64,000 bases of DNA from Clostridiales bacterium (GTDB lineage Bacteria; Bacillota; Clostridia; Christensenellales; CAG-314), in contig JAFLVK010000001.1 of NCBI GenBank assembly GCA_022508345.1, positions 228,371-292,370 on the forward strand, read 5' to 3'. A model generated the notes under the pieces. It was not told where the DNA came from, ran no database searches, and saw only the letters and a program-made list of their open reading frames with translations. The first letter of the stretch is position 1. Every line of letters begins with the position of its first letter. Below, piece after piece: positions 1-64,000 of this stretch. The translations under genes and the position numbers were made by a program.

Positions 1-2547
1 CTTACCAATATAAATTGAGAGTCGTTGCAATACCCCATTAAATAAGGCTGCAGGTCTTTGGTGGAAACTTGATATCCACGATGTATCAAATTCTTGTCTA
101 ATAAACACCTGCAAATCTTTCATGCTAGCGTTTGAAAAAGCACTTATTGGAATAATCATTCCCAACAAGCTATCGTCGCGCGCAATTAATCTGCATTTTT
201 CAATTACATACGCATATAAATTTGAACATTTCTCTGTTGCATATCCTCTCACTTTGTACGCAATCTCTTTAGGATTATACTCTACATACGGTGGATTGCC
301 AATTATAACATCAAAACCACCGTTGCCGTCCTCTTTGGCAATTATGTCGTAGAACTCGGATATCCAATGGAATGGAGCAGTATCAGCAAGCCATTGTTCA
401 TATGGCTTAGATTCGTGCATTTCCTCGTAAAGAGTCTTATCCAAAATATCATTTAGTGCCTTTCTGCGTTCTTTCAGTCGTTGCTTGGATTCTCTGAATG
501 TTTCATAATCCTCACCGCCACCAAGTTGCAAATCCTTGTAGCGATGTGTCGCCATGGAAAGCATACGCATACTTTCGTTAACTTGTCCCATCATGCTCAT
601 GGCAAACAAGTCGCCGTAAAGGGCATTTTGTAATTCTTGCTCCGTTGCATAGCCTACCAAGGTGTTGCCACATTTGATATTGAAGTCGATATCGGGCAGA
701 GGTTCAATACCAATGTTGTCCCTGCCGTAATTAGGATTAGCAGTGGACACAAGTTTGAGGAACAAGCGAAGTTTTGCGGTCTCAGCTGCTTCCTTCATGA
801 TGTCCACGCCATACAGATTGTTGAGAATGATGGATTTGTATATAAAGTACGCCTTGTTTGGGTGTTGTGACATCTTTTCCAACTCATCTTCAAATAGCCG
901 ACGCACTTTCTTATCTAGGCTAACATTATTTGACATGAAGTCTGCCATTCGACTAAGACAACTACTGTATAACGGTTCCAATATGTTTAACGCAGCGAAA
1001 AGGAATGCACCCGATCCACAGGTGGGATCCAGCACGGTCATATGGGCAATGGCTTCGTATACAACGTATATGAGTTGAGGATCGTCGACCGTATCCACAA
1101 CATCCTGCGCAAAAGCGCAGATATCCAGATTGAGGGTAATGAAATCTTGAATGGATGTAATTGCCCCACTTTGTATCTTTTGCAACGTTTCGTGGTAACG
1201 TTGTCTGCGTTCAACAACCTCACGCCATATTTCTGTAGGTAAAGCGTATTGTTCATCAGCACGTTCATTCCAACGTGCACGCCTTTCCAGCAGATTAGGA
1301 GTGTTAATATCGACACCAATTTTAATGTAGTCGGGCAAGGATAAGTCTACGCCCTTCTTTACCGATTCAAAAATGTATTTGTCTCCACTGTTTTTTAGCA
1401 GTGTCCATATTTCCCTCTTGGGAGCGAAAATGTCTCTGTACTGCTGTTCCGCCTTGTTGAACACAAATGGGATGATGCTGTTACGGGAAATGTACTCAGT
1501 GATATCTTCTTGTGTATAGTAAGCGCCCATTTGTGCGCGATCGTTGATATACTTTTCAAAAATATATCCTAGTACATCGGGACTGATTTCGTTACCGCTT
1601 GCACACTCGCGAGTATCCAAATGCCATTCGTATTGGTCGAACAAATTAAAGATATTTTCAAATGCTCTGTCGTCGATTTCAATATTGGGGCATCTTTGTT
1701 CGATTTCATGAACTTCGAATAAACCACCATTCAGATATGGAATTCTGCCAATCATCTCCACTACTTCAGGGGTGTGTTTATGCGAACCAAAACCTTTGTG
1801 GAACAATGTCAATAAAAAGTTGCGGTAGAAAGAATAAAATTGATTTTTGCCAAGCTTTTGTTTGCTTTCCTCCAATTTGTTACGAAGGTAGTTTCGGTCA
1901 TTGTTCAAGAAACCGCGTTTTTGCATAAAGTAGCAGAACATGAGGCGATTGAGAGTAATACTTGCATACCACTCTCTATCCGCCGTTGCTTCAATGCCTT
2001 TTATAAGTTTGAGCAAACCACTATGTTGCTTTTTGAATCCATCGTAGAACTTTTTTGTTACTTGCTCGGCATTGACAGCAAAGTTGGCATTGACACGATT
2101 GGTAACGTCAAGAATGGTAATCTTATCTTCCTCATCCAAATCGAATATAAGACCTGCGGCCTTTTCATAAAGTCGTTCTGGATCTTGCGAAGTATTGTAC
2201 ACAATTTCCGTCTTCTTTGCCTTTCCGCCAATGTTGTAGGAGTACAACCACACTTGTTGCGTTTTGACCTTATTTGTGAATATCAAGATATGTTCATGCA
2301 ACAACTTCTTAATTTGATTGTCTATTGTGATTCTCGTCGAATACACAGGTATTCTACCGTCATCAGAGATACAGACAATGACCTTGAAACCACTTTTGTC
2401 TGCGACAATTTCAAAGTTGTATTTGCCCCCTTTGATTTCTATTGGCTGTAATGTGTTGTGACTATAGTCCCAACCCAAGTAATTAAACAAACCTTTGAAA
2501 TCGAATGATCTGACATATTCCGAAAAGTCTTTGCGTGATATATTCAT
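1..2547 (-). CDS. Large class I SAM-dependent DNA (adenine-type) methyltransferase, Eco57I/PglX-like, partial (C-terminus runs off window start)
   Basis: Open frame on minus strand from ATG at 2547 (MNISRKDFSEYVRSFDFKGLFNYLGWDYSHN...) to the window edge; in-frame DVIIGNPPYVEYNPKE (amino-MTase NPPY motif) around 276-312; starts 1 nt after the stop of the helicase gene. Absent from the ORF track because it has no stop in the window. Confidence 0.88.
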   Translation of the reverse strand, partial: MNISRKDFSEYVRSFDFKGLFNYLGWDYSHNTLQPIEIKGGKYNFEIVADKSGFKVIVCISDDGRIPVYSTRITIDNQIKKLLHEHILIFTNKVKTQQVWLYSYNIGGKAKKTEIVYNTSQDPERLYEKAAGLIFDLDEEDKITILDVTNRVNANFAVNAEQVTKKFYDGFKKQHSGLLKLIKGIEATADREWYASITLNRLMFCYFMQKRGFLNNDRNYLRNKLEESKQKLGKNQFYSFYRNFLLTLFHKGFGSHKHTPEVVEMIGRIPYLNGGLFEVHEIEQRCPNIEIDDRAFENIFNLFDQYEWHLDTRECASGNEISPDVLGYIFEKYINDRAQMGAYYTQEDITEYISRNSIIPFVFNKAEQQYRDIFAPKREIWTLLKNSGDKYIFESVKKGVDLSLPDYIKIGVDINTPNLLERRARWNERADEQYALPTEIWREVVERRQRYHETLQKIQSGAITSIQDFITLNLDICAFAQDVVDTVDDPQLIYVVYEAIAHMTVLDPTCGSGAFLFAALNILEPLYSSCLSRMADFMSNNVSLDKKVRRLFEDELEKMSQHPNKAYFIYKSIILNNLYGVDIMKEAAETAKLRLFLKLVSTANPNYGRDNIGIEPLPDIDFNIKCGNTLVGYATEQELQNALYGDLFAMSMMGQVNESMRMLSMATHRYKDLQLGGGEDYETFRESKQRLKERRKALNDILDKTLYEEMHESKPYEQWLADTAPFHWISEFYDIIAKEDGNGGFDVIIGNPPYVEYNPKEIAYKVRGYATEKCSNLYAYVIEKCRLIARDDSLLGMIIPISAFSNASMKDLQVFIRQEFDTSWISSFHQRPAALFNGVLQRLSIYIGK

Positions 2548-2548
2548 A

Positions 2549-5500
2549 TTAATCCTCTGTTTTTCTTAGTCCAAGCGAGCATATTATTTGTGTCAATTTA
2601 TGTTCGGTTTCAAAACCGTCTTTATTACATAGCCTGTCTTCATTCATAAGCGTTGTAACTAACTCAACAAGCTGTTCATCGCTAATACCTGCTTTTAACT
2701 GGCGCGAAATAACATCACGTGCATACTCCTTGATTGGATACTTGTAAATATCATCAAGAGCACGTTTGTTATCATCTGTTATGAAAATTGTACCTTCGTT
2801 TTCTTCGAGATATCTACTCATACGCATGTATGTTTTGTACTTGACACCAGTCTTGCGACCCAATGTGCCTGTAGCGTTGCGTTCCTCTGTAGAAATCAGC
2901 TCTATGCCCTGCTTAACAATTTTGTGATGATTTTCAAGTCTTGGTTGTACTGCACAATCAAAGTCACACTCTGCTGCCTTAAGTATTGCAAACTGTGATT
3001 GAGTAACTATCTGACCATTGGCATCCAACCATGTCATTACATCATTTCCTTCATACGTGCGCGCATAGACGACAACACCATCTTCGTTTTTGGCTGTTGT
3101 GTTGCTTTTGGTGCTGAATACAACGTCTGGCAAATTGGACACTGTGTTCTTTAACTCCGGATGTTGGTCTATCGCATTCTTCCAAATTTGATATGCGTAA
3201 GATGCAAGGTCAACCTCGGTGTCGTCTTGTTCATCAAATATTCCTGCCTTTTCACTGTACAAGTCAGAAATATTGATAGGATCGCCATCGAAGAATACCT
3301 CGTCTGAGCCAACCACTTCGGCATTATCTTTTATGCGCTTTTTGAGCTTTTTGCGTAACCCAATAATTTTTTCGATACCGTCTTCCGGAAGGAAAGAGTA
3401 ACACAATATTTGCTCTGCTTCCTGCCCAAGTCTGTCAACACGACCGGCACGTTGAATAAGTCGGATAAGCGCCCAAGGTAAATCGAAATTTACCACAATA
3501 TGTGAATCTTGCAAGTTTTGTCCTTCACTCAAAACATCTGTTGAAATTAAGACGCGCAATTCGTTGCTTTTGTTGACATCAGTGGTTTTATTACTCTTAG
3601 GGCTAAACTGTTTTACCAAGTCGGAAATATTTTCGCTGCCACCCACTGCAACACCTATGTTATCTATGCCAAGTTTTTTCAATTCGTCAAATAAGTAATT
3701 GGCTGTATCGGCAAATTGAGTAAATACGAGTATTTTCTCGTTCTTATGTGAATCTGTAATAAATTGAGCAAGCGCTTGCAATTTCCTGTCCTGATTTGCA
3801 TGCCATTCAGGGACCTTTTTGAGTATTGAAAGAAGAGATATGTTGTCTTCATTCAGTGCTTGGGATAACTTTTCACGGTCAAAATACTGAGCTCGCATCC
3901 ATTTGAAATTACTTTGTCTATTTTGACTAAATTCTTGATACAAATCCTTAGCTTTCGCTTGATATTCTTCCTTTGTAAAGCCAAAGTAAGAACTGCCGAA
4001 AAGAAGTTCATCATCCTCTACATCGGAATAAAAATCGACATCAACGGAACTTCCACCGACAGGCACCGGTAGGTTGTTTTCTACGGCGTACGCGACTATG
4101 TAATTTCTAAGAATCAATCTGCTAACCGAAAGCAAAAATGCGTAGCCGGAACTTTCCAAACGTTTGTATAAGTTAGTACGACAAAATCCTCTCGTGCGTC
4201 GTCCCGCACGTGAAAGTCCTTCAACTAACGCTGCTTCCTCGGAATTCATGCTTTTGACTTCTTTTTTTTTTATATAATCTAGAAGACTGTAGCGAGGCAA
4301 CTCAAGGTCATCAATACGCTGTACTATACTTTTCCCATATAACCTTGCGTATTCGTCGGTTTTATCCTCCAAGTTCAAAGCAAACTCAACTTTCTTGGGA
4401 ATTCTGTCGGGGAAATACGAGCGTTGACCATTAGCGAATTCTATGTACTTACGACCAGTTTGTAAATCTATTTGTGCATAATTAGCTTTAATAAAACTTC
4501 GTGTTCTACGAACTAAATACTGCTTCATCAACTCACGCCAATCATCAGCACAGTCGCTTTTTTCAAAAGCGTTTATGCTACGTATATGCGTATCTGTATG
4601 TTTGGCGTGAAATTGTATTACACCACCAAGTTTATTGATGTAATGTTCCGGACTAATACCTAAATCATAGTCCTCTGGCAAGAATAGCTTGAGTTGACTT
4701 GCTAAATCCTGATAAGACTTGTTATATGGCGTTGCAGATAGAAGAACAACTTTGCTGTCGTTATCCTCTATGTACGACTTGACCATTTTATATGTTTTAT
4801 TTTCACTATTTCGGAAATTGTGACTTTCATCGATGATAACTAGACGGTAGCGACGCAAATTGCGCAATTCTTTTACCATGCTGTGTGACAATATTCTTGC
4901 ATGTAGACCGTACTTCTCAACGTATCCACGCCACATTTCTTCCAGATTTTTTGGACACAAAATGAGTGTATTAAAGCCAATGTCATCTTCCATAATCTTT
5001 GCTATAGCAGAAGCGACCATTGTTTTGCCCAAACCGACAACGTCGCCAACCATAACACCATTTCGCTTATTAAGATGATGTGCCGCAATTAAAACAGCCT
5101 TTTGTTGAAAATCCAACAATTCTCTTTCGAATTCTCTTGGCAACTTGAACTCACTAATACCTGTACGTGCTTCTTGCGACAAATGATATGCCATTTTGAG
5201 ATAAACATTGTACGGAGGGATTGATTCCTCACGCGCCCAGCTTTCCTCAATTACCTTTATCAATTCTTTTGTAATATCTATAGACCAACGATCGTTCCAC
5301 CTATCATCAAACCATTTAGCAAGCTTAGTTGCAGCATCCTGCTCTAAAACGTCAACATTCAACTCGCCTTGGTTTTGCAATCCGGAAAATGTAAAATTGC
5401 TACTGCCGACTAATGCAAGTTTATCTGTTATAGTGTCTTTAGAATATGCCAGATAGAGCTTGGCATGAAGTTGATGACGAAGAAACAGTTTTATAACTAC

Positions 5501-5902
5501 CTTGCCGCTTTTTAATTGTTTGAGTAAATGTTGAATAGTTTTTTCATCTTCATTTGTTGGAGTACCAACTGTAAGTTGTTTGCGTAGCTCCGTGGCAAGT
5601 TGTTTTTTCAATGCATTGGCTTTCTTTTGATCAATCAAGCTGCCATCTCTAGGATCCAATTCGTCAATGATTGTATCCAATGGTAACTTGGTCATGCCAA
5701 CAAGTAAGCGACAGTATCTTACTACTGTCTCTTCATTTTCTTCGACAGGCATGCCATCTAATAAATCAATTTGATCGCAGACTGTCTTCCAGCCGCGAAT
5801 ATTGAAATAGCCTGCACAATAATCGACTCTCTTTGCCACACTAATATGTTGCTTGAGTCCATGTGCAAATTGAAGTTCTATGTTGTCGTATATTTTAGGC
5901 AT
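2549..5902 (-). CDS. Phospholipase D-like nuclease domain fused to SNF2/superfamily 2 helicase (restriction/defence-type)
   Basis: 1117 aa; HKD-type HAKLYLAYSKD...GSSNFTFSG, Walker A GDVVGLGKTM, motif II VIIDESHNFRN, motif VI QRAGRVDRLGQ. Confidence 0.9.
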   Translation of the reverse strand: MPKIYDNIELQFAHGLKQHISVAKRVDYCAGYFNIRGWKTVCDQIDLLDGMPVEENEETVVRYCRLLVGMTKLPLDTIIDELDPRDGSLIDQKKANALKKQLATELRKQLTVGTPTNEDEKTIQHLLKQLKSGKVVIKLFLRHQLHAKLYLAYSKDTITDKLALVGSSNFTFSGLQNQGELNVDVLEQDAATKLAKWFDDRWNDRWSIDITKELIKVIEESWAREESIPPYNVYLKMAYHLSQEARTGISEFKLPREFERELLDFQQKAVLIAAHHLNKRNGVMVGDVVGLGKTMVASAIAKIMEDDIGFNTLILCPKNLEEMWRGYVEKYGLHARILSHSMVKELRNLRRYRLVIIDESHNFRNSENKTYKMVKSYIEDNDSKVVLLSATPYNKSYQDLASQLKLFLPEDYDLGISPEHYINKLGGVIQFHAKHTDTHIRSINAFEKSDCADDWRELMKQYLVRRTRSFIKANYAQIDLQTGRKYIEFANGQRSYFPDRIPKKVEFALNLEDKTDEYARLYGKSIVQRIDDLELPRYSLLDYIKKKEVKSMNSEEAALVEGLSRAGRRTRGFCRTNLYKRLESSGYAFLLSVSRLILRNYIVAYAVENNLPVPVGGSSVDVDFYSDVEDDELLFGSSYFGFTKEEYQAKAKDLYQEFSQNRQSNFKWMRAQYFDREKLSQALNEDNISLLSILKKVPEWHANQDRKLQALAQFITDSHKNEKILVFTQFADTANYLFDELKKLGIDNIGVAVGGSENISDLVKQFSPKSNKTTDVNKSNELRVLISTDVLSEGQNLQDSHIVVNFDLPWALIRLIQRAGRVDRLGQEAEQILCYSFLPEDGIEKIIGLRKKLKKRIKDNAEVVGSDEVFFDGDPINISDLYSEKAGIFDEQDDTEVDLASYAYQIWKNAIDQHPELKNTVSNLPDVVFSTKSNTTAKNEDGVVVYARTYEGNDVMTWLDANGQIVTQSQFAILKAAECDFDCAVQPRLENHHKIVKQGIELISTEERNATGTLGRKTGVKYKTYMRMSRYLEENEGTIFITDDNKRALDDIYKYPIKEYARDVISRQLKAGISDEQLVELVTTLMNEDRLCNKDGFETEHKLTQIICSLGLRKTED

Positions 5903-6954
5903 CTAACGCTCCTATGTTATCCTTCAACGGAAATACATTGAAATTTATATGTATCTTATATAATAACACAAAACTCAGTTTTAATCAATAATACGGTTTT
6001 AACTTAATCACATTAACCTTTTCATCTCGCAAATAAATCATTAAAATTACTTACTAGAGAACTCTCAAAAGCGGGTTTCCCGCTTGTTCGGCGGTTGCGA
6101 TGGCAACGGCATCGAAAGTGGCATTTTGCCCACTTTCCTTATCCTGCCCTATTTACATACAGTTTTCGTCCCACTTTTGCTTGTTTAGCAATAACGGTCA
6201 TTGTTGACTTTACAGGCTTTTTTATTGATAGCCGTGTATTTAAAAAATGTATTTGATAGGTAGAAGAAAATATGAAAAATCATTGCTGAAACATTAATAT
6301 TTAAAATGATTTTTAAATGGGTAATTATGTCGCCCACATGTCAGATAGAATATTGTCAATAAATATGGCTTGGTGTGATTATTTTAAAATCTTGCGTTAG
6401 TTTGAAAACATTTTCAAACTCGTCATTAGGTGTCGAGTTTGTTGTGTAAAGTTATGAAGAAAAATATTAAACCGTAGGGAAACACTACTGTTTGACTGTT
6501 AAAATACAGCGGATAAACTACAAAAAATAAAAAAAGATTTTCAAGCGATAATTAGATGTCCGCTTTAAACGTTAGAATACTCTCATAAAAAGCAAAGGAG
6601 GTGATACCGATGTGCAATTATTGACTTGCCGGAAGTCGATAAACACGGCAAACGACGCCAAACAAATCTTCTAGCACGCTACATAGTTAGCAGGCGAGAA
6701 TATAAACACAAATAGATAAATGTGGCACATTTTGCTAAAAACATAGGCAGGATAAGGAAAGTGCCACAATTTGGATTTTTAACACTTTCGGTTGACTTTT
6801 GCTTGCGCAAAGTCTGGACAAGTGGGAAACCCACTTTCCGCTTGGTTTGTAGTCCACAGCGACACTAAATTTGCGACATGCTATTGACATTTTTCTCCGA
6901 AGCAAGTAAAATATAATTATCGTATAAATACGACTTGTATATTTGGAGGTACAA

Positions 6955-7167
6955 ATGGAAAAGAAAGCAAGATCAATCAAGGACAAAAGATACGAAGAGA
7001 AACACAAAGAAGAACGCAAAGCCAAATGCATGGTATGGGGCACGAGTGTACCGAGAGAGAAAGCCGAACAAATAAATGAGTTTTTGAAAAGATACGGCTA
7101 TACAAAGGTGCAGCTCATTGAAGCAGGATACAAAGCGCTGTTAGATGACGCTGCTGAACACCACTAG
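6955..7167 (+). CDS. Small basic/charged protein, possibly DNA-binding, of the type seen in integrated elements; function unknown
   Basis: ATG at 6955 preceded by ggaggt RBS (track starts at upstream TTG); MEKKARSIKDKRYEEKHKEERKAKCMVWGTSVPREKAEQINEFLKRYGYTKVQLIEAGYKALLDD. Confidence 0.55.
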   Translation: MEKKARSIKDKRYEEKHKEERKAKCMVWGTSVPREKAEQINEFLKRYGYTKVQLIEAGYKALLDDAAEHH

Positions 7168-7179
7168 GACTCGGCAAGA

Positions 7180-7520
7180 TTAAGGATGACTATGACGACT
7201 TCTTTGAATTTGAAAAATTACAACAAAAGAAAAATGAGTGATTCATTTTTTGAAAAAGGAGGAAACGCGATGGAGAGAGAAGATTGTATTCGGAGCTATA
7301 AGGACGCAGAATAATTCTGCACTATTGTCCGAATAAGAGGAATTGGCAAAAATACAATCACAGACACAAAATAATGCCGTCAATGATTTGAACTTCTTGG
7401 AGGCATTACAAGAGCAAATGAAAATCTTTCAAAAAACTTTGGAGATGTTTGCTCAGAACAAGAAAAATGGGGAGACTCCGAATGCAAACGGAAAACTTTT
7501 TTTAAACAAATAAAAATAAA
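7180..7520 (+). pseudogene. Decayed coding remnants of an accessory/mobile element
   Basis: Coding-like fragments in shifting frames broken by stops: ...KIVFGAIRTQNNSALLSE* then EELAKIQSQTQNNAVNDLNFLEALQEQMKIFQKTLEMFAQNKKNGETPNANGKLFLNK*; RBS aaaggaggaaacgcgATG opens only a 14-codon frame. Confidence 0.4.
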
Positions 7521-7601
7521 CCGATTTATCGACCTTTTTACTATGCGCTACTCACGTCAATGCAAAAAATAACTGAAATTTCTCTGATTAAATTAAATGT
7601 G

Positions 7602-8318
7602 TCAACTTTTCCACGGGCGACTTTTCCCAAGCCATCCGTTATTGTACCAATACTCATTGTCAAGTTCTACAACACCGTTTTTACGTACTTGTTTTTGTAT
7701 TATACGACAAAGATTAAACCTAATTTTAGTTATAAGCTTTGTGCGCGCTGGCTTTGAATATTTGATTTTAGCAAATTTGCAAGCTAATCTGTTTATATTT
7801 CTAGTAAGTTTTTTGCGCCGCTTTTCAGAAACTTTATCCCAGATAATATCGCTCATTAGCGCACCATTGAATACGCCAATTTTTGATATACCCCACCAAG
7901 ACAAACTGTGTTTTATATCTTTTGCAGTTGACTTTGCTCCTGCGCCAAGGCACTGCGTAATTATTACGGCTCGCTTGCCAAACATTTCGGGCGCAGGTCT
8001 GTGGGGCATCCAACGATACCCAAAGTGGTCTAATAATGCTTTCATTGCACCCGTAGCGTGCATAACGTACGCAGGTGAAGTCATAACGATTAAATCAGTT
8101 GTCATAAGAGATTTTTCAATTGCATTTATACAATTAAAGTCTTTACAGTAATTTTCGCCTTTCATAAAACAACTAGTACAACCCACGCAAAAGGACGAGC
8201 AGTCTCTTGGCAGGTAGAATTCAGTTATTTCTGCCCCTTGAAAATATTGCAAAAAAATCTCTTTCAAGCGATATGTAACGCCACGTTTCTCTGTGCCATT
8301 TATTACTGTTATTTTCAT
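7602..8318 (-). CDS. NAD(P)H-dependent FMN reductase / flavodoxin-like oxidoreductase
   Basis: 238 aa; MKITVINGTEKRGVTYRL..., CVGCTSCFMKGENYC, MTSPAYVMHATGAMKALLDHFGYRWMPHRP typical of iron-sulfur/flavodoxin-like reductases. Confidence 0.8.
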   Translation of the reverse strand: MKITVINGTEKRGVTYRLKEIFLQYFQGAEITEFYLPRDCSSFCVGCTSCFMKGENYCKDFNCINAIEKSLMTTDLIVMTSPAYVMHATGAMKALLDHFGYRWMPHRPAPEMFGKRAVIITQCLGAGAKSTAKDIKHSLSWWGISKIGVFNGALMSDIIWDKVSEKRRKKLTRNINRLACKFAKIKYSKPARTKLITKIRFNLCRIIQKQVRKNGVVELDNEYWYNNGWLGKSRPWKS

Positions 8319-8513
8319 GTTGATTTTTCTCTACTAAAATGGTTTATCGTACACTATTATTATAGCATGACCGCCTCCCGAAAAGCAATGTCTTTTAGCG
8401 CGCATTATTCATTTAAAATTCATAACGAGCATGGCAAAAATGCTAAAGCAATAGAAAAGAGCATACCAACGGTACACTCTTGCTGTTGCGACTCATAATG
8501 AAGTCGCCGTCTA

Positions 8514-8588
8514 TGGCTAGGGTAGCAGGATTCGAACCTGCGGGTGACGGAGTCAGAATCCGTTGCCTTACCGCTTGGCGATACCCCA
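8514..8588 (-). tRNA. tRNA-Gln(CTG), with encoded CCA
   Basis: Reverse complement TGGGGTATCGCCAAGCGGTAAGGCAACGGATTCTGACTCCGTCACCCGCAGGTTCGAATCCTGCTACCCTAGCCA folds as a cloverleaf, anticodon CTG; promoter TTGACA-N17-TATACT (8600-8628) upstream. Confidence 0.96.
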
Positions 8589-8599
8589 ATATTGCTTAT

Positions 8600-8628
8600 A
8601 GTATAATCCAATTTGTTGAAGTTGTCAA
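8600..8628 (-). promoter_or_regulatory. Sigma-A type promoter of tRNA-Gln
   Basis: TTGACA (8623-8628), 17-bp spacer, TATACT (8600-8605) on minus strand. Confidence 0.75.
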
Positions 8629-8829
8629 ATGCTATTTGTTATTAAATATAGTTTATTTCCATTGTATAAAATTAAATTCTATCTTATCAAAATACACATA
8701 TAAAAGTTGATACTCTTCTATTAGATTTGCATTCACCACTGCTTGATGTTAACGAAATAGGTTATTATGTTTTTATATATTTGCTTAAAATACTGTTGCT
8801 TAGTAATAAAATAGATTGTTAACTATTGC

Positions 8830-8878
8830 GTAATTAAAAAGGAGAATGCGACTGCTTTGCACTCTCCTTTTTCAATAT
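8830..8878. terminator. Intrinsic terminator hairpin
   Basis: aaaaaggagaatgcgactgctttgcactctcctttttc. Confidence 0.6.
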
Positions 8879-8906
8879 TCAAAATATATTATTTTACTGT
8901 ATTTAT

Positions 8907-9236
8907 TTAATCTTTTTGTTCCTCAGAGCCCTGCGTTTTTTCGTTTGACTCCGTGTTAACATCAGCGGTATTTTTATTTTTCTGACGGGCAAGAAAATCC
9001 TTTACAAGAAAGATGATGTGCACGATAAACAGCGCGCCATTCATAAATGCGGTAGAGAAGGACTGGATAAACACGGTGGCATATATGACGAAAGCCAAAC
9101 AACCCACCATATTTATTAATCTTGTAATTACCTGTTTTGTAAACAAAAAGGATATCAGAATAAATGCCGAGGCAATTATCCCAAGCCACTCTACGCTCCA
9201 GTCGATGGTAAATTCTGCCAATAACGTATAGATCAT
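8907..9236 (-). CDS. YgjV-like small membrane protein
   Basis: 109 aa, several TM helices: WLGIIASAFILISFLFTKQVITRLINMVGCLAFVIYATVFIQSFSTAFMNGALFIVHIIFL. Confidence 0.65.
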   Translation of the reverse strand: MIYTLLAEFTIDWSVEWLGIIASAFILISFLFTKQVITRLINMVGCLAFVIYATVFIQSFSTAFMNGALFIVHIIFLVKDFLARQKNKNTADVNTESNEKTQGSEEQKD

Positions 9237-9318
9237 AAATTTCTCCTTGTCGTGATGTAAAAATAAATTGCTAGCTTGTACTTGTGTGTGAATTTGCGTC
9301 CATGCTGCGAACAGCCTG

Positions 9319-10047
9319 TCAGTTGAAGTTGACCAAAAAGTAATCGGCTGCCCTTACTCGCTCCAGGTTGTATTTAGGGGCAAGATTTTGCGAAGCAACA
9401 TTGTCGCAAACAATATAAGCGTACGGAATATCTCCCTTTGCAATAACCATGTTGCACAGCGCCGTCATAACCTCCAGTGCGTATCCCTTGCGACGGTGCT
9501 CCGGCTCGGTGTAAAGCATGCCAAGGCTCTTTTCCAAATGCAACAGACACCAGCAAACGGGTTTACCGTCAACGTATATGGCTGCTGACGGGTGGCGGCG
9601 AAGCACCTCCAAAATATCCGCTATCGGCGCGTGATAATGTGTTCCGTCGGATATTTTTTGCGCGAAGTTCGGCGACATGGGGGAAATTTCCTGCTTACAC
9701 TCGTAGCTTAACGGCTTGCCGTTCCATACATACAAATAACAGTTGGTTTCCCACACAAAGTCGTAACTACTGCGCAAAATGTTGGTAACAAATGGGTCTA
9801 CTCCGCTAAACTCAACCTTACTGTAATGTAGCTTCAGCTTGCTGACCACCGCCAAAACAAACTCGGCACTATCTGTCTTGAAGCAACACTTGATATCGCC
9901 ATTGACGTCGGCAATCAACGCGTAACTGTCGCCGTCGTTGTAAGTCACAACACTGTCGGCATTTGTGCAGTAACCTTCAAAGATAAGCGTGTCCGCATAA
10001 CTCTTGAATTTTTCCAACAATTTTTTGGTAGGTTTAACCTGCTTCAT
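9319..10047 (-). CDS. GNAT-family N-acetyltransferase
   Basis: 242 aa; C-terminal SLGMLYTEPEHRRKGYALEVMTALCN (acetyl-CoA binding motif A). Confidence 0.75.
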   Translation of the reverse strand: MKQVKPTKKLLEKFKSYADTLIFEGYCTNADSVVTYNDGDSYALIADVNGDIKCCFKTDSAEFVLAVVSKLKLHYSKVEFSGVDPFVTNILRSSYDFVWETNCYLYVWNGKPLSYECKQEISPMSPNFAQKISDGTHYHAPIADILEVLRRHPSAAIYVDGKPVCWCLLHLEKSLGMLYTEPEHRRKGYALEVMTALCNMVIAKGDIPYAYIVCDNVASQNLAPKYNLERVRAADYFLVNFN

Positions 10048-10199
10048 GATTATATTTTACCAAAATTACAGCAGAATTTCAATAGTTTTAAGCTTTTTGC
10101 AGGCAATGTATATTGTTGATATATTCCCGTAAACATGGTATACTAAAAAAAGTGAAACTAAAATTCCGACAACACCCAAGTAGACAGATGAGGTAAAAC

Positions 10200-10811
10200 A
10201 TGCAGAGAATTGTTATTGGAATTGCAGGCGGCACGGCATCGGGCAAAACAACCGTTGCGGAAAAGCTGTACAAAGCGTTTAGCAATGACGCGGTAATACT
10301 GTCGCACGACTACTACTACAAGCAGCACGACGACTTAACCTTGGAAGAACGCACCAAGCTCAACTACGACCACCCCGATTCGCTGGACACGGCAATGCTT
10401 GTGGAGCACATACGCGAACTGAAGGCAGGCAACTCCATCATGCACCCCACGTACGACTTTGCCAATCACAGCCGCAATACGGAATTTAGAAAAACGGACA
10501 GTGCAAGGATAATAATAATCGAGGGCATACTTATCTTCACCGACAAGGAGCTGTGCGACCTGTGTGACATCAAGCTGTTTGTAGATGCCGACGCCGACGT
10601 ACGCTTTATTCGCCGCCTGACCCGTGACGTAAAGGAGCGTGGCAGAAACATGGATTCGGTAATCAATCAGTACCTGGGTACAGTCAAGCCGATGCACGAG
10701 CAATTTGTAGAGCCCTCCAAGGCAAAGGCCGACCTGATAATACCGCAGGGCGGGCACAACGATATTGCCATTTCAATGATAATTGACGGAATAAAAAAGA
10801 AGCTAATTTAA
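10200..10811 (+). CDS. udk: Uridine kinase
   Basis: 203 aa; GIAGGTASGKTTVAEKL P-loop, LSHDYYYKQHDDL, NYDHPDSLDT, EGILIFTDKELCDL. Confidence 0.92.
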   Translation: MQRIVIGIAGGTASGKTTVAEKLYKAFSNDAVILSHDYYYKQHDDLTLEERTKLNYDHPDSLDTAMLVEHIRELKAGNSIMHPTYDFANHSRNTEFRKTDSARIIIIEGILIFTDKELCDLCDIKLFVDADADVRFIRRLTRDVKERGRNMDSVINQYLGTVKPMHEQFVEPSKAKADLIIPQGGHNDIAISMIIDGIKKKLI

Positions 10812-10813
10812 CT

Positions 10814-11611
10814 ATGATAATAAACTTACAACAGGTGAGTAACGCTCGCGATATTGGAGGGATACGTACCAAATACGGTACAGTACAACAAAACAGGCTG
10901 CTCCGCTCGGGGCATCTTAGTATAGCCTCCGCCAACGACGTAGAGATGCTTACAAAGCGAAATCTTAGGCGCATAATAGACCTACGCACGCCTACCGAAA
11001 TAGCCAACCACCCCGACGTAACAATACCCAACGTAGATTACATAAACATCTCCATAATGAGTGCCACCACCTTTGGCATAAGCTACGAAACGCTAAACGG
11101 GGAAGAAATTGCCGTCAAACTTCAGGCGGGCATTGAGCGCATGATAAACCGCGGCGAAACGCCCATTGACCACATGCGCATACTGTACAAAACATTTGTC
11201 AACAATGCTTACAGCCACGCCGGGTACGGAAATTTCATCAAAACGCTGGCAAACACCCCCGTAGACGGCGCAACACTGTGGCACTGCACCGGTGGCAAGG
11301 ACAGATGCGGAACGTGCACTGCGCTCCTCTTGCACTGTCTTGGCGCAAGCAGGGAAGATATAATGCGCGACTATCTGCAAACCAACCAACAGGTGCTAAG
11401 CCACGCAGAAAGTATCCTTGCAAAGGTTCGTCCGCACGTGTCACCCGACAGATTGGAGCTGGTACAGTCCATGTTGCTTGTGGAGCAAAGCTACCTTGAA
11501 AGCTTTTGGAGTGAGATTGAGCGGCTTTACGGCAGCGTAGACGCCTTCATTGCAAACTGCGGAGTAACGCAAGAGGAAATAGACAAACTACGCAAAAACT
11601 ATCTTGAATAA
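10814..11611 (+). CDS. Tyrosine/dual-specificity protein phosphatase (Y_phosphatase3-like)
   Basis: 265 aa; NARDIGGIRTKYG, LRRIIDLRTPTEI, catalytic HCTGGKDRCGT (CX5R). Confidence 0.88.
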   Translation: MIINLQQVSNARDIGGIRTKYGTVQQNRLLRSGHLSIASANDVEMLTKRNLRRIIDLRTPTEIANHPDVTIPNVDYINISIMSATTFGISYETLNGEEIAVKLQAGIERMINRGETPIDHMRILYKTFVNNAYSHAGYGNFIKTLANTPVDGATLWHCTGGKDRCGTCTALLLHCLGASREDIMRDYLQTNQQVLSHAESILAKVRPHVSPDRLELVQSMLLVEQSYLESFWSEIERLYGSVDAFIANCGVTQEEIDKLRKNYLE

Positions 11612-11615
11612 CATA

Positions 11616-11648
11616 AAAGGGCTTTGAGTTTTCAAAGCCCTTTTTTTG
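11616..11648. terminator. Intrinsic terminator
   Basis: aaagggctttgagttttcaaagccctttttttg. Confidence 0.8.
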
Positions 11649-11662
11649 TGAGTAGTCAATAA

Positions 11663-12661
11663 TTATTTTGCAAGGCTAACTGCAACTGCGCAAGCGACGG
11701 TAGCGCCAACCATGGGGTTGTTACCCATACCGATAAGTCCCATCATCTCAACGTGAGCGGGAACGGAGCTGCTGCCTGCAAATTGTGCATCACTGTGCAT
11801 ACGACCAAGTGTATCCGTCATGCCGTAGGAAGCAGGACCTGCTGCGACGTTGTCGGGGTGAAGCGTACGGCCTGTGCCGCCACCGCTTGCAACGGAGAAG
11901 TACTTTTTGCCGTTTTCCTGACACCATTTCTTGTACGTTCCTGCAACGGGATGTTGGAAACGAGTGGGGTTGGTGGAGTTACCTGTGATAGAAACGTCAA
12001 CCTTTTCAAAACGCATGATTGCAACGCCCTCATTTACGTCGTCAGCGCCGTAGCAACGAACCTTGCTACGTTCTCCGTCGGAGAATGCAACTTCGCGTAC
12101 AATGGAAAGCTCGCCTGTGTAGTAATCGTACTTGGTTTGAACATATGTGAAACCGTTGATACGAGAAATGATATAAGCTGCGTCTTTGCCAAGACCGTTC
12201 AATATAACGCGGAGAGGCTTTTTGCGTGCCTTGTTAGCGTTGCGTGCAATACCGATAGCGCCCTCTGCTGCTGCGAAGGATTCGTGTCCTGCAAGGAAAG
12301 CAAAGCAGTCTGTTTCTTCACGGAGGAGCATTGCGCCAAGGTTACCGTGTCCAAGACCAACCTTACGTTGATCGGCAACACTGCCAGGGATACAGAACGC
12401 TTGAAGTCCAAGACCGATGCACTCTGCTACTTCTGCTGCACTCTTTACCTTTTTCTTGAATGCGATTGCGCAACCCAATGTGTAAGCCCACACTGCATTT
12501 TCAAATGCGATAGGTTGAACGCCCTTTACGATTTCTTCCACGTTTACGCCGTGAGAAAGGCAAAGCTCTCTTGCTTCTTCAAGAGACTTAAGTCCGTATT
12601 GTTTAAGTTCGGAGTTGATTTTGTCTATTCTTCTTTCATAACCTTCAAATCTGATAGCCAT
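11663..12661 (-). CDS. GGGtGRT-family protein
   Basis: 332 aa with signature ASGGGTGRTLHPDNVAAGPASYGMTDTLGRMHSDAQF. Confidence 0.85.
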   Translation of the reverse strand: MAIRFEGYERRIDKINSELKQYGLKSLEEARELCLSHGVNVEEIVKGVQPIAFENAVWAYTLGCAIAFKKKVKSAAEVAECIGLGLQAFCIPGSVADQRKVGLGHGNLGAMLLREETDCFAFLAGHESFAAAEGAIGIARNANKARKKPLRVILNGLGKDAAYIISRINGFTYVQTKYDYYTGELSIVREVAFSDGERSKVRCYGADDVNEGVAIMRFEKVDVSITGNSTNPTRFQHPVAGTYKKWCQENGKKYFSVASGGGTGRTLHPDNVAAGPASYGMTDTLGRMHSDAQFAGSSSVPAHVEMMGLIGMGNNPMVGATVACAVAVSLAK

Positions 12662-12675
12662 TGTCTCGTCCTCCC

Positions 12676-13386
12676 TTATTCATTACGCGGAATGATGTAT
12701 TTAGCGGCGTTTTCAAAACGACCGTAGTGTTTCTTAGCCTTTTCAAGTGCTTCGTTTGCGGATACTCCCTCTGTAACAAGCTTCATGAGTACGCCAAGGT
12801 TTACATATTCGTAACCGATGATTTCGCCCTTTTTGTCAAGAGCAAGGCGAGTAACATAACCCTCTGCCATTTCCAGGTAGCGGGGACCCTTCTTCATTGT
12901 TGAGTACATTGTACCAACCTGAGAACGAAGTCCTTTACCAAGGTCTTCAAGTCCTGCACCAACGGGAAGTCCGTCGTCGGAGAAAGCCGACTGAGTACGT
13001 CCGTAGACGATTTGCAGGAAAAGCTCGCGCATAGCTACGTTGATAGCATCGCAAACAAGGTCGGTGTTCAATGCTTCAAGCAGTGTCTTGCCGGGCAAAA
13101 TTTCCGCAGCCATTGCAGCTGAGTGAGTCATACCGGAGCAGCCGATAGTTTCCACCAGGGCCTCCTGAATGATACCTTCCTTAACATTCAAGGTAAGCTT
13201 GCAAGTGCCTTGTTGAGGCGCGCAGCAACCGCAACCGTGGGTAAGACCGCTAATTTCGTTGATTTGCTTGACGGCAACCCATTTACCCTCTTCAGGGATA
13301 GGAGCGGGACCGTGATTGCAACCCTTAGCAACGCATTGCATCACTTCTACTTCGTGTGAATATTGCATAGATTGAGTGTCCTCCAT
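12676..13386 (-). CDS. NifU-like iron-sulfur cluster scaffold-type protein, partner of GGGtGRT
   Basis: 236 aa; GLTHGCGCCAPQQGTCKL, VETIGCSGMTHSAAMAAEIL; adjacent to GGGtGRT gene. Confidence 0.78.
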   Translation of the reverse strand: MEDTQSMQYSHEVEVMQCVAKGCNHGPAPIPEEGKWVAVKQINEISGLTHGCGCCAPQQGTCKLTLNVKEGIIQEALVETIGCSGMTHSAAMAAEILPGKTLLEALNTDLVCDAINVAMRELFLQIVYGRTQSAFSDDGLPVGAGLEDLGKGLRSQVGTMYSTMKKGPRYLEMAEGYVTRLALDKKGEIIGYEYVNLGVLMKLVTEGVSANEALEKAKKHYGRFENAAKYIIPRNE

Positions 13387-13493
13387 AAAAATTTTTATTG
13401 TAAGTTAAGTATATCACAAACAACTGTTAAAGGCAATGTTTTGCAACAAAAAAGCGCAGCTACTACTAGCTACGCTTTAATTTAAATTATATG

Positions 13494-15134
13494 TTATTCC
13501 TGCGTTTCGTCGCCGTCGGAGCTACCATCAGCAGCTTCGTTAGATTTAGCATTGTAACGTGCGTCTTGCGCTTCTGCTTGCTTGGGTTTGATGCAAAGCA
13601 GCACTACGATACCTACTGCGGAAAGACCTGCTACTACGTAAAGCACAATCTTCCAAATCTCGGTAGCGCTGGGAGCACCCGGTTCAACCACTTCCGCGTA
13701 AACCTTGAGCAACAATTTTGGCTTGTACTCTTCCAAGCTGTCCGCTTTTTCGTCAACACCAAAGTAACCGAAATCGTCTACAACGGAGTAAACAATCTTG
13801 TAAACGTAGTCACCTGTGATGTCTTCCTCACGCGGAGTAATAACGCCACTTGTGGAAATGTACTTCTCGTAGCCTTCTGTAACTTCACCGGTAGTGCTGG
13901 CATATATTAGCAACCAACCGTCTTTGTCAGCGCCTTCAACATCTGTGCCAACCTTTTTGAATACCTCGTAGGTAACGTGTGTGGACGAACCTGCCTCTTC
14001 AATGGTTAAAGCCGTTGAAATGCTGTAAGTTGTGCCTACGGTCAAGCCATCTTTTTGCTTTTCTTCCATTGTGGTGGACAGCTTTACTTGTGGGTGAGTT
14101 GTGTCCTTTGCATAGCAACGAAGGGTGTAGTCCATGCCGAGAAGTTCACTTTCTTTCTTATCGCCCTTGTCGATTGCATCCTGTACGTTTTGGTAGGTTG
14201 TTACAAGGATGTCTTCATCCCAATCGAATACGTGATCTTTTTCGGACAACTTGATACCGTCAGCAACTGCGAAACGGAAATTCCACCAACCCTTGGTTGT
14301 AACGCTGAAATTGCTTGTTACAAGACAACGCTCCCACTTGTCCATGGTTTGTCTGGAGTCGGAACTGTTGTACAAAACATAGATAAGGTCGTTTGCATAC
14401 ACATCGGGGATAGTTACTTCGTCGCTTCCAGCTGCATCGTTTCCGTCCTGATTGTCGTTAGATACAACCTTTTTCCAAACTGCCTTTACGGTAACTTCCG
14501 TTGCGGGCATGTTGAACTTGAAGCCTGCTGCAAAGATGTATTCTTGAAATTCACGTGCACGACCGTCAAAACTAACTTCCCAGCCTGCAAACGTGTAGCC
14601 CTTCAAAGTGAGAGAATCAGCAAGGGTTACATGCTCGGTTGCTTGATATTTCTTGTCTTCGGGAACCTTGGGTATTACAACTGCGTCTTCGTCCTCTTCA
14701 GCGCCACTAGCTTCCACGCCCTCGGGCAGGTTGAGTTCATAGTGAACATTGTAGGTTACAACGTCGTCGCCCAATTCCTCGTCATCTTTAGGCTTTACAA
14801 TATTTTCGTCTTTCAACTCAATGTAGTTGATACCGTCGAACATTTTGTGAAGAATGTCGGAATCCTTGAACCATACTACGTTTTTCTCGTTTTCACCTTC
14901 GCCAACCTTTACAATGCCATCAAACATAAAGGTTTTGCTCATTTCGATGTCAAATGGACGATTGTTGTAAACGTAGTCCAGGAACACTTTATCATCAAAC
15001 CTGACTGTACGTCCGGTGGATGCTTCACCGCTTCCCGTATCGCCACTTTCTGTGTTAGCAAAAGCAACAGCTGTTACAGAAAACATGCTGAATACTAGCA
15101 CCAACGCAATTAACAAACTTAAAAATCTTTTCAT
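13494..15134 (-). CDS. Secreted/cell-surface protein with InlB-type (GW-like) repeat and C-terminal TM anchor
   Basis: 546 aa; N-terminal signal peptide MKRFLSLLIALVLVFSMFSVTAVAFA; LTLKGYTFAGWEVSFDGR...TEVTVKAVWKK; C-terminal IVLYVVAGLSAVGIVVLLCIK. Confidence 0.75.
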   Translation of the reverse strand: MKRFLSLLIALVLVFSMFSVTAVAFANTESGDTGSGEASTGRTVRFDDKVFLDYVYNNRPFDIEMSKTFMFDGIVKVGEGENEKNVVWFKDSDILHKMFDGINYIELKDENIVKPKDDEELGDDVVTYNVHYELNLPEGVEASGAEEDEDAVVIPKVPEDKKYQATEHVTLADSLTLKGYTFAGWEVSFDGRAREFQEYIFAAGFKFNMPATEVTVKAVWKKVVSNDNQDGNDAAGSDEVTIPDVYANDLIYVLYNSSDSRQTMDKWERCLVTSNFSVTTKGWWNFRFAVADGIKLSEKDHVFDWDEDILVTTYQNVQDAIDKGDKKESELLGMDYTLRCYAKDTTHPQVKLSTTMEEKQKDGLTVGTTYSISTALTIEEAGSSTHVTYEVFKKVGTDVEGADKDGWLLIYASTTGEVTEGYEKYISTSGVITPREEDITGDYVYKIVYSVVDDFGYFGVDEKADSLEEYKPKLLLKVYAEVVEPGAPSATEIWKIVLYVVAGLSAVGIVVLLCIKPKQAEAQDARYNAKSNEAADGSSDGDETQE

Positions 15135-15392
15135 TCAATCCTCCAAAGGTCGCAGTAGCTGTAGCAGCTACTTCCCTCTTAGTGACTTTTGTGCGCGGCA
15201 AAAAATGCGTCTTTCACCGCATATGGGAATATTTTACATTTATTTCAAGATATTGTCAACGGTTTACAAATATAAAGTAAAAAATACCCCTTGCACTGTC
15301 AAAAATTTTACACCGTGCATAGTGTAAAACATAGGGCAAAAATACGCCCTTTGCTACAATATACCAACCTAAGAGAAATACGGAGTTACTTT

Positions 15393-15908
15393 GTGAAAAA
15401 TTTACTGACAATAGCCGTAACCGCGGTGATTGTGTCGTTGGACAGCTTTGTTGCGGGGTTTTCGCTGTCGCTAAACAAAAAAGCCAACCTGATGTTACCA
15501 TCAGCGGTGGCTCTTATTACACTTGTACTGTGCCTTGCTACTACGCTTATCGGGCAGCTGTTGCAAGGATATCTGGGCAAAGTCGTCGATTACTTCGGCG
15601 CAGGACTATTGGCGCTGCTTGCGCTAATCAGCCTTACCAAAGGGGACGATGACGAAAAGGCAAACCTCAGCACCGTTACCATGTCCGAAAGCCTAACTAT
15701 AGGCGTTGCGGTGGGAATGGACGCAGCAGTTGCCAACCTTTCATTGGCGTTGCTCGGCGTGGGGCTGCTTGCCCCCATTGTTTTTGCCATAACGCACTTC
15801 TTCACCGTGCTGCTCGGACAATTGCTAGCCCGCAAGGTCAAGCTTGAACACACAAACATATTCTCCGCGGTGATACTGATGGCGCTTGCAATTTCCAAGA
15901 TGATATAA
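15393..15908 (+). CDS. MntP-like manganese efflux/sporulation-type membrane protein
   Basis: GTG start at 15393 (track start 15291 is unlikely); VKNLLTIAVTAVIVSLDSFVAGFSLSLNKKAN...GVAVGMDAAVANLSLALLG, two related halves. Confidence 0.65.
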   Translation: MKNLLTIAVTAVIVSLDSFVAGFSLSLNKKANLMLPSAVALITLVLCLATTLIGQLLQGYLGKVVDYFGAGLLALLALISLTKGDDDEKANLSTVTMSESLTIGVAVGMDAAVANLSLALLGVGLLAPIVFAITHFFTVLLGQLLARKVKLEHTNIFSAVILMALAISKMI

Positions 15909-16000
15909 GTTACAGTTCCTCAGTCTTACAAAACTGTTGTGCATACCGCAACCATAGGAGCGAGGGTGTTTGGATTGAGCACATCTCGAAGATCTAGGGC

Positions 16001-16777
16001 TCAATCAAAATACCCGAGTGGAACTCCGTCCTCTTCGCCGTCCTCACTGTCGCTGAAGTTTTCCACGTATTTACTGATGTCAAAGCGTTTCCACGGCTCC
16101 GTCTCAGGCGGATATGCCACAAACACCATGCGCTCGCGGCTTACGGGGTGATTGAATTCCAGCCTGTACGCCCACAGCGCCAGGTTTGCACCCTTAGCAA
16201 GCGCGTCGCCACCGTAGCGCACGTCGCCGAATACAGGGCACCCGATTGCGGAAAACTGTACGCGTATCTGATGGCTGCGGCCTGTGCCCAGCTGCACCTT
16301 TACAAGGCTCATTGTGTCCTGACATTTTTCCAGCACCTCGTAGCTTAGCTCGGCGCGTTTTGCATTGTGGTCGCCAACGGTTGCCACGTACACGTTGTTG
16401 GTCAGGGCGTTCTTTTTAAGGTAGTTGACCAGCGTTCCCTTTTTCTCTTTGGGGCAACCCAGCACCGTTGTAAGATACTGTTTGGTCATGTCGCCGTCCA
16501 CTATCTGCTTGCTTAGGCGTTCGGCAGCTTTGCTGTTTTTGGCAAATACCATCACGCCGCCTGTAGGACGGTCCAGCCTGTGAACAAGCCCAAGGTAGAC
16601 ATTGCCGGGCTTGGCGTACTTGTCCTTTATGTATTGCTTGAGTAACGACAGCAAATCAAGGTCGCCGCTACTGTCCGCCTGCGATGGGATATTTTGCGGC
16701 TTTACCACCACCAGCACGCTGTTGTCCTCATGAAGAATGTGGACGTCGTCCATTGTAAATGTTCTACTCATTGTCAT
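16001..16777 (-). CDS. RluA-family pseudouridine synthase
   Basis: 258 aa; GLVHRLDRPTGGVMVFAKNSKAA and LGTGRSHQIRVQFSAIGCPVFGDVRYG. Confidence 0.9.
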   Translation of the reverse strand: MTMSRTFTMDDVHILHEDNSVLVVVKPQNIPSQADSSGDLDLLSLLKQYIKDKYAKPGNVYLGLVHRLDRPTGGVMVFAKNSKAAERLSKQIVDGDMTKQYLTTVLGCPKEKKGTLVNYLKKNALTNNVYVATVGDHNAKRAELSYEVLEKCQDTMSLVKVQLGTGRSHQIRVQFSAIGCPVFGDVRYGGDALAKGANLALWAYRLEFNHPVSRERMVFVAYPPETEPWKRFDISKYVENFSDSEDGEEDGVPLGYFD

Positions 16778-17657
16778 TTGCTCCTTTGCTCACTTGTACA
16801 CCTTTACTTACAAAAAGTCCGCTGGCGCCACAGGGCAACACTACGCCCTCATCTGTTGGCAAGCACACTTCGTAAGCGGTAACTTCGCCCTGTTTGGGAA
16901 TGGTAAGCTTCAACAAATTGGATAGCACTGCAGGCTGCAAGCCCGTTGTGTACGAATTTAACAGCACAAATAAGGGATTGTCGGACAGCACCTCTCCACA
17001 CAGCTTCAAAAAGTCGTAAATGTCTCGCTCAATCTTCCATTCCTCACCGCTTGCGCCACGTCCGAAGCTGGGCGGGTCAAGGATAATTGCGTCGTAACGG
17101 TTACCTCTGCGAATTTCGCGTTTGACAAACTTTCGGCAGTCATCCACTATGTAACGCACAGGTTTTGCACTTAAACCGCTTAACTCTACGTTAACCTTGC
17201 ACGTTTCCACCATGTTTTTGGCTGCGTCAACGTGGCAAACGCTTGCGCCTGCCGAAAGACACGCTACAGTGGCACCGCCCGTGTAAGCGAATAGGTTGAG
17301 CACGTTTATCGGCCTGCCTGCGTTTTCAATCAAATCAATCATGGTTGCCCAGTTGGCTGCTTGCTCGGGGAACAGCCCCGTGTGCTTGAAGTTCATGGGG
17401 CGGACGTTAAACTTGAGGTTGCGCCAGCCGACAATCCAGCTGTCGGGCACCTTGCGGTTGAACTCCCAGTGTCCGCCGCCGCTACTGGAACGGATATACC
17501 GTGCAGCAGGTACTACTTGCGTGTGCAAGGGTTTAGCCGCATGCCAAATGACCTGCGGATCGGGACGTAGCAGTACAATGTCGCCCCACCGCTCAAGCTT
17601 TTCGCCGTCGCCTGTGGCAATAATTTGGTAATCTTTCCATTCGTTATTTATTTTCAT
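16764..17657 (-). CDS. Class I SAM-dependent RNA methyltransferase (RlmI/RlmK-like C-terminal domain)
   Basis: 297 aa; VLNLFAYTGGATVACLSAGA, DAIILDPPSFGRG. Confidence 0.85.
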   Translation of the reverse strand: MKINNEWKDYQIIATGDGEKLERWGDIVLLRPDPQVIWHAAKPLHTQVVPAARYIRSSSGGGHWEFNRKVPDSWIVGWRNLKFNVRPMNFKHTGLFPEQAANWATMIDLIENAGRPINVLNLFAYTGGATVACLSAGASVCHVDAAKNMVETCKVNVELSGLSAKPVRYIVDDCRKFVKREIRRGNRYDAIILDPPSFGRGASGEEWKIERDIYDFLKLCGEVLSDNPLFVLLNSYTTGLQPAVLSNLLKLTIPKQGEVTAYEVCLPTDEGVVLPCGASGLFVSKGVQVSKGANDNE

Positions 17658-17660
17658 ATT

Positions 17661-20600
17661 TTATTTCGACTTTGTTAGCTTGAGATACAGCTTTTCGCCG
17701 TTGATGTCGCAAGATTTTAACCAGCTGTCGCTAACTTGAATTGCTTTGCTTGAGTCGTCTGCCTTGAGCTTCAGTTCGGGGCCGATTGAGGTTGCTTCAA
17801 CGCTGTCGGCAAGACATCCGTCGGCAATTTCCTCAGCATTGTTTTGCAGCACGTTACCCAGGCTGGAATTTGCCGAGTATCCGACAATGATGTGGTCAGT
17901 TACGACAAAATCGCACTCCTTGCGCATGGTTTGGATACGGGAAACAATTTCGCGCACCGTTCCTTCTTCCTTTAGCGCTTTGTTGAGCTTAGTGTACAGC
18001 GCAACTGTGTCGCCACGGTCGGACACTACGGAATAGCCCTCCTTGTCCTTTGTTGAGATGAGCAGGTCGGAATCTGTTACTTCTACCTTGTCGCCGTCGA
18101 TGTCGAACACGTGCTTGCCGCCATTCTTGACGTTAGCTACAACCATGCTTGCCTTTTCACCCAAGGTGGACAACGTCTCACGGATTTTACCCAGTATCTT
18201 GCCGTACTTGGGTCCAAGCGTTTTAAGCTGCGGTTTGATTTCGTAATCGGCAAACTTATCTGTGGACTTAACCCTGACAAGCTTTTTGACATTTAGCTCG
18301 TTTTGAATGATGTCTTTCATTTCGTCGTCAAGGCGCATGCTTGTAGATACGTACATCTTAGCAAGCGGTTGACGGTTTTTAACATTTGCTGCGTTGCGCG
18401 CGCTACGTCCCAGTACTACAAGGTCAAGCACCTTTTCCATGGTTTTGTTGAGCTTTACGTTGATGTACTTTTTGTCCGCAACGGGGAAGTCGGCAAGATG
18501 TACCGACCTGGGCGCGTTGTCGAAGCAGTTAGCAGTGATATTTTGGTAAATGCTTTCGGAAATAAACGGCACGAAGGGCGCGGACACCTTGACAAGCGTA
18601 TCAAGCACTGTGTACAGCGTCATGTAGGCAGCTTCTTTGTCCGCTGTCCACTCACTGCCCCAGTAACGCTCACGGCAACGGCGAACATACCAGTTGGAAA
18701 GCATATCGGTAAACTTTTCGATAGCACGTGCCGATTCGGTAATTTCGTAGCTGCTTAGTCCCTTGTCCACCGTTTGTACAAGCTGGTTAACCTCGGACAG
18801 TATCCACTTGTCCATAAGCGTAAGCTTGCAATCGGCAAGATTGTATTTGCTGGGGTCGAAGTTGTCAATATCTGCGTACAGCACGTAAAATGCGTAGGTG
18901 TTCCACAGCGTACCCAGGAACTTGCGTTGCATTTCCGACACGGCTTCGTCGTAGTAACGGCTGGGAAGCCAAGGCGCACTAGACGTGTAGAAATACCAAC
19001 GCACCGCATCTGCGCCCTGCTTGTTGAAGCTGTCCCACGGGTCTACCACGTTGCCCTTGTGCTTGGACATCTTTACGCCGTGCTCGTCGCCAACAAGCCC
19101 CAGTACGATACAGTTTTTGAAGGGCGCCTTGTTAAACAGCAGCGTAGATACACCAATTAGCGTGTAGAACCAGCCACGCGTTTGATCCACTGCTTCGCTG
19201 ATGAAGTCGGCAGGGAAGTTGCGCTCGAACAGCTCTTTGTTTTCAAACGGGTAATGGAATTGCGCATAGGGCATGCTTCCGCTGTCGAACCAGCAGTCGA
19301 TAACCTCCGGCGTGCGGACATATTCGCCACCGCATTCGCAGCTCCACTTGCAGTCGTCTATGAACGGGCGGTGCAGTTCGATGTCTTCGCTGCAGCCACA
19401 TTTTTCAGCAAGCTCCTTGCGGCTGCCAATTACGTGAATTTTGCCGCACTTGTTGCATATCCAGATAGGCAGGGGTGTGCCCCAATATCTGTCGCGGGAA
19501 ATGCCCCAGTCGATGACGTTTTCCAGGAAGTTCCCCATACGTCCGCTGCCGATTGTGGGCGGTATCCAGTTGATTGTGGAGTTAACCTTTAGTAGCTGCT
19601 CCTTGATATCCGTCATCTTGATAAACCAAGACTTGCGCGCATAGTAAATTAGCGGAGTGTCACAACGCCAGCAATGCGGATAGCTGTGCTCGAACATCAG
19701 TTCGGAGTGCAACAGTCCACGGTTTTTGAGGTCGGCTAGTATTGCCTTGTCGGCATGCTTGCAGAAAACGCCTGTGAGATCACCGCAATTTTCCACGAAC
19801 TTGCCGTCTTCGCCTACAAGCTGAACAAGGGGCAGGTTGTAACGTCTGCCTACGTTGGCATCGTCCTCACCGAATGCGGGTGCAATGTGTACAATGCCTG
19901 TACCGTCGGTAAGCGTAACGTAGCTGTCGTTGGTAACGTAGTAGCAATCTTCTCCCGCTACGTTTGCAAACGTAAACAACGGCTTGTAATGTACGCGTTC
20001 GTATTCGCTACCCTTTTTGCAATCTATTACCCTGTAGGTTCCCTCTTCAAAGTGCTTTGACACCAGGTCCTTTGCCAGGATATAGCGTGAGCCGTCCTGT
20101 TCCACCGTTACGTAGTCGTATTCGGCATTCATACACAGCGCCACGTTGCTGGGCAATGTCCAAGGGGTTGTAGTCCAAGCAAGGAAGTAGGTGTTGGGCT
20201 GGTCAACCAATTCGAAACGGGCAACTGCGCTCTTCTCCTTTACGTCCTTGTAGCCCTGTGCCACCTCGTGGGAGGACAGCGCCGTACCGCAACGGGGACA
20301 ATAGGGAACAATCTTGAAGCCCTTGTACAAAAGACCCTTGTCGTAAATGGTTTTTAACGCCCACCATTCCGACTCGATGTAATTGTTGTCGTAGGTAACG
20401 TAGGGGTGCTCCATATCCGCCCAGTACGCAACGCGGTCACTGAGCGCTTCCCACTCACCCTTGTACTTCCACACCGATTCCTTGCACTTTTGTACAAATG
20501 GCTCAATGCCGTATTCCTCTATCTGCTTTTTGCCGTCGATACCAAGTAGCTTTTCCACTTCCAATTCAACGGGCAAGCCGTGAGTGTCCCAACCTGCCTT

Positions 20601-20843
20601 GCGCAAAACATTTTTCCCTTTCATTACTTGGTAACGGGGAATGAGGTCCTTTATCGAACGGGTGAGCACGTGACCGATGTGCGGCTTGCCGTTTGCTGTC
20701 GGCGGACCGTCGTAGAACGTAAAGCTGCCGTCGCCTTTAGCTGCGGACTGCTCAAATATTTTGTTTTCCTTCCAAAAGGCAAGTATTTGTTGCTCCCTGT
20801 CTACAAAGTTTAGGGAACTGTCTACCTTTTTGTATTTGGACAT
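17661..20843 (-). CDS. ileS: Isoleucyl-tRNA synthetase
   Basis: ~1060 aa; YDGPPTANGKPHIGHVLTRSIKDLIPRY (HIGH), GDEHGVKMSKHKGNVVDP (KMSKS); start MSKYKKVDSSLNF with upstream RBS. Confidence 0.96.
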   Translation of the reverse strand: MSKYKKVDSSLNFVDREQQILAFWKENKIFEQSAAKGDGSFTFYDGPPTANGKPHIGHVLTRSIKDLIPRYQVMKGKNVLRKAGWDTHGLPVELEVEKLLGIDGKKQIEEYGIEPFVQKCKESVWKYKGEWEALSDRVAYWADMEHPYVTYDNNYIESEWWALKTIYDKGLLYKGFKIVPYCPRCGTALSSHEVAQGYKDVKEKSAVARFELVDQPNTYFLAWTTTPWTLPSNVALCMNAEYDYVTVEQDGSRYILAKDLVSKHFEEGTYRVIDCKKGSEYERVHYKPLFTFANVAGEDCYYVTNDSYVTLTDGTGIVHIAPAFGEDDANVGRRYNLPLVQLVGEDGKFVENCGDLTGVFCKHADKAILADLKNRGLLHSELMFEHSYPHCWRCDTPLIYYARKSWFIKMTDIKEQLLKVNSTINWIPPTIGSGRMGNFLENVIDWGISRDRYWGTPLPIWICNKCGKIHVIGSRKELAEKCGCSEDIELHRPFIDDCKWSCECGGEYVRTPEVIDCWFDSGSMPYAQFHYPFENKELFERNFPADFISEAVDQTRGWFYTLIGVSTLLFNKAPFKNCIVLGLVGDEHGVKMSKHKGNVVDPWDSFNKQGADAVRWYFYTSSAPWLPSRYYDEAVSEMQRKFLGTLWNTYAFYVLYADIDNFDPSKYNLADCKLTLMDKWILSEVNQLVQTVDKGLSSYEITESARAIEKFTDMLSNWYVRRCRERYWGSEWTADKEAAYMTLYTVLDTLVKVSAPFVPFISESIYQNITANCFDNAPRSVHLADFPVADKKYINVKLNKTMEKVLDLVVLGRSARNAANVKNRQPLAKMYVSTSMRLDDEMKDIIQNELNVKKLVRVKSTDKFADYEIKPQLKTLGPKYGKILGKIRETLSTLGEKASMVVANVKNGGKHVFDIDGDKVEVTDSDLLISTKDKEGYSVVSDRGDTVALYTKLNKALKEEGTVREIVSRIQTMRKECDFVVTDHIIVGYSANSSLGNVLQNNAEEIADGCLADSVEATSIGPELKLKADDSSKAIQVSDSWLKSCDINGEKLYLKLTKSK

Positions 20844-20879
20844 TGTACTATCTCCTTGTATTGTGGATTTAGAAAATTT

Positions 20880-21178
20880 GTAGTGAAAAAAAATTGGCAT
20901 GTTTGAAAAACACGCCAATCAGCCACACGAAGGTGGCAAGCAACAGTTACCATTTCAAACAAGTACGTTTGCACACATGAATAGATGTGCAAGTTATACC
21001 GTGCGCCAAGATAACGGAGCGCTTGCCGTACTTGCCTACTGAGAACACCTTTCGACAAATCTACTTGCAGGGTGATGGCTTACGGTTGGTTTGTCGCGCC
21101 TTGCACCACGTTGGCGCGCTCTCTGTGCAAACCACATTCCGCAGTCTTGTCCCTACTCAAACGTATTTACTATTTATA
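20880..21178 (-). promoter_or_regulatory. T-box leader of ileS (Ile specifier ATC)
   Basis: On minus strand: AGAGAGCGCGCCAACGTGGTGCAAGGCGCG stem I with GGTG loop, CCGTAAGCCATCACCC specifier region (ATC), CTCCGTTATCTTGGC, AAATGGTAAC T-box-like bulge, then terminator ATTGGCGTGTTTTTCAAACATGCCAATTTTTTTT just before ileS; own promoter TTGCAA-N17-TAAAAT about 21183-21222. Confidence 0.82.
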
Positions 21179-21284
21179 TTAACTGTATTTTAGCAAAATA
21201 TAATGAAAATTGCAAGTATTTTACTGAAAATGCAAAGCCTAGGCATTTTTTCTGCCACATGAAGATAAAGTTGTTCAAAACAAA

Positions 21285-21455
21285 CAAAAAACAGACAGTA
21301 GTCGTCTACTGTCTGCCCTATCAAAGCAAGCACTTTATTTTTGTTAATCGTGATAGCTGTGAATGGAAACAAAAATAAAATAAAAATATAAATAAATTAT
21401 ACCTGTGCGCTTTTGATATTGGTTATATTTTACTAGATAAATTGTCTAGTGTCAA
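21285..21455 (-). ncRNA. Candidate orphan small transcript: promoter (TTGACA-N17-TAAAAT, 21427-21455), ~135-nt body, intrinsic terminator (21292-21315 stem plus U-run)
   Basis: Perfect 10-bp stem CAGACAGTAG/CTACTGTCTG followed on minus strand by TTTTTTGTTTGTTTTG; no RBS plus start codon seen inside. Confidence 0.5.
21432..21450. promoter_or_regulatory. 19-bp palindromic operator candidate
   Basis: ACTAGATAAATTGTCTAGT, exact inverted arms ACTAGA/TCTAGT, spans the promoter spacer and sits ~40 bp upstream of an XRE gene. Confidence 0.6.
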
Positions 21456-21488
21456 GATATTTTGTGTAGTTTTGGGTAAACTTTTTAT

Positions 21489-21692
21489 ATGGACAAAATT
21501 TTCTGTCAAAATTTAAAAACTGCGAGAATTGAAGCTGTTATGACACAAAAGCAAGTCGCAGAAAAGTTGAATGTTGTAGAAAGCTGCTATGCTAATTGGG
21601 AACAAGGGCGCACGGAACCTAATATTGCCATGCTAAGAAAACTTTGTGAATTATTTGATATAACTCTTGACGAATTAGTTAATGGTAAATAA
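21489..21692 (+). CDS. XRE-family HTH transcriptional regulator
   Basis: 67 aa; LKTARIEAVMTQKQVAEKLNVVESCYANWEQGRTEPNIAMLRKLCELFDITLDELVNGK. Confidence 0.88.
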   Translation: MDKIFCQNLKTARIEAVMTQKQVAEKLNVVESCYANWEQGRTEPNIAMLRKLCELFDITLDELVNGK

Positions 21693-21715
21693 GCGAAATA
21701 TTTTTACGATACGAA

Positions 21716-21752
21716 AAGGACACACTGCCTTGAGCAATGTGTCCTTTGATTT
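21716..21752. terminator. Intrinsic terminator
   Basis: aaaaggacacactgccttgagcaatgtgtcctttgattttt-type hairpin downstream of symporter gene. Confidence 0.7.
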
Positions 21753-23212
21753 TACTGTGGAGTGTCGTCGGGGGTAGATTCAGCAGGTGCAACTTCTTCC
21801 ACGGGTGCAGCCTTGCCACGGCGACGGAAGAGTTTGTTGCGGAACAGCACCAGATTGAACGCTACGCACGCAACAAGCAGTATTGCAAAGGTGATGATTG
21901 ATTCCGTAAGCCCCTTGGGACAATATCCAAGCACCAACAGCAAACCTCCGCCAAATGCTATTGCAGGCAAGCCCGAAAGCACCATATTGGAAGCCGCAGG
22001 CGTTTCCAGCTTGGGGTCGATTTCGCGGAGAAGTATCATTCCGTTGCTGGCTGTGCCCGTGAGCATGCCAAACATAGAAATGAAGCCCTCATGTTCGTAG
22101 CCCTTGTAAATATTGTTGGAAACCAAGCGAATGTACACAAATGTTGCCACCGCACCCACCGTGCAAATGATAAGCAGCTGCCACCACATTGTGGAAAATT
22201 GGTTCCAATCGATTGCAGCCACGCCGGCGATAATCATCATGTCGAACATAAAGCCACTGATACGGTCCAGTAGGAAATTGTTTGTTATTTCGCGCTTGAT
22301 AACCTTTTTCTTTGTAAAGAAATTGAGCAATAGGCGTGTAAACAAGGCAAGCAGGGAACCCAAAAGGAAGTTGAAGCCCCACACCAAGTTTATCTTGACC
22401 AAGCTCATGATACCGTACACTACGGCGTAGATTGCCACCACCACAGCCACGTTGATGGTGAGCTTGTCCACCGATTCCGTATTGGGAATTTCGTTGTCGC
22501 CGACGTAATCTTCCAGTTTGTGCTCAACAACACGCTCGTCAGCGCTAATCACGCGTAGCTTGCCGCGCTTGCGCAAAATGTTTAGATACACCACGCCCAC
22601 AATGGACGCCACGAAAAAGCCTATCGCAGCAATGCTCAAGCCAAATGTTGTGCCGCCCTGAAAACCGTAGTCATTTTCGAATATTTTGCCGTAGTTTAGT
22701 GCCTGTCCCGTGCCTTGACCGTATCCCAATGCAAGCAATACACCGCCTGCCGCCAAGGGGAAGCCTGCCACTACCGACAACAATATTGTGATACCGATAC
22801 CCAACATCGCTTGCATGGAGTACACACTGCCCTGCAGCACGCCCGATTCCAAAATGGCTTTCGTCGAGGTCTTTTTGTTGCCTGTGTTCTTTTTGAGCGC
22901 AGTAGCAATGAAGCCAAGCGCCAGGCAATGGTAGGTCACTGTTTCCATCAAATCGTTGTTGATAAATTCGTTTACAGCGGGTATCAATTTGAGCAACAGC
23001 ACTATCGTTCCGCCCAAAAGCGCCGACGGAATGAGGCTCTTGCGCATGAATGGAATTGCACGGCGAAGCGTATTGCCCACAAGCAATGCCCCAATAAGAA
23101 TGAATATCTGTACAAGCCCCGTCCAAACCGAGCTGTCGGCAAAGCTTGATACTGTGAGCAGTAAATTTGTTGATACAGCGTTAGCGCTGCTTGGGATCGA
23201 GGTAAAGCCCAT
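21752..23212 (-). CDS. Sodium/glutamate symporter-like (GltS family) membrane transporter
   Basis: Start MGFTSIPSS at 23212 with AAAGGAGG RBS; multi-TM, GVLLALGYGQGTGQALNYGKIFE, GMLTGTASNGMILLREIDP. Confidence 0.75.
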   Translation of the reverse strand: MGFTSIPSSANAVSTNLLLTVSSFADSSVWTGLVQIFILIGALLVGNTLRRAIPFMRKSLIPSALLGGTIVLLLKLIPAVNEFINNDLMETVTYHCLALGFIATALKKNTGNKKTSTKAILESGVLQGSVYSMQAMLGIGITILLSVVAGFPLAAGGVLLALGYGQGTGQALNYGKIFENDYGFQGGTTFGLSIAAIGFFVASIVGVVYLNILRKRGKLRVISADERVVEHKLEDYVGDNEIPNTESVDKLTINVAVVVAIYAVVYGIMSLVKINLVWGFNFLLGSLLALFTRLLLNFFTKKKVIKREITNNFLLDRISGFMFDMMIIAGVAAIDWNQFSTMWWQLLIICTVGAVATFVYIRLVSNNIYKGYEHEGFISMFGMLTGTASNGMILLREIDPKLETPAASNMVLSGLPAIAFGGGLLLVLGYCPKGLTESIITFAILLVACVAFNLVLFRNKLFRRRGKAAPVEEVAPAESTPDDTPQ

Positions 23213-24380
23213 AGTATTTGTCTCCTCCTTTTTCTGCAATTTGTGTACAAACACGGTTGAAAAACAGCAAATATTTGATAGCGTTGAAGCGTTCGGTACC
23301 GATGGCTATGTAGGAGCGGGTGCCTACGTTGAAGGACATTTTTTCACTGTCCTGTGTGCTGCCTCCGAAAATCTCAGAGGTGGCAACCTGCCAATCGCCC
23401 ACCGATAGCGTATCTTTGGTCAAGGTGAGCTTGCCCTGAGCTACAAGCACGCGTTGCTCCACCGTTTTGTCGTAGAGTGTGACGTTGTCGTCGCTAAGCA
23501 GAATGTCGCCGGAATTTAAGTCGTAGTCACGCACATATTGCTGTTGAAATTCGTACCAATCGACAAGCCTGTCGAGGTGGAACTGAGGGTCGGGTGAAGT
23601 CAGGTGTAAATCTTCGCCGTACGTCACCGTCAAGCCGCATTGCTCGCAACTTATATCATTGCCGTGCGAATGCAATGTGGACTGAGCACCGCATTTGGGG
23701 CAAACAAACAACAGCCGTTCCAGATATTCGGCGCGCTCGTTGGATTTGTACATCTCACCACTGTAGGAATCGACAACCTTGAGCCCTGATAAGATTTTTT
23801 CGTACAGTTCGTCGTCGGTCATGGCGCATATTTCTTCCCAGGACACAATTTCCCTGATTGCGCCGACGTGCTTGCCTTTGCGCTTGGACTTGCCCCACCG
23901 CGGGAGCACACCGTAGCCACCTTGAATGTTGTACAACACCAACGGAAGTTTTATCAGGCGCACAAGCTTGACCACTGCCCTATCAATGTAGAACATGCTG
24001 TCGTTCCACAGACGGTTGCCCTCGGGGAACACGGCGACATTGCCGCCCTCCTTGGCAATTTGACACATTGTGCGTATGCAGGACGAATCGGCAAACCCCT
24101 TACGCTTGGGAATGGGTCCAAAGCAGTAAAACAGCAACCGCAAATACCACTTTTGCGAATGTAACGCGTCGCTTGTTACGAAATAAATGGGGTGCTTGAT
24201 GGTGAGCGCAAGGAACGCCGGATCCCAAAAGCTTTGGTGATTGGACATTATCAGGTAGTTTTGTCCCTTTTCAAGCTTCAGCGGCTTGGTTTTGAAATGG
24301 AATTTGTGCGCAAGGATTCGCACAATAGGGCGCGCTATCGCGAAAAAGAAACGATGTCGAAATTTGACATATTTTTTCAT
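23181..24380 (-). CDS. Lysophospholipid acyltransferase (PlsC-like) with C-terminal zinc-ribbon
   Basis: NHQSFWDPAFLA (HX4D-like), FPEGNRLWND; CPKCGAQ...CEQCG ribbon; start MKKYVKFRHR at 24380 with AAGGAGG RBS. Confidence 0.8.
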   Translation of the reverse strand: MKKYVKFRHRFFFAIARPIVRILAHKFHFKTKPLKLEKGQNYLIMSNHQSFWDPAFLALTIKHPIYFVTSDALHSQKWYLRLLFYCFGPIPKRKGFADSSCIRTMCQIAKEGGNVAVFPEGNRLWNDSMFYIDRAVVKLVRLIKLPLVLYNIQGGYGVLPRWGKSKRKGKHVGAIREIVSWEEICAMTDDELYEKILSGLKVVDSYSGEMYKSNERAEYLERLLFVCPKCGAQSTLHSHGNDISCEQCGLTVTYGEDLHLTSPDPQFHLDRLVDWYEFQQQYVRDYDLNSGDILLSDDNVTLYDKTVEQRVLVAQGKLTLTKDTLSVGDWQVATSEIFGGSTQDSEKMSFNVGTRSYIAIGTERFNAIKYLLFFNRVCTQIAEKGGDKYYGLYLDPKQR

Positions 24381-24482
24381 TAGTTGCCTCCTTGCATACC
24401 TACACAAATAGTTCACTTTTGTTAAATATACATAAAATATATATCATTTTAAAATTAAAATCAACTGAAAAATGTAAATAAG

Positions 24483-24525
24483 GCAAGAAAAAGGACACAC
24501 TGCGTTAAAAGCAGTGTGTCCTTGT
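24483..24525. terminator. Intrinsic terminator
   Basis: aaaaaggacacactgcgttaaaagcagtgtgtccttgtt. Confidence 0.75.
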
Positions 24526-24549
24526 TACATTTTCGATAAGCCTCGGCTT

Positions 24550-25212
24550 TTAGAAGAATACGCCTCGTGCTTGTTCCTTTATTTCCTGCGTGGTTGTAAA
24601 GGGGATACGCGTTGTGTAGCCTGCGCGAGCGGCAACGATCATCTTGGTGGGCCAAGCGTAGATGTCGGTGTTCCAACGGTTAACCGTGTCGTTGTATAGC
24701 TCACGCGCTGCGGTAATTTCCTTTTGCAAGTAGCTGTTTTGACGGAACGCCTCCTGAATATCCTTGTGCGCTTGAAGCTCGGGATAGTTTTCCATAGCAA
24801 CGTGAATTTGCGCGTACATGTGGTCGATTTCCTGCGCTACGTTGTTGCGTTCGCCGTCGGAATTTGCACCGCTGCGAAGTGCTGCAATTTGCGTAAACGT
24901 GGTCTTGTCCAGCTCAATGGACTTTTCCAAGATTTTTGCAGTGTTTTGCAGTATTACCACGCGTTGCTCTAAATAGTTGTCAATTTGCGAAGCGTCGTGT
25001 TGAAGCTTTTGTTGCAGCTTAAGTAGATATGTTCTGGCTTTTGTCTTCATGAACAGGAATACAATGCCGGGAATAATACCCAACACCCAAAGCATGATTT
25101 CAAATAGCACTGAGCCAAAACCCACCTTTACGGGGATTTGCTTTGCGATTACGTTTACGTCTCTGCCTTCCGCGTTAACCGGACCGGTCATTTCGTCAAG
25201 TTCGTTTGCCAT
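24550..25212 (-). CDS. LemA family protein
   Basis: 220 aa; N-terminal TM, YLEQRVVILQNTAKIL, YPELQAHKDIQEAFRQNSYLQKEITAARELYNDTVNRWNTDIYAWP. Confidence 0.85.
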   Translation of the reverse strand: MANELDEMTGPVNAEGRDVNVIAKQIPVKVGFGSVLFEIMLWVLGIIPGIVFLFMKTKARTYLLKLQQKLQHDASQIDNYLEQRVVILQNTAKILEKSIELDKTTFTQIAALRSGANSDGERNNVAQEIDHMYAQIHVAMENYPELQAHKDIQEAFRQNSYLQKEITAARELYNDTVNRWNTDIYAWPTKMIVAARAGYTTRIPFTTTQEIKEQARGVFF

Positions 25213-25238
25213 AGTTATTCTCCTTTTATATTGTTGTG

Positions 25239-26987
25239 TTAATTTTTGTTTATTAGTTTTGCCGTAACTCCGCCCACAAGTATGGTTGTGTCGCTAGCCT
25301 CGTTGGATTGCAGATACTGCTCTCGCGTTAACTGAACCGCTTGCATTTGTAGATACGATTGCTTTTGTACCGGTATGTACTCTACCCAGTGTACAGGCAC
25401 TTGATACGTCCTGCCATTGCGCGCCATTTCGGGCACGTAGGTTAACCTGTCTTCACCCCTATAGGCGTAGGAGGTGATTTCCGCCAGCGTTGCCTGTTCA
25501 CTGACATTTACAGGCACAGCCTTTAGTATTTGCGGCGTTGTTGCATCTTCGGGCGCAAGCAGCTCTTTTCGGAAGTAGTTTGCCACCGATTCCATTTCGA
25601 AATCGCCAATGTTGCCGTGGTTTGTACATTCGCCAAAGTGCCTTGTCGGGCGCTCCTGTTGATATATGGGAATGGAAAACAGCGGCGCAAAGTCGAAATA
25701 GATTGATGCAAAGTACTGCATGTTGAAATTGATAAAGTTCTCCCGCGCCTGAGCCAAATCGAAGCTTGCGAACTGGGCTGGGTTGGCATCAATATCCAGG
25801 TCTGCACTGTGCGACGAGTAAATTATGTTTTCACAGCCGTTTTTTTCAAAGGTGAAGTCGTCGCCGTACGGCTCTTTGCATTTGAGTAACTGTACCATAT
25901 TTTGTTGCGCTAACGGCGTGAACATCATACGGAACTGCGTTTCGTGATTTCTGTCTGTTGCGCCGAACAGCACTTCAAATTCGCTGTTGGCAAGCTTGTT
26001 GAAGGACTGTCCCTTTTTTACCGCCTCGCGCGATTTCTTTTCCAGTTGCTTTTCACCACTGCGGACAAGGGAGGCTATCTTTTTGTCGCTGGCATTCTTG
26101 GGGACGGTGGGATTGCGCGAAAATTTCAAGTCGGGCGCGGCGTCGTTGCCGTAGTACAGGCAGGTTGTAAAGTAGTACTCCGGCTTGGGCTTGACCACCG
26201 TTGCAACCAGCGTTTGGTACTCCGTCCTGGTGTGCGATTTGCCCTCCGAATCGGTGTAACGCTCCGTCCAGCTGACGGTGAGCGACCCACTGTAGGTGTG
26301 CGGGACAATCTCGCGCACAAAGTAGCGTATTAACAGAAACGGATTTCCGCAGGAGTTGCCCGAACGCGCGCAGTAAACGGATACGTCATTTTTGCCACTG
26401 ACATCCAGCCCGAAGTTGTGCTTGAAGTAGTCGTGCTTGTCCTCGTCGAAGTACTTGTCCAGCTGTATGTGCGGCAGGGTGTTGTAAATGAGCTTGTCGG
26501 GGATGTTCCAACCGTATTTGATGTTTAGCGGGCGCATCTGCTCCCACGCTTGGGACTCAATATCGGCAACTTGCTTTTTGAACTCATCAACTACACTGTT
26601 GCCGTGCTTTATCTTGTTGTTGAGCACCTTTACAATTACCAATATTAGCGCAACGGCACCGCAACATGCAACGATGGGTAGCAATATCGCCAAGAAGAAC
26701 AGATTGTCGGATTTTGCAAACACCACTGCCGTAACTATTGTCGCAAGCAACAGCACCACTATCAGAAATATCAGCCAACCGCGCAGATATTTGTGATTTT
26801 GTACGGTGTGGTCGGCGGCTTTAAGCTTGTTGAGCGCCTTGCTCCTTTCGGACATCAGGTGGGCGTTTTCCTGCTCGTCCACGCCCGACTCTGCCACCAG
26901 CTTGTCAAAGTACTCCTCCGTCAAAGCGCGGTGCTTGTCCTTGAATTCATTATTAAATTGTTGTATAGGTTGCAAAATTTCCGTCAT
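25239..26987 (-). CDS. Membrane protein of unknown function, operonic with LemA
   Basis: 582 aa with two adjacent TM helices (GWLIFLIVVLLLATIVTAVVFA; FFLAILLPIVACCGAVALILVIV) and a large soluble C-terminus. Confidence 0.6.
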   Translation of the reverse strand: MTEILQPIQQFNNEFKDKHRALTEEYFDKLVAESGVDEQENAHLMSERSKALNKLKAADHTVQNHKYLRGWLIFLIVVLLLATIVTAVVFAKSDNLFFLAILLPIVACCGAVALILVIVKVLNNKIKHGNSVVDEFKKQVADIESQAWEQMRPLNIKYGWNIPDKLIYNTLPHIQLDKYFDEDKHDYFKHNFGLDVSGKNDVSVYCARSGNSCGNPFLLIRYFVREIVPHTYSGSLTVSWTERYTDSEGKSHTRTEYQTLVATVVKPKPEYYFTTCLYYGNDAAPDLKFSRNPTVPKNASDKKIASLVRSGEKQLEKKSREAVKKGQSFNKLANSEFEVLFGATDRNHETQFRMMFTPLAQQNMVQLLKCKEPYGDDFTFEKNGCENIIYSSHSADLDIDANPAQFASFDLAQARENFINFNMQYFASIYFDFAPLFSIPIYQQERPTRHFGECTNHGNIGDFEMESVANYFRKELLAPEDATTPQILKAVPVNVSEQATLAEITSYAYRGEDRLTYVPEMARNGRTYQVPVHWVEYIPVQKQSYLQMQAVQLTREQYLQSNEASDTTILVGGVTAKLINKN

Positions 26988-26990
26988 AAC

Positions 26991-27194
26991 CTACTTTTTT
27001 TCGAGCTTGTGTTTGTTGCCGTGCTCATCCATGATGTAGGTGTTGTCCAACACCTGCACTACACCCTGGCGCCACTCGGCAATGTACTCCTTGCGGAGCT
27101 TTGCTTGCTCTTCCTTTTCCTCGTCAGTCAAGCCCTCGGGTGTTTTGCTCTTATTTGCAAGTTCGTTGATACGTTTTATTTTTTCCTCTAGCAT
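26991..27194 (-). CDS. DUF896 (YnzC-like) small protein
   Basis: 67 aa; [42 protein letters not shown]. Confidence 0.88.
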
Positions 27195-27287
27195 TGTACG
27201 TTGTTCCCTGTAAATTAAGATATAATTATTATAACATGCATATGAATGTATGTCAAACTATCGTCAAAATACGCTACAAGCAAACAC

Positions 27288-27316
27288 TTGATTTTTTGTA
27301 ACAGTTGATGTATAAT
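27288..27316 (+). promoter_or_regulatory. Promoter of SRP RNA
   Basis: TTGATT (27288-27293), 17-bp spacer, TATAAT (27311-27316). Confidence 0.7.
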
Positions 27317-27320
27317 ATAT

Positions 27321-27592
27321 CCACTGCGCTAAGCGGGGAGCTAGCGGTGCCCTGTTACTCACAATCCGCTACAGTGGGGCTGAATGTTGCAGGCGGCTTT
27401 CGGCGTGGAAAGCAGGAAGCGGCAAGGAGTGTTGATACCAAGGTCTTGTGCAACGTGAGGCTGTTAACCGTGTCAGGATGGGAACATAGCAGCACTACGC
27501 AGTTCGAGCGTGTGCCACAAGGGAGCTTTGGAGTAGCTACCTACCGAGATACCGTTTCGGCGTCGACTGTCAACTGCAAATGCGCAGTTTTT
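27321..27592 (+). ncRNA. ffs: Signal recognition particle RNA, large bacterial type
   Basis: GCGGGGAGCTAGCGGTGCCCTGTTACTCACAATCCGCTACAGTGGGGCTGAA Alu-like domain; GTCAGGATGGGAACATAGCAGC helix 8/GGAA loop; 5' ACTGCGC pairs with 3' GCGCAGT. Confidence 0.9.
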
Positions 27593-27599
27593 GCAAAAA

Positions 27600-27628
27600 T
27601 TACGACCGCTTTTTTGCGGTCGTTTAAC
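27600..27628 (+). terminator. Terminator-like hairpin after ffs
   Basis: acgaccgcttttttgcggtcgttt. Confidence 0.6.
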
Positions 27629-27641
27629 ATAAGGAGAGAAA

Positions 27642-28520
27642 ATGGAAGAGAAAAAATTTGCGGTACTTATCGACAGCGACAATGTATCGAGCAAATACGT
27701 CAAGATAATACTGGACGAAATAACAAACCTGGGCGTTGCAACAATCAAGCGTATATATGGCGACTGGACAAGTGGCAAAACGCACTGGAAGAGCGTACTG
27801 CTTGACTACGCGCTAACACCCATGCAACAGTATGCCTACACGTCGGGCAAGAACTCGACAGATTCGGCAATGATAATTGACGCCATGGACATACTGTACA
27901 CAGGCGACGTGGACGGATTTTGCATAGCAAGCTCGGACAGCGACTTTACCAAGCTGGCAACAAGGCTGCGCGAGGCAGGCAAGATTGTAATAGGCATGGG
28001 CGAAAAACACACACCGCAACCGTTTGTAAAGGCGTGCAGTCAGTTTAAGTATATCGACTTGATTGCGGCAAACCAAGGCAGTGCTGAAAAGGCAAACAAG
28101 CAAGCAAAGCCCAACAACAAATCGGCAAAGTCAGCTAAATCGGCGAAGAAAGGCACTACTGCTGACAAGACGGACAGTGCTGCAAAGGCGGAAGCAAAAA
28201 GTGAAACGGTAACGGCACTTGAAGAAGCGCCAACAGAAAATAACGTCACAACAAAGGTGGAAGACACAACAACACCCATTGACGAAATAAAAAGCGCCGT
28301 ACTCCAAATAATGGAAGACAGCGACGACGAAAGCGGCTTGGTGCCTGCAAGCAAGGTGGGAACAATATTGCAAAACAGATTTTCCGACTTCGACTGCCGC
28401 AACTACGGCTGCAAGAAAATGGCAGATTTGTTGAAGAAGCTGCACATTCCCACCGTTAAATACTCCGACCCCAACAACCCAATTCCCAACGCGGCAATAC
28501 TGTACATCAAAGTTAAATAG
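27642..28520 (+). CDS. NYN (PIN-like) nuclease domain protein with C-terminal OST-HTH/LOTUS domain
   Basis: 292 aa; FAVLIDSDNVSSKYVKIILDEI, DSAMIIDAMDILYTGDVDGFCIASSDSDFTKLATRLREAGKIVIGMG; C-terminus resembles OST-HTH (SGLVPASKVGTILQNRFSDFDCRNYGCKKMADLLKKL). Confidence 0.87.
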   Translation: MEEKKFAVLIDSDNVSSKYVKIILDEITNLGVATIKRIYGDWTSGKTHWKSVLLDYALTPMQQYAYTSGKNSTDSAMIIDAMDILYTGDVDGFCIASSDSDFTKLATRLREAGKIVIGMGEKHTPQPFVKACSQFKYIDLIAANQGSAEKANKQAKPNNKSAKSAKSAKKGTTADKTDSAAKAEAKSETVTALEEAPTENNVTTKVEDTTTPIDEIKSAVLQIMEDSDDESGLVPASKVGTILQNRFSDFDCRNYGCKKMADLLKKLHIPTVKYSDPNNPIPNAAILYIKVK

Positions 28521-28544
28521 TTTTTCCCTCAGTCACAACGTGAA

Positions 28545-28582
28545 AACTCCCCTTGAAACAAACAAGGGGAGCCTTTTTTTGC
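28545..28582 (+). terminator. Intrinsic terminator
   Basis: actccccttgaaacaaacaaggggagcctttttttg. Confidence 0.8.
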
Positions 28583-28606
28583 CTATTGAATGTGAATATT
28601 CCGTAG

Positions 28607-28733
28607 GTGTGAGGGGTTAGAAGCGAGGTAGGCGAGGCGCACGCGGCTTGACCGACAGGAGTGTACTGAGCGTACATGACTAAGGGCAAACGCAAGTGCA
28701 ACAATGCATACCGACGCTTATAACCCCTCACAC
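28607..28733. repeat. Structured 127-bp element with ~19-bp inverted ends; right end contains sigE stop codon
   Basis: gtgtgaggggttagaagcg ... cgcttataacccctcacac (18/19 inverted match); right end shared with 32817-32849. Confidence 0.65.
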
Positions 28734-29432
28734 GAGTTTTCCTATTTCGCGCTTTAGGCGATTAATTATTTTCTTTTCCAGCCTGGATATGTACGACTGT
28801 GAAATGCCCAGCAGGTCAGCTACTTCCTTTTGTGTGCGCTCATCCTCACCGTCCAAGCCGAAGCGCATTTCTATTATTTGCTGTTCGCGCTTGGACAGCC
28901 GCGACAATCCTTCCGTCAGCAGCTGGCGTTCCACCTGCCCCTCAACGTGGGTATAAATTGCGTCGCTATCCGTACCTAGAATGTCGGCAAGCAGCAGCTC
29001 GTTTCCCTCACCGTCTACGTTTAACGGTTCGTCAAGGCTCACTTCCGCCTTGCGTTTGGACAGTTTGCGTAGATACATCAAAATTTCGTTTTCGATACAG
29101 CGACTTGCGTAGGTGGCAAGCTTGATTTGCTTTTCCGGCTTGAAGCTGTTGATTGCCTTGATAAGCCCGATTGTTCCAACGGAAACAAGGTCCTCCATGT
29201 CCAGCCCACTGCTTTCAAACTTTTTGACAAGGAATACGACAAGGCGCAGATTGTGCTCCACCAGCTTGTCCTTTGCCAGATTGTCGCCATTGGCAATTTT
29301 TGCAAGCAGTTCGCTTTCTTCCTCGGCAGATAGCGGATGTGGCAACGCTTCCGAGCCGCAAAGATAATGCACCATAGACGGTGACAGCGACAGCTTTTCC
29401 AATAGCTTTTTCAAAAAATCTATTAGTTTCAT
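28728..29432 (-). CDS. sigE: RNA polymerase sporulation sigma factor SigE (pro-form)
   Basis: 234 aa; [13 protein letters not shown] pro-region junction, [55 protein letters not shown]. Confidence 0.95.
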
Positions 29433-30220
29433 ACTTCACCTCCGCAGAATTCGTTGGATAAAATAACATTGTACAATGTTTGACACTTGTTGACGGGCAA
29501 CGCCAAATACACCGCTAGCTTTTTGTCATTGCACACCACTTCGCCCTTGACTGCCTTGACCGATGTGCTACCCGTAACGGTTGTAACCTGTACGTCCACG
29601 GCTTTGCCTGCCAGTACCTGCTGGGCGAAGTAGTCGGCAAAGCCCGCAAACCTTTTTGTTACGAAACAGACGGGTACGCCGTCATGCATCAAGGTGTTGC
29701 CGCTGTCGCAAAAACCCGTGAGGCAGTACTGTTTGTCCAGTATCACGGTAATTTTTGCGATGTGGGGAGCAAATTTCTTAACCTGCTTGACGTACACCGC
29801 AATGCTGTAGCACACAAAGCCCATAAGTGCCACTGCCAGTACGTAAACAAACAGCGGCACCCGCATTTGATAAAATTCGCCGCTTGGGGTGAGGTAGTCG
29901 ATGTTGAACAGGTTGAACAGCCCAACTATCGCCCCACCTAAAACAAAGGTATATGCAGTTGTCAGCAAAATATGCCAAAAAAGTTTTTTGCCAAAGCCCA
30001 CCGTTACAATACACATGCAAACAAGGCAAGCTGTTTTGACAAGGTACGTCCAAAAGCCCGACACATACACGCTCACAACGGCGCACGCAGCCCCTACCGC
30101 CCCGCCCAACACCACGCGGAACTTTCGGTAAGGAATTTTCAGCGTTACTGTTGCCGCCCACAGTAGCAGCGTGTCAATGACTAAGTTGTCGGCTATGACG
30201 TACTCAATGTAGACGTTCAT
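29429..30220 (-). CDS. spoIIGA: Sigma-E processing peptidase SpoIIGA
   Basis: Start [21 protein letters not shown] at 30220; five-TM N-terminus and catalytic-type [18 protein letters not shown]; immediately upstream of sigE. Confidence 0.9.
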
Positions 30221-30296
30221 ACCGTAATTGTATTTACTGTATTTAGCGATATAATGCAAAGTTTTGTAATACACGCCAATTTTTTGTCAGCTGGCA

Positions 30297-30336
30297 AAAA
30301 AAAGGCTCCCCTTTCACTGAGGGGAACCCTTTTGGT
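30297..30336 (-). terminator. Intrinsic terminator
   Basis: aaaaaaaggctcccctttcactgaggggaaccctttt (minus strand U-run). Confidence 0.65.
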
Positions 30337-30348
30337 TTGATTGTCGGT

Positions 30349-31023
30349 TTATCTTTCTACTTCTCTGTACACTGTACCGTTAATATACGGTGTGGGGTCT
30401 ACAACAACATTGTTCTTTTTTACTTGCAAGTGCAAATGTGCACCGTCCAGGTATTCCGCAGATGCAGAAATGCTCACTTCGCCAATTACTTCACCTTGAG
30501 ATACCTTTTGATTTTTTTGCACCTGTACGTTTTGCAGGGATCCGTAGGTTGCAATTACATTGTCACCGTGGTCGATAACAACGTAGTTACCTTCGTTAAA
30601 GGTTGAACCGACGTCGATAACTGTGCCTTCATACATTGCAACAACATCTGTGCCTTCGCTTGCAAGCAGGTCTACTGCCTTGTGTGCTGCCCACACTTCA
30701 AGCGTGCGGTTGTACTCAAAGGGGTTATCCGCGCCTGATGTGTAATCCATGCTCTTACCCGTGTATTTGAGGGGAGCTGTGAAGTAAATCTTTACCTTTT
30801 CCTTGCTGGGGGGATTGGGCGTGTCATCGTCGGGCTTGTTGCCGCCTTGATCATCGTTGGGTTTGTTTACCACGGTGTCATCGGGAATGACGGGCGTGTT
30901 TCTTGTCAAGGTGACGGAAAGTACAACTGCCGTAATCGCCAGCACGCAAAAGATAAGTAAGAGTAGCGCTGCATTGTTGCGCAAAAATCTCTTAAATTTG
31001 CTGGGTTGTTTTGTTCTGTTCAT
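30349..31023 (-). CDS. M23 (LytM) peptidase-domain membrane protein, SpoIIQ-like
   Basis: 224 aa; N-terminal TM, LEVWAAHKAVDLLA, GTVIDVGSTFNEGNYVVIDHGDNVIATYGSL, AHLHLQVKKN (HXH). Confidence 0.78.
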   Translation of the reverse strand: MNRTKQPSKFKRFLRNNAALLLLIFCVLAITAVVLSVTLTRNTPVIPDDTVVNKPNDDQGGNKPDDDTPNPPSKEKVKIYFTAPLKYTGKSMDYTSGADNPFEYNRTLEVWAAHKAVDLLASEGTDVVAMYEGTVIDVGSTFNEGNYVVIDHGDNVIATYGSLQNVQVQKNQKVSQGEVIGEVSISASAEYLDGAHLHLQVKKNNVVVDPTPYINGTVYREVER

Positions 31024-31116
31024 TTGATGCCTCCAATATAAGTTTATCGTGATTGTTCCCTATTTACGGTTTAATATACCTGCCACGGTAATTTCTAGGG
31101 GTATGTAACACTGGGC

Positions 31117-31578
31117 TTAGTAGCTGCCCAAGATTAGCGGACTACCGACGGTAACAGTTCCGTCCTTGTAGGCTATTTGTAAATTTACCTTTGCTCCGTC
31201 CAAGATAACGCCACCGGTAAGACGCGCGCTGTTGCCGCAGATAATGTGCAAGCCGTCCAGATTTAGCCTTGAACTAACCTGCAAATTGAATAACCGTACA
31301 ATACGATCTACATCCTGGCTTGTCCCCTCGAAGCAAAAGCTGAAGCCGTCCACATTGCTGCATTGCGCAAGCGTTTGATTAAGGTCAGCAACGCGGCACT
31401 GCACTATCTTGCCACTACCCATGTCAATATTGTCCATGCGTGTGTCGCGACAGTACACAGATACCGTTGCATCGGCGTCTATCTCTTCGATGTACACCTC
31501 CAGCCCCTTTGGCATGAAGTGTATCAATACTCCCACAATTACCGTTGTTAAAATCAGTGTTACAATAAACCGTTTCAT
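31117..31578 (-). CDS. Small exported/membrane-anchored protein of unknown function
   Basis: 153 aa; N-terminal TM MKRFIVTLILTTVIVGVLIHFM; upstream of SpoIIQ-like gene. Confidence 0.5.
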   Translation of the reverse strand: MKRFIVTLILTTVIVGVLIHFMPKGLEVYIEEIDADATVSVYCRDTRMDNIDMGSGKIVQCRVADLNQTLAQCSNVDGFSFCFEGTSQDVDRIVRLFNLQVSSRLNLDGLHIICGNSARLTGGVILDGAKVNLQIAYKDGTVTVGSPLILGSY

Positions 31579-31653
31579 AATGTCACCGCCAACATTGTTG
31601 ACATCAATGAAAGCAAAAATACCTGCAAAAAAAATATAATAAAAAACGACAAA

Positions 31654-31684
31654 AAACCCACAACCGCGGTGGTTGTGGGTAAAC
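31654..31684. terminator. Intrinsic terminator of prs
   Basis: aacccacaaccgcggtggttgtgggt with A-rich/U-run flank on minus strand. Confidence 0.75.
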
Positions 31685-31733
31685 AGTTAAAGTTCCATAT
31701 TTAATAATTTTACACTCTAGAAATTGAGGTGGC

Positions 31734-32687
31734 TCAATCATACAGTTTCGAGACGGGCAGGTCGGTATAGACGCGTTCAATTGCCTCGGCAAAGGTGTCG
31801 GCAATGCCTACAATTTCAATTTTACCAATCTTTTTGCTTTGAGGCAATTCGATTGTGTCCAACACTATCAGCTTGGACAGCGCGCTATTTTCCAGTCGCT
31901 CGATTGCGGGACCGGACAGCACAGCGTGCGTACAGCAAGCTATTACTTCCTTTGCGCCCTGCGCCATTAGCGCCTCGGCACCCTGACAAATTGTGCCGCC
32001 TGTGTCAATCATGTCGTCCAGCATAAGGCAGGTGCGCCCCTTTACGTCGCCGATGACGTTCATAACCTCCATTACGTTTGCTTGCGGACGGCGCTTGTCT
32101 ATAATAGCCAGCGGAACATTGAACTTGCTAGCCATCGCGCGCGAACGCACCACGCTACCCGTGTCGGGGCTTACAATTGTCAACGCTTCGGGCACACCAA
32201 TCTTGCGGATATACCGCGAAATTACCGATTCGCCCTTGAGGTTGTCAACAGGGATATTGAAAAAGCCCTGTACCTGGCTGCTGTGCAAGTCCATGGTGAG
32301 CACCCTGTTTGCACCGGCAGTTTGCAAAATATCGGCAACAAGCTTGGCGGAAATAGGATCGCGACTGCGCGCCTTGCGGTCCTGACGGGCATAGCCGAAA
32401 TAAGGAATTACTGCGGTGATACGCCCTGCGGAAGCGCGCTTGCATGCGTCCATGATAAGGAGCAACTCCATGAGGTTGTCGTTGACGGGGGTGTTGGTAG
32501 ATTGCACTACGAACACGTCGCAACCGCGCACGGATTCCTTGATGTTTACACACGTTTCGCCGTCGGAGAACTTGCCAACCTCGAGCTTTCCCAGCTCCAA
32601 ATCCAACCGTGAGCAGATTTCCTTTGCCAATTTTTGGCTGGAATTGCCTGCAAAAATCTTGATTGCGCCGTGTATTTGATTGAGCAT
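31734..32687 (-). CDS. prs: Ribose-phosphate pyrophosphokinase
   Basis: 317 aa; GKFSDGETCVNIKESVRGCDVFVVQSTNTPVNDNLMELLLIMDACKRASA, RTCLMLDDMIDTGGTICQGAEAL. Confidence 0.95.
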   Translation of the reverse strand: MLNQIHGAIKIFAGNSSQKLAKEICSRLDLELGKLEVGKFSDGETCVNIKESVRGCDVFVVQSTNTPVNDNLMELLLIMDACKRASAGRITAVIPYFGYARQDRKARSRDPISAKLVADILQTAGANRVLTMDLHSSQVQGFFNIPVDNLKGESVISRYIRKIGVPEALTIVSPDTGSVVRSRAMASKFNVPLAIIDKRRPQANVMEVMNVIGDVKGRTCLMLDDMIDTGGTICQGAEALMAQGAKEVIACCTHAVLSGPAIERLENSALSKLIVLDTIELPQSKKIGKIEIVGIADTFAEAIERVYTDLPVSKLYD

Positions 32688-32816
32688 AACAACTTTCCTC
32701 TGTTTGCTAAATATTGCATATTTATTGTAGCTTTATACGCAAAAAGTGTCAAGCAAATACAGGTTCATATGTACACGCTCGCAAGTTTACGCGAGCGTAT
32801 TTGTTGCCACAGCTTA

Positions 32817-32849
32817 ACAAAGTATTGCGACGCTTATAGCCCCTCACAC
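32817..32849. repeat. Partial copy of the structured repeat seen at 28607-28733; contains the DUF1540 gene stop codon
   Basis: acaaagtattgcgacgcttatagcccctcacac versus acaatgcataccgacgcttataacccctcacac. Confidence 0.6.
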
Positions 32850-32996
32850 TTTCTTTTCGTAGTTGCCACAGTAATGAGCTGTTTCGCAATCGTCACAGGG
32901 TGTAACAGTGATTTGCGAAAGCTTGCAACAACATTGCGCGTTGTCGTGATACTTGCACGCACATACGTCGCACATAATAGTTTGTTGGTTTTTCAT
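32844..32996 (-). CDS. DUF1540-like small cysteine-rich protein (50 aa; not in ORF track)
   Basis: RBS aggaggtgaatt then MKNQQTIMCDVCACKYHDNAQCCCKLSQITVTPCDDCETAHYCGNYEKKV*. Confidence 0.82.
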   Translation of the reverse strand: MKNQQTIMCDVCACKYHDNAQCCCKLSQITVTPCDDCETAHYCGNYEKKV

Positions 32997-33091
32997 AATT
33001 CACCTCCTGCTAACATTGTGAGCATTTTGCATTGACTTGATACTCTTTTTAATGTATACTGAACGTAGATTGTTGTTTTAAAGGAGACAAT

Positions 33092-33529
33092 ATGAAAGTA
33101 CTACTACTCGCCGACGTAAAAGGTCAAGGAAAAAAGGGAGAAATAATCAACGTATCGGACGGATATGCAAATAACTTTTTGTTCAAAAAGGGGTTAGGCG
33201 TTGTTGCCACTGCGGACAAGATCAACTCCGTTGACATACACAACAAGGCTGTGGAAAAGCAAAAGGCAGCCGAACGTCAAAAGGCGCAGGAGGACGCAAA
33301 CAGGCTGAAAGGTCAAACTGTGAAGATTACCTCCTCCACAGGCGCGCAGGGCAAGATGTACGGCAGCATCACCAACAAGGAAATTGCCGAAGAGCTCACA
33401 AAAATGGGCTTCCCCGTTGACAAAAAACAGGTTGTACTAAAGGACCCCATCCGTCAAAAGGGCAACTACACCGTTACCGTGAAGATGTACACGGAGATTT
33501 CCACTACCGTTAACGTCATCGTAGAGTGA
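33092..33529 (+). CDS. rplI: 50S ribosomal protein L9
   Basis: [37 protein letters not shown]. Confidence 0.96.
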
Positions 33530-33681
33530 AACAATTGCTCAGACCTTCTTGCGTAAAGGAGGTTTTTTCTTTTAAGTTTGTTTTAATTTATTTTTTTTAC
33601 AATTACTGTACAAAATAGTAAGCAAATGTTAAACTTATATGTAATCACAGGCGTTAGCAAACGCACTGAATGGAGCAGTAA

Positions 33682-34788
33682 ATGCAAATTGTACAGGTAA
33701 ACAAAAGCTTAATAAAGAGCTTTGTCGATTTCCCCGACCGACTGTATGCCGGCGACGACAAATACGTGCCCTACATGAAGGGAGACTTGACAAAGACACT
33801 CAACAAACTGTTACTTAAAGAAAAAAGCTACGTTGCACTACTTGCCGTAGAGGGCAAAAAAGTGTTGGGACGGGTGTTATTTACCCTTAGCAAAAACAAG
33901 CAGCTGGGCACCGAAAAATGCGGCTTTTTCAGCATGTTCGAATGCGTAAACGACCAGGTTGTTTGCAACGAGTTGCTCAACGAAATGGTACGCATACTCA
34001 AACAATGGGGCGCGGAATACATTTCCGGCACTTACTTCCCCTACGATCAGGACAACCGCCGCGGAATACTTGTGGAGGGGTTCGACCGTGCACCGCTGAT
34101 ATTTACATCCTACAACAAAACCTATTACAGCGAGCTGCTCACATGTTACGGACTTAGCAAGCACGCCGACACGCTGGAATACAAGCTGGAAATTGACAAA
34201 ATTACCAGCTACGACAGGGTAAAAAAGGTAGCACAGTACGCAGAAAGAAAATTCAACTTCCGCGTGGACACGGTGGATTGGTCGCGGATAGAAGAGGACA
34301 TCAAGGACGTACACGCCGTCATGGAGGCATCCACAACGGACATTATTTACCAGGACGCACCGTCAATCGAAGCGTTGAAAAGCATTGTTGTAGGCTGGAA
34401 AAATTACCTCAACAAAGATTACCTGCTCATTGCGCGCAGTAACGACACAAATGAACCCTTGGGCGTTGTGATTGCACTGCCCGACTACTTCGAGGTGTTC
34501 AGAAAAATGCGCGGCAAGATGGATTTAAAGGGACTGATAACCTTTCAACGCGAACGCAAAAAGATTAAATCAGTGCGGGCTATCCTGCAGTACGTTATCC
34601 CCAAGTATCAGGCGCTGGGCGTGGCAATGTCACTGTACTTCAAGCTGTTTGAAACCATGGCGAACAACGGCGTAACGTATATGGAAGCCGGCACGATAAT
34701 GGAAAACAATGCGCAGTCCAACAATGCGTTAAAGGCAATTGGTTCGCAGCTTGCGCGCGTTTACCGAATTTACTACAAGGAGATTTGA
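33682..34788 (+). CDS. GNAT-like acetyltransferase superfamily protein
   Basis: 368 aa; PDRLYAGDDKYVPYM...LLAVEGKKVLGRVLFTLSKN; C-terminal YQALGVAMSLYFKLFETMANNGVTYMEAGTIMENNAQSNNALKAIGSQLARVYRIYYK. Confidence 0.65.
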   Translation: MQIVQVNKSLIKSFVDFPDRLYAGDDKYVPYMKGDLTKTLNKLLLKEKSYVALLAVEGKKVLGRVLFTLSKNKQLGTEKCGFFSMFECVNDQVVCNELLNEMVRILKQWGAEYISGTYFPYDQDNRRGILVEGFDRAPLIFTSYNKTYYSELLTCYGLSKHADTLEYKLEIDKITSYDRVKKVAQYAERKFNFRVDTVDWSRIEEDIKDVHAVMEASTTDIIYQDAPSIEALKSIVVGWKNYLNKDYLLIARSNDTNEPLGVVIALPDYFEVFRKMRGKMDLKGLITFQRERKKIKSVRAILQYVIPKYQALGVAMSLYFKLFETMANNGVTYMEAGTIMENNAQSNNALKAIGSQLARVYRIYYKEI

Positions 34789-36008
34789 CAATGACTACAC
34801 TGTGCACAGTATTGGCAATTGTTGCCATGCTTGCTGTACCCGCGTTTATACTGTGGCTCACCAAGAAAGTAAAATTTCTCAACTTTATCGGTGCAATTGC
34901 ACTGTGCTATGCACTGGGAATTGTAATTTCCGTGATACCTATCCCCTACGACAAGGGCACTACGGAAATGATAGCTTCCATCTTCGTTGCCATTGCAATA
35001 CCGCTTATTCTGTTCAGCTTCGATATTGTCAGCGTGAGATACCTTGCCAAGAAAACAATCATTTCCTTTGCGTTGGTTATTGCTTCGGCAGCTGTGATAT
35101 CCGTTGCGGCATTTTTCATTGCAAACGCGGCAGGGCTAAACAACGCCAGCCAGCTTTCCGGCATGACCACCGGCCTGTACACAGGCGGAACGCCCAACTT
35201 GATTGCAATAGGCACCAGTCTACTTGACGAAGCTAACCGCGACAATGTTATCGCTGCTGCACAACTGTCCGACTTTTTCGTAGGTGGCGTGTACTTCCTG
35301 TTGATACTGACGGTAATAAAGCCCATTTACCGCAAGATTCTCGGAGACAAAACCCCGAAGCAAGTTGCTACAGTGGCTGACGAAGTGGGTGCGGAAGAGA
35401 AAGCAACACTGGCGGAAAAGGCAGCTACCGAACAAAACACAGCAGGCGAATACGACTACAAGTCCATTCCCCGTGACAAAAAGTCAATAGGCAAGCTCAT
35501 TGGTGTTATTGCACTTGCAATCGGTTGCTTGGCAGTGGGCGCAGGCTTGGAGATACTTATCAACGGCAGCCTTGACGGTAGCTTGTTCATCATTCTAGCC
35601 GTTTCGATACTGGGCATTGCGTTCAGCTTTGTCAAGCCGATACGCCGTGTAAAGGGCTCATACCAGTGCGGACAGTACCTGATACTGATATTCTCACTGG
35701 GGCTGTCCATGAGTATTGATATTTACCAGCTGGCTGTGGAAATACTGCCAACACTACTGTTCTTTGCTTGTTCGCAGATTGCCGTGATACTATTGCACTT
35801 GCTGCTGTGCAAATTATTCAAAATCGACGCAGGTACGGCGCTCATAACAAGCACAGCGGGCATTTACGGTCCCCCGTTCATTGCACCCGTTGCCAACGCT
35901 TACGGCGACAGAGAGCTAATTGCGCCCGGCATCATTTGCGGCACCCTTGGACTTGCAATCGGCACACTGCTCGGCTTGGGTATAGGAAGCTTACTCGCAT
36001 TATTCTGA
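34785..36008 (+). CDS. DUF819-family membrane protein
   Basis: 407 aa multi-TM; SGMTTGLYTGGTPNLIAIGTSL, ITSTAGIYGPPFIAPVANAYGDRELIAPGIICGTLGLAIG. Confidence 0.78.
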   Translation: MTMTTLCTVLAIVAMLAVPAFILWLTKKVKFLNFIGAIALCYALGIVISVIPIPYDKGTTEMIASIFVAIAIPLILFSFDIVSVRYLAKKTIISFALVIASAAVISVAAFFIANAAGLNNASQLSGMTTGLYTGGTPNLIAIGTSLLDEANRDNVIAAAQLSDFFVGGVYFLLILTVIKPIYRKILGDKTPKQVATVADEVGAEEKATLAEKAATEQNTAGEYDYKSIPRDKKSIGKLIGVIALAIGCLAVGAGLEILINGSLDGSLFIILAVSILGIAFSFVKPIRRVKGSYQCGQYLILIFSLGLSMSIDIYQLAVEILPTLLFFACSQIAVILLHLLLCKLFKIDAGTALITSTAGIYGPPFIAPVANAYGDRELIAPGIICGTLGLAIGTLLGLGIGSLLALF

Positions 36009-36096
36009 AATCAAACCAATCTAATAAAATATGTACATATATGCAAATGCTCACTTCATACACGAAGTGAGCATTTTTGTTAAATATTTGTTTTTA

Positions 36097-36312
36097 TTAA
36101 AAGTCTGATAAGCCTAGTATATATTCAGGAGAAACATCAAGTACTTTGCACAATTTTGCAAAAGTATCAAGCGCAGGCATAGCTCTACCAGAGATATATT
36201 GCCCTACTGTCGGTTGCTTGACACCGATTTTATTAGCAATTTCCGTTTGTGTCAAACCACTCTGTCTTATCGCTTCCGCTAATCTCTCATGTATCTGTTG
36301 CAATGAAATCAT
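36097..36312 (-). CDS. XRE-family HTH regulator
   Basis: 71 aa; LAEAIRQSGLTQTEIANKIGVKQPTVGQYISGRAMPALDTFAKLCKVLDVSPEYILGL. Confidence 0.88.
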   Translation of the reverse strand: MISLQQIHERLAEAIRQSGLTQTEIANKIGVKQPTVGQYISGRAMPALDTFAKLCKVLDVSPEYILGLSDF

Positions 36313-36336
36313 ATGACATCTCCTTCTATTCCATTT

Positions 36337-36412
36337 TATAGGAATAGCCTATAAAATTCTTGACTTATAGGCACCGCCTATGATACTATTTGCAATATAA
36401 GCATTGCCTATA
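36337..36412. promoter_or_regulatory. Three phased 17-bp palindromic operators in divergent promoter region
   Basis: TATAGGAATAGCCTATA (36337-36353), TATAGGCACCGCCTATG (36366-36382), TATAAGCATTGCCTATA (36396-36412); start-to-start spacing 29 and 30 bp; plus-strand promoter TTGACT-N18-TACTAT overlaps operator 2. Confidence 0.72.
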
Positions 36413-36438
36413 ATTTATATTTTAAGGGGATTGATATT

Positions 36439-36882
36439 GTGATATGCAGTGAGGATTTCAAAAACAAATTTCACGCACTTATTGACCCACTCGGAATGTC
36501 ATCAAAAGAAAGTTGCGCTATGCTCATTGGAATACCGTTCGGCGCTTTTAACAATGCCTATAATTATGGAAAATTTCCACAAATCGACTACGGAATAGCC
36601 ATAGCGGAATTTTTCGGCGTTTCGCTGGACTTTTTATTTCGGGGAGCGGACGGAGAAATTAACAAATCTTCAAATATATTTTATATCAGGTTCAATAAAC
36701 TACTGGATACTTTAGAAGAAAAAGACAAATTAAAACAAGCAAAACTACTGGGGCTTCCACCTACTATATTTCACAATGCTTGCAGTGGTTTTTACCTGCC
36801 GGCAAAACTGGCAAAACAAGTTGCTGGTTTTTTCGGGGTGTCCGTTGATTTTTTACTTGGTCTAACGGACGAGAGGAATTAA
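36439..36882 (+). CDS. Protein with two tandem HTH-like modules
   Basis: 147 aa; GIPFGAFNNAYNYGKFPQIDYGIAIAEFFGVSLDFLFRG and GLPPTIFHNACSGFYLPAKLAKQVAGFFGVSVDFLLGL are visibly duplicated. Confidence 0.65.
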   Translation: MICSEDFKNKFHALIDPLGMSSKESCAMLIGIPFGAFNNAYNYGKFPQIDYGIAIAEFFGVSLDFLFRGADGEINKSSNIFYIRFNKLLDTLEEKDKLKQAKLLGLPPTIFHNACSGFYLPAKLAKQVAGFFGVSVDFLLGLTDERN

Positions 36883-37009
36883 AGGATAATCAATCTGATT
36901 GCGGTAAATTTTAGCTGGGAATAACGCGTGCATACCGAAATATAGAAGGTGAGAGTTTTGTGCGCAATACACTCACCTTTACCTTACCTTAATATCTAAA
37001 CACAAAATA

Positions 37010-37046
37010 AAAAACTCACTTCGTAGATTGAAGTGAGTTTTTTTTG
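37010..37046. terminator. Intrinsic terminator of rplJL operon
   Basis: aaaactcacttcgtagattgaagtgagtttttttt. Confidence 0.75.
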
Positions 37047-37067
37047 ATTAAATTTATTATTGTTAAA

Positions 37068-37442
37068 TTACTTAAGTTCAGCTTCAGCGCCTGCTTCGGT
37101 CAAAGTCTTAACGATACCTTCAGCAACGTCCTTGGGTTGAGCTTCCTTAACTGTTACGGGAGCGCTTTCAACCATGTTCTTAGCTTCAACAAGTCCAAGA
37201 CCTGTGAGTTCGCGAACGGCCTTGATAACAGCAATCTTGTTGCCGCCAACAGACTTCAAAACTACGTCGAATTCTGTCTTTTCTTCAGCTGCGGGAGCTG
37301 CGCCACCTGCTACTGCACCACCTGCTACTGCGATGGGAGCTGCTGCGCTTACGCCAAATTCTTCTTCGATAGCGTGTACAAGTTCGTTGAGTTCCAATAC
37401 AGAAAGAGCCTTGATCTCTTCAATAAATTTCTTTGTATCCAT
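37068..37442 (-). CDS. rplL: 50S ribosomal protein L7/L12
   Basis: [19 protein letters not shown]... [29 protein letters not shown]. Confidence 0.97.
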
Positions 37443-37511
37443 TATTGTATATCTCCTATTTTAATTAGTTTGTGTTGTTTCCGCAAGGTGGAAACTGCCC
37501 TTTTTACAGGA

Positions 37512-38024
37512 TTATTGACCCTGTTTCTCGGCAACAGCGTTCAAAGCCACTGCCAATCCACGCATGGGCGCGGACAGTACAGATACCAACATTGCAAGCA
37601 ATGTTTCTCTGTTGGGAACATTAGCCATAGCGTCGCAAGTTGCAGCGTCGGCAAATTTCTTGTCGAACATACCGCACTTAACCTTCATCTTGCCGTACTT
37701 TTTGACAGCTTCAGCTGCTACCTTAGCTGGTGCGATAGCGTCACTAGTACCGAAAGCGAATGCGCTGGGGCCGTTCAAAGCTTCGTCAAATTCGGTGTAA
37801 CCAAGTTCGTTCAAAGCCTTTCTTACAAGTGTGTTCTTGAGTACCTTGTATTCAACGTCGTTCTTTCTGAACTCAGCGCGGAATTCGGTATCTTGAGCAA
37901 CGGTCAGTCCCTTGTAGTCGATGATAACGAAAGAATGACTGTTTTCGATAGTTTCTTTGATTTGTTGAACAATCTCTCTCTTCTCAAGCTGTGCAGGACT
38001 CAGATGACCTTCTTGATGTGCCAT
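37512..38024 (-). CDS. rplJ: 50S ribosomal protein L10
   Basis: 170 aa; FVIIDYKGLTVAQDTEFRAEFRKNDVEYKVLKNTLVRKAL. Confidence 0.96.
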   Translation of the reverse strand: MAHQEGHLSPAQLEKREIVQQIKETIENSHSFVIIDYKGLTVAQDTEFRAEFRKNDVEYKVLKNTLVRKALNELGYTEFDEALNGPSAFAFGTSDAIAPAKVAAEAVKKYGKMKVKCGMFDKKFADAATCDAMANVPNRETLLAMLVSVLSAPMRGLAVALNAVAEKQGQ

Positions 38025-38044
38025 GATGTTTTGTTTCTCCTTGT

Positions 38045-38185
38045 TTATATTTTTACCCCATATCGACCTGGGGAATAAAAAACCCTTGTACCGTACAAGC
38101 GTCAGTACAAGGGTAGGAGTCTAATTGAGACTGTAACCAAGTTGTACCTCGGCAAGATTTACTGTTACTTGCTGTCTTTGGAACG
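38045..38185 (-). promoter_or_regulatory. Ribosomal L10 leader with attenuator
   Basis: Minus strand CCAAAGACAGCAAGTAACAGTAAATCTTGCCGAGGT... followed by hairpin ACCCTTGTACTGACGCTTGTACGGTACAAGGGTTTTTT upstream of rplJ. Confidence 0.82.
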
Positions 38186-38207
38186 GTTTGGGGTTTTGTA
38201 TTCAGTT

Positions 38208-38888
38208 TTACGATCTGTAAGTAACCTTGATGCCGGGGCCCATGGTTGTTGCAATAGCAACGGACTTGAGATATGTGCCCTTAGCTGCTGCGGGTTTAGC
38301 CTTGATGATAGCGTCCATGATTGTGGTTACGTTTTCAAGAAGCTTATCCTTACCGAAGGACTTTTTGCCGAAGATTACATGGCAGATAGCTTGTTTGTCA
38401 ACACGGTATTCAACCTTACCTGCTTTGACGTCGGAAATTGCCTTTGCAATGTCCATGGTAACGGTGCCGCTCTTGGGGTTGGGCATCAAGCCCTTGGGTC
38501 CCAAAACCTTACCCATACGACCTACAAGACCCATCATGTCGGGAGTTGTGATCATTACGTCGAAGTCGAACCAGTTTTCCTTTTGGATCTTGTCGATGTA
38601 TTCTTCTGCACCTACGTAATCTGCGCCGGCAGCAGTAGCTTCGTCAGCCTTTGCGCCCTTAGCGATTACCAATACGCGAACGGTCTTACCTGTTCCGTTG
38701 GGAAGCACCACTACGCCTCTTACCTGTTGGTCAGCGTGACGGGGGTCTACACCCAGCTTTACGTGAAGTTCCAATGTCTCGTCGAATTTAGCAGTTGCAA
38801 CCTCAAGTGCCTTTTCGATTGCTTCAGCCATGTCGTATTGTTTGCTCTTGTCGATTTGCTTTAAAGCGTCAACATATTTCTTTCCCAT
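38208..38888 (-). CDS. rplA: 50S ribosomal protein L1
   Basis: Start [44 protein letters not shown]. Confidence 0.97.
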
Positions 38889-38898
38889 AATGCGCCTC

Positions 38899-39324
38899 CT
38901 AGTCCACAACGGTAACGCCCATACTGCGCGCCGTTCCTGCAATCATCGAGCAAGCTGACTCGAGTGATGCTGCGTTAAGGTCAACCATCTTGAGCTTTGC
39001 AATTTCTTCGATTTGAGCCTTAGTGATCTTAGCTACCTTCGTCTTGTTGGGTACTGCGCTACCGCTTTCAATTCCGCAAGCCTTCTTGATAAGCACGGGT
39101 GCGGGCGGAGTCTTCAATACGAATGTGAAGCTGTGGTCTTGATAAATTGTTACAATTACAGGAATGATAAGTCCTGCTTTGTCTTGTGTTCTTGCGTTGA
39201 AGTCCTTGGTGAATGCGGGAATGTTAATTCCGTGAGGACCGAGCGCAGAACCTACCGGGGGTGCCGGTGTAGCCTTGCCGGCAGGAAGTTGAAGTTTAAC
39301 AACTGCCGATACCTTTTTTGCCAT
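38899..39324 (-). CDS. rplK: 50S ribosomal protein L11
   Basis: [34 protein letters not shown]. Confidence 0.97.
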
Positions 39325-39426
39325 GGTGAGTTCCTCCTTTTCGTGGTTGTAGCGAAACTGTCCCTAATTAAATTTAAACAGCCTCTCCCATTTACCTGTA
39401 AAGCGACAGGCGGCGCAAAAATTTAA

Positions 39427-39984
39427 CTATTCCCCGTCGGTATTTTCCACTACTACGGGATTAGCAATCTTTTCCAATTGAATAAAGTCCATATCAACGG
39501 CTGTTTCGCGACCAAACATGTTCAACACTACCTTTGCCTTTTGACGGGCAAGGTCAATCTCCTTGATAACGCCAACCAAGCCTTCAAAGGGGCCGGAAAT
39601 GACCGTTACATTGTCGGAAACCTGCATTGTGAAGTCCACAACAGGGTCTTCAAGGCGCAAACGCTTCACTTCGTCCTCTTCAAGGGGCCAAGCCTTACCG
39701 TTGGGGCCGACAAAACCCGTAACTCCGCGAGTGTTCGTCAACATGAACCAAAGCTGTGAAGAATAGATAAGCTTTATAAACACGTATCCGGGCATAACCT
39801 TGGCTTCGTACGCCTTGCGCTTACCGTTTCTTTCCTCAATAAGCGTTTCGGTGGGAATCTTGGTGTCCAAAATGACATCCTGCAAATTGCCGTTTTCCAC
39901 CATTTGCTCGATGCTCTTCTTTACCAAGCTTTCATAGCCCGAATATGTGTGCAATATATACCACTTTGCTTTCTCTTTGCTCAT
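39427..39984 (-). CDS. nusG: Transcription termination/antitermination protein NusG
   Basis: KWYILHTYSGYESLVKKSIEQ, VMPGYVFIKLIYSSQLWFMLTNTRGVTGFVG, GPFEGLVGVIKEID. Confidence 0.96.
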   Translation of the reverse strand: MSKEKAKWYILHTYSGYESLVKKSIEQMVENGNLQDVILDTKIPTETLIEERNGKRKAYEAKVMPGYVFIKLIYSSQLWFMLTNTRGVTGFVGPNGKAWPLEEDEVKRLRLEDPVVDFTMQVSDNVTVISGPFEGLVGVIKEIDLARQKAKVVLNMFGRETAVDMDFIQLEKIANPVVVENTDGE

Positions 39985-39993
39985 ACCTTATTA

Positions 39994-40209
39994 CTAGGAC
40001 ATCAACGACACAAGGAACGCAAACAGTGCGTCTACGCCGAAGATAATTACCGCAAAGAACAAAACTACAAGCAAAACGATACCTGTATTTTTCAATACGG
40101 TCTTGAAATTGGGCCAAGATACCTTTTTAAGTTCTGACCAACTTTTTACAAAAAACGCGCCAAGTCTCTTGAACAGATTGGGTTTTTTTGCCTTAGCTTG
40201 AGCTGCCAT
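39994..40209 (-). CDS. secE: Preprotein translocase subunit SecE
   Basis: Start MAAQAKAKKPN; FFVKSWSELKKVSWPNFKTVLKNTGIVLLVVLFFAVII. Confidence 0.93.
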   Translation of the reverse strand: MAAQAKAKKPNLFKRLGAFFVKSWSELKKVSWPNFKTVLKNTGIVLLVVLFFAVIIFGVDALFAFLVSLMS

Positions 40210-40220
40210 AGTATCACTCC

Positions 40221-40388
40221 TTACTTGGATTCTCTGTGAGTTGTGTGCTTTTTGCAGAATCTGCAATACTTGTTACGTTCAAGTCTGTCAGTTGTGGTTT
40301 TGCCGTTCTTGAAAGTGTCGTAATTGCGTTGTTTGCACTCGGTGCAAGCAAGAACAACCTTCACTCTGTTACCTTTTTTCGCTGCCAT
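40221..40388 (-). CDS. rpmG: 50S ribosomal protein L33
   Basis: [55 protein letters not shown]. Confidence 0.96.
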
Positions 40389-40657
40389 ATAATCTATTCT
40401 CCTGTGTTGCGTAAGCGGGGAAAAATCCACTTTTTTTGCACGCAAAAAATTACACCCCTTACGGAATGCTAGTTAATAATACCATATTTGTGCATCGATG
40501 TCAACGATATTTAAGACATTTGGCAACTAAAATTGCCGCTTGACACCCCTCTGCAATGTATAAAACGGGTAATTTATTGACTGTTTTTAATTTGTAGTAT
40601 ATTATTATAATGTTATCATTTAAAAGTATATATCATAGTTAACATCAAGGAGTATAT

Positions 40658-41383
40658 ATGATAGACGAAAACAAGCCATGCCTGCGCCTGCGCAACCAAA
40701 CAACGCGCGCGGAGGAAACGTACTGCAAGTATTACCTGAAAAATTTTCGCGGATACATCAAGCACGTATTCATAAATTTCCAAGCCATCGGGCTGTTTGT
40801 TATGGCGCTAGCCATTGTTGCGACAATTACACTAGTGTTACCTAATCTAATGGAAGGCGACGATGACATTATGCCTTGGATTATTGCGTACGCATTTCTG
40901 TTTATATCGGTGTTCTTTTACATATACTTTACAGTCCAAAAATTGTGGTTTTGGAAATACGCAAAATACGTCGTTGTTACCAACGAAGGCATTTGGATAA
41001 TGTATTACAGCACCTTTTGGTGGGGCGTAGATTTTAGGGGTAAAAAGCATTTTTGGAATCCGTCTTGGTCGTATTATACTTGGAACGAGATAAAAATCAC
41101 ATCTGACGACAGCGCCCGCCCAAGAAGCCCTGTCAAATTGGGAAATATGGAAGACGACTTCGACCACGCAGTAACAAAGTCCACTCAACTGACAAGTTTG
41201 TACTTGACGCGTTTTGACGGCGTGCAACAAATACACTTCCTTGAAGAACAAGATGCGAACGAAATACTTGCCTACGCCAAGGAACAACAGAAACGCAAAA
41301 AGCGCAAAAAGAAGGATATGGAAATAATAGTAGAAGAATACGACAAGATACCGGACGAATATATAAATGACGACGAGCCATAG
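40658..41383 (+). CDS. Two-TM membrane protein of unknown function
   Basis: 241 aa; TM helices LFVMALAIVATITLVLP and WIIAYAFLFISVFFYIYFTV; charged lysine-rich/acidic C-terminus. Confidence 0.55.
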   Translation: MIDENKPCLRLRNQTTRAEETYCKYYLKNFRGYIKHVFINFQAIGLFVMALAIVATITLVLPNLMEGDDDIMPWIIAYAFLFISVFFYIYFTVQKLWFWKYAKYVVVTNEGIWIMYYSTFWWGVDFRGKKHFWNPSWSYYTWNEIKITSDDSARPRSPVKLGNMEDDFDHAVTKSTQLTSLYLTRFDGVQQIHFLEEQDANEILAYAKEQQKRKKRKKKDMEIIVEEYDKIPDEYINDDEP

Positions 41384-41510
41384 CCTCGTCGTTTTTTTTA
41401 GATTTGAGTATTGACAAACACTATTTTTTAGTTTAGAATAGTATCCCCATCGATTAGGGCATGAATTACTTAGAATATATCCATTAAATACTGCATAAAA
41501 GAGGTACACT

Positions 41511-41927
41511 ATGATAGATTACAAAAAGCTGGTAAAGGAAGCATACGAAGCGCAAAAATTTGCTTATATCCCCTACTCTCACTGGGCAGTTGGAGCAGCG
41601 CTATTGACCAAAGACGGCAAGATATACCGTGGCTGCAACATCGAAAGCTCCACATTCTCCCCCACCAACTGCGCGGAACGCACAGCTTTTTTCAAGGCTG
41701 TATCGGAGGGTGAACGCGACTTTGTTGCTATCGCAATTGTCGGCAACGACATCAACACACCCATTGGCAAGGGAGACTTTTGCCCGCCGTGCGGAGTGTG
41801 CCGGCAGGTAATGACGGAGTTTTGCCCCGGTGACTTCGAAATAGTGCTCGCAAAGGGCTACGACGACTACGAAGTACACACGCTTGCCGAGCTCATGCCA
41901 CTTGTGAGCTTGCCGCTTAGCAAGTAA
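41511..41927 (+). CDS. cdd: Cytidine deaminase
   Basis: 138 aa; YSHWAVGAALLTKDGKIYRGCNIESSTFSPTNCAERTAFFKAVSEG, CPPCGVCRQVMTEF. Confidence 0.95.
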   Translation: MIDYKKLVKEAYEAQKFAYIPYSHWAVGAALLTKDGKIYRGCNIESSTFSPTNCAERTAFFKAVSEGERDFVAIAIVGNDINTPIGKGDFCPPCGVCRQVMTEFCPGDFEIVLAKGYDDYEVHTLAELMPLVSLPLSK

Positions 41928-41965
41928 AGCCATTTATCACGTCAACATACAATATAATAAACAAA

Positions 41966-42000
41966 ACAACGCTTGGAAAGCTCCAAGCGTTGTTTTTGTG
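41966..42000. terminator. Intrinsic terminator
   Basis: aacgcttggaaagctccaagcgttgttttt. Confidence 0.7.
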
Positions 42001-42011
42001 TTTAGATGTGT

Positions 42012-45000
42012 TTACCACACATAAATGTTATTTGTTACGTAGTTGTACGCTGTTCCCGACGTGGGGGTCATGAGGTTGAGTTCATATGTAGCGTTCATGA
42101 TTTCTATCATTTCCGCGGTTCCGTTTATTTGAGTGAGCTTGACGTTACCGTCGTTGAAGTTGCCCTCATCGTCGTAGCCTACGTTGTCGAAGTTGCCTGT
42201 GTGAATGATATTTGCAGTTATCACACCAAGCGCGCTGTCAATGGGTGACAAGTCTGCTTTCAGGGCAAAGGTACCTATTTCTGTCGCTTCGACGTAGCTG
42301 TAGGTGTAGGATTTGAATATGTCTTCAATGCCGTACACGTTGGTGTTTTCCTTGCCGATAGCCTTGCGTATTTGACTGTCAATCATATTACCAAGGTTGA
42401 TTGTGTCAAGTATGTAACCTACCATTGTCGAGGTGTCGGCAGTAAATTCCGAAAGCTTCATGTTCTCAATCATAAAGCTGGGCAGTTGATTGCCTACGGG
42501 CGCTTGGGTGTCCAGGAAGGATTGCTTTTTGCGCCATGCAGCGTGCAAAATGCTGTTGCTACAAGTCCAGTTTCCGCAACGGCTGCAATAGGTGTAGTCA
42601 CTGTAGGAATCACGGTACAGGCTGACAGTGCTGTCCTTGGTGTTGAGCAACATGTAGCTGTATCCGCCGTCGTCGGCGTAAATCATGCCACTGAGTATAC
42701 CTGATGCGTCGCGCGAAAGCTTTACAGCAAGGTACACGTTGTTGTCACTGTCGATATCGACGTGTATTGTGATGCCGATTATTGCTTTGTTGCCAAGAAG
42801 CGTAGCGTTGATCTTTCCCTCAAGTGCAAACGACCTGTAGCCGTTTTCGTCCGTGTTGTCCGCCGTGATGATAAATGCGGAAAGCAACTCGCGTATGCTG
42901 TCGAAGTTCATGTGGCTGTTGATGTCGCCGCGTTCTTGGAAGTATGATTCTATGTAATCACGTACGTATTCGAATTCGTCCGTGCCTTCAATCTTGTTGG
43001 AGCCTGTTACCACTACTTCCACCAGGTTGACCGATACGTTGCCGTAACCCAGTGTCAACTGGTCGAGGCTCAAGCCCTCATTGCCGTATTCGGACACTTT
43101 CAGCGTTATCGGTTCACTGTCGAACTTGTTGGAGTCGATTGCGCTACCGTTGATTTGCAGTGTGAATTTCCTGTCGACGTACGAAATGGATTCGATTATC
43201 TGCGACACGTTACCCAGCGTCATCTTGCCTTGCGCATTTGCCATTGCCGACTTGACGTCGTCTATCACGGTGCCTATTTGCGGTACAACCTTGATTAGCG
43301 CGGGCAACAAGTCGATTGTTTCCTTGATTGCATCAAGAGACACTGTTGCTTTGAGTTCGTTTTTGTTGTTGTTACTCTTGTTGGAATCGTATGTTGCGTA
43401 AATTCTGCCGTCGATGAACGCTACGTCAAGATACAGGAACTCATTGCCGTCCTTTTGCACTGTGAGCTTTGCGCGCACTTTGCTGTTTTGCGGTGCCGTC
43501 TTGTTGTAGTAGAACGCCACGTACGAGCCACTTAAAATTTGATATTTCGTTGTAGTTCCGTCGTCGTTTTTGACGGTTATTTCCGAATCTTTGTTGAAGC
43601 TGAACATCCAGCTGTTTGTGTGCACCAGGTTGTAGATAGGTCCTTCGCCGCCCTCGCCGTAGTAGAAGTCGTCAAATACCTGATCGACACTTACGTAATC
43701 GCTATCCTTGTCGGAGAACTTGGTGTACTCATGGCAAATAGAGCTGAAGGTAACAACGAAGTCACTTTGCAGCATATCAACGGGAACGGTTATGCTGTTG
43801 AGCCCCCTGTTGAATGAAGCTGTGATGTCAAAGCCCAATGCCTTTGCACCAACAAGTACGTTGCCGTCACTGCGTGAGATAAACAGCGATTTCACAATTG
43901 CTTTCAGGTCGATGTCGCCACCAAGCGAACCGAACAGGTCGGGCAAAGCCTGATCGCCTGCACCGGCGTACTCGTTTACAATGTCGTTAATGCGGTTAAC
44001 AATGCTTGCAATGTTGTTGATTTGTACAAGGACGTTGAGGTGTTTGCCGTTTGTAAGCTTCAAAACATTGTCGCTAACTGTGTACTTCGCGTCGAGATAC
44101 GTCACGGTACCGTTGGGCATTGTAGTTTCAATACGAATGAGTATTACACCGTTTAACAGGTCAAGGTTAGCGTAAATTACATTGTGTTCGCCGCTTGTGT
44201 TGGCATTGTTGTCCACCTTGACGTCAACTACAATGTTCGTGCTAAAGTTGCCGTCGGGAGCAGTGATTTCGCCGTCAAAGGCAAAGATATTTGCATTGTT
44301 GATGTTCAGTGCGATACCGTTGTAGCTTAAGCCGTTTACGGAAATGCTAAGTCCGTTTGCGTTAGCCAATGCCAGTGTAAAGATGTTCAAGCCGAACTGC
44401 TGTCCGTTTACACCCAACGTCACGTTGCCGTTGTTGTAGGTGAGCGACGACAAAAGCTGTTCGAAGTTTACTTCACTAGCAGGTGTGTTCAATACGTTGA
44501 GTACAAGCTCCACTATTTGGTCAACGTAGCTGTTGTAGCCCTGGGCCTTGGACAGTGTTTCCTTGATGCTATCCAATGTCGTTTCGCCCTTGTCGGTGTT
44601 GTCACCAAGGGACAGAGCAAAGCGTATGTCGCCCGACTGTAGATACAGTACTTTGTCCACAACCCACAGCTCGCCCGCTATCATTTGCGTGCCTTCGTAG
44701 CACAAGTCAAATTCAACGTAGACATTGTTGTTGAGCTTCAATGTTGCCTTGAAGCTGTACACTCTACCGTTTAGAGCTATGCTGCCGTCGATACCGATGT
44801 TGTAGCCGCTAGCACCAACAATTTCTGCAACAGGCTCAGCAAATGCACCTGTAAGCTTGGCAATATCCACGTAACCGCCGGAGGGCAGTACAGGATATTT
44901 TTCACCGTGGACCTGCTCTGCTGTCAGGCTAAGTTCGCCTGCGTTTACTTGCACCGCTGCAAGGGCAACGCTGTTTTCGGTTGCTGTAAAGTTCACTGCT

Positions 45001-48000
45001 ACCGCTACACTGCCGTAGGTTACTTCCAGCGTGTAGCCGTCACTTGTGTTGCGACGGGCAAGGGTGATGTTGTCCCAAATACCCATCAATGTTTCGGCAA
45101 TGTTGCCGTTGCCGTCGAAGTTCATTTGAGGCAGTTCCACAAAGCGGGAAATTGCTTCGAGCAAAACGTCTATGTCGTCAAGGTCAAGCTTGAAGCCAAC
45201 ATTGCTGCGATTGCCGTAGGTTAAGTACACAACGCCATTTGCGTACTTGAAGTTGACTGTTTGTCCGTAAGCTACTGCCGTGCCTACAACCGTGTTGTGA
45301 TACAAGTCCAGCTTGACAATAGCGGAAATTTCATTGCCTACATTAAACTTAAGCTCCGTTACGTAGCTGTCAAGCTTGGGAGCAACAACCTGCTCACTGC
45401 TGCCACGCACTGCGGCACTTGCGTTGTAATTTACGTTTGCTACGCGTCCGCTAGCGTCAACGGTGAGTGTGCTGCCAAGACCCAGCTTCAATGCTACTTC
45501 GCCAAGACCCAGCTGTGCCAGGTCAAGCTTGAGCGTAAGCTCACCGTTAGCAAATGTTAGGCTGTCGATTATTTGTGATAATACAATGCCGTCAAGGTAA
45601 TCGGGAAGCTGCTTTGCGTATTGCACCAAGCTGTCCAGCTCGCCGTTGATACCGTCAAGCATACCGATTGCGCCCAAGATTGCAGCGATGTCAATGTCGC
45701 TACTGTTTGAGTCGGGCAACACTACTGCCTGGCGTATGCCGTTGACGTCGAAGTACAGCGTGCCGTCCACAAGGTAAATTTCCGCGCTGACAACTGCCTT
45801 GCCGTTGTGTTTGAGTATTGCGTTGAGGTACAGCCCGCCGTTGAGGTTGAACGTAACGTCTGCACTGTAGCGTGCTCCGTTTACTGTCAAATCAAGTGAC
45901 AGACTTGCGGATATTGTGTTGATGTTTCTAAATGCCGCAACTGTGTCCACAATGCTTTCAACAAGTGCGTTGCCGTCCACAAATTCGCCGCTAACGTCCA
46001 ATTGCTCGGCACGTTTAGTTTGTGCGGATATTGTTGCAACCTGAGCTTTGCCGCCCAGTTCAAAGCGTACGGAAACATTGTCAAACACAAGCTTGTTGTC
46101 TACGTTTGTAAAGTTTATGCTTGCGCGTACACCGCTTACGTCCACTGATACGTTGGGTGTTTCGCCCGTTAAATCTGATTGAATTGCCGACAGTACTGCC
46201 AGCACCTTGGTTATATCAAGTGAGTTGGTTGCGGGCAGTCCTGTTACAAGCTTGCCCAGCTTGCTTACAACTGTATCCAGCTCGGATGTGTTGAGCACAA
46301 CCTTTGCCCCGCCGTACTGTATGTAAACCTTGCCGTTGAGGTAGCGTACAAGCATCAATTCCTTGCTGTACTTGACGCTTGCCCAAATGTCCATATGTAC
46401 AAGGTCCAGCGTGAGCTGTAGCTCTGCACCCATAAGCTCACCTGCAAGGCTGAGCATGTATTCATTTGTGTTGGGGATGGCAATCTGTTCGGCTGTGTTG
46501 AGTACCACTGCGGATACGTCCAAGCCAACACCTGCAACACTAAGTCCGCCAATGCCTACTGCAAGGCATCCGTTACAATTAGCAAGAGTAATATCCAATG
46601 CAAGACCGTCTACTCCCAAAGCGTTGCCGTTTACGGACAGCGACAGTACGCCCTTTTCAAACCTGAACGCCGTAACAACAGACGTGAAGTCAACGTCCAG
46701 CAAGTCGGCAAGGGTGAAGTTGGTTGCAACGCCAATCAAGGTTGTTGCCTGTTCCACTAGCTGTGCAAGCTCTGCCCGACTGTTCAAAATTTCCTTTATT
46801 TGCGCGTTGTTGAGCAGCTCACTTACCTTAGCGATAACGTCAACATCGCTGCTGCCGTTCACTGCGAACGCCACTTTTACACCGTTGACTGAGAGGAACA
46901 CAGTGTCATTTGCGTAGATAACTTCCGCGTCAATCACGCCAAGTTTTCCGTCGTAAATTGTTGCGTTGAGCTTCAAGGTTTTGTTGAGGTCAACAGATAC
47001 CTTGCCCACAACGTCGTATTGCTTTCCGCCAATGGCAAGCGTAGCGTTGAAGTTGGCGCCGTAAACATTTCCGCGAACGATGTCAAGCAGGGGCTCGGCA
47101 AATGTTTCCACAAGCTCGGTGATGTCCGCATACGCTTCGCTGTCGCTAGGCACTGAAACGTCCGACAGTACTTCCGCGCCCACAATCACCGCACTGATAC
47201 CCTCTGCAACTGCTGTGATACTGTGCAGGTTCCACCTGCCGTTGTTATTTGCAAGGCGGAGGCTAGCGTCGATACCCATGACGGACAGGTTGAAGTCCAC
47301 ACCGCCCTCTACTTGCGTTGTAGAAATGCTACCAAGCAATGCCAAAACAGATTGCGCCGAAATTGTCATCGAGGGGGTAGCGGTTGCGATATTCAAGCCT
47401 GTGTACTTGTAAACAAGCTCCAACAGCTCGTCGATATTTGCGGTGTCAAGCTTTAACTTCACCTCGCCAAACGCAACATATGCAACGCCGTCAACGTAGG
47501 TAACATTGACTGTTCCGTTGTTGCCCAGCTCTGCTGTGATATCCATGTTGCCTGTAGCAAGCTCCACCAAAACGTCGGCGTTGACTGCGTATTTACCCAG
47601 TGTTAATTGCGCGTTTAATGCAATTTTACCGTTTTGAAGCAGGTCCACCAAGCCCAAAATTTCGGGATATGCGCCCGTGCGCTCTGCCACTGTCCATGCA
47701 CATGGAGTGATGTTGATTTCCACGTCGCCAATTGTTATGATTGCGCTTGTAAACGTATATGTTTCGCCGTCGACGTCGCCGTACAGCTTGGCGTCAATTG
47801 TCAAGTCGCCCAAGCTTACAGGCAGGCTTACCACAACCTTGCCGTCAGCAACGGAATATGTGAGATTGTCCAGTAGCGATGCTATATCGAAGTCGCCCAA
47901 AGCAACGCTTGTTGTGCCGTCGCCAAACAACGGAGCAAGTACATACACCAGCTCAACAATGCCGCTCACTGTGGTGCTGCCTTGGAAATCCTTGTACTTG

Positions 48001-49109
48001 AGATATATCGCACCGTCGCCGTGCACGTAAGCAAGGTCAAGATTGCCTATCTTCAAGTTGACGGCAAGCTTTGACAAATCGGCAATGTCCAAGCCTTCAA
48101 TGGACACCAGTCCGTCCACTACAATGTCGCCATTGTTGCGTGCAGCAATTGCCACTTGCAAATCCTGCCCGTTCAAGTAGGGTGAGAACATTTCCATCAG
48201 CACGTCAAGCGCGGTTTGCTCATTGACTATGCCGTCGTCGGGGTTTTCCGTGAAATACTGCTCGAAGAAATCTTTGTTGGGAAGGTCGCCCTCGTACGGG
48301 GTGAACACTTCGGTTATGTCTTCAACGCAGGTTGCATTGATACCCATTGTCTGCGCCTTGTATTCGCAGTCGGTACGGAGCGTTTTGACATTGAAGTCGG
48401 CGTCCATTGCAACGTAAATTACGCATCGGTTAAAGCTGGGCTCACTGTTCAAGCCGCCGTTGAATATCATTTCTCTGCGCAGATACATGGGCGCGGTTTC
48501 CGCATCCAAAACGTAACGGAATGTGTACACGCCGTTCGCTTTGTCCACCAATTCACCGCCGGTTACCGTGTCCCAGTTGAGGATGTAACCGGTAAGCTTG
48601 TCGTTGCGGTGACCGAAATCGCTGTAGAATGCCGCCTCACTCAATGCCTGTGCCGAACTAGCCCAAACCACGTCGTCTATCGAGTTGATCTTGTTGCCCT
48701 TGCGGTAAACATAGTTGTTTTCCCACATGTAAAGCTGATATGCCTTGCCGACAACGCCCTTAGTAACCATTTCCTTAAAGGTGTTTTTGTTGCCGAAGTC
48801 GCCCACAACGTAGCGGGTGTTGCGAACGTACTGCTTTACGCCCACAGCAGTTGACGTTCCGTCTGCAACGCCGTAAAAGCCCTTGCTTTCCAGCAGGAGC
48901 TTGTGCGCTACGAACAAAAATTGTCTTGTATCGGCATTAACGTCGTCGATGTCGATATCGTCGGTTTTGTCCAAATATGTATTTAGATCTTCGCTTGGTT
49001 TTTCAAAAGTGGGAATTTCGCCGCCACCCAAGTTGCGTATGACGAGCACCGTTCCCACCGCCGCAAGCACTGCAGCGAGTAAAAAACACACTATTTTGTA
49101 TTTGGGCAT
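42012..49109 (-). CDS. Giant (2365 aa) exported repeat protein of unknown function
   Basis: Uninterrupted ORF; N-terminal signal/TM MPKYKIVCFLLAAVLAAVGTVLVI; repeated hydrophobic beta-rich units with recurring motifs YVDGVAYVAFGEVKLKLDTANIDELL / YLNGKVYIQYGGAKVVLNTSELDTVV / YANGVVYLTYGNRSNVGFKLDLDDIDVLL / YIDGRIYATYDS. Confidence 0.85.
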   Translation of the reverse strand: MPKYKIVCFLLAAVLAAVGTVLVIRNLGGGEIPTFEKPSEDLNTYLDKTDDIDIDDVNADTRQFLFVAHKLLLESKGFYGVADGTSTAVGVKQYVRNTRYVVGDFGNKNTFKEMVTKGVVGKAYQLYMWENNYVYRKGNKINSIDDVVWASSAQALSEAAFYSDFGHRNDKLTGYILNWDTVTGGELVDKANGVYTFRYVLDAETAPMYLRREMIFNGGLNSEPSFNRCVIYVAMDADFNVKTLRTDCEYKAQTMGINATCVEDITEVFTPYEGDLPNKDFFEQYFTENPDDGIVNEQTALDVLMEMFSPYLNGQDLQVAIAARNNGDIVVDGLVSIEGLDIADLSKLAVNLKIGNLDLAYVHGDGAIYLKYKDFQGSTTVSGIVELVYVLAPLFGDGTTSVALGDFDIASLLDNLTYSVADGKVVVSLPVSLGDLTIDAKLYGDVDGETYTFTSAIITIGDVEINITPCAWTVAERTGAYPEILGLVDLLQNGKIALNAQLTLGKYAVNADVLVELATGNMDITAELGNNGTVNVTYVDGVAYVAFGEVKLKLDTANIDELLELVYKYTGLNIATATPSMTISAQSVLALLGSISTTQVEGGVDFNLSVMGIDASLRLANNNGRWNLHSITAVAEGISAVIVGAEVLSDVSVPSDSEAYADITELVETFAEPLLDIVRGNVYGANFNATLAIGGKQYDVVGKVSVDLNKTLKLNATIYDGKLGVIDAEVIYANDTVFLSVNGVKVAFAVNGSSDVDVIAKVSELLNNAQIKEILNSRAELAQLVEQATTLIGVATNFTLADLLDVDFTSVVTAFRFEKGVLSLSVNGNALGVDGLALDITLANCNGCLAVGIGGLSVAGVGLDVSAVVLNTAEQIAIPNTNEYMLSLAGELMGAELQLTLDLVHMDIWASVKYSKELMLVRYLNGKVYIQYGGAKVVLNTSELDTVVSKLGKLVTGLPATNSLDITKVLAVLSAIQSDLTGETPNVSVDVSGVRASINFTNVDNKLVFDNVSVRFELGGKAQVATISAQTKRAEQLDVSGEFVDGNALVESIVDTVAAFRNINTISASLSLDLTVNGARYSADVTFNLNGGLYLNAILKHNGKAVVSAEIYLVDGTLYFDVNGIRQAVVLPDSNSSDIDIAAILGAIGMLDGINGELDSLVQYAKQLPDYLDGIVLSQIIDSLTFANGELTLKLDLAQLGLGEVALKLGLGSTLTVDASGRVANVNYNASAAVRGSSEQVVAPKLDSYVTELKFNVGNEISAIVKLDLYHNTVVGTAVAYGQTVNFKYANGVVYLTYGNRSNVGFKLDLDDIDVLLEAISRFVELPQMNFDGNGNIAETLMGIWDNITLARRNTSDGYTLEVTYGSVAVAVNFTATENSVALAAVQVNAGELSLTAEQVHGEKYPVLPSGGYVDIAKLTGAFAEPVAEIVGASGYNIGIDGSIALNGRVYSFKATLKLNNNVYVEFDLCYEGTQMIAGELWVVDKVLYLQSGDIRFALSLGDNTDKGETTLDSIKETLSKAQGYNSYVDQIVELVLNVLNTPASEVNFEQLLSSLTYNNGNVTLGVNGQQFGLNIFTLALANANGLSISVNGLSYNGIALNINNANIFAFDGEITAPDGNFSTNIVVDVKVDNNANTSGEHNVIYANLDLLNGVILIRIETTMPNGTVTYLDAKYTVSDNVLKLTNGKHLNVLVQINNIASIVNRINDIVNEYAGAGDQALPDLFGSLGGDIDLKAIVKSLFISRSDGNVLVGAKALGFDITASFNRGLNSITVPVDMLQSDFVVTFSSICHEYTKFSDKDSDYVSVDQVFDDFYYGEGGEGPIYNLVHTNSWMFSFNKDSEITVKNDDGTTTKYQILSGSYVAFYYNKTAPQNSKVRAKLTVQKDGNEFLYLDVAFIDGRIYATYDSNKSNNNKNELKATVSLDAIKETIDLLPALIKVVPQIGTVIDDVKSAMANAQGKMTLGNVSQIIESISYVDRKFTLQINGSAIDSNKFDSEPITLKVSEYGNEGLSLDQLTLGYGNVSVNLVEVVVTGSNKIEGTDEFEYVRDYIESYFQERGDINSHMNFDSIRELLSAFIITADNTDENGYRSFALEGKINATLLGNKAIIGITIHVDIDSDNNVYLAVKLSRDASGILSGMIYADDGGYSYMLLNTKDSTVSLYRDSYSDYTYCSRCGNWTCSNSILHAAWRKKQSFLDTQAPVGNQLPSFMIENMKLSEFTADTSTMVGYILDTINLGNMIDSQIRKAIGKENTNVYGIEDIFKSYTYSYVEATEIGTFALKADLSPIDSALGVITANIIHTGNFDNVGYDDEGNFNDGNVKLTQINGTAEMIEIMNATYELNLMTPTSGTAYNYVTNNIYVW

Positions 49110-49239
49110 AATTTTTACCTTTTAACGGTTATCACGTTTTGATTTTATGCCGGAAATGTAAACTTAAAGTAAACTGTGGCGCATTTTAACGAAATTTTTA
49201 TAAAAATATATAAATATATATATAAATACCGTGAAAAAT

Positions 49240-49280
49240 GTAACAAAAAGGCTCCCATTTGTGAGGGAGCCTGTGTATTG
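49240..49280 (-). terminator. Terminator-like hairpin
   Basis: aaaaaggctcccatttgtgagggagcctgtg downstream of lipoprotein gene. Confidence 0.55.
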
Positions 49281-49306
49281 TGGGTTAAAATCAGTAACCG
49301 ATATGC

Positions 49307-49900
49307 TTATTTGGTAAACAGATAGGTTATCTTCACGTCTGCACCGTTGTTGGAGGTGTAGGTGATTTCTATTTTTTTCAGTGCTGTGTGGCTGTACAGT
49401 ACCGTTACGTGCATGTCGGAGCATTCCACGTTGCCACCAGTAAAGCCTGCGGGATACGCTACGTCAGCATCGAATTTCGTGTTGGAAATTGTGTAATTTT
49501 TGAAAAACGCCTGCTTGAAGCTAATTCCGCTGAAGTCAAGCTCCTGCGGCAATTCAACCGACGTGTCACCCTCGATTACGCTACCGTTTTGCACCACGGC
49601 ACAACCTTGTATTGTATCCTTGTATCTGTCCGCATTGTTCCCGTCCAGGCTAAGCCCGTTTAGCCTGTCAAAGCTGTAATCAACGGTTGTTTTGTCGCTT
49701 TCAAAGGTCATTGTGTATATGCCCTTGAGGGTGATATCTGACGTAGTTGTTGTGGTGCTAAGTACAACTTCGGAGTAACGCACCTTGAGCAGCGATTGCA
49801 AATCCTGCAAGGTGGAGGCGTAGCTGTTGCATGCCGTAAGGCAAGTGAGCGCAACAAAAAGCGCAATTACCAAAAGTAAAATTTTCTTTTTCACGTCCAT
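49307..49900 (-). CDS. Putative lipoprotein of unknown function
   Basis: 197 aa; signal peptide with lipobox LTAC (KKKILLLVIALFVALTCLTACNSYAS). Confidence 0.7.
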   Translation of the reverse strand: MDVKKKILLLVIALFVALTCLTACNSYASTLQDLQSLLKVRYSEVVLSTTTTTSDITLKGIYTMTFESDKTTVDYSFDRLNGLSLDGNNADRYKDTIQGCAVVQNGSVIEGDTSVELPQELDFSGISFKQAFFKNYTISNTKFDADVAYPAGFTGGNVECSDMHVTVLYSHTALKKIEITYTSNNGADVKITYLFTK

Positions 49901-51705
49901 TACCCCCTCAGCATACGCTTGATTACTATTGCCACCAACGCCATAAATGACACGGATATACCGCCTGCCATTATTTGCGCGGCAAGGTTATTTGCCTTGT
50001 CAAATTCGCCGTTGATCTTGTTTATCTCGGCATTGTATTGGTTGAGTGCCGCTTCCAGCTTGGCGTAATTGCCGTTTGCCTTTTGAGCATCCTGGTCACT
50101 TGAGCTCATTTGATTGTAGGCGTCAATTGCCTGCTTGATAGCTGTGTACCGTGCTTCCAGCGTTGTTGCGCTTTCGATTGCTTGCAAGCTTTGCAAAAAT
50201 GCCTGCGAGTTTTCCTCCTGCGTCCTTACCGTAACGGTGATGCTTGCCGATTTGCTCGTGTCAGCCTTGCTTGTTGCGGTTATCGTGGCGGTACCTGAGC
50301 CAACTGCTGTAACCAGCCCTGCCTCACTAACCGTTGCTACACTGCTGTCACTAGTTGACCACGTTACGCTATTGCTTGCGCCGCTGGGACTTGCCGTCAC
50401 CGTCAACTGCCGTGTACTGTTTTGCGTAAGGTTCAACGAACTAGGCGAAATGGAAAGTGATTGCAACGCCGGTCTGGAAACATTTACCGTGAGTGTGGCC
50501 TTGACGTTTGTGTCACGGGTACTGGTTGCTGTTATTGTGGCTGTGCCTTCGTTTTTCGCTGTAACAACTCCTGTTGCGCTAACTTCTGCAACACTGCTGT
50601 TGGAGCTACTCCAACGAACCCTGTTGCTTGCGCCTGACGGTGTTGCCGTAACTGTAATTTGCGAAGAGCTTTGTCCAATTGTTAAATTTAGCGAATTAAC
50701 GGAAAGTGTTAGGCTTGTAGGAGTTTCCTTTTCGTTGTCATTGTCCAAGTAACCCCCCACCTCTTCAACAATATTTTGAAGCTTGTTGCTGTAGCTGTTG
50801 TCGTAGCCGTTGCAGTAAATCATTTCGGCGTACTCGGGGTGGTCGATAAACGGGTTGCGGTTACCCTGAATATTGGCAACAACATTGTTGCGGCGAATTT
50901 CCTCGTCTGTTGGCGGTTCTTCAAGGTGCCAACGCATAAGGTCGGAAATCTTACCTATGCCCTTGCCGTTGGAGGATGATATACCGTCAACAAAGTACAA
51001 ATTGTTTTCGTCACCCCAACGAACCTGCATGTAAAACAAAATTCGCGCCGTTGCTCCACGGTATCCCTTGGCAGGGTAAAACAGCTTGCTTCCGCCGTAG
51101 CTACCCAGATAACACAACTCGTCCGCCGTGCTGCCGTAGTTTAACGAACCTGCTTCCTTCACGGCATTTGCGTTGGACTGCTCTACAATACCGAAGCCGT
51201 AGTTACTTCTTGCATTATTTAACAGTGATTCTGTCGGACGAAGGTGATGTGCGTCAGCACCGGGACCGGTTGTAGCGGGGAAGGTGTCGCCACCGTGTTT
51301 AGCCCAAACGTGCTCACGGTTAGTTGTACCCGATGAACTGCCCAAGGTTCCGTTATATGACGCGGACGTTCCCGTGTAAAACCAAATGATGTTGCCGCTT
51401 TTTTTGGGGTCGGCATCGGCGGTTTTGAATACCGTCTTCAAGCCGTCGTAGGATGTCAACGTCTTGTGCGTACTTGTTATCAAGCTTGCCAATTGGCTAC
51501 GGAACGCTGCACCCGTCAAGTCCGTATTGAGATTGTTGTAGTAGGTTCCCGTATAGGAATTGGTCCACTCATCTCGGCTTTCAACAGTAACAGCCTGTGC
51601 AACATTGGCGTTGTTGACGCTGCATATGGGAACCAACACAGCGCATGCCAACACAAAAGTTAGCATCAACGCAACGGCTATCCCTATCTTTCTGCTTTTT
51701 ATCAT
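49900..51705 (-). CDS. Surface-anchored endonuclease I (EndA/NucM family) with two BIG2 Ig-like domains and C-terminal TM
   Basis: TNREHVWAKHGG, GADAHHLRPTESLLNNARSN, QGNRNPFIDHPEYA; two repeats of LxLxSxxLxLxxGxSxxxTVTAxPSGASNxVxWSxSxSSVAxVSxxGxVTAxxxGTATITATS; start MIKSRKIGIAVALML at 51705. Confidence 0.88.
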   Translation of the reverse strand: MIKSRKIGIAVALMLTFVLACAVLVPICSVNNANVAQAVTVESRDEWTNSYTGTYYNNLNTDLTGAAFRSQLASLITSTHKTLTSYDGLKTVFKTADADPKKSGNIIWFYTGTSASYNGTLGSSSGTTNREHVWAKHGGDTFPATTGPGADAHHLRPTESLLNNARSNYGFGIVEQSNANAVKEAGSLNYGSTADELCYLGSYGGSKLFYPAKGYRGATARILFYMQVRWGDENNLYFVDGISSSNGKGIGKISDLMRWHLEEPPTDEEIRRNNVVANIQGNRNPFIDHPEYAEMIYCNGYDNSYSNKLQNIVEEVGGYLDNDNEKETPTSLTLSVNSLNLTIGQSSSQITVTATPSGASNRVRWSSSNSSVAEVSATGVVTAKNEGTATITATSTRDTNVKATLTVNVSRPALQSLSISPSSLNLTQNSTRQLTVTASPSGASNSVTWSTSDSSVATVSEAGLVTAVGSGTATITATSKADTSKSASITVTVRTQEENSQAFLQSLQAIESATTLEARYTAIKQAIDAYNQMSSSDQDAQKANGNYAKLEAALNQYNAEINKINGEFDKANNLAAQIMAGGISVSFMALVAIVIKRMLRG

Positions 51706-51785
51706 GGAGCTTCTCCTTGAAATATGCTTGAGATTATTATACACCTAAATTCGTGTGAAGTAAATACTTTTTTTTGCACTATAGT

Positions 51786-51826
51786 ATATGCAAAAATGAG
51801 ACAGCACTTCTGTCTCATTTTGTTTT
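51786..51826 (-). terminator. Intrinsic terminator
   Basis: caaaaatgagacagcacttctgtctcattttgtttt. Confidence 0.65.
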
Positions 51827-53020
51827 GAGTAACGGTATTGACACCGTAAATGTAATTCGCCCGTTGTGACATTCGGCGGTGATTTTGCCACGGTGAGTGT
51901 GTGTTATTACCTGTGCAATGGACAACCCCAAGCCGTTGCCGGCGTTGCTTTTGTTGCGGGATTCGTCCACGGTGTAAAATCGGTCAAACAGGTGCTCAAG
52001 CTGCTCTTCAGTCAGCTCCTCGCAGTCGTTACTGACACTAATGTGTACGTTTTTGCCTACGTTTTCCACCTCAAGCAATATGTTGCCCGCGCCAATGGAG
52101 TATTTGTTGGCGTTGTCTAGCAATATCGCTACAAGCTGCTTTAGCTGACCGTCGTTTCCGAAAACAATCAAGTCCGACGTTATACTGTAGTTGAAAATCT
52201 TGCCGTTTTCGTACAGAACCGACTCGTGCGACAGCACTATCGTTTCAACACATTCGGAAATGTTTACCTTGTCCATTTGCGCTTTCAAGCCGTCGTCGTT
52301 TTTGGCAAGGAACAGCAAATCGTTTATCAAATCTGCCATACGTTCCGATTCCAAGCGGGTGTTTTCTATCCATTTCTTTTGGCTTTCCACCGTTTCGTCG
52401 CCGTGTGAGGCAATAATTTCCGTATTTGCCATGATGACGGACAACGGCGTTTTCAGCTCGTGCGAAGCGTCGGCAAGGAACTGCTTTTGCTTGTTCCAGC
52501 TTTCCTCAACGGGCGCAAGAGCCACGCGTGCAAGAACGTAACTGATTACAAGATAGCTAATTGAGCCTACAACAAGCGCAATCAGCGTGTAAATCATGTA
52601 CAGCAGCACACCCCTCATGTTGGAATGCCTGTCGTACAGCGCAACTCGTGTAACACCGTCCACCGAACGCTTGGCGTACAGCACACGAACGCTTGCCCAA
52701 CCCTCGTTTTTCTCCTTGGAGACAACCTTTTTCACCACCGACTCGATTTGCTCATCGCTTAAGCGTACGTCCTCGCCGGTAGTTGTCCAAAGCGTGTTGG
52801 CATTGTCCTCGTCGTACTCCACCACGACAACGCCCTTTAGCTTGGATATTTCCAGGTCGCGCAAGCTTTCCTGTTCCACAATACCGTTGAGCCGTATGAT
52901 ACGTTCGTCGTTAATGCGCGCATATCCCGTGCTGAAAACCAACACCATAGCCACAGCAAATACAATACACACGGATACAACATTTATTGCTATTATCTTT
53001 TTGCGAAGCTTGCTAATCAA
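51815..53020 (-). CDS. Sensor histidine kinase
   Basis: 401 aa; two TM, ADASHELKTPLSVIMANTEII H-box, GNGLGLSIAQVITHTHRGKI. Confidence 0.93.
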   Translation of the reverse strand: MISKLRKKIIAINVVSVCIVFAVAMVLVFSTGYARINDERIIRLNGIVEQESLRDLEISKLKGVVVVEYDEDNANTLWTTTGEDVRLSDEQIESVVKKVVSKEKNEGWASVRVLYAKRSVDGVTRVALYDRHSNMRGVLLYMIYTLIALVVGSISYLVISYVLARVALAPVEESWNKQKQFLADASHELKTPLSVIMANTEIIASHGDETVESQKKWIENTRLESERMADLINDLLFLAKNDDGLKAQMDKVNISECVETIVLSHESVLYENGKIFNYSITSDLIVFGNDGQLKQLVAILLDNANKYSIGAGNILLEVENVGKNVHISVSNDCEELTEEQLEHLFDRFYTVDESRNKSNAGNGLGLSIAQVITHTHRGKITAECHNGRITFTVSIPLLKTK

Positions 53021-53690
53021 TGGTAGTCTCCAGGTAATAACCGAGCAAACGCTTGGTGCTTATTGTAACCTTGCTTTCAAGGAAGGTGAGCTTTTTGCGC
53101 AAAAAGGACACGTACGCTTCCACGTTGTTTTCCGTGATGTCGCTGTCCAAGCCCCACACCTTGGATATGATTGTGTCCTTGCTTATCACCTGTGTGGGGT
53201 TGCTCAAAAGCAGGCGCATGATTTCGTACTCCTTGGCACCGAGAGACACCACCTTTTGCCCGCATTTGAGCGTGTAATTAGATGTGTCCAGCGTGATGTC
53301 GTTGAATGTCAACTCGTCGTAAACCATATCCGTGCGACGGCGTGTCAAAGCACGAACCCGCGCAAGCAGCTCTTCGGAGGCAAAGGGCTTGGTGAGATAG
53401 TCGTCCGCACCGCAGTCCAAGCCACGCACCCTGTCGTCAACTTCGTCTTTGGCAGTTAACATAAGTACAGGTACGTTGATTTTGTTGCGACGCAAGCGTT
53501 CCACTACTTCAAAGCCGTCCATTTTGGGCAGCATGACGTCCAAAACTACAACGTCGTAATCCCCCTTTTTGGCGTAAAAGTATCCGTCTTCGCCGTCGTA
53601 CACCACGTCTGTTATAAACTTGTTTTGCCTGAATAGCTCACCCAAAGCATCGGCAAGCTTTACTTCGTCATCGACAATCAGTACCTTCAT
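53013..53690 (-). CDS. OmpR-family response regulator
   Basis: 225 aa; KVLIVDDEVKLADALGELF, DVVVLDVMLPKMDGFEV, winged-helix C-terminus; overlaps kinase start by 8 bp. Confidence 0.95.
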   Translation of the reverse strand: MKVLIVDDEVKLADALGELFRQNKFITDVVYDGEDGYFYAKKGDYDVVVLDVMLPKMDGFEVVERLRRNKINVPVLMLTAKDEVDDRVRGLDCGADDYLTKPFASEELLARVRALTRRRTDMVYDELTFNDITLDTSNYTLKCGQKVVSLGAKEYEIMRLLLSNPTQVISKDTIISKVWGLDSDITENNVEAYVSFLRKKLTFLESKVTISTKRLLGYYLETTID

Positions 53691-53763
53691 TTCTTTGCTC
53701 CGTATTGTTCAGTGTGTGAATATATTACCGTAAGGTTGCGTAACAACGTGAAGTCAACCAAGT

Positions 53764-54969
53764 TCACCCACGTTTGGTCGGAAACACTTTGGCTAGCCCG
53801 CCAATGGATGTTTCGCGGTAGCTTTCGGAAATATCCTTGCCCGTTTCGTACATTGCCTTGACCACAGTATCAAACGAAACCTTGCGGCTGTCCGCAAGAA
53901 AGGTTGCCAGGCTCACGGCGTTGATGGCACGCATTGCGCCTACTGCATTGCGCTCAATGCAGGGTATTTGCACAAGTCCGTTTACGGGGTCGCAGGTCAA
54001 GCCCAGCTGGTGCTCCAACGCAACCTCTGCGCTGTACTCTATTTCGGATAGGGTGTAGCCGTAAAGCTCGGCAAGCCCTGCCGCAGCCATTGCACATGCC
54101 GTGCCAATTTCCGCCTGACAGCCACATTCCGCACCGGAAATGGAAGCGTTTGTTTTGACCACGTTGCCTACAATACCTGCAGTGAGCAGGGCGTGTAATA
54201 TTTCCTCGTCGGTAAAGCCTTGCTGTTCCTTGGCGTACATAAACACCGCAGGTAACACTCCCGATGCTCCGCAAGTGGGCGCGGTGACAACCTTGCCTCC
54301 TGCAGCGTTTTGCTCACCTGCGGCAAAGGCGTAAGCGGAAACTATCCTGTCCTTGCGTGTTTGACGGGCTTCGTCTTCGCGCTCGGTAAGCAGCTTTTTT
54401 GCGCGGCGTTGTACGTTTAGTCCGCCGGGCAGCACTCCCTCGCACTTCAAGCCTTCGTTCACACAGTCCTGCATTGTGTGCCATATCTCTTGCAAAAAGC
54501 TTTCTATGCCATTGCCCTCGCGCATAGCGGCATATTGCCACAAGCGCAAACCGTTTTGCTCGCAGTAGGTTTTTATTTGCTCAAAGGTGTTGTGTTCGTA
54601 AATTTCCGCACCCTCACTGAAGCCCTCGCCCTCAACGCGAATATCTCCGCCGCCTATGCTCAAAATGACCATTTTTACAGGGTCGTGACCTTTCTTGTAT
54701 GCGGCAAATTCCATAGTATTGGGGTGAGAAAAGGAGTGCGACGTTGTGTCAAACCGCACTTCCACCTTGCGATCTCCAAATGCTCTTTCAATTGCCACGT
54801 CCGTGCCGTGACCCTTGCCCGTCATGGCTAAAGAGCCGTACAGCGTTACAACGTAGCTGTCGTACCCGTCGTACTGTGACAAAAACCGTTCCGTTGCCTT
54901 GACAGGTCCCATTGTGTGAGAGCTGGATGGACCTATTCCTATCTTGTATAATTGACGTAAACTTTTCAT
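53764..54969 (-). CDS. L-serine dehydratase (fused single-chain, Fe-S type)
   Basis: 401 aa; [80 protein letters not shown]. Confidence 0.93.
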
Positions 54970-55084
54970 AACTCCTCCGACCAGACGTGCGTGGGCTTGG
55001 TTGACTTACGCAACATTGCGCTTACGCAAGGTCGCAAAGATTTGATACACGCCCGAACTTTGCGGACATTATATAGCAATCTTT

Positions 55085-56614
55085 TTACTTTTCCAAATGC
55101 TTGTAGAACTTGCGTAGCTTGCGATACATCTTGAGGTAGATGTTGTAGAATATGTCGTCGTACACCTTTGCCCTTTCGGGGTTGGGCGTAAAGGTGTCGG
55201 TGTAGCGCACCATTTGCTTTACTGCTTCGCGCTCATTGGCAAATACTCCCTGTGACATGAATGTTACCATTGCAGCACCCAAGCCTGTTGTTTCGTAGGT
55301 TTGCGCACGCTTGACGGGACGTCCGAAAATATCTGCTGCTATCTGGCAAATCACGTCGCTTTGCGATCCGCCACCGGAAATTGTGATGTAATCTATCTTT
55401 TGTCTGCCCCTCTTTTCCATGCGCTCCAAGGCTTCGCGAAGAGCGAAATCTATGCCCTCGATGATTGCCCTGTACATGTGCGCGCGGCTGTGGAAATCGG
55501 AAAAGCCGATTATCGCACCCCTTGCCTCGGGAGTTGTGAGCCCTGCCTGCCAAAACGGTTGCAGCACCAAGCCGTCACACCCTGCGGGGATGTTGGCTAT
55601 TTCCTCGTTCATCAGCTCTTCCACGCTTCTGCACGTAGCCTGTGCGCGTTCTTCGAAAATTTCAGCAAAGTTTTGCTTGAACCAGCTAATCATCCAGTAA
55701 CCGCGGAATATTTGTGTTTCGGGGTTGTAGTAGTCCTTCAAGACCGACGGATACGCAGGCATAAAGGGCTCCGGTTCAAAGTACTTCTTGGTGGAAAACT
55801 GAATGGAGCTTGCCGTGCCAAACGACACGCTTGCAACATTGCGGTCAACGCAACCGTTGCCCAATGTCTCACAGCCCTTGTCCGAACCGCTGGCAATTAC
55901 CTTGAGCCCCTGGGGCAAGCCGCTAAGCTTTGACATTTGGTCAGATATTGTACCAATCACGTCACCCGGGTTGCACACGGGAACCATCATTTCCAAGGGC
56001 ATTTCGTACACGGGGTACAGCAACGCGCTCTTGGTGTGCCATTTGCGTTTTTTGTAGTCGAAGGGCTGCAGCCCTATCGTTGCCGCGTAGGAATCGGTGA
56101 GATTGCCCGTCAGGCGGTAGTTGAGATAGACGGATATGTGCACCACCTTGTTAACCCTTGCCCACAGCTCGGGCTCGTGTTGTTGTATCCAGCGAGTTTT
56201 TATCTTTTTGCGGATGGCTTTGATAGCGCCGTCCATGCCTACCAGCTTCAAGCAAAAGCGGGTGAAAAGCGGTATGTTTTTGTATTCGACGGCGGCTTTG
56301 CGTTGGTCGCTCCACAGTATGCAATCGCGCAAAGGCTTGTTGTCTGCATCCAGCAGCACCGCCGTGTCGCGGAAGGTGTCCACCGACATGGCAATTACAC
56401 TGCGCATCAATTCGGGAGCTTTTGCGTTTATCGCATTTGTTATCTGACAAAGCACGTCGAAATAGCTATCGGCAGACGCTTCCACAAAGCCGTTAGCTTT
56501 ACTCTTGTAGGGCTCGTACTTTACCTGCTCCTTGATAAGCAGGTTGCCCTTGTCGTCGAAAATTATTCCACGCATACTTTGCGAACCGACGTCTATTACC
56601 AACACGTTACTCAT
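55085..56614 (-). CDS. FGGY-family carbohydrate kinase
   Basis: 509 aa; LVIDVGSQSMRGIIFDDKGN, SVDTFRDTAVLLDADNKPLRDCILWSDQR, ITISGGGSQSDVICQIAADIFGRPVKRAQTYETTGLGAAMV. Confidence 0.9.
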   Translation of the reverse strand: MSNVLVIDVGSQSMRGIIFDDKGNLLIKEQVKYEPYKSKANGFVEASADSYFDVLCQITNAINAKAPELMRSVIAMSVDTFRDTAVLLDADNKPLRDCILWSDQRKAAVEYKNIPLFTRFCLKLVGMDGAIKAIRKKIKTRWIQQHEPELWARVNKVVHISVYLNYRLTGNLTDSYAATIGLQPFDYKKRKWHTKSALLYPVYEMPLEMMVPVCNPGDVIGTISDQMSKLSGLPQGLKVIASGSDKGCETLGNGCVDRNVASVSFGTASSIQFSTKKYFEPEPFMPAYPSVLKDYYNPETQIFRGYWMISWFKQNFAEIFEERAQATCRSVEELMNEEIANIPAGCDGLVLQPFWQAGLTTPEARGAIIGFSDFHSRAHMYRAIIEGIDFALREALERMEKRGRQKIDYITISGGGSQSDVICQIAADIFGRPVKRAQTYETTGLGAAMVTFMSQGVFANEREAVKQMVRYTDTFTPNPERAKVYDDIFYNIYLKMYRKLRKFYKHLEK

Positions 56615-56643
56615 TTGTGTTCCTCCGTATTTCCCAATTCAGT

Positions 56644-57300
56644 TTATTTTTCGTCAAAAGGATTTTGGCCATATTCCGTTTTGTAGCCCCCATTTGCACC
56701 GGGACGCATGGCGTTGGGGTAATGAATGTCGCTCTTGATGTCCATTGTCACCTTTTGCAAAGCGTTGCCGATTCTGTACGGCTCGTCAACATCCCACAAA
56801 ACGCCGGAATTAACCGAGGCATTTACGTAGATGTCGCCCACACGGAAAATCCTGTCGATGATGCCCACCTTGACGTTGACGGAATCGATTTCCGCGTAGT
56901 TGATAAACTTGAAGTCGATACCGACAACGCCCGAACGGATGATAATGCGCTTGTCGGTGATGGCGTATTCCAAGTTTTTCACTTCTCGCGTTGCCTTGAC
57001 GGTTTTACCAATCCATATCCACACCGGGGCAAGATGTATCAGGAAAAATGGCACAACAAACCCCAGCAATGCCAAAGGTATGTTTCCGCTTGCCATTCCC
57101 GTTGCGATAAAGCCAATAAAAAATCCGTCTACTGCCATCCACAGGAGTGCTATCGGCAACATCTTGAGCATGGAAGCAAGCACGTACGACTTTGCATTGG
57201 GTTGCCCCCTCCACAACACCTTTTCGTTGGGGTCAACAATGTCATCGATACTGTTTTTCTGCATGGCGTTTTCGTAAAAATATCTTTCATCAATTTGCAT
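56644..57300 (-). CDS. PH-domain (bPH2/DUF304-like) membrane protein
   Basis: 218 aa; EKVLWRGQPNAKSYVLASMLK, EYAITDKRIIIRSGVVGIDFKFINYAEIDSVNVKVGIIDRIFRVGDIYV. Confidence 0.75.
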   Translation of the reverse strand: MQIDERYFYENAMQKNSIDDIVDPNEKVLWRGQPNAKSYVLASMLKMLPIALLWMAVDGFFIGFIATGMASGNIPLALLGFVVPFFLIHLAPVWIWIGKTVKATREVKNLEYAITDKRIIIRSGVVGIDFKFINYAEIDSVNVKVGIIDRIFRVGDIYVNASVNSGVLWDVDEPYRIGNALQKVTMDIKSDIHYPNAMRPGANGGYKTEYGQNPFDEK

Positions 57301-57469
57301 AGTTTGTCTCCGTAATATCTTTAGTATATGTTACAACATTTATATTAGCAAGTCAACTAACATATTGCAAAAGCACCTCACGCTTGGTTGGCACAGTTAA
57401 GTTGACAAATGAAACAAGGTGGTTTAACATATCATAACATAAAACAGTTTGTTAGTTTTGAGGTAATCA

Positions 57470-58861
57470 GTGGACACAACGCAGTTACACTACAAAAAAA
57501 TGACGGAAACGCCCGTCGCCAAGCTTGTTGTGCGCTTGGGGATACCAACTACCGTTTCCATGCTCATAACAAGCATTTACAACATGGCGGACACCTATTT
57601 TGTCGGGACCCTCGGCAAAAGCGCGCAGGGTGCCATTGGCATACTGTTTACGCTGCAGTCCATCATTCAAGCCGTGGCTTTTATGCTGGGGCACGGGTCG
57701 GGTACATACGTTTCCAAAGAACTGGCAAACAAGGATGTAAACAAAGCCTCCGCCTACGTTTCGTCGGCGTTCTTCCTGGGTGGAGCAATAGGCTTGATTT
57801 TTGCGGCAGTTGGGCTGGCGGTGCTGTCGCCCTTCATGAAGCTACTGGGCTCAACGGATACGATACTGCCCTACGCCAAGCAATACGGAATGTGGGTGCT
57901 GATATCCTGTCCGTTCATGATTTGCAGCTTGATACTCAACAACAACCTGCGCTACGAGGGCAAGGCGTTTTACGCAATGATTGGGCTTGTTTCGGGCGGA
58001 ATACTGAACATGGGTATGGATGCCGTGTTCATTCGCGTGTGTAACCTTGGGGTGTTCGGCGCGGGAATGGCAACGGCGATTTCCCAGATAATCAGCTTTA
58101 CAATACTGTTGATACTGTACTTCAAGACGGCGCAAAGCAGCATATCCTTGCGCAACATAAGCAGGCAATTCAAGCTGTATTTACAGATTTTCAAAAACGG
58201 TTTGCCGTCGCTCATACGCCAGGGGCTCAATTCCATAAGTAGCGGACTGCTCAACAAGCTTGCAGGCACCTACGGCGCACAGATTAGCCACGAAATGGCA
58301 GACGCAGCCATCGACGCAATGACGGTGGTAAACAGGATATCCAACTTCGTCATGTGCGTGGGCATGGGCATAAGCCAAGGCTTGCAACCGGTTGCGTCCT
58401 TCAACTACCAGGCAAAAAAATACGCAAGAGTAAAACGTGCACTACTTGTGACACTACTGATAACCTGGGGCTGCATTGTTGTGCTGGGTGTGCCTGTTGC
58501 ATGCGCACCACGGTTTTTCGTAAGCTTGTTCCAGCATGAAGAAATGGTACTTGATTTTGCTACACCTGCAATGCTGTACGCAATGATAGGGCAGCTATTT
58601 GTTCCGCTGTTTATCCCACTGAATATGATGTTCCAAAGCATACGCAAATCGGGCATGGCGTCCTTTTTGGCTATGCTGCGGAGCGGGCTGCTGTTTATCC
58701 CGATACTGTTTGCCACCACTGCGATGTTTGGACTTACGGGCATACAAATATCCCAACCCATTGCCGACGTACTGACAGGCTTAGTAAGCTTGCCGATACT
58801 GATACACTTTTTCAAAACAACCCCAAGTACCGACCAAACGGACGAAGAAAAACAACCGTAG
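57470..58861 (+). CDS. MATE family efflux transporter
   Basis: 463 aa; LGIPTTVSMLITSIYNMADTYFVGTLG, GMGISQGLQPVASFNYQAKKYARVKRAL. Confidence 0.92.
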   Translation: MDTTQLHYKKMTETPVAKLVVRLGIPTTVSMLITSIYNMADTYFVGTLGKSAQGAIGILFTLQSIIQAVAFMLGHGSGTYVSKELANKDVNKASAYVSSAFFLGGAIGLIFAAVGLAVLSPFMKLLGSTDTILPYAKQYGMWVLISCPFMICSLILNNNLRYEGKAFYAMIGLVSGGILNMGMDAVFIRVCNLGVFGAGMATAISQIISFTILLILYFKTAQSSISLRNISRQFKLYLQIFKNGLPSLIRQGLNSISSGLLNKLAGTYGAQISHEMADAAIDAMTVVNRISNFVMCVGMGISQGLQPVASFNYQAKKYARVKRALLVTLLITWGCIVVLGVPVACAPRFFVSLFQHEEMVLDFATPAMLYAMIGQLFVPLFIPLNMMFQSIRKSGMASFLAMLRSGLLFIPILFATTAMFGLTGIQISQPIADVLTGLVSLPILIHFFKTTPSTDQTDEEKQP

Positions 58862-58882
58862 ATTGTTCTACGGTTGTTTTGT
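58850..58882. terminator. Bidirectional intrinsic terminator between convergent genes
   Basis: aaacaaccgtagattgttctacggttgtttt. Confidence 0.8.
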
Positions 58883-59425
58883 ATTGAACCAGGTCATAAA
58901 TTCGGTGAACTGCTTTTTCAGCTCCTGCTCCGTGCCGTTGTTAAGCACATAGTAATCTGCCTTGGCGATTGGACCGCCCTTTTCGGAGTTTTCTATCTCG
59001 GCGATGTCGCGACTGTCCACCATTTCTGCCGAAAGCGGACGAATGGGTCGAGATTTTAGCCGCTGTTTCCTAACTTCGCTGTTTGTTACAACTGCCAGTA
59101 TTACCAGGTTGTCACCCAAAAGCTCCTTCAAGATTACGTACTCCGACCAGCTGTACAAGCCGTCCAGCACCACATTGCCCTTGGCCAGTTTTTCGAGAAT
59201 TTCATCCTTCAAGATTACGGCAAAGGCACCCATGCCAAGGTCTTGCCGCAGCTTTTCGCGAATTTCGCGCTCGTTGGCTTCCGTTACGGGGATTCCGTTC
59301 TTTTTGAGCTGCGACACTGCCACTCCACCGAAATAAACGCTACTCCAGCCCATATCCGTAAAGTAACTGCACATCACGCTCTTTCCGGAACCGCACATTC
59401 CAACAACTGCCACTGCTTTGTTCAT
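58868..59425 (-). CDS. P-loop nucleoside/dephospho-CoA kinase-like protein
   Basis: 185 aa; VAVVGMCGSGKSVMCSYFTDMGWSSVYFGG, NVVLDGLYSWSEYVIL. Confidence 0.72.
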   Translation of the reverse strand: MNKAVAVVGMCGSGKSVMCSYFTDMGWSSVYFGGVAVSQLKKNGIPVTEANEREIREKLRQDLGMGAFAVILKDEILEKLAKGNVVLDGLYSWSEYVILKELLGDNLVILAVVTNSEVRKQRLKSRPIRPLSAEMVDSRDIAEIENSEKGGPIAKADYYVLNNGTEQELKKQFTEFMTWFNTKQP

Positions 59426-59594
59426 AAAATTCTCCTATCCTTTTGTCACGTATTAGTGTACAACAAAAAGCAAAACTTCGCAAGTGAACAAGCTAACTTG
59501 CCGAAAAATAATTTGCTGAATGGAGTTGATTTAATATTCCATTGACATTGACGTGTGTATATTGTATAATCTTGGATATACTTAGGAGAAACGT

Positions 59595-60035
59595 ATGAGT
59601 AAAAGTATTTCGGAATTGGCGGATCTGATTTTTGCCTATTATCCCAAAATGCGCAAGGTGTACAGGAGCCTTGTATCCATCAAGGATATACCAATATCCT
59701 TGACGCAATTGACCTGCATATACATCATTGACCAGCGAGACGGGCTGTCCATGTCGGAGCTGGCGGATGATTTGTGCATGAGCAACCAACAGCTTACAAA
59801 AATTGTGGACGCACTGGTAGACTTGGAGCTGGTGGAACGTGTTTGCGACCCGTTGAACCGCAGAAAGTTTTTCGCCAAGCCCACGGAAAAGGGCAAGAAC
59901 ATGCTTGCGTCGTTAAAGACGGAGGTAGACAAAAAGCTGAGCTACGCACTGCGCAAGAAATCTCCCGACGAAATTGACAAGCTGTACGACAACTTTGCAT
60001 ACGTGGCAAGCTATTTGGGCTTTAAGGGAGAATAA
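59595..60035 (+). CDS. MarR-family transcriptional regulator
   Basis: 146 aa; LTQLTCIYIIDQRDGLSMSELADDLCMSNQQLTKIVDALVDLELVERVCDPLNRRKFFAKPTEKG. Confidence 0.88.
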   Translation: MSKSISELADLIFAYYPKMRKVYRSLVSIKDIPISLTQLTCIYIIDQRDGLSMSELADDLCMSNQQLTKIVDALVDLELVERVCDPLNRRKFFAKPTEKGKNMLASLKTEVDKKLSYALRKKSPDEIDKLYDNFAYVASYLGFKGE

Positions 60036-60045
60036 AAATAACAAA

Positions 60046-60084
60046 AAAATAAGAGATTGGGTTTTTGCCCAATCTCTTTTTTAT
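60046..60084. terminator. Bidirectional intrinsic terminator
   Basis: aaaaataagagattgggtttttgcccaatctctttttt. Confidence 0.8.
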
Positions 60085-61184
60085 TTGCGGTTTACCGCTG
60101 CGTTTAAGATGTCGTAAAGCTTTTTTGTGCTGTCCGTTAGCGGAACGGGTAACACTTCTTTCGACTTGAAATCTACAAAGAAGAAATCTGCAAACAAACT
60201 CACTTTTTCCATGTCGGCAAGGCGGAAATACACGCGAGTATCACGAAGAATATTGACAACCACTATGCCTTGGTCGTACAGCTCTACGCGTTGCATGCAT
60301 TGTCCGTCCTTCGATTGCTGCTGGAAGTAGTTACTGCCACTTATTTTACCGCTTTTGTTTTTGTTGACGTAAACAACGAGAGACAACGCCGTTAGAACCG
60401 CGAAAAGTACAGCAAATATCAAATTAGCTGTTGAAATCTGCTGGCTCTTGAGGTAGTCCGTTACCGTTATAAACAAAAAAAATGCTGTGAATCCCGCCAA
60501 AATTATTGTTGATGCCAAAAGCATACGAAACCGTACGGAAATAACCTTGGTAAGCATAGATACTGCCTGTTGCTCGCTCAGCTCGTACTCAAAGCTCAGT
60601 GCGTTGCTTTGCAAGGGGATATCAGGCTGTTGGGTTGTTTTTTCCTCAACCAAATGGCTTTCGTCACTTTTCGATTGGCTAGGCAAATCTGCTACGCTTG
60701 CCTTTCCCGTCAGCACGTCGTACAGTAGCTGCGTATTCTCGTCAAGCGGAACCGCCCACTTAACCTTTGCGTTGGTGGTCACTACGAAAAAGCCTTTGTA
60801 TTTTTTAACCGATGCAATATCACGCCTGTTTGTCCTGGTAACATTTTGACGGGATACGTTGCGGATAATCAATTCCTCGTCTGTTACTTCCGCCTGTTGA
60901 ATTACCACACCATTGTCGCTGTACATGGTAAAGCTCTTGGATAGTTGCCTGCGAACTCCCACAACCATGGTAACAACCATTGCCGCCAACAGTATCACAA
61001 GGAATACTATGCCCATAACAAGTATTACCAAGTCGGTTTTTTGTGTGACCATGTTGGAAATGACTGAACCCATTATCCAAGCGTATGCTGCTAACAAAAC
61101 ACCGAATATTATAGCATAAAACCACCAGACGAGTCTTAGCGACATCTTTCTGTATGTCTTTTCGTCGTATTTAAATTCTATCAT
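60081..61184 (-). CDS. Membrane protein with duplicated YcxB-like modules
   Basis: 367 aa; two TM-pair-plus-soluble units, soluble parts DIASVKKYKGFFVVTTNAKVKWAVPLDENTQLLYDVLTGK and DMEKVSLFADFFFVDFKSKEVLPVPLTDSTKKLYDILNAAV. Confidence 0.65.
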   Translation of the reverse strand: MIEFKYDEKTYRKMSLRLVWWFYAIIFGVLLAAYAWIMGSVISNMVTQKTDLVILVMGIVFLVILLAAMVVTMVVGVRRQLSKSFTMYSDNGVVIQQAEVTDEELIIRNVSRQNVTRTNRRDIASVKKYKGFFVVTTNAKVKWAVPLDENTQLLYDVLTGKASVADLPSQSKSDESHLVEEKTTQQPDIPLQSNALSFEYELSEQQAVSMLTKVISVRFRMLLASTIILAGFTAFFLFITVTDYLKSQQISTANLIFAVLFAVLTALSLVVYVNKNKSGKISGSNYFQQQSKDGQCMQRVELYDQGIVVVNILRDTRVYFRLADMEKVSLFADFFFVDFKSKEVLPVPLTDSTKKLYDILNAAVNRK

Positions 61185-61304
61185 ATATTTTTTTCAATCT
61201 CCTTGCGTAATGATAATTGTATCACAAAATGTCAATATAGTAAATACCTACTTACTTTTAGCATAAGAATACTTAGTTAGTTTAAACCTAAATCGGGAGC
61301 ATAT

Positions 61305-63941
61305 ATGAACTACTATCAACTGAGCGTTGAGGAAACGCTCGCACAAACACAATCTGACGCTAGCGGCTTGAGCGAACAGCAAGCTAATTCAAGGCTATTG
61401 CAAAACGGCAAAAACATGCTTGCAACCCCCAAAAAACAAAACCTTGCCGTGCGATTTTTAAAGCAGCTAGCCGACCCCATGATTATCATTTTGCTTGTTG
61501 CTGCGCTTGTTAGCCTGGTGCTGACAATTGTCAACAACTCGAACCCAAGTAACGAACGGGAATCGTATGCCGACGTGATTATCATCACCGTTGTGGTACT
61601 GCTAAACGCCACGCTGGGAGTTGTCCAAGAAAGCAAGGCGGAAAACGCAATAAAGGCGCTGCAATCAATGACCGTTAGCAAGTGCAAGGTGCTACGCGAC
61701 AAAGTGGTTTACGTAGACAGCCAGGACATCGTAACGGGGGACGTTGTGTTGCTGGAGGCGGGCGACAGCGTTCCTGCCGACTGTAGGATAATTGAAGTAG
61801 CAAGCCTCAAGGTTGAGGAATCGGCACTGACAGGGGAAAGCGTACCTGTAGACAAATTCGCCAACGCAATTGACAAAGACGTTGCCCTGGGTGACAGAAA
61901 AAACATGCTGTACATGGGCAGCACCGTTGCATACGGCAGGGCAAAGGCTGTTGTTGTAGCTACAGGCGCACACACCGAAATGGGCAAGATTGCCAATGCG
62001 CTTGCCGTAGCCCGCGACGAACGTACGCCGTTGCAAATCAAGATGGCTCAGCTGAGCAGGGTACTCACCTATGTGGTAATTGGAATATCGGTATTTATAT
62101 TTCTGTTCAAGCTGTTGATGAGCTACATCGACGGCACGGGCTTTGCCGTTGGCGTTGTAATGGACAGCCTGCTTGTTGCAATTGGGCTGGCTGTTGCTGC
62201 TATTCCCGAGGGCTTGGCTACGGTTGTTACAATTGTGCTGTCCATTGGCGTTACCAACATGAGCAAAAAAAATGCCGTTATCCGCAAGATGACCGCAGTT
62301 GAAACATTGGGGTGCGCAGAAATCATTTGCTCGGACAAAACGGGTACGCTCACGCAAAACAAAATGACGGTTGTCGATTTTTACGCCAGCGACAAGGCTC
62401 TGCTTGCAAAGGCCATGGCTTTGTGCACCGACGCAAGTGTAACGGACGGAGCTGCTGTTGGCGAACCCACCGAATGCGCGTTGGTCAACTTTGCGCTGAG
62501 CATGGGGTTGAATAAAGACAGTTTGCAGCAGCAATCGCCCCGCGTTGCCGAAGCGCCCTTCGACAGTTTGCGCAAGATGATGAGCACACTGCACCGCAAC
62601 GCAGAGGGCGTTGTTCAGTACACCAAGGGCGCCCCAGACGAAATACTCAAGCACTGTACGCACGTCCACGTTGACGGCAAAACGGTACCGCTAACACAGC
62701 AGGCAGCAAATAAAATTTTGACGGAAAACAAACGCATGGCAGACAACGCTTTGCGTGTGCTTGCAGTAGCCTACAAAACCTACACCACGCTTCCAGACGA
62801 CATATCGGCGGAAAATATTGAAATGGGGTTGGTTTTCGTCGGTTTGTGCGGAATGATAGACCCCGTTCGAGCTGAAGTACAGTTGGCAATCGAACGGTGC
62901 AAGCAGGCAGGTATTCGCCCAATAATGATAACGGGCGACCACATAGACACCGCCGTAGCCATTGCGTTACAGCTTGGCATTATCACAGACAAAAGCCAGG
63001 CAACACTTGGCTCAGTGCTGGACGGCATGAGCGACAGTGAGCTTGCAAGCTGCATAGAGCAGTACTCGGTGTATGCGCGCGTGCAGCCCGAACACAAGGT
63101 GCGCATTGTAAACGCGTGGAAAATGAAAGGCAAGGTGTGCGCCATGACGGGAGACGGCGTAAACGACGCACCCTCTATCAAAAGCGCGGACATCGGCGTG
63201 GGGATGGGCATTACGGGCACCGACGTAACAAAGAACACCGCCGACATGATTTTAGCCGACGACAACTTTGCCACAATTGTAACGGCTGTGGGCGAGGGGC
63301 GGCGTATCTACGACAACATACGCAAGGCGATACAGTTTTTGCTGTCCAGCAACCTTGCCGAGGTGCTTGCGGTGTTTGTCGCAACCCTGTGCGGCATTGT
63401 ACTGTTGAAGCCGGCGCATCTGCTTTGGATAAACCTCATCACCGACACTTTCCCTGCCCTTGCACTTGGGGTGGAAAAGGCGGAAAACGACGTAATGACA
63501 CGCCCGCCCCGCAAAAAGCACGAGGGCATATTCAGTGGCGGACTGGGAGTAAACGTCATTGTTCACGGGGTGCTGATTGCAGGTATAACATTAGCCGCCT
63601 ACTTTGTGGGAAGCCACCTGGACGGCAACGGCTTGCAAAGCGAACAGGGCATGACAATGGCGTTTGTAACTATCAGTATGACGGAAATATTCCACGCCTA
63701 CAACGCGCGCAGCATGAACCGGAGTCTTTTGCGCCTAAATTCACACAACAAGCTGCTGTGGGTGGCAACGGTCTTTTCCCTTGCGCTCACCACTGCCGTT
63801 GTTTACATTCCCGGGCTGAACACCGCTTTCGGTTTTGTAGCAATCACCGCCACGCAGTACTTCATATCCCTTGCGCTGGCATTTGCAGTAATACCGCTTG
63901 TCGAATTACAAAAACTGATAATTAACACCCTACGCAAATAA
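61305..63941 (+). CDS. Calcium-transporting type P-type ATPase
   Basis: 878 aa; EESALTGESVPVDK, AEIICSDKTGTLTQNKMTVV, MTGDGVNDAPSIKSADIGVGMGITGTDVTK, NLAEVLAVFVATL. Confidence 0.95.
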   Translation: MNYYQLSVEETLAQTQSDASGLSEQQANSRLLQNGKNMLATPKKQNLAVRFLKQLADPMIIILLVAALVSLVLTIVNNSNPSNERESYADVIIITVVVLLNATLGVVQESKAENAIKALQSMTVSKCKVLRDKVVYVDSQDIVTGDVVLLEAGDSVPADCRIIEVASLKVEESALTGESVPVDKFANAIDKDVALGDRKNMLYMGSTVAYGRAKAVVVATGAHTEMGKIANALAVARDERTPLQIKMAQLSRVLTYVVIGISVFIFLFKLLMSYIDGTGFAVGVVMDSLLVAIGLAVAAIPEGLATVVTIVLSIGVTNMSKKNAVIRKMTAVETLGCAEIICSDKTGTLTQNKMTVVDFYASDKALLAKAMALCTDASVTDGAAVGEPTECALVNFALSMGLNKDSLQQQSPRVAEAPFDSLRKMMSTLHRNAEGVVQYTKGAPDEILKHCTHVHVDGKTVPLTQQAANKILTENKRMADNALRVLAVAYKTYTTLPDDISAENIEMGLVFVGLCGMIDPVRAEVQLAIERCKQAGIRPIMITGDHIDTAVAIALQLGIITDKSQATLGSVLDGMSDSELASCIEQYSVYARVQPEHKVRIVNAWKMKGKVCAMTGDGVNDAPSIKSADIGVGMGITGTDVTKNTADMILADDNFATIVTAVGEGRRIYDNIRKAIQFLLSSNLAEVLAVFVATLCGIVLLKPAHLLWINLITDTFPALALGVEKAENDVMTRPPRKKHEGIFSGGLGVNVIVHGVLIAGITLAAYFVGSHLDGNGLQSEQGMTMAFVTISMTEIFHAYNARSMNRSLLRLNSHNKLLWVATVFSLALTTAVVYIPGLNTAFGFVAITATQYFISLALAFAVIPLVELQKLIINTLRK

Positions 63942-63954
63942 ATGCTCCTCTGCA

Positions 63955-64000
63955 TAAATCCACCTCATATCCACAAACTTAGGGTATGGGGTGGATTTTT
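63955..64000 (+). terminator. Intrinsic terminator
   Basis: aaatccacctcatatccacaaacttagggtatggggtggattttt. Confidence 0.7.

Follow-up and report, generated by a model that had tools for sequence, protein, structure and literature searches.

In Gram-positive bacteria, periscope proteins and fibrillar adhesins project a tip past the cell wall. Near-identical tandem repeats define the periscope class (PMC9704523). Among other very large surface proteins, Giant1-5 of Apilactobacillus combine beta-solenoid and helical repeats with SH3b-like domains (PMC12863079). Members of the LolA superfamily are unified by hydrophobic ligand binding despite very low sequence similarity, and the LolA fold is an 11-stranded sheet in which a lid between strands 6 and 7 separates strands 1-6 from strands 7-11 (PMC6363788). 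The solved superfamily members that have been compared carry one such domain per chain, to which RseB adds a separate C-terminal domain (PMC6363788). The repeat of RBG proteins consists of five strands and a loop that crosses back over the groove (PMC7613979).

A gene in a 64,000-nucleotide stretch of contig JAFLVK010000001.1 from a Clostridiales bacterium (hereafter the window) encodes a protein of 2365 residues that invites comparison with each of these systems. On a near-even balance, this giant is read here as a membrane-tethered string of LolA-type hydrophobic-ligand cups serving multivalent capture at the surface; a ligand-free stalk is ranked as the main rival, and a serious one. Like the LolA superfamily (LolA, LolB, LprG/LppX, RseB/MucB, VioE, EPDR1; CATH 2.50.20), the giant is exported, and the likeness extends to the predicted topology of each ~190-aa unit, to a predicted sheet with one hydrophobic face and to the top Foldseek matches. 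It differs from the superfamily in carrying at least nine domains in one chain together with a membrane helix, and in lacking detectable sequence similarity. With SasG, Rib and Sgo0707, as examples of periscope proteins and fibrillar adhesins, it shares fixed ends that enclose tandem domains in variable number and, in some homologues, recent duplications, but it is anchored by an N-terminal helix rather than a C-terminal sortase motif, its own repeats are strongly diverged and its predicted fold is different. Giant1-5 are similar as very large surface proteins of a small (~1.5 Mb) Gram-positive genome, although the predicted fold is unrelated. The likeness to RBG, AsmA/TamB and VPS13 proteins is that of a long, membrane-anchored, beta-rich repeat chain with helices and a possible role in lipid handling, whereas the repeat itself differs, neither structure nor sequence gives a match and the host is monoderm. 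A literature search that missed most subscription journals found no description of tandem LolA-like domains; if the predicted fold is right, the giant would arrange a known fold in a new way.

Architecture of the giant

The sequence-only reading that first drew attention to this locus had proposed one uninterrupted 7.1-kb frame. Its coordinates and strand prove exact (Table 1), translation from an ATG start runs through 2365 codons with no internal stop, and every A and B motif listed in that reading is present in the product. The gene occurs once in the 1.4-Mb assembly (47 contigs, 95% complete) and is a real one, since open homologues, full-length or nearly so, are present in many genomes.

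The protein matches no curated family over any of its length. Searches of Pfam, NCBIfam and PHROGs return no match over cut-off, and PDB sequences return no significant match. The absence of LPXTG, SLH or known adhesin repeats, remarked on from the sequence alone, is borne out by a Pfam search without any anchor, SLH or adhesin domain, and no known adhesin or S-layer repeat family emerges from any of the four collections. A Pfam match to the EFF-AFF fusogen (E 0.0086) falls short of the cut-off and is ascribed to chance, while LpqN, considered as a relative of the N-domain, aligns without significance (E 0.07 over 35 residues).

As read from the sequence, the chain begins with a membrane helix and continues through an N-domain and nine profile-confirmed units (U0-U8) to a divergent tenth unit that holds a cysteine-rich insert (Table 1). 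No segment after residues 6-25 exceeds a hydropathy of 1.8. The N-domain (~225 aa) is unrelated in sequence to the repeat unit (1.4% profile probability).

Table 1. Features of the giant gene and its flanks, in window coordinates
Feature	Position	Strand	Description or evidence
Giant gene	42012..49109	-	2365 aa, acidic (pI 4.4), no C-terminal anchor
N-terminal hydrophobic helix (signal anchor), residues 6-25	49035..49094	-	hydropathy 2.98 over 19 residues
N-domain, residues 60-285	48255..48932	-	best conserved part; in other families alone as 278-297-aa proteins
U0, residues 286-474	47688..48254	-	profile match to unit family, 99.5%
U1, type A, residues 475-657	47139..47687	-	core HMM; AF2 (predicted) 6 strands/lid/5 strands
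U2, type B, residues 658-876	46482..47138	-	core HMM; AF2 (predicted) helix + 6 strands/helical lid/5 strands
U3, type A, residues 877-1037	45999..46481	-	core HMM, self-alignment
U4, type B, residues 1038-1243	45381..45998	-	core HMM, self-alignment
U5, type A, residues 1244-1409	44883..45380	-	core HMM, self-alignment
U6, type B, residues 1410-1622	44244..44882	-	core HMM, self-alignment
U7, residues 1623-1845, conserved C-terminal block	43575..44243	-	profile 98.3%; conserved in 13 homologues
U8, residues 1846-2042, conserved C-terminal block	42984..43574	-	core HMM; profile 97.0%
U9, residues 2043-2365, divergent C-terminal unit	42015..42983	-	conserved in 14 homologues
CSRCGNWTC, residues 2175-2183, cysteine-rich zinc-ribbon-like insert in U9	42561..42587	-	CxxC-type motifs at this place
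Terminator-like hairpin between upstream lipoprotein gene and giant	49249..49272	-	8 pairs, then TTTTTG; consensus scan
15-pair hairpin after giant, possible two-way terminator	41963..41996	.	consensus scan only

Internal repetition, as claimed in the sequence-only reading, is evident from self-alignment. The best Smith-Waterman score within the giant is 589, whereas 20 global shuffles reach at most 130 and 20 local shuffles that preserve composition at most 144. BLAST self-comparison reports no repeats, probably because sub-alignments within the full self-match are dropped. Copies of an A+B pair are offset by 366-390 aa, and a weaker offset of ~190-215 aa separates A from B. The recurrence every 350-400 aa that had been described is thus that of the pair, while the actual unit is ~190 aa long. 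The alternation of two unit types also stands, but the types are homologous: profiles built separately from A units and from B units match at 96.5% probability (E 8e-10), so A and B are diverged variants of a single ~190-aa domain. A core profile detects 232 such domains in ~40 proteins, the median unit being 191 aa long. Six units are obvious, as had been listed, but the array is longer, and profile comparison adds U0 (residues 286-480, 99.5%), U7 (1625-1845, 98.3%) and U8 (1846-2042, 97.0%). Pairs of units within the giant are only ~22% identical (median), which argues that its array is old.

U9 is linked to the array solely through U8 (77% probability over 63 columns) and is likely the distal tip of the protein. 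CxxC-type inserts of variable sequence occupy the same site in most same-genus homologues (L032, L040-L043, L044, L046), and the cysteine-rich insert may bind metal.

Predicted fold and possible ligand binding

All homologues checked have a single N-terminal hydrophobic segment and no other clear membrane segment, nearly all have a pI of 4.1-4.8, and a few distant ones carry a lipobox-like motif where the giant has helix 6-25. The host is taken to be monoderm because Omp85 is absent from 21 relatives in a search whose control genomes gave the expected positives. The exported giant would be tethered to the membrane on its outer side, with a length sufficient to span the wall.

Two AlphaFold models, computed from small alignments (6 rows for model 1, 12 rows for model 2), suggest how a unit might fold. 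In model 1, which covers an A and a B unit (residues 478-880; mean pLDDT 57.7), the A unit is predicted as a helix, six strands, two helices and five strands, and the B unit as a helix, six strands, a helical stretch and five strands. Model 2, of an A unit with a different alignment (pLDDT 57.5), gives the 6-5 strand pattern again with one extra weak strand before it. The pTM values of the unit models are 0.41 and 0.37. When the models are compared with the PDB by Foldseek, model 1 finds Pseudomonas LolA first (E 4e-5, probability 1.00) and model 2 an E. coli LolA mutant (2zpc; E 4.7e-3, probability 0.99); RseB/MucB of the LolA superfamily are also listed, as are DNA sliding clamps at lower probability. 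TM-scores to LolA are 0.13-0.36 on these low-confidence models (pLDDT ~57), where about 0.5 or more would mark a global superposition; the agreement with LolA is a local one in the order of elements, and the models are too weak to settle the global shape.

Sequence comparison gives no corresponding signal. The units and the N-domain match a LolA profile, itself thin at six sequences, with hhalign probabilities of 0.07-0.35%, and LolA (PF03548) is not among the Pfam matches of 63 units. Recognised superfamily members often show no such similarity either. The predicted strands are one-faced, with a mean hydrophobic/polar difference of 3.5 compared with 1.5 in permutations (none of 2000 as high). 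This property counts less for cups than it might, as one-faced strands fit any one-sided beta-sheet. The repeat unit probably has a LolA-type fold, to judge from the predicted models, and tandem LolA-like beads are the best reading of the giant though not a proven one. The suggestion of a LolA- or LppX-like half-barrel, made from the sequence alone, is supported in predicted topology but not proven. The predicted order of six strands, lid and five strands and the leading position of LolA in Foldseek speak for the LolA likeness, while the lack of profile similarity and the low pLDDT and TM-scores speak against it. Each whole ~190-aa unit looks, in the models, like one complete fold.

The same one-faced strands, set in a long alternation of helix and strand behind an N-terminal membrane anchor such as some bridge proteins have, could also belong to units that join into a continuous hydrophobic channel of the RBG, AsmA or VPS13 kind, along which lipids would slide from the membrane to the outer wall. 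Such an extended groove had been proposed in the sequence-only reading, and we consider it highly improbable. The 11 predicted strands per unit split 6+5 on the low-confidence models, unlike the five strands and loop of the RBG repeat (PMC7613979), and the first and second halves of the unit show no convincing homology (1.5-39% profile probability). No RBG, AsmA or VPS13-type protein appears among the 50 best structural matches, and no AsmA or TamB domain is matched in Pfam by the giant or its units. The host probably lacks a second membrane that a bridge could reach, since no outer-membrane marker is detected (no Omp85 in 21 relatives). Separate beads are favoured over a groove because of the 11-strand repeat, the lack of convincing homology between its halves, the absence of RBG proteins from the top 50 and the duplication of a single unit in one homologue (L057).

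In the preferred reading of the giant as a string of cups, each ~190-aa domain would fold alone into a LolA-type beta-clam, a curved 11-stranded sheet with a hydrophobic concave face, and the string would extend through the cell wall. Close to the cell, each bead could capture acyl chains, a lipid, a lipopeptide or some other hydrophobic substance. An array of beads would raise capacity, the ligand being either sequestered or handed on, and the tip domain would meet the outside. The step from fold to function carries slightly more doubt than belief: the units may bind a hydrophobic ligand, and no transporter or lipid gene consistently adjoins the giant at homologue loci. It seems rather unlikely that the string acts as a wall-spanning relay, in which some ten linked LolA-type cups would pass or store hydrophobic molecules between membrane and outside, so that a single chain would do the work of the soluble carriers of the diderm periplasm. 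Little is understood, to our knowledge, of how hydrophobic molecules pass the thick monoderm wall; lipid-carrier domains strung together covalently would, if this reading is true, be a new route across it.

Homologues and change in unit number

Of the 25 same-genus genomes, 20 contain a homologue of the giant, and homologues also occur in two other genera of the family. The gene is probably accessory, since it went undetected in the other five same-genus genomes. Its spread across the order is patchy (34 of 297 genomes), the class sample (388 genomes) yields a single N-domain-sized match outside the order, and the rest of the phylum sample contains no homologue. The family thus hardly extends beyond one order of monoderm Clostridia, and these order-specific giant surface proteins are absent from Pfam and NCBIfam. 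No plasmid copies were found.

A survey of homologue lengths, which the sequence-only reading had recommended, reveals a series of frames from N-domain-only proteins of 278-297 aa (~280), one of them with a clear lipobox, to more than 3400 aa. Up to 16 units are detected per homologue, and counts are lower bounds because several homologues are cut by contig ends; near-identical repeats may also be collapsed in assembly. The N-domain and the C-terminal block are conserved between homologues, while the middle varies in unit number. This number changes when one, two or four units are duplicated, which makes one ~190-aa unit look self-contained. Recent duplications are found in L035, L057 and L059, where near-identical units share 98% and 89% (L035), 91-96% (L057, units 3-5) and 87% identity (L059).

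Fixed ends around a variable middle, together with near-identical recent duplications in three homologues, are also what a stalk of variable length would display. The repeats would then be rigid, ligand-free spacers, and the conserved C-terminal tip that they carry past the wall (U7-U9, including the cysteine-rich insert) would serve adhesion or contact between cells, an explanation that is possible but on balance doubtful. An acidic, exported giant with a single anchor suits such a role, as does its probable accessory status, with no detection in 5 of 25 same-genus genomes. However, most repeats of the giant are only ~22% identical, unlike the near-identical repeats of periscope proteins (PMC9704523), and values of 87-98% are reached just in L035, L057 and L059. 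Conservation is highest in the N-domain, near the membrane, rather than in the tip, and Pfam shows no stalk, anchor or adhesin domain of a known kind. Repeat divergence and N-domain conservation count only mildly against a pure stalk. Even if the units are plain spacers, the series from N-domain alone to many repeats, with its fresh duplications, would be useful for studying the origins of giant repeat proteins.

Two observations on individual homologues may be added. In L057 (7418-11287) and L035 (3-9740), units that are 89-98% identical at the protein level may lead the assembly to under-count them, and strain variation is possible. In L060 (8033-14485), from another family, the C-terminus is an alanine-rich, coiled-coil-like stretch that replaces the usual terminal domain.

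Neighbouring genes

An endonuclease I gene, whose product has Big_2 domains and a membrane segment, lies directly upstream of the giant in 15 same-genus loci. A gene for a 197-aa lipoprotein nearly always stands between the two, and the group usually follows a response regulator and a sensor kinase. In the window, the region 49307-51744 (minus strand) contains the 197-aa lipoprotein gene and the gene for a secreted endonuclease I, which has two Big_2 domains and ends in a hydrophobic segment, and a two-component system lies at 51815-53690. The nuclease and lipoprotein genes probably form one operon, since they overlap by one base in the window, and they are kept together across the genus. The lipoprotein has no known domain, and its candidacy as a single free unit of the array was rejected (profile match 0.5%).

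This arrangement would place the giant, if the synteny were functional, as the surface scaffold of an endonuclease I/lipoprotein system for DNA capture or nutrient scavenging. Such a role is highly improbable. Of the 25 same-genus genomes, 24 have the lipoprotein, among them all five in which no giant was detected, and G014 and G005 retain it with no giant beside it. The giant has different neighbours in other genera and families, a terminator-like hairpin lies between it and the lipoprotein gene, and the shared synteny may be mere neighbourhood conservation. This hairpin and the one after the giant (Table 1) come from a consensus scan whose total hits are near the shuffle mean. Endonuclease I and the lipoprotein are probably unrelated to the giant's function.

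In one same-genus locus without a detected giant (L097, 12047-15247), a different gene, for a 1066-aa lipoprotein, adjoins the endonuclease/lipoprotein pair. Elsewhere in the window, at 2549-5902 (minus strand), lies a gene for a 1117-aa protein that combines a PLD-type nuclease with an SNF2 helicase; its best PADLOC match is an HKD+Snf2 candidate defence protein (E 1.7e-53).
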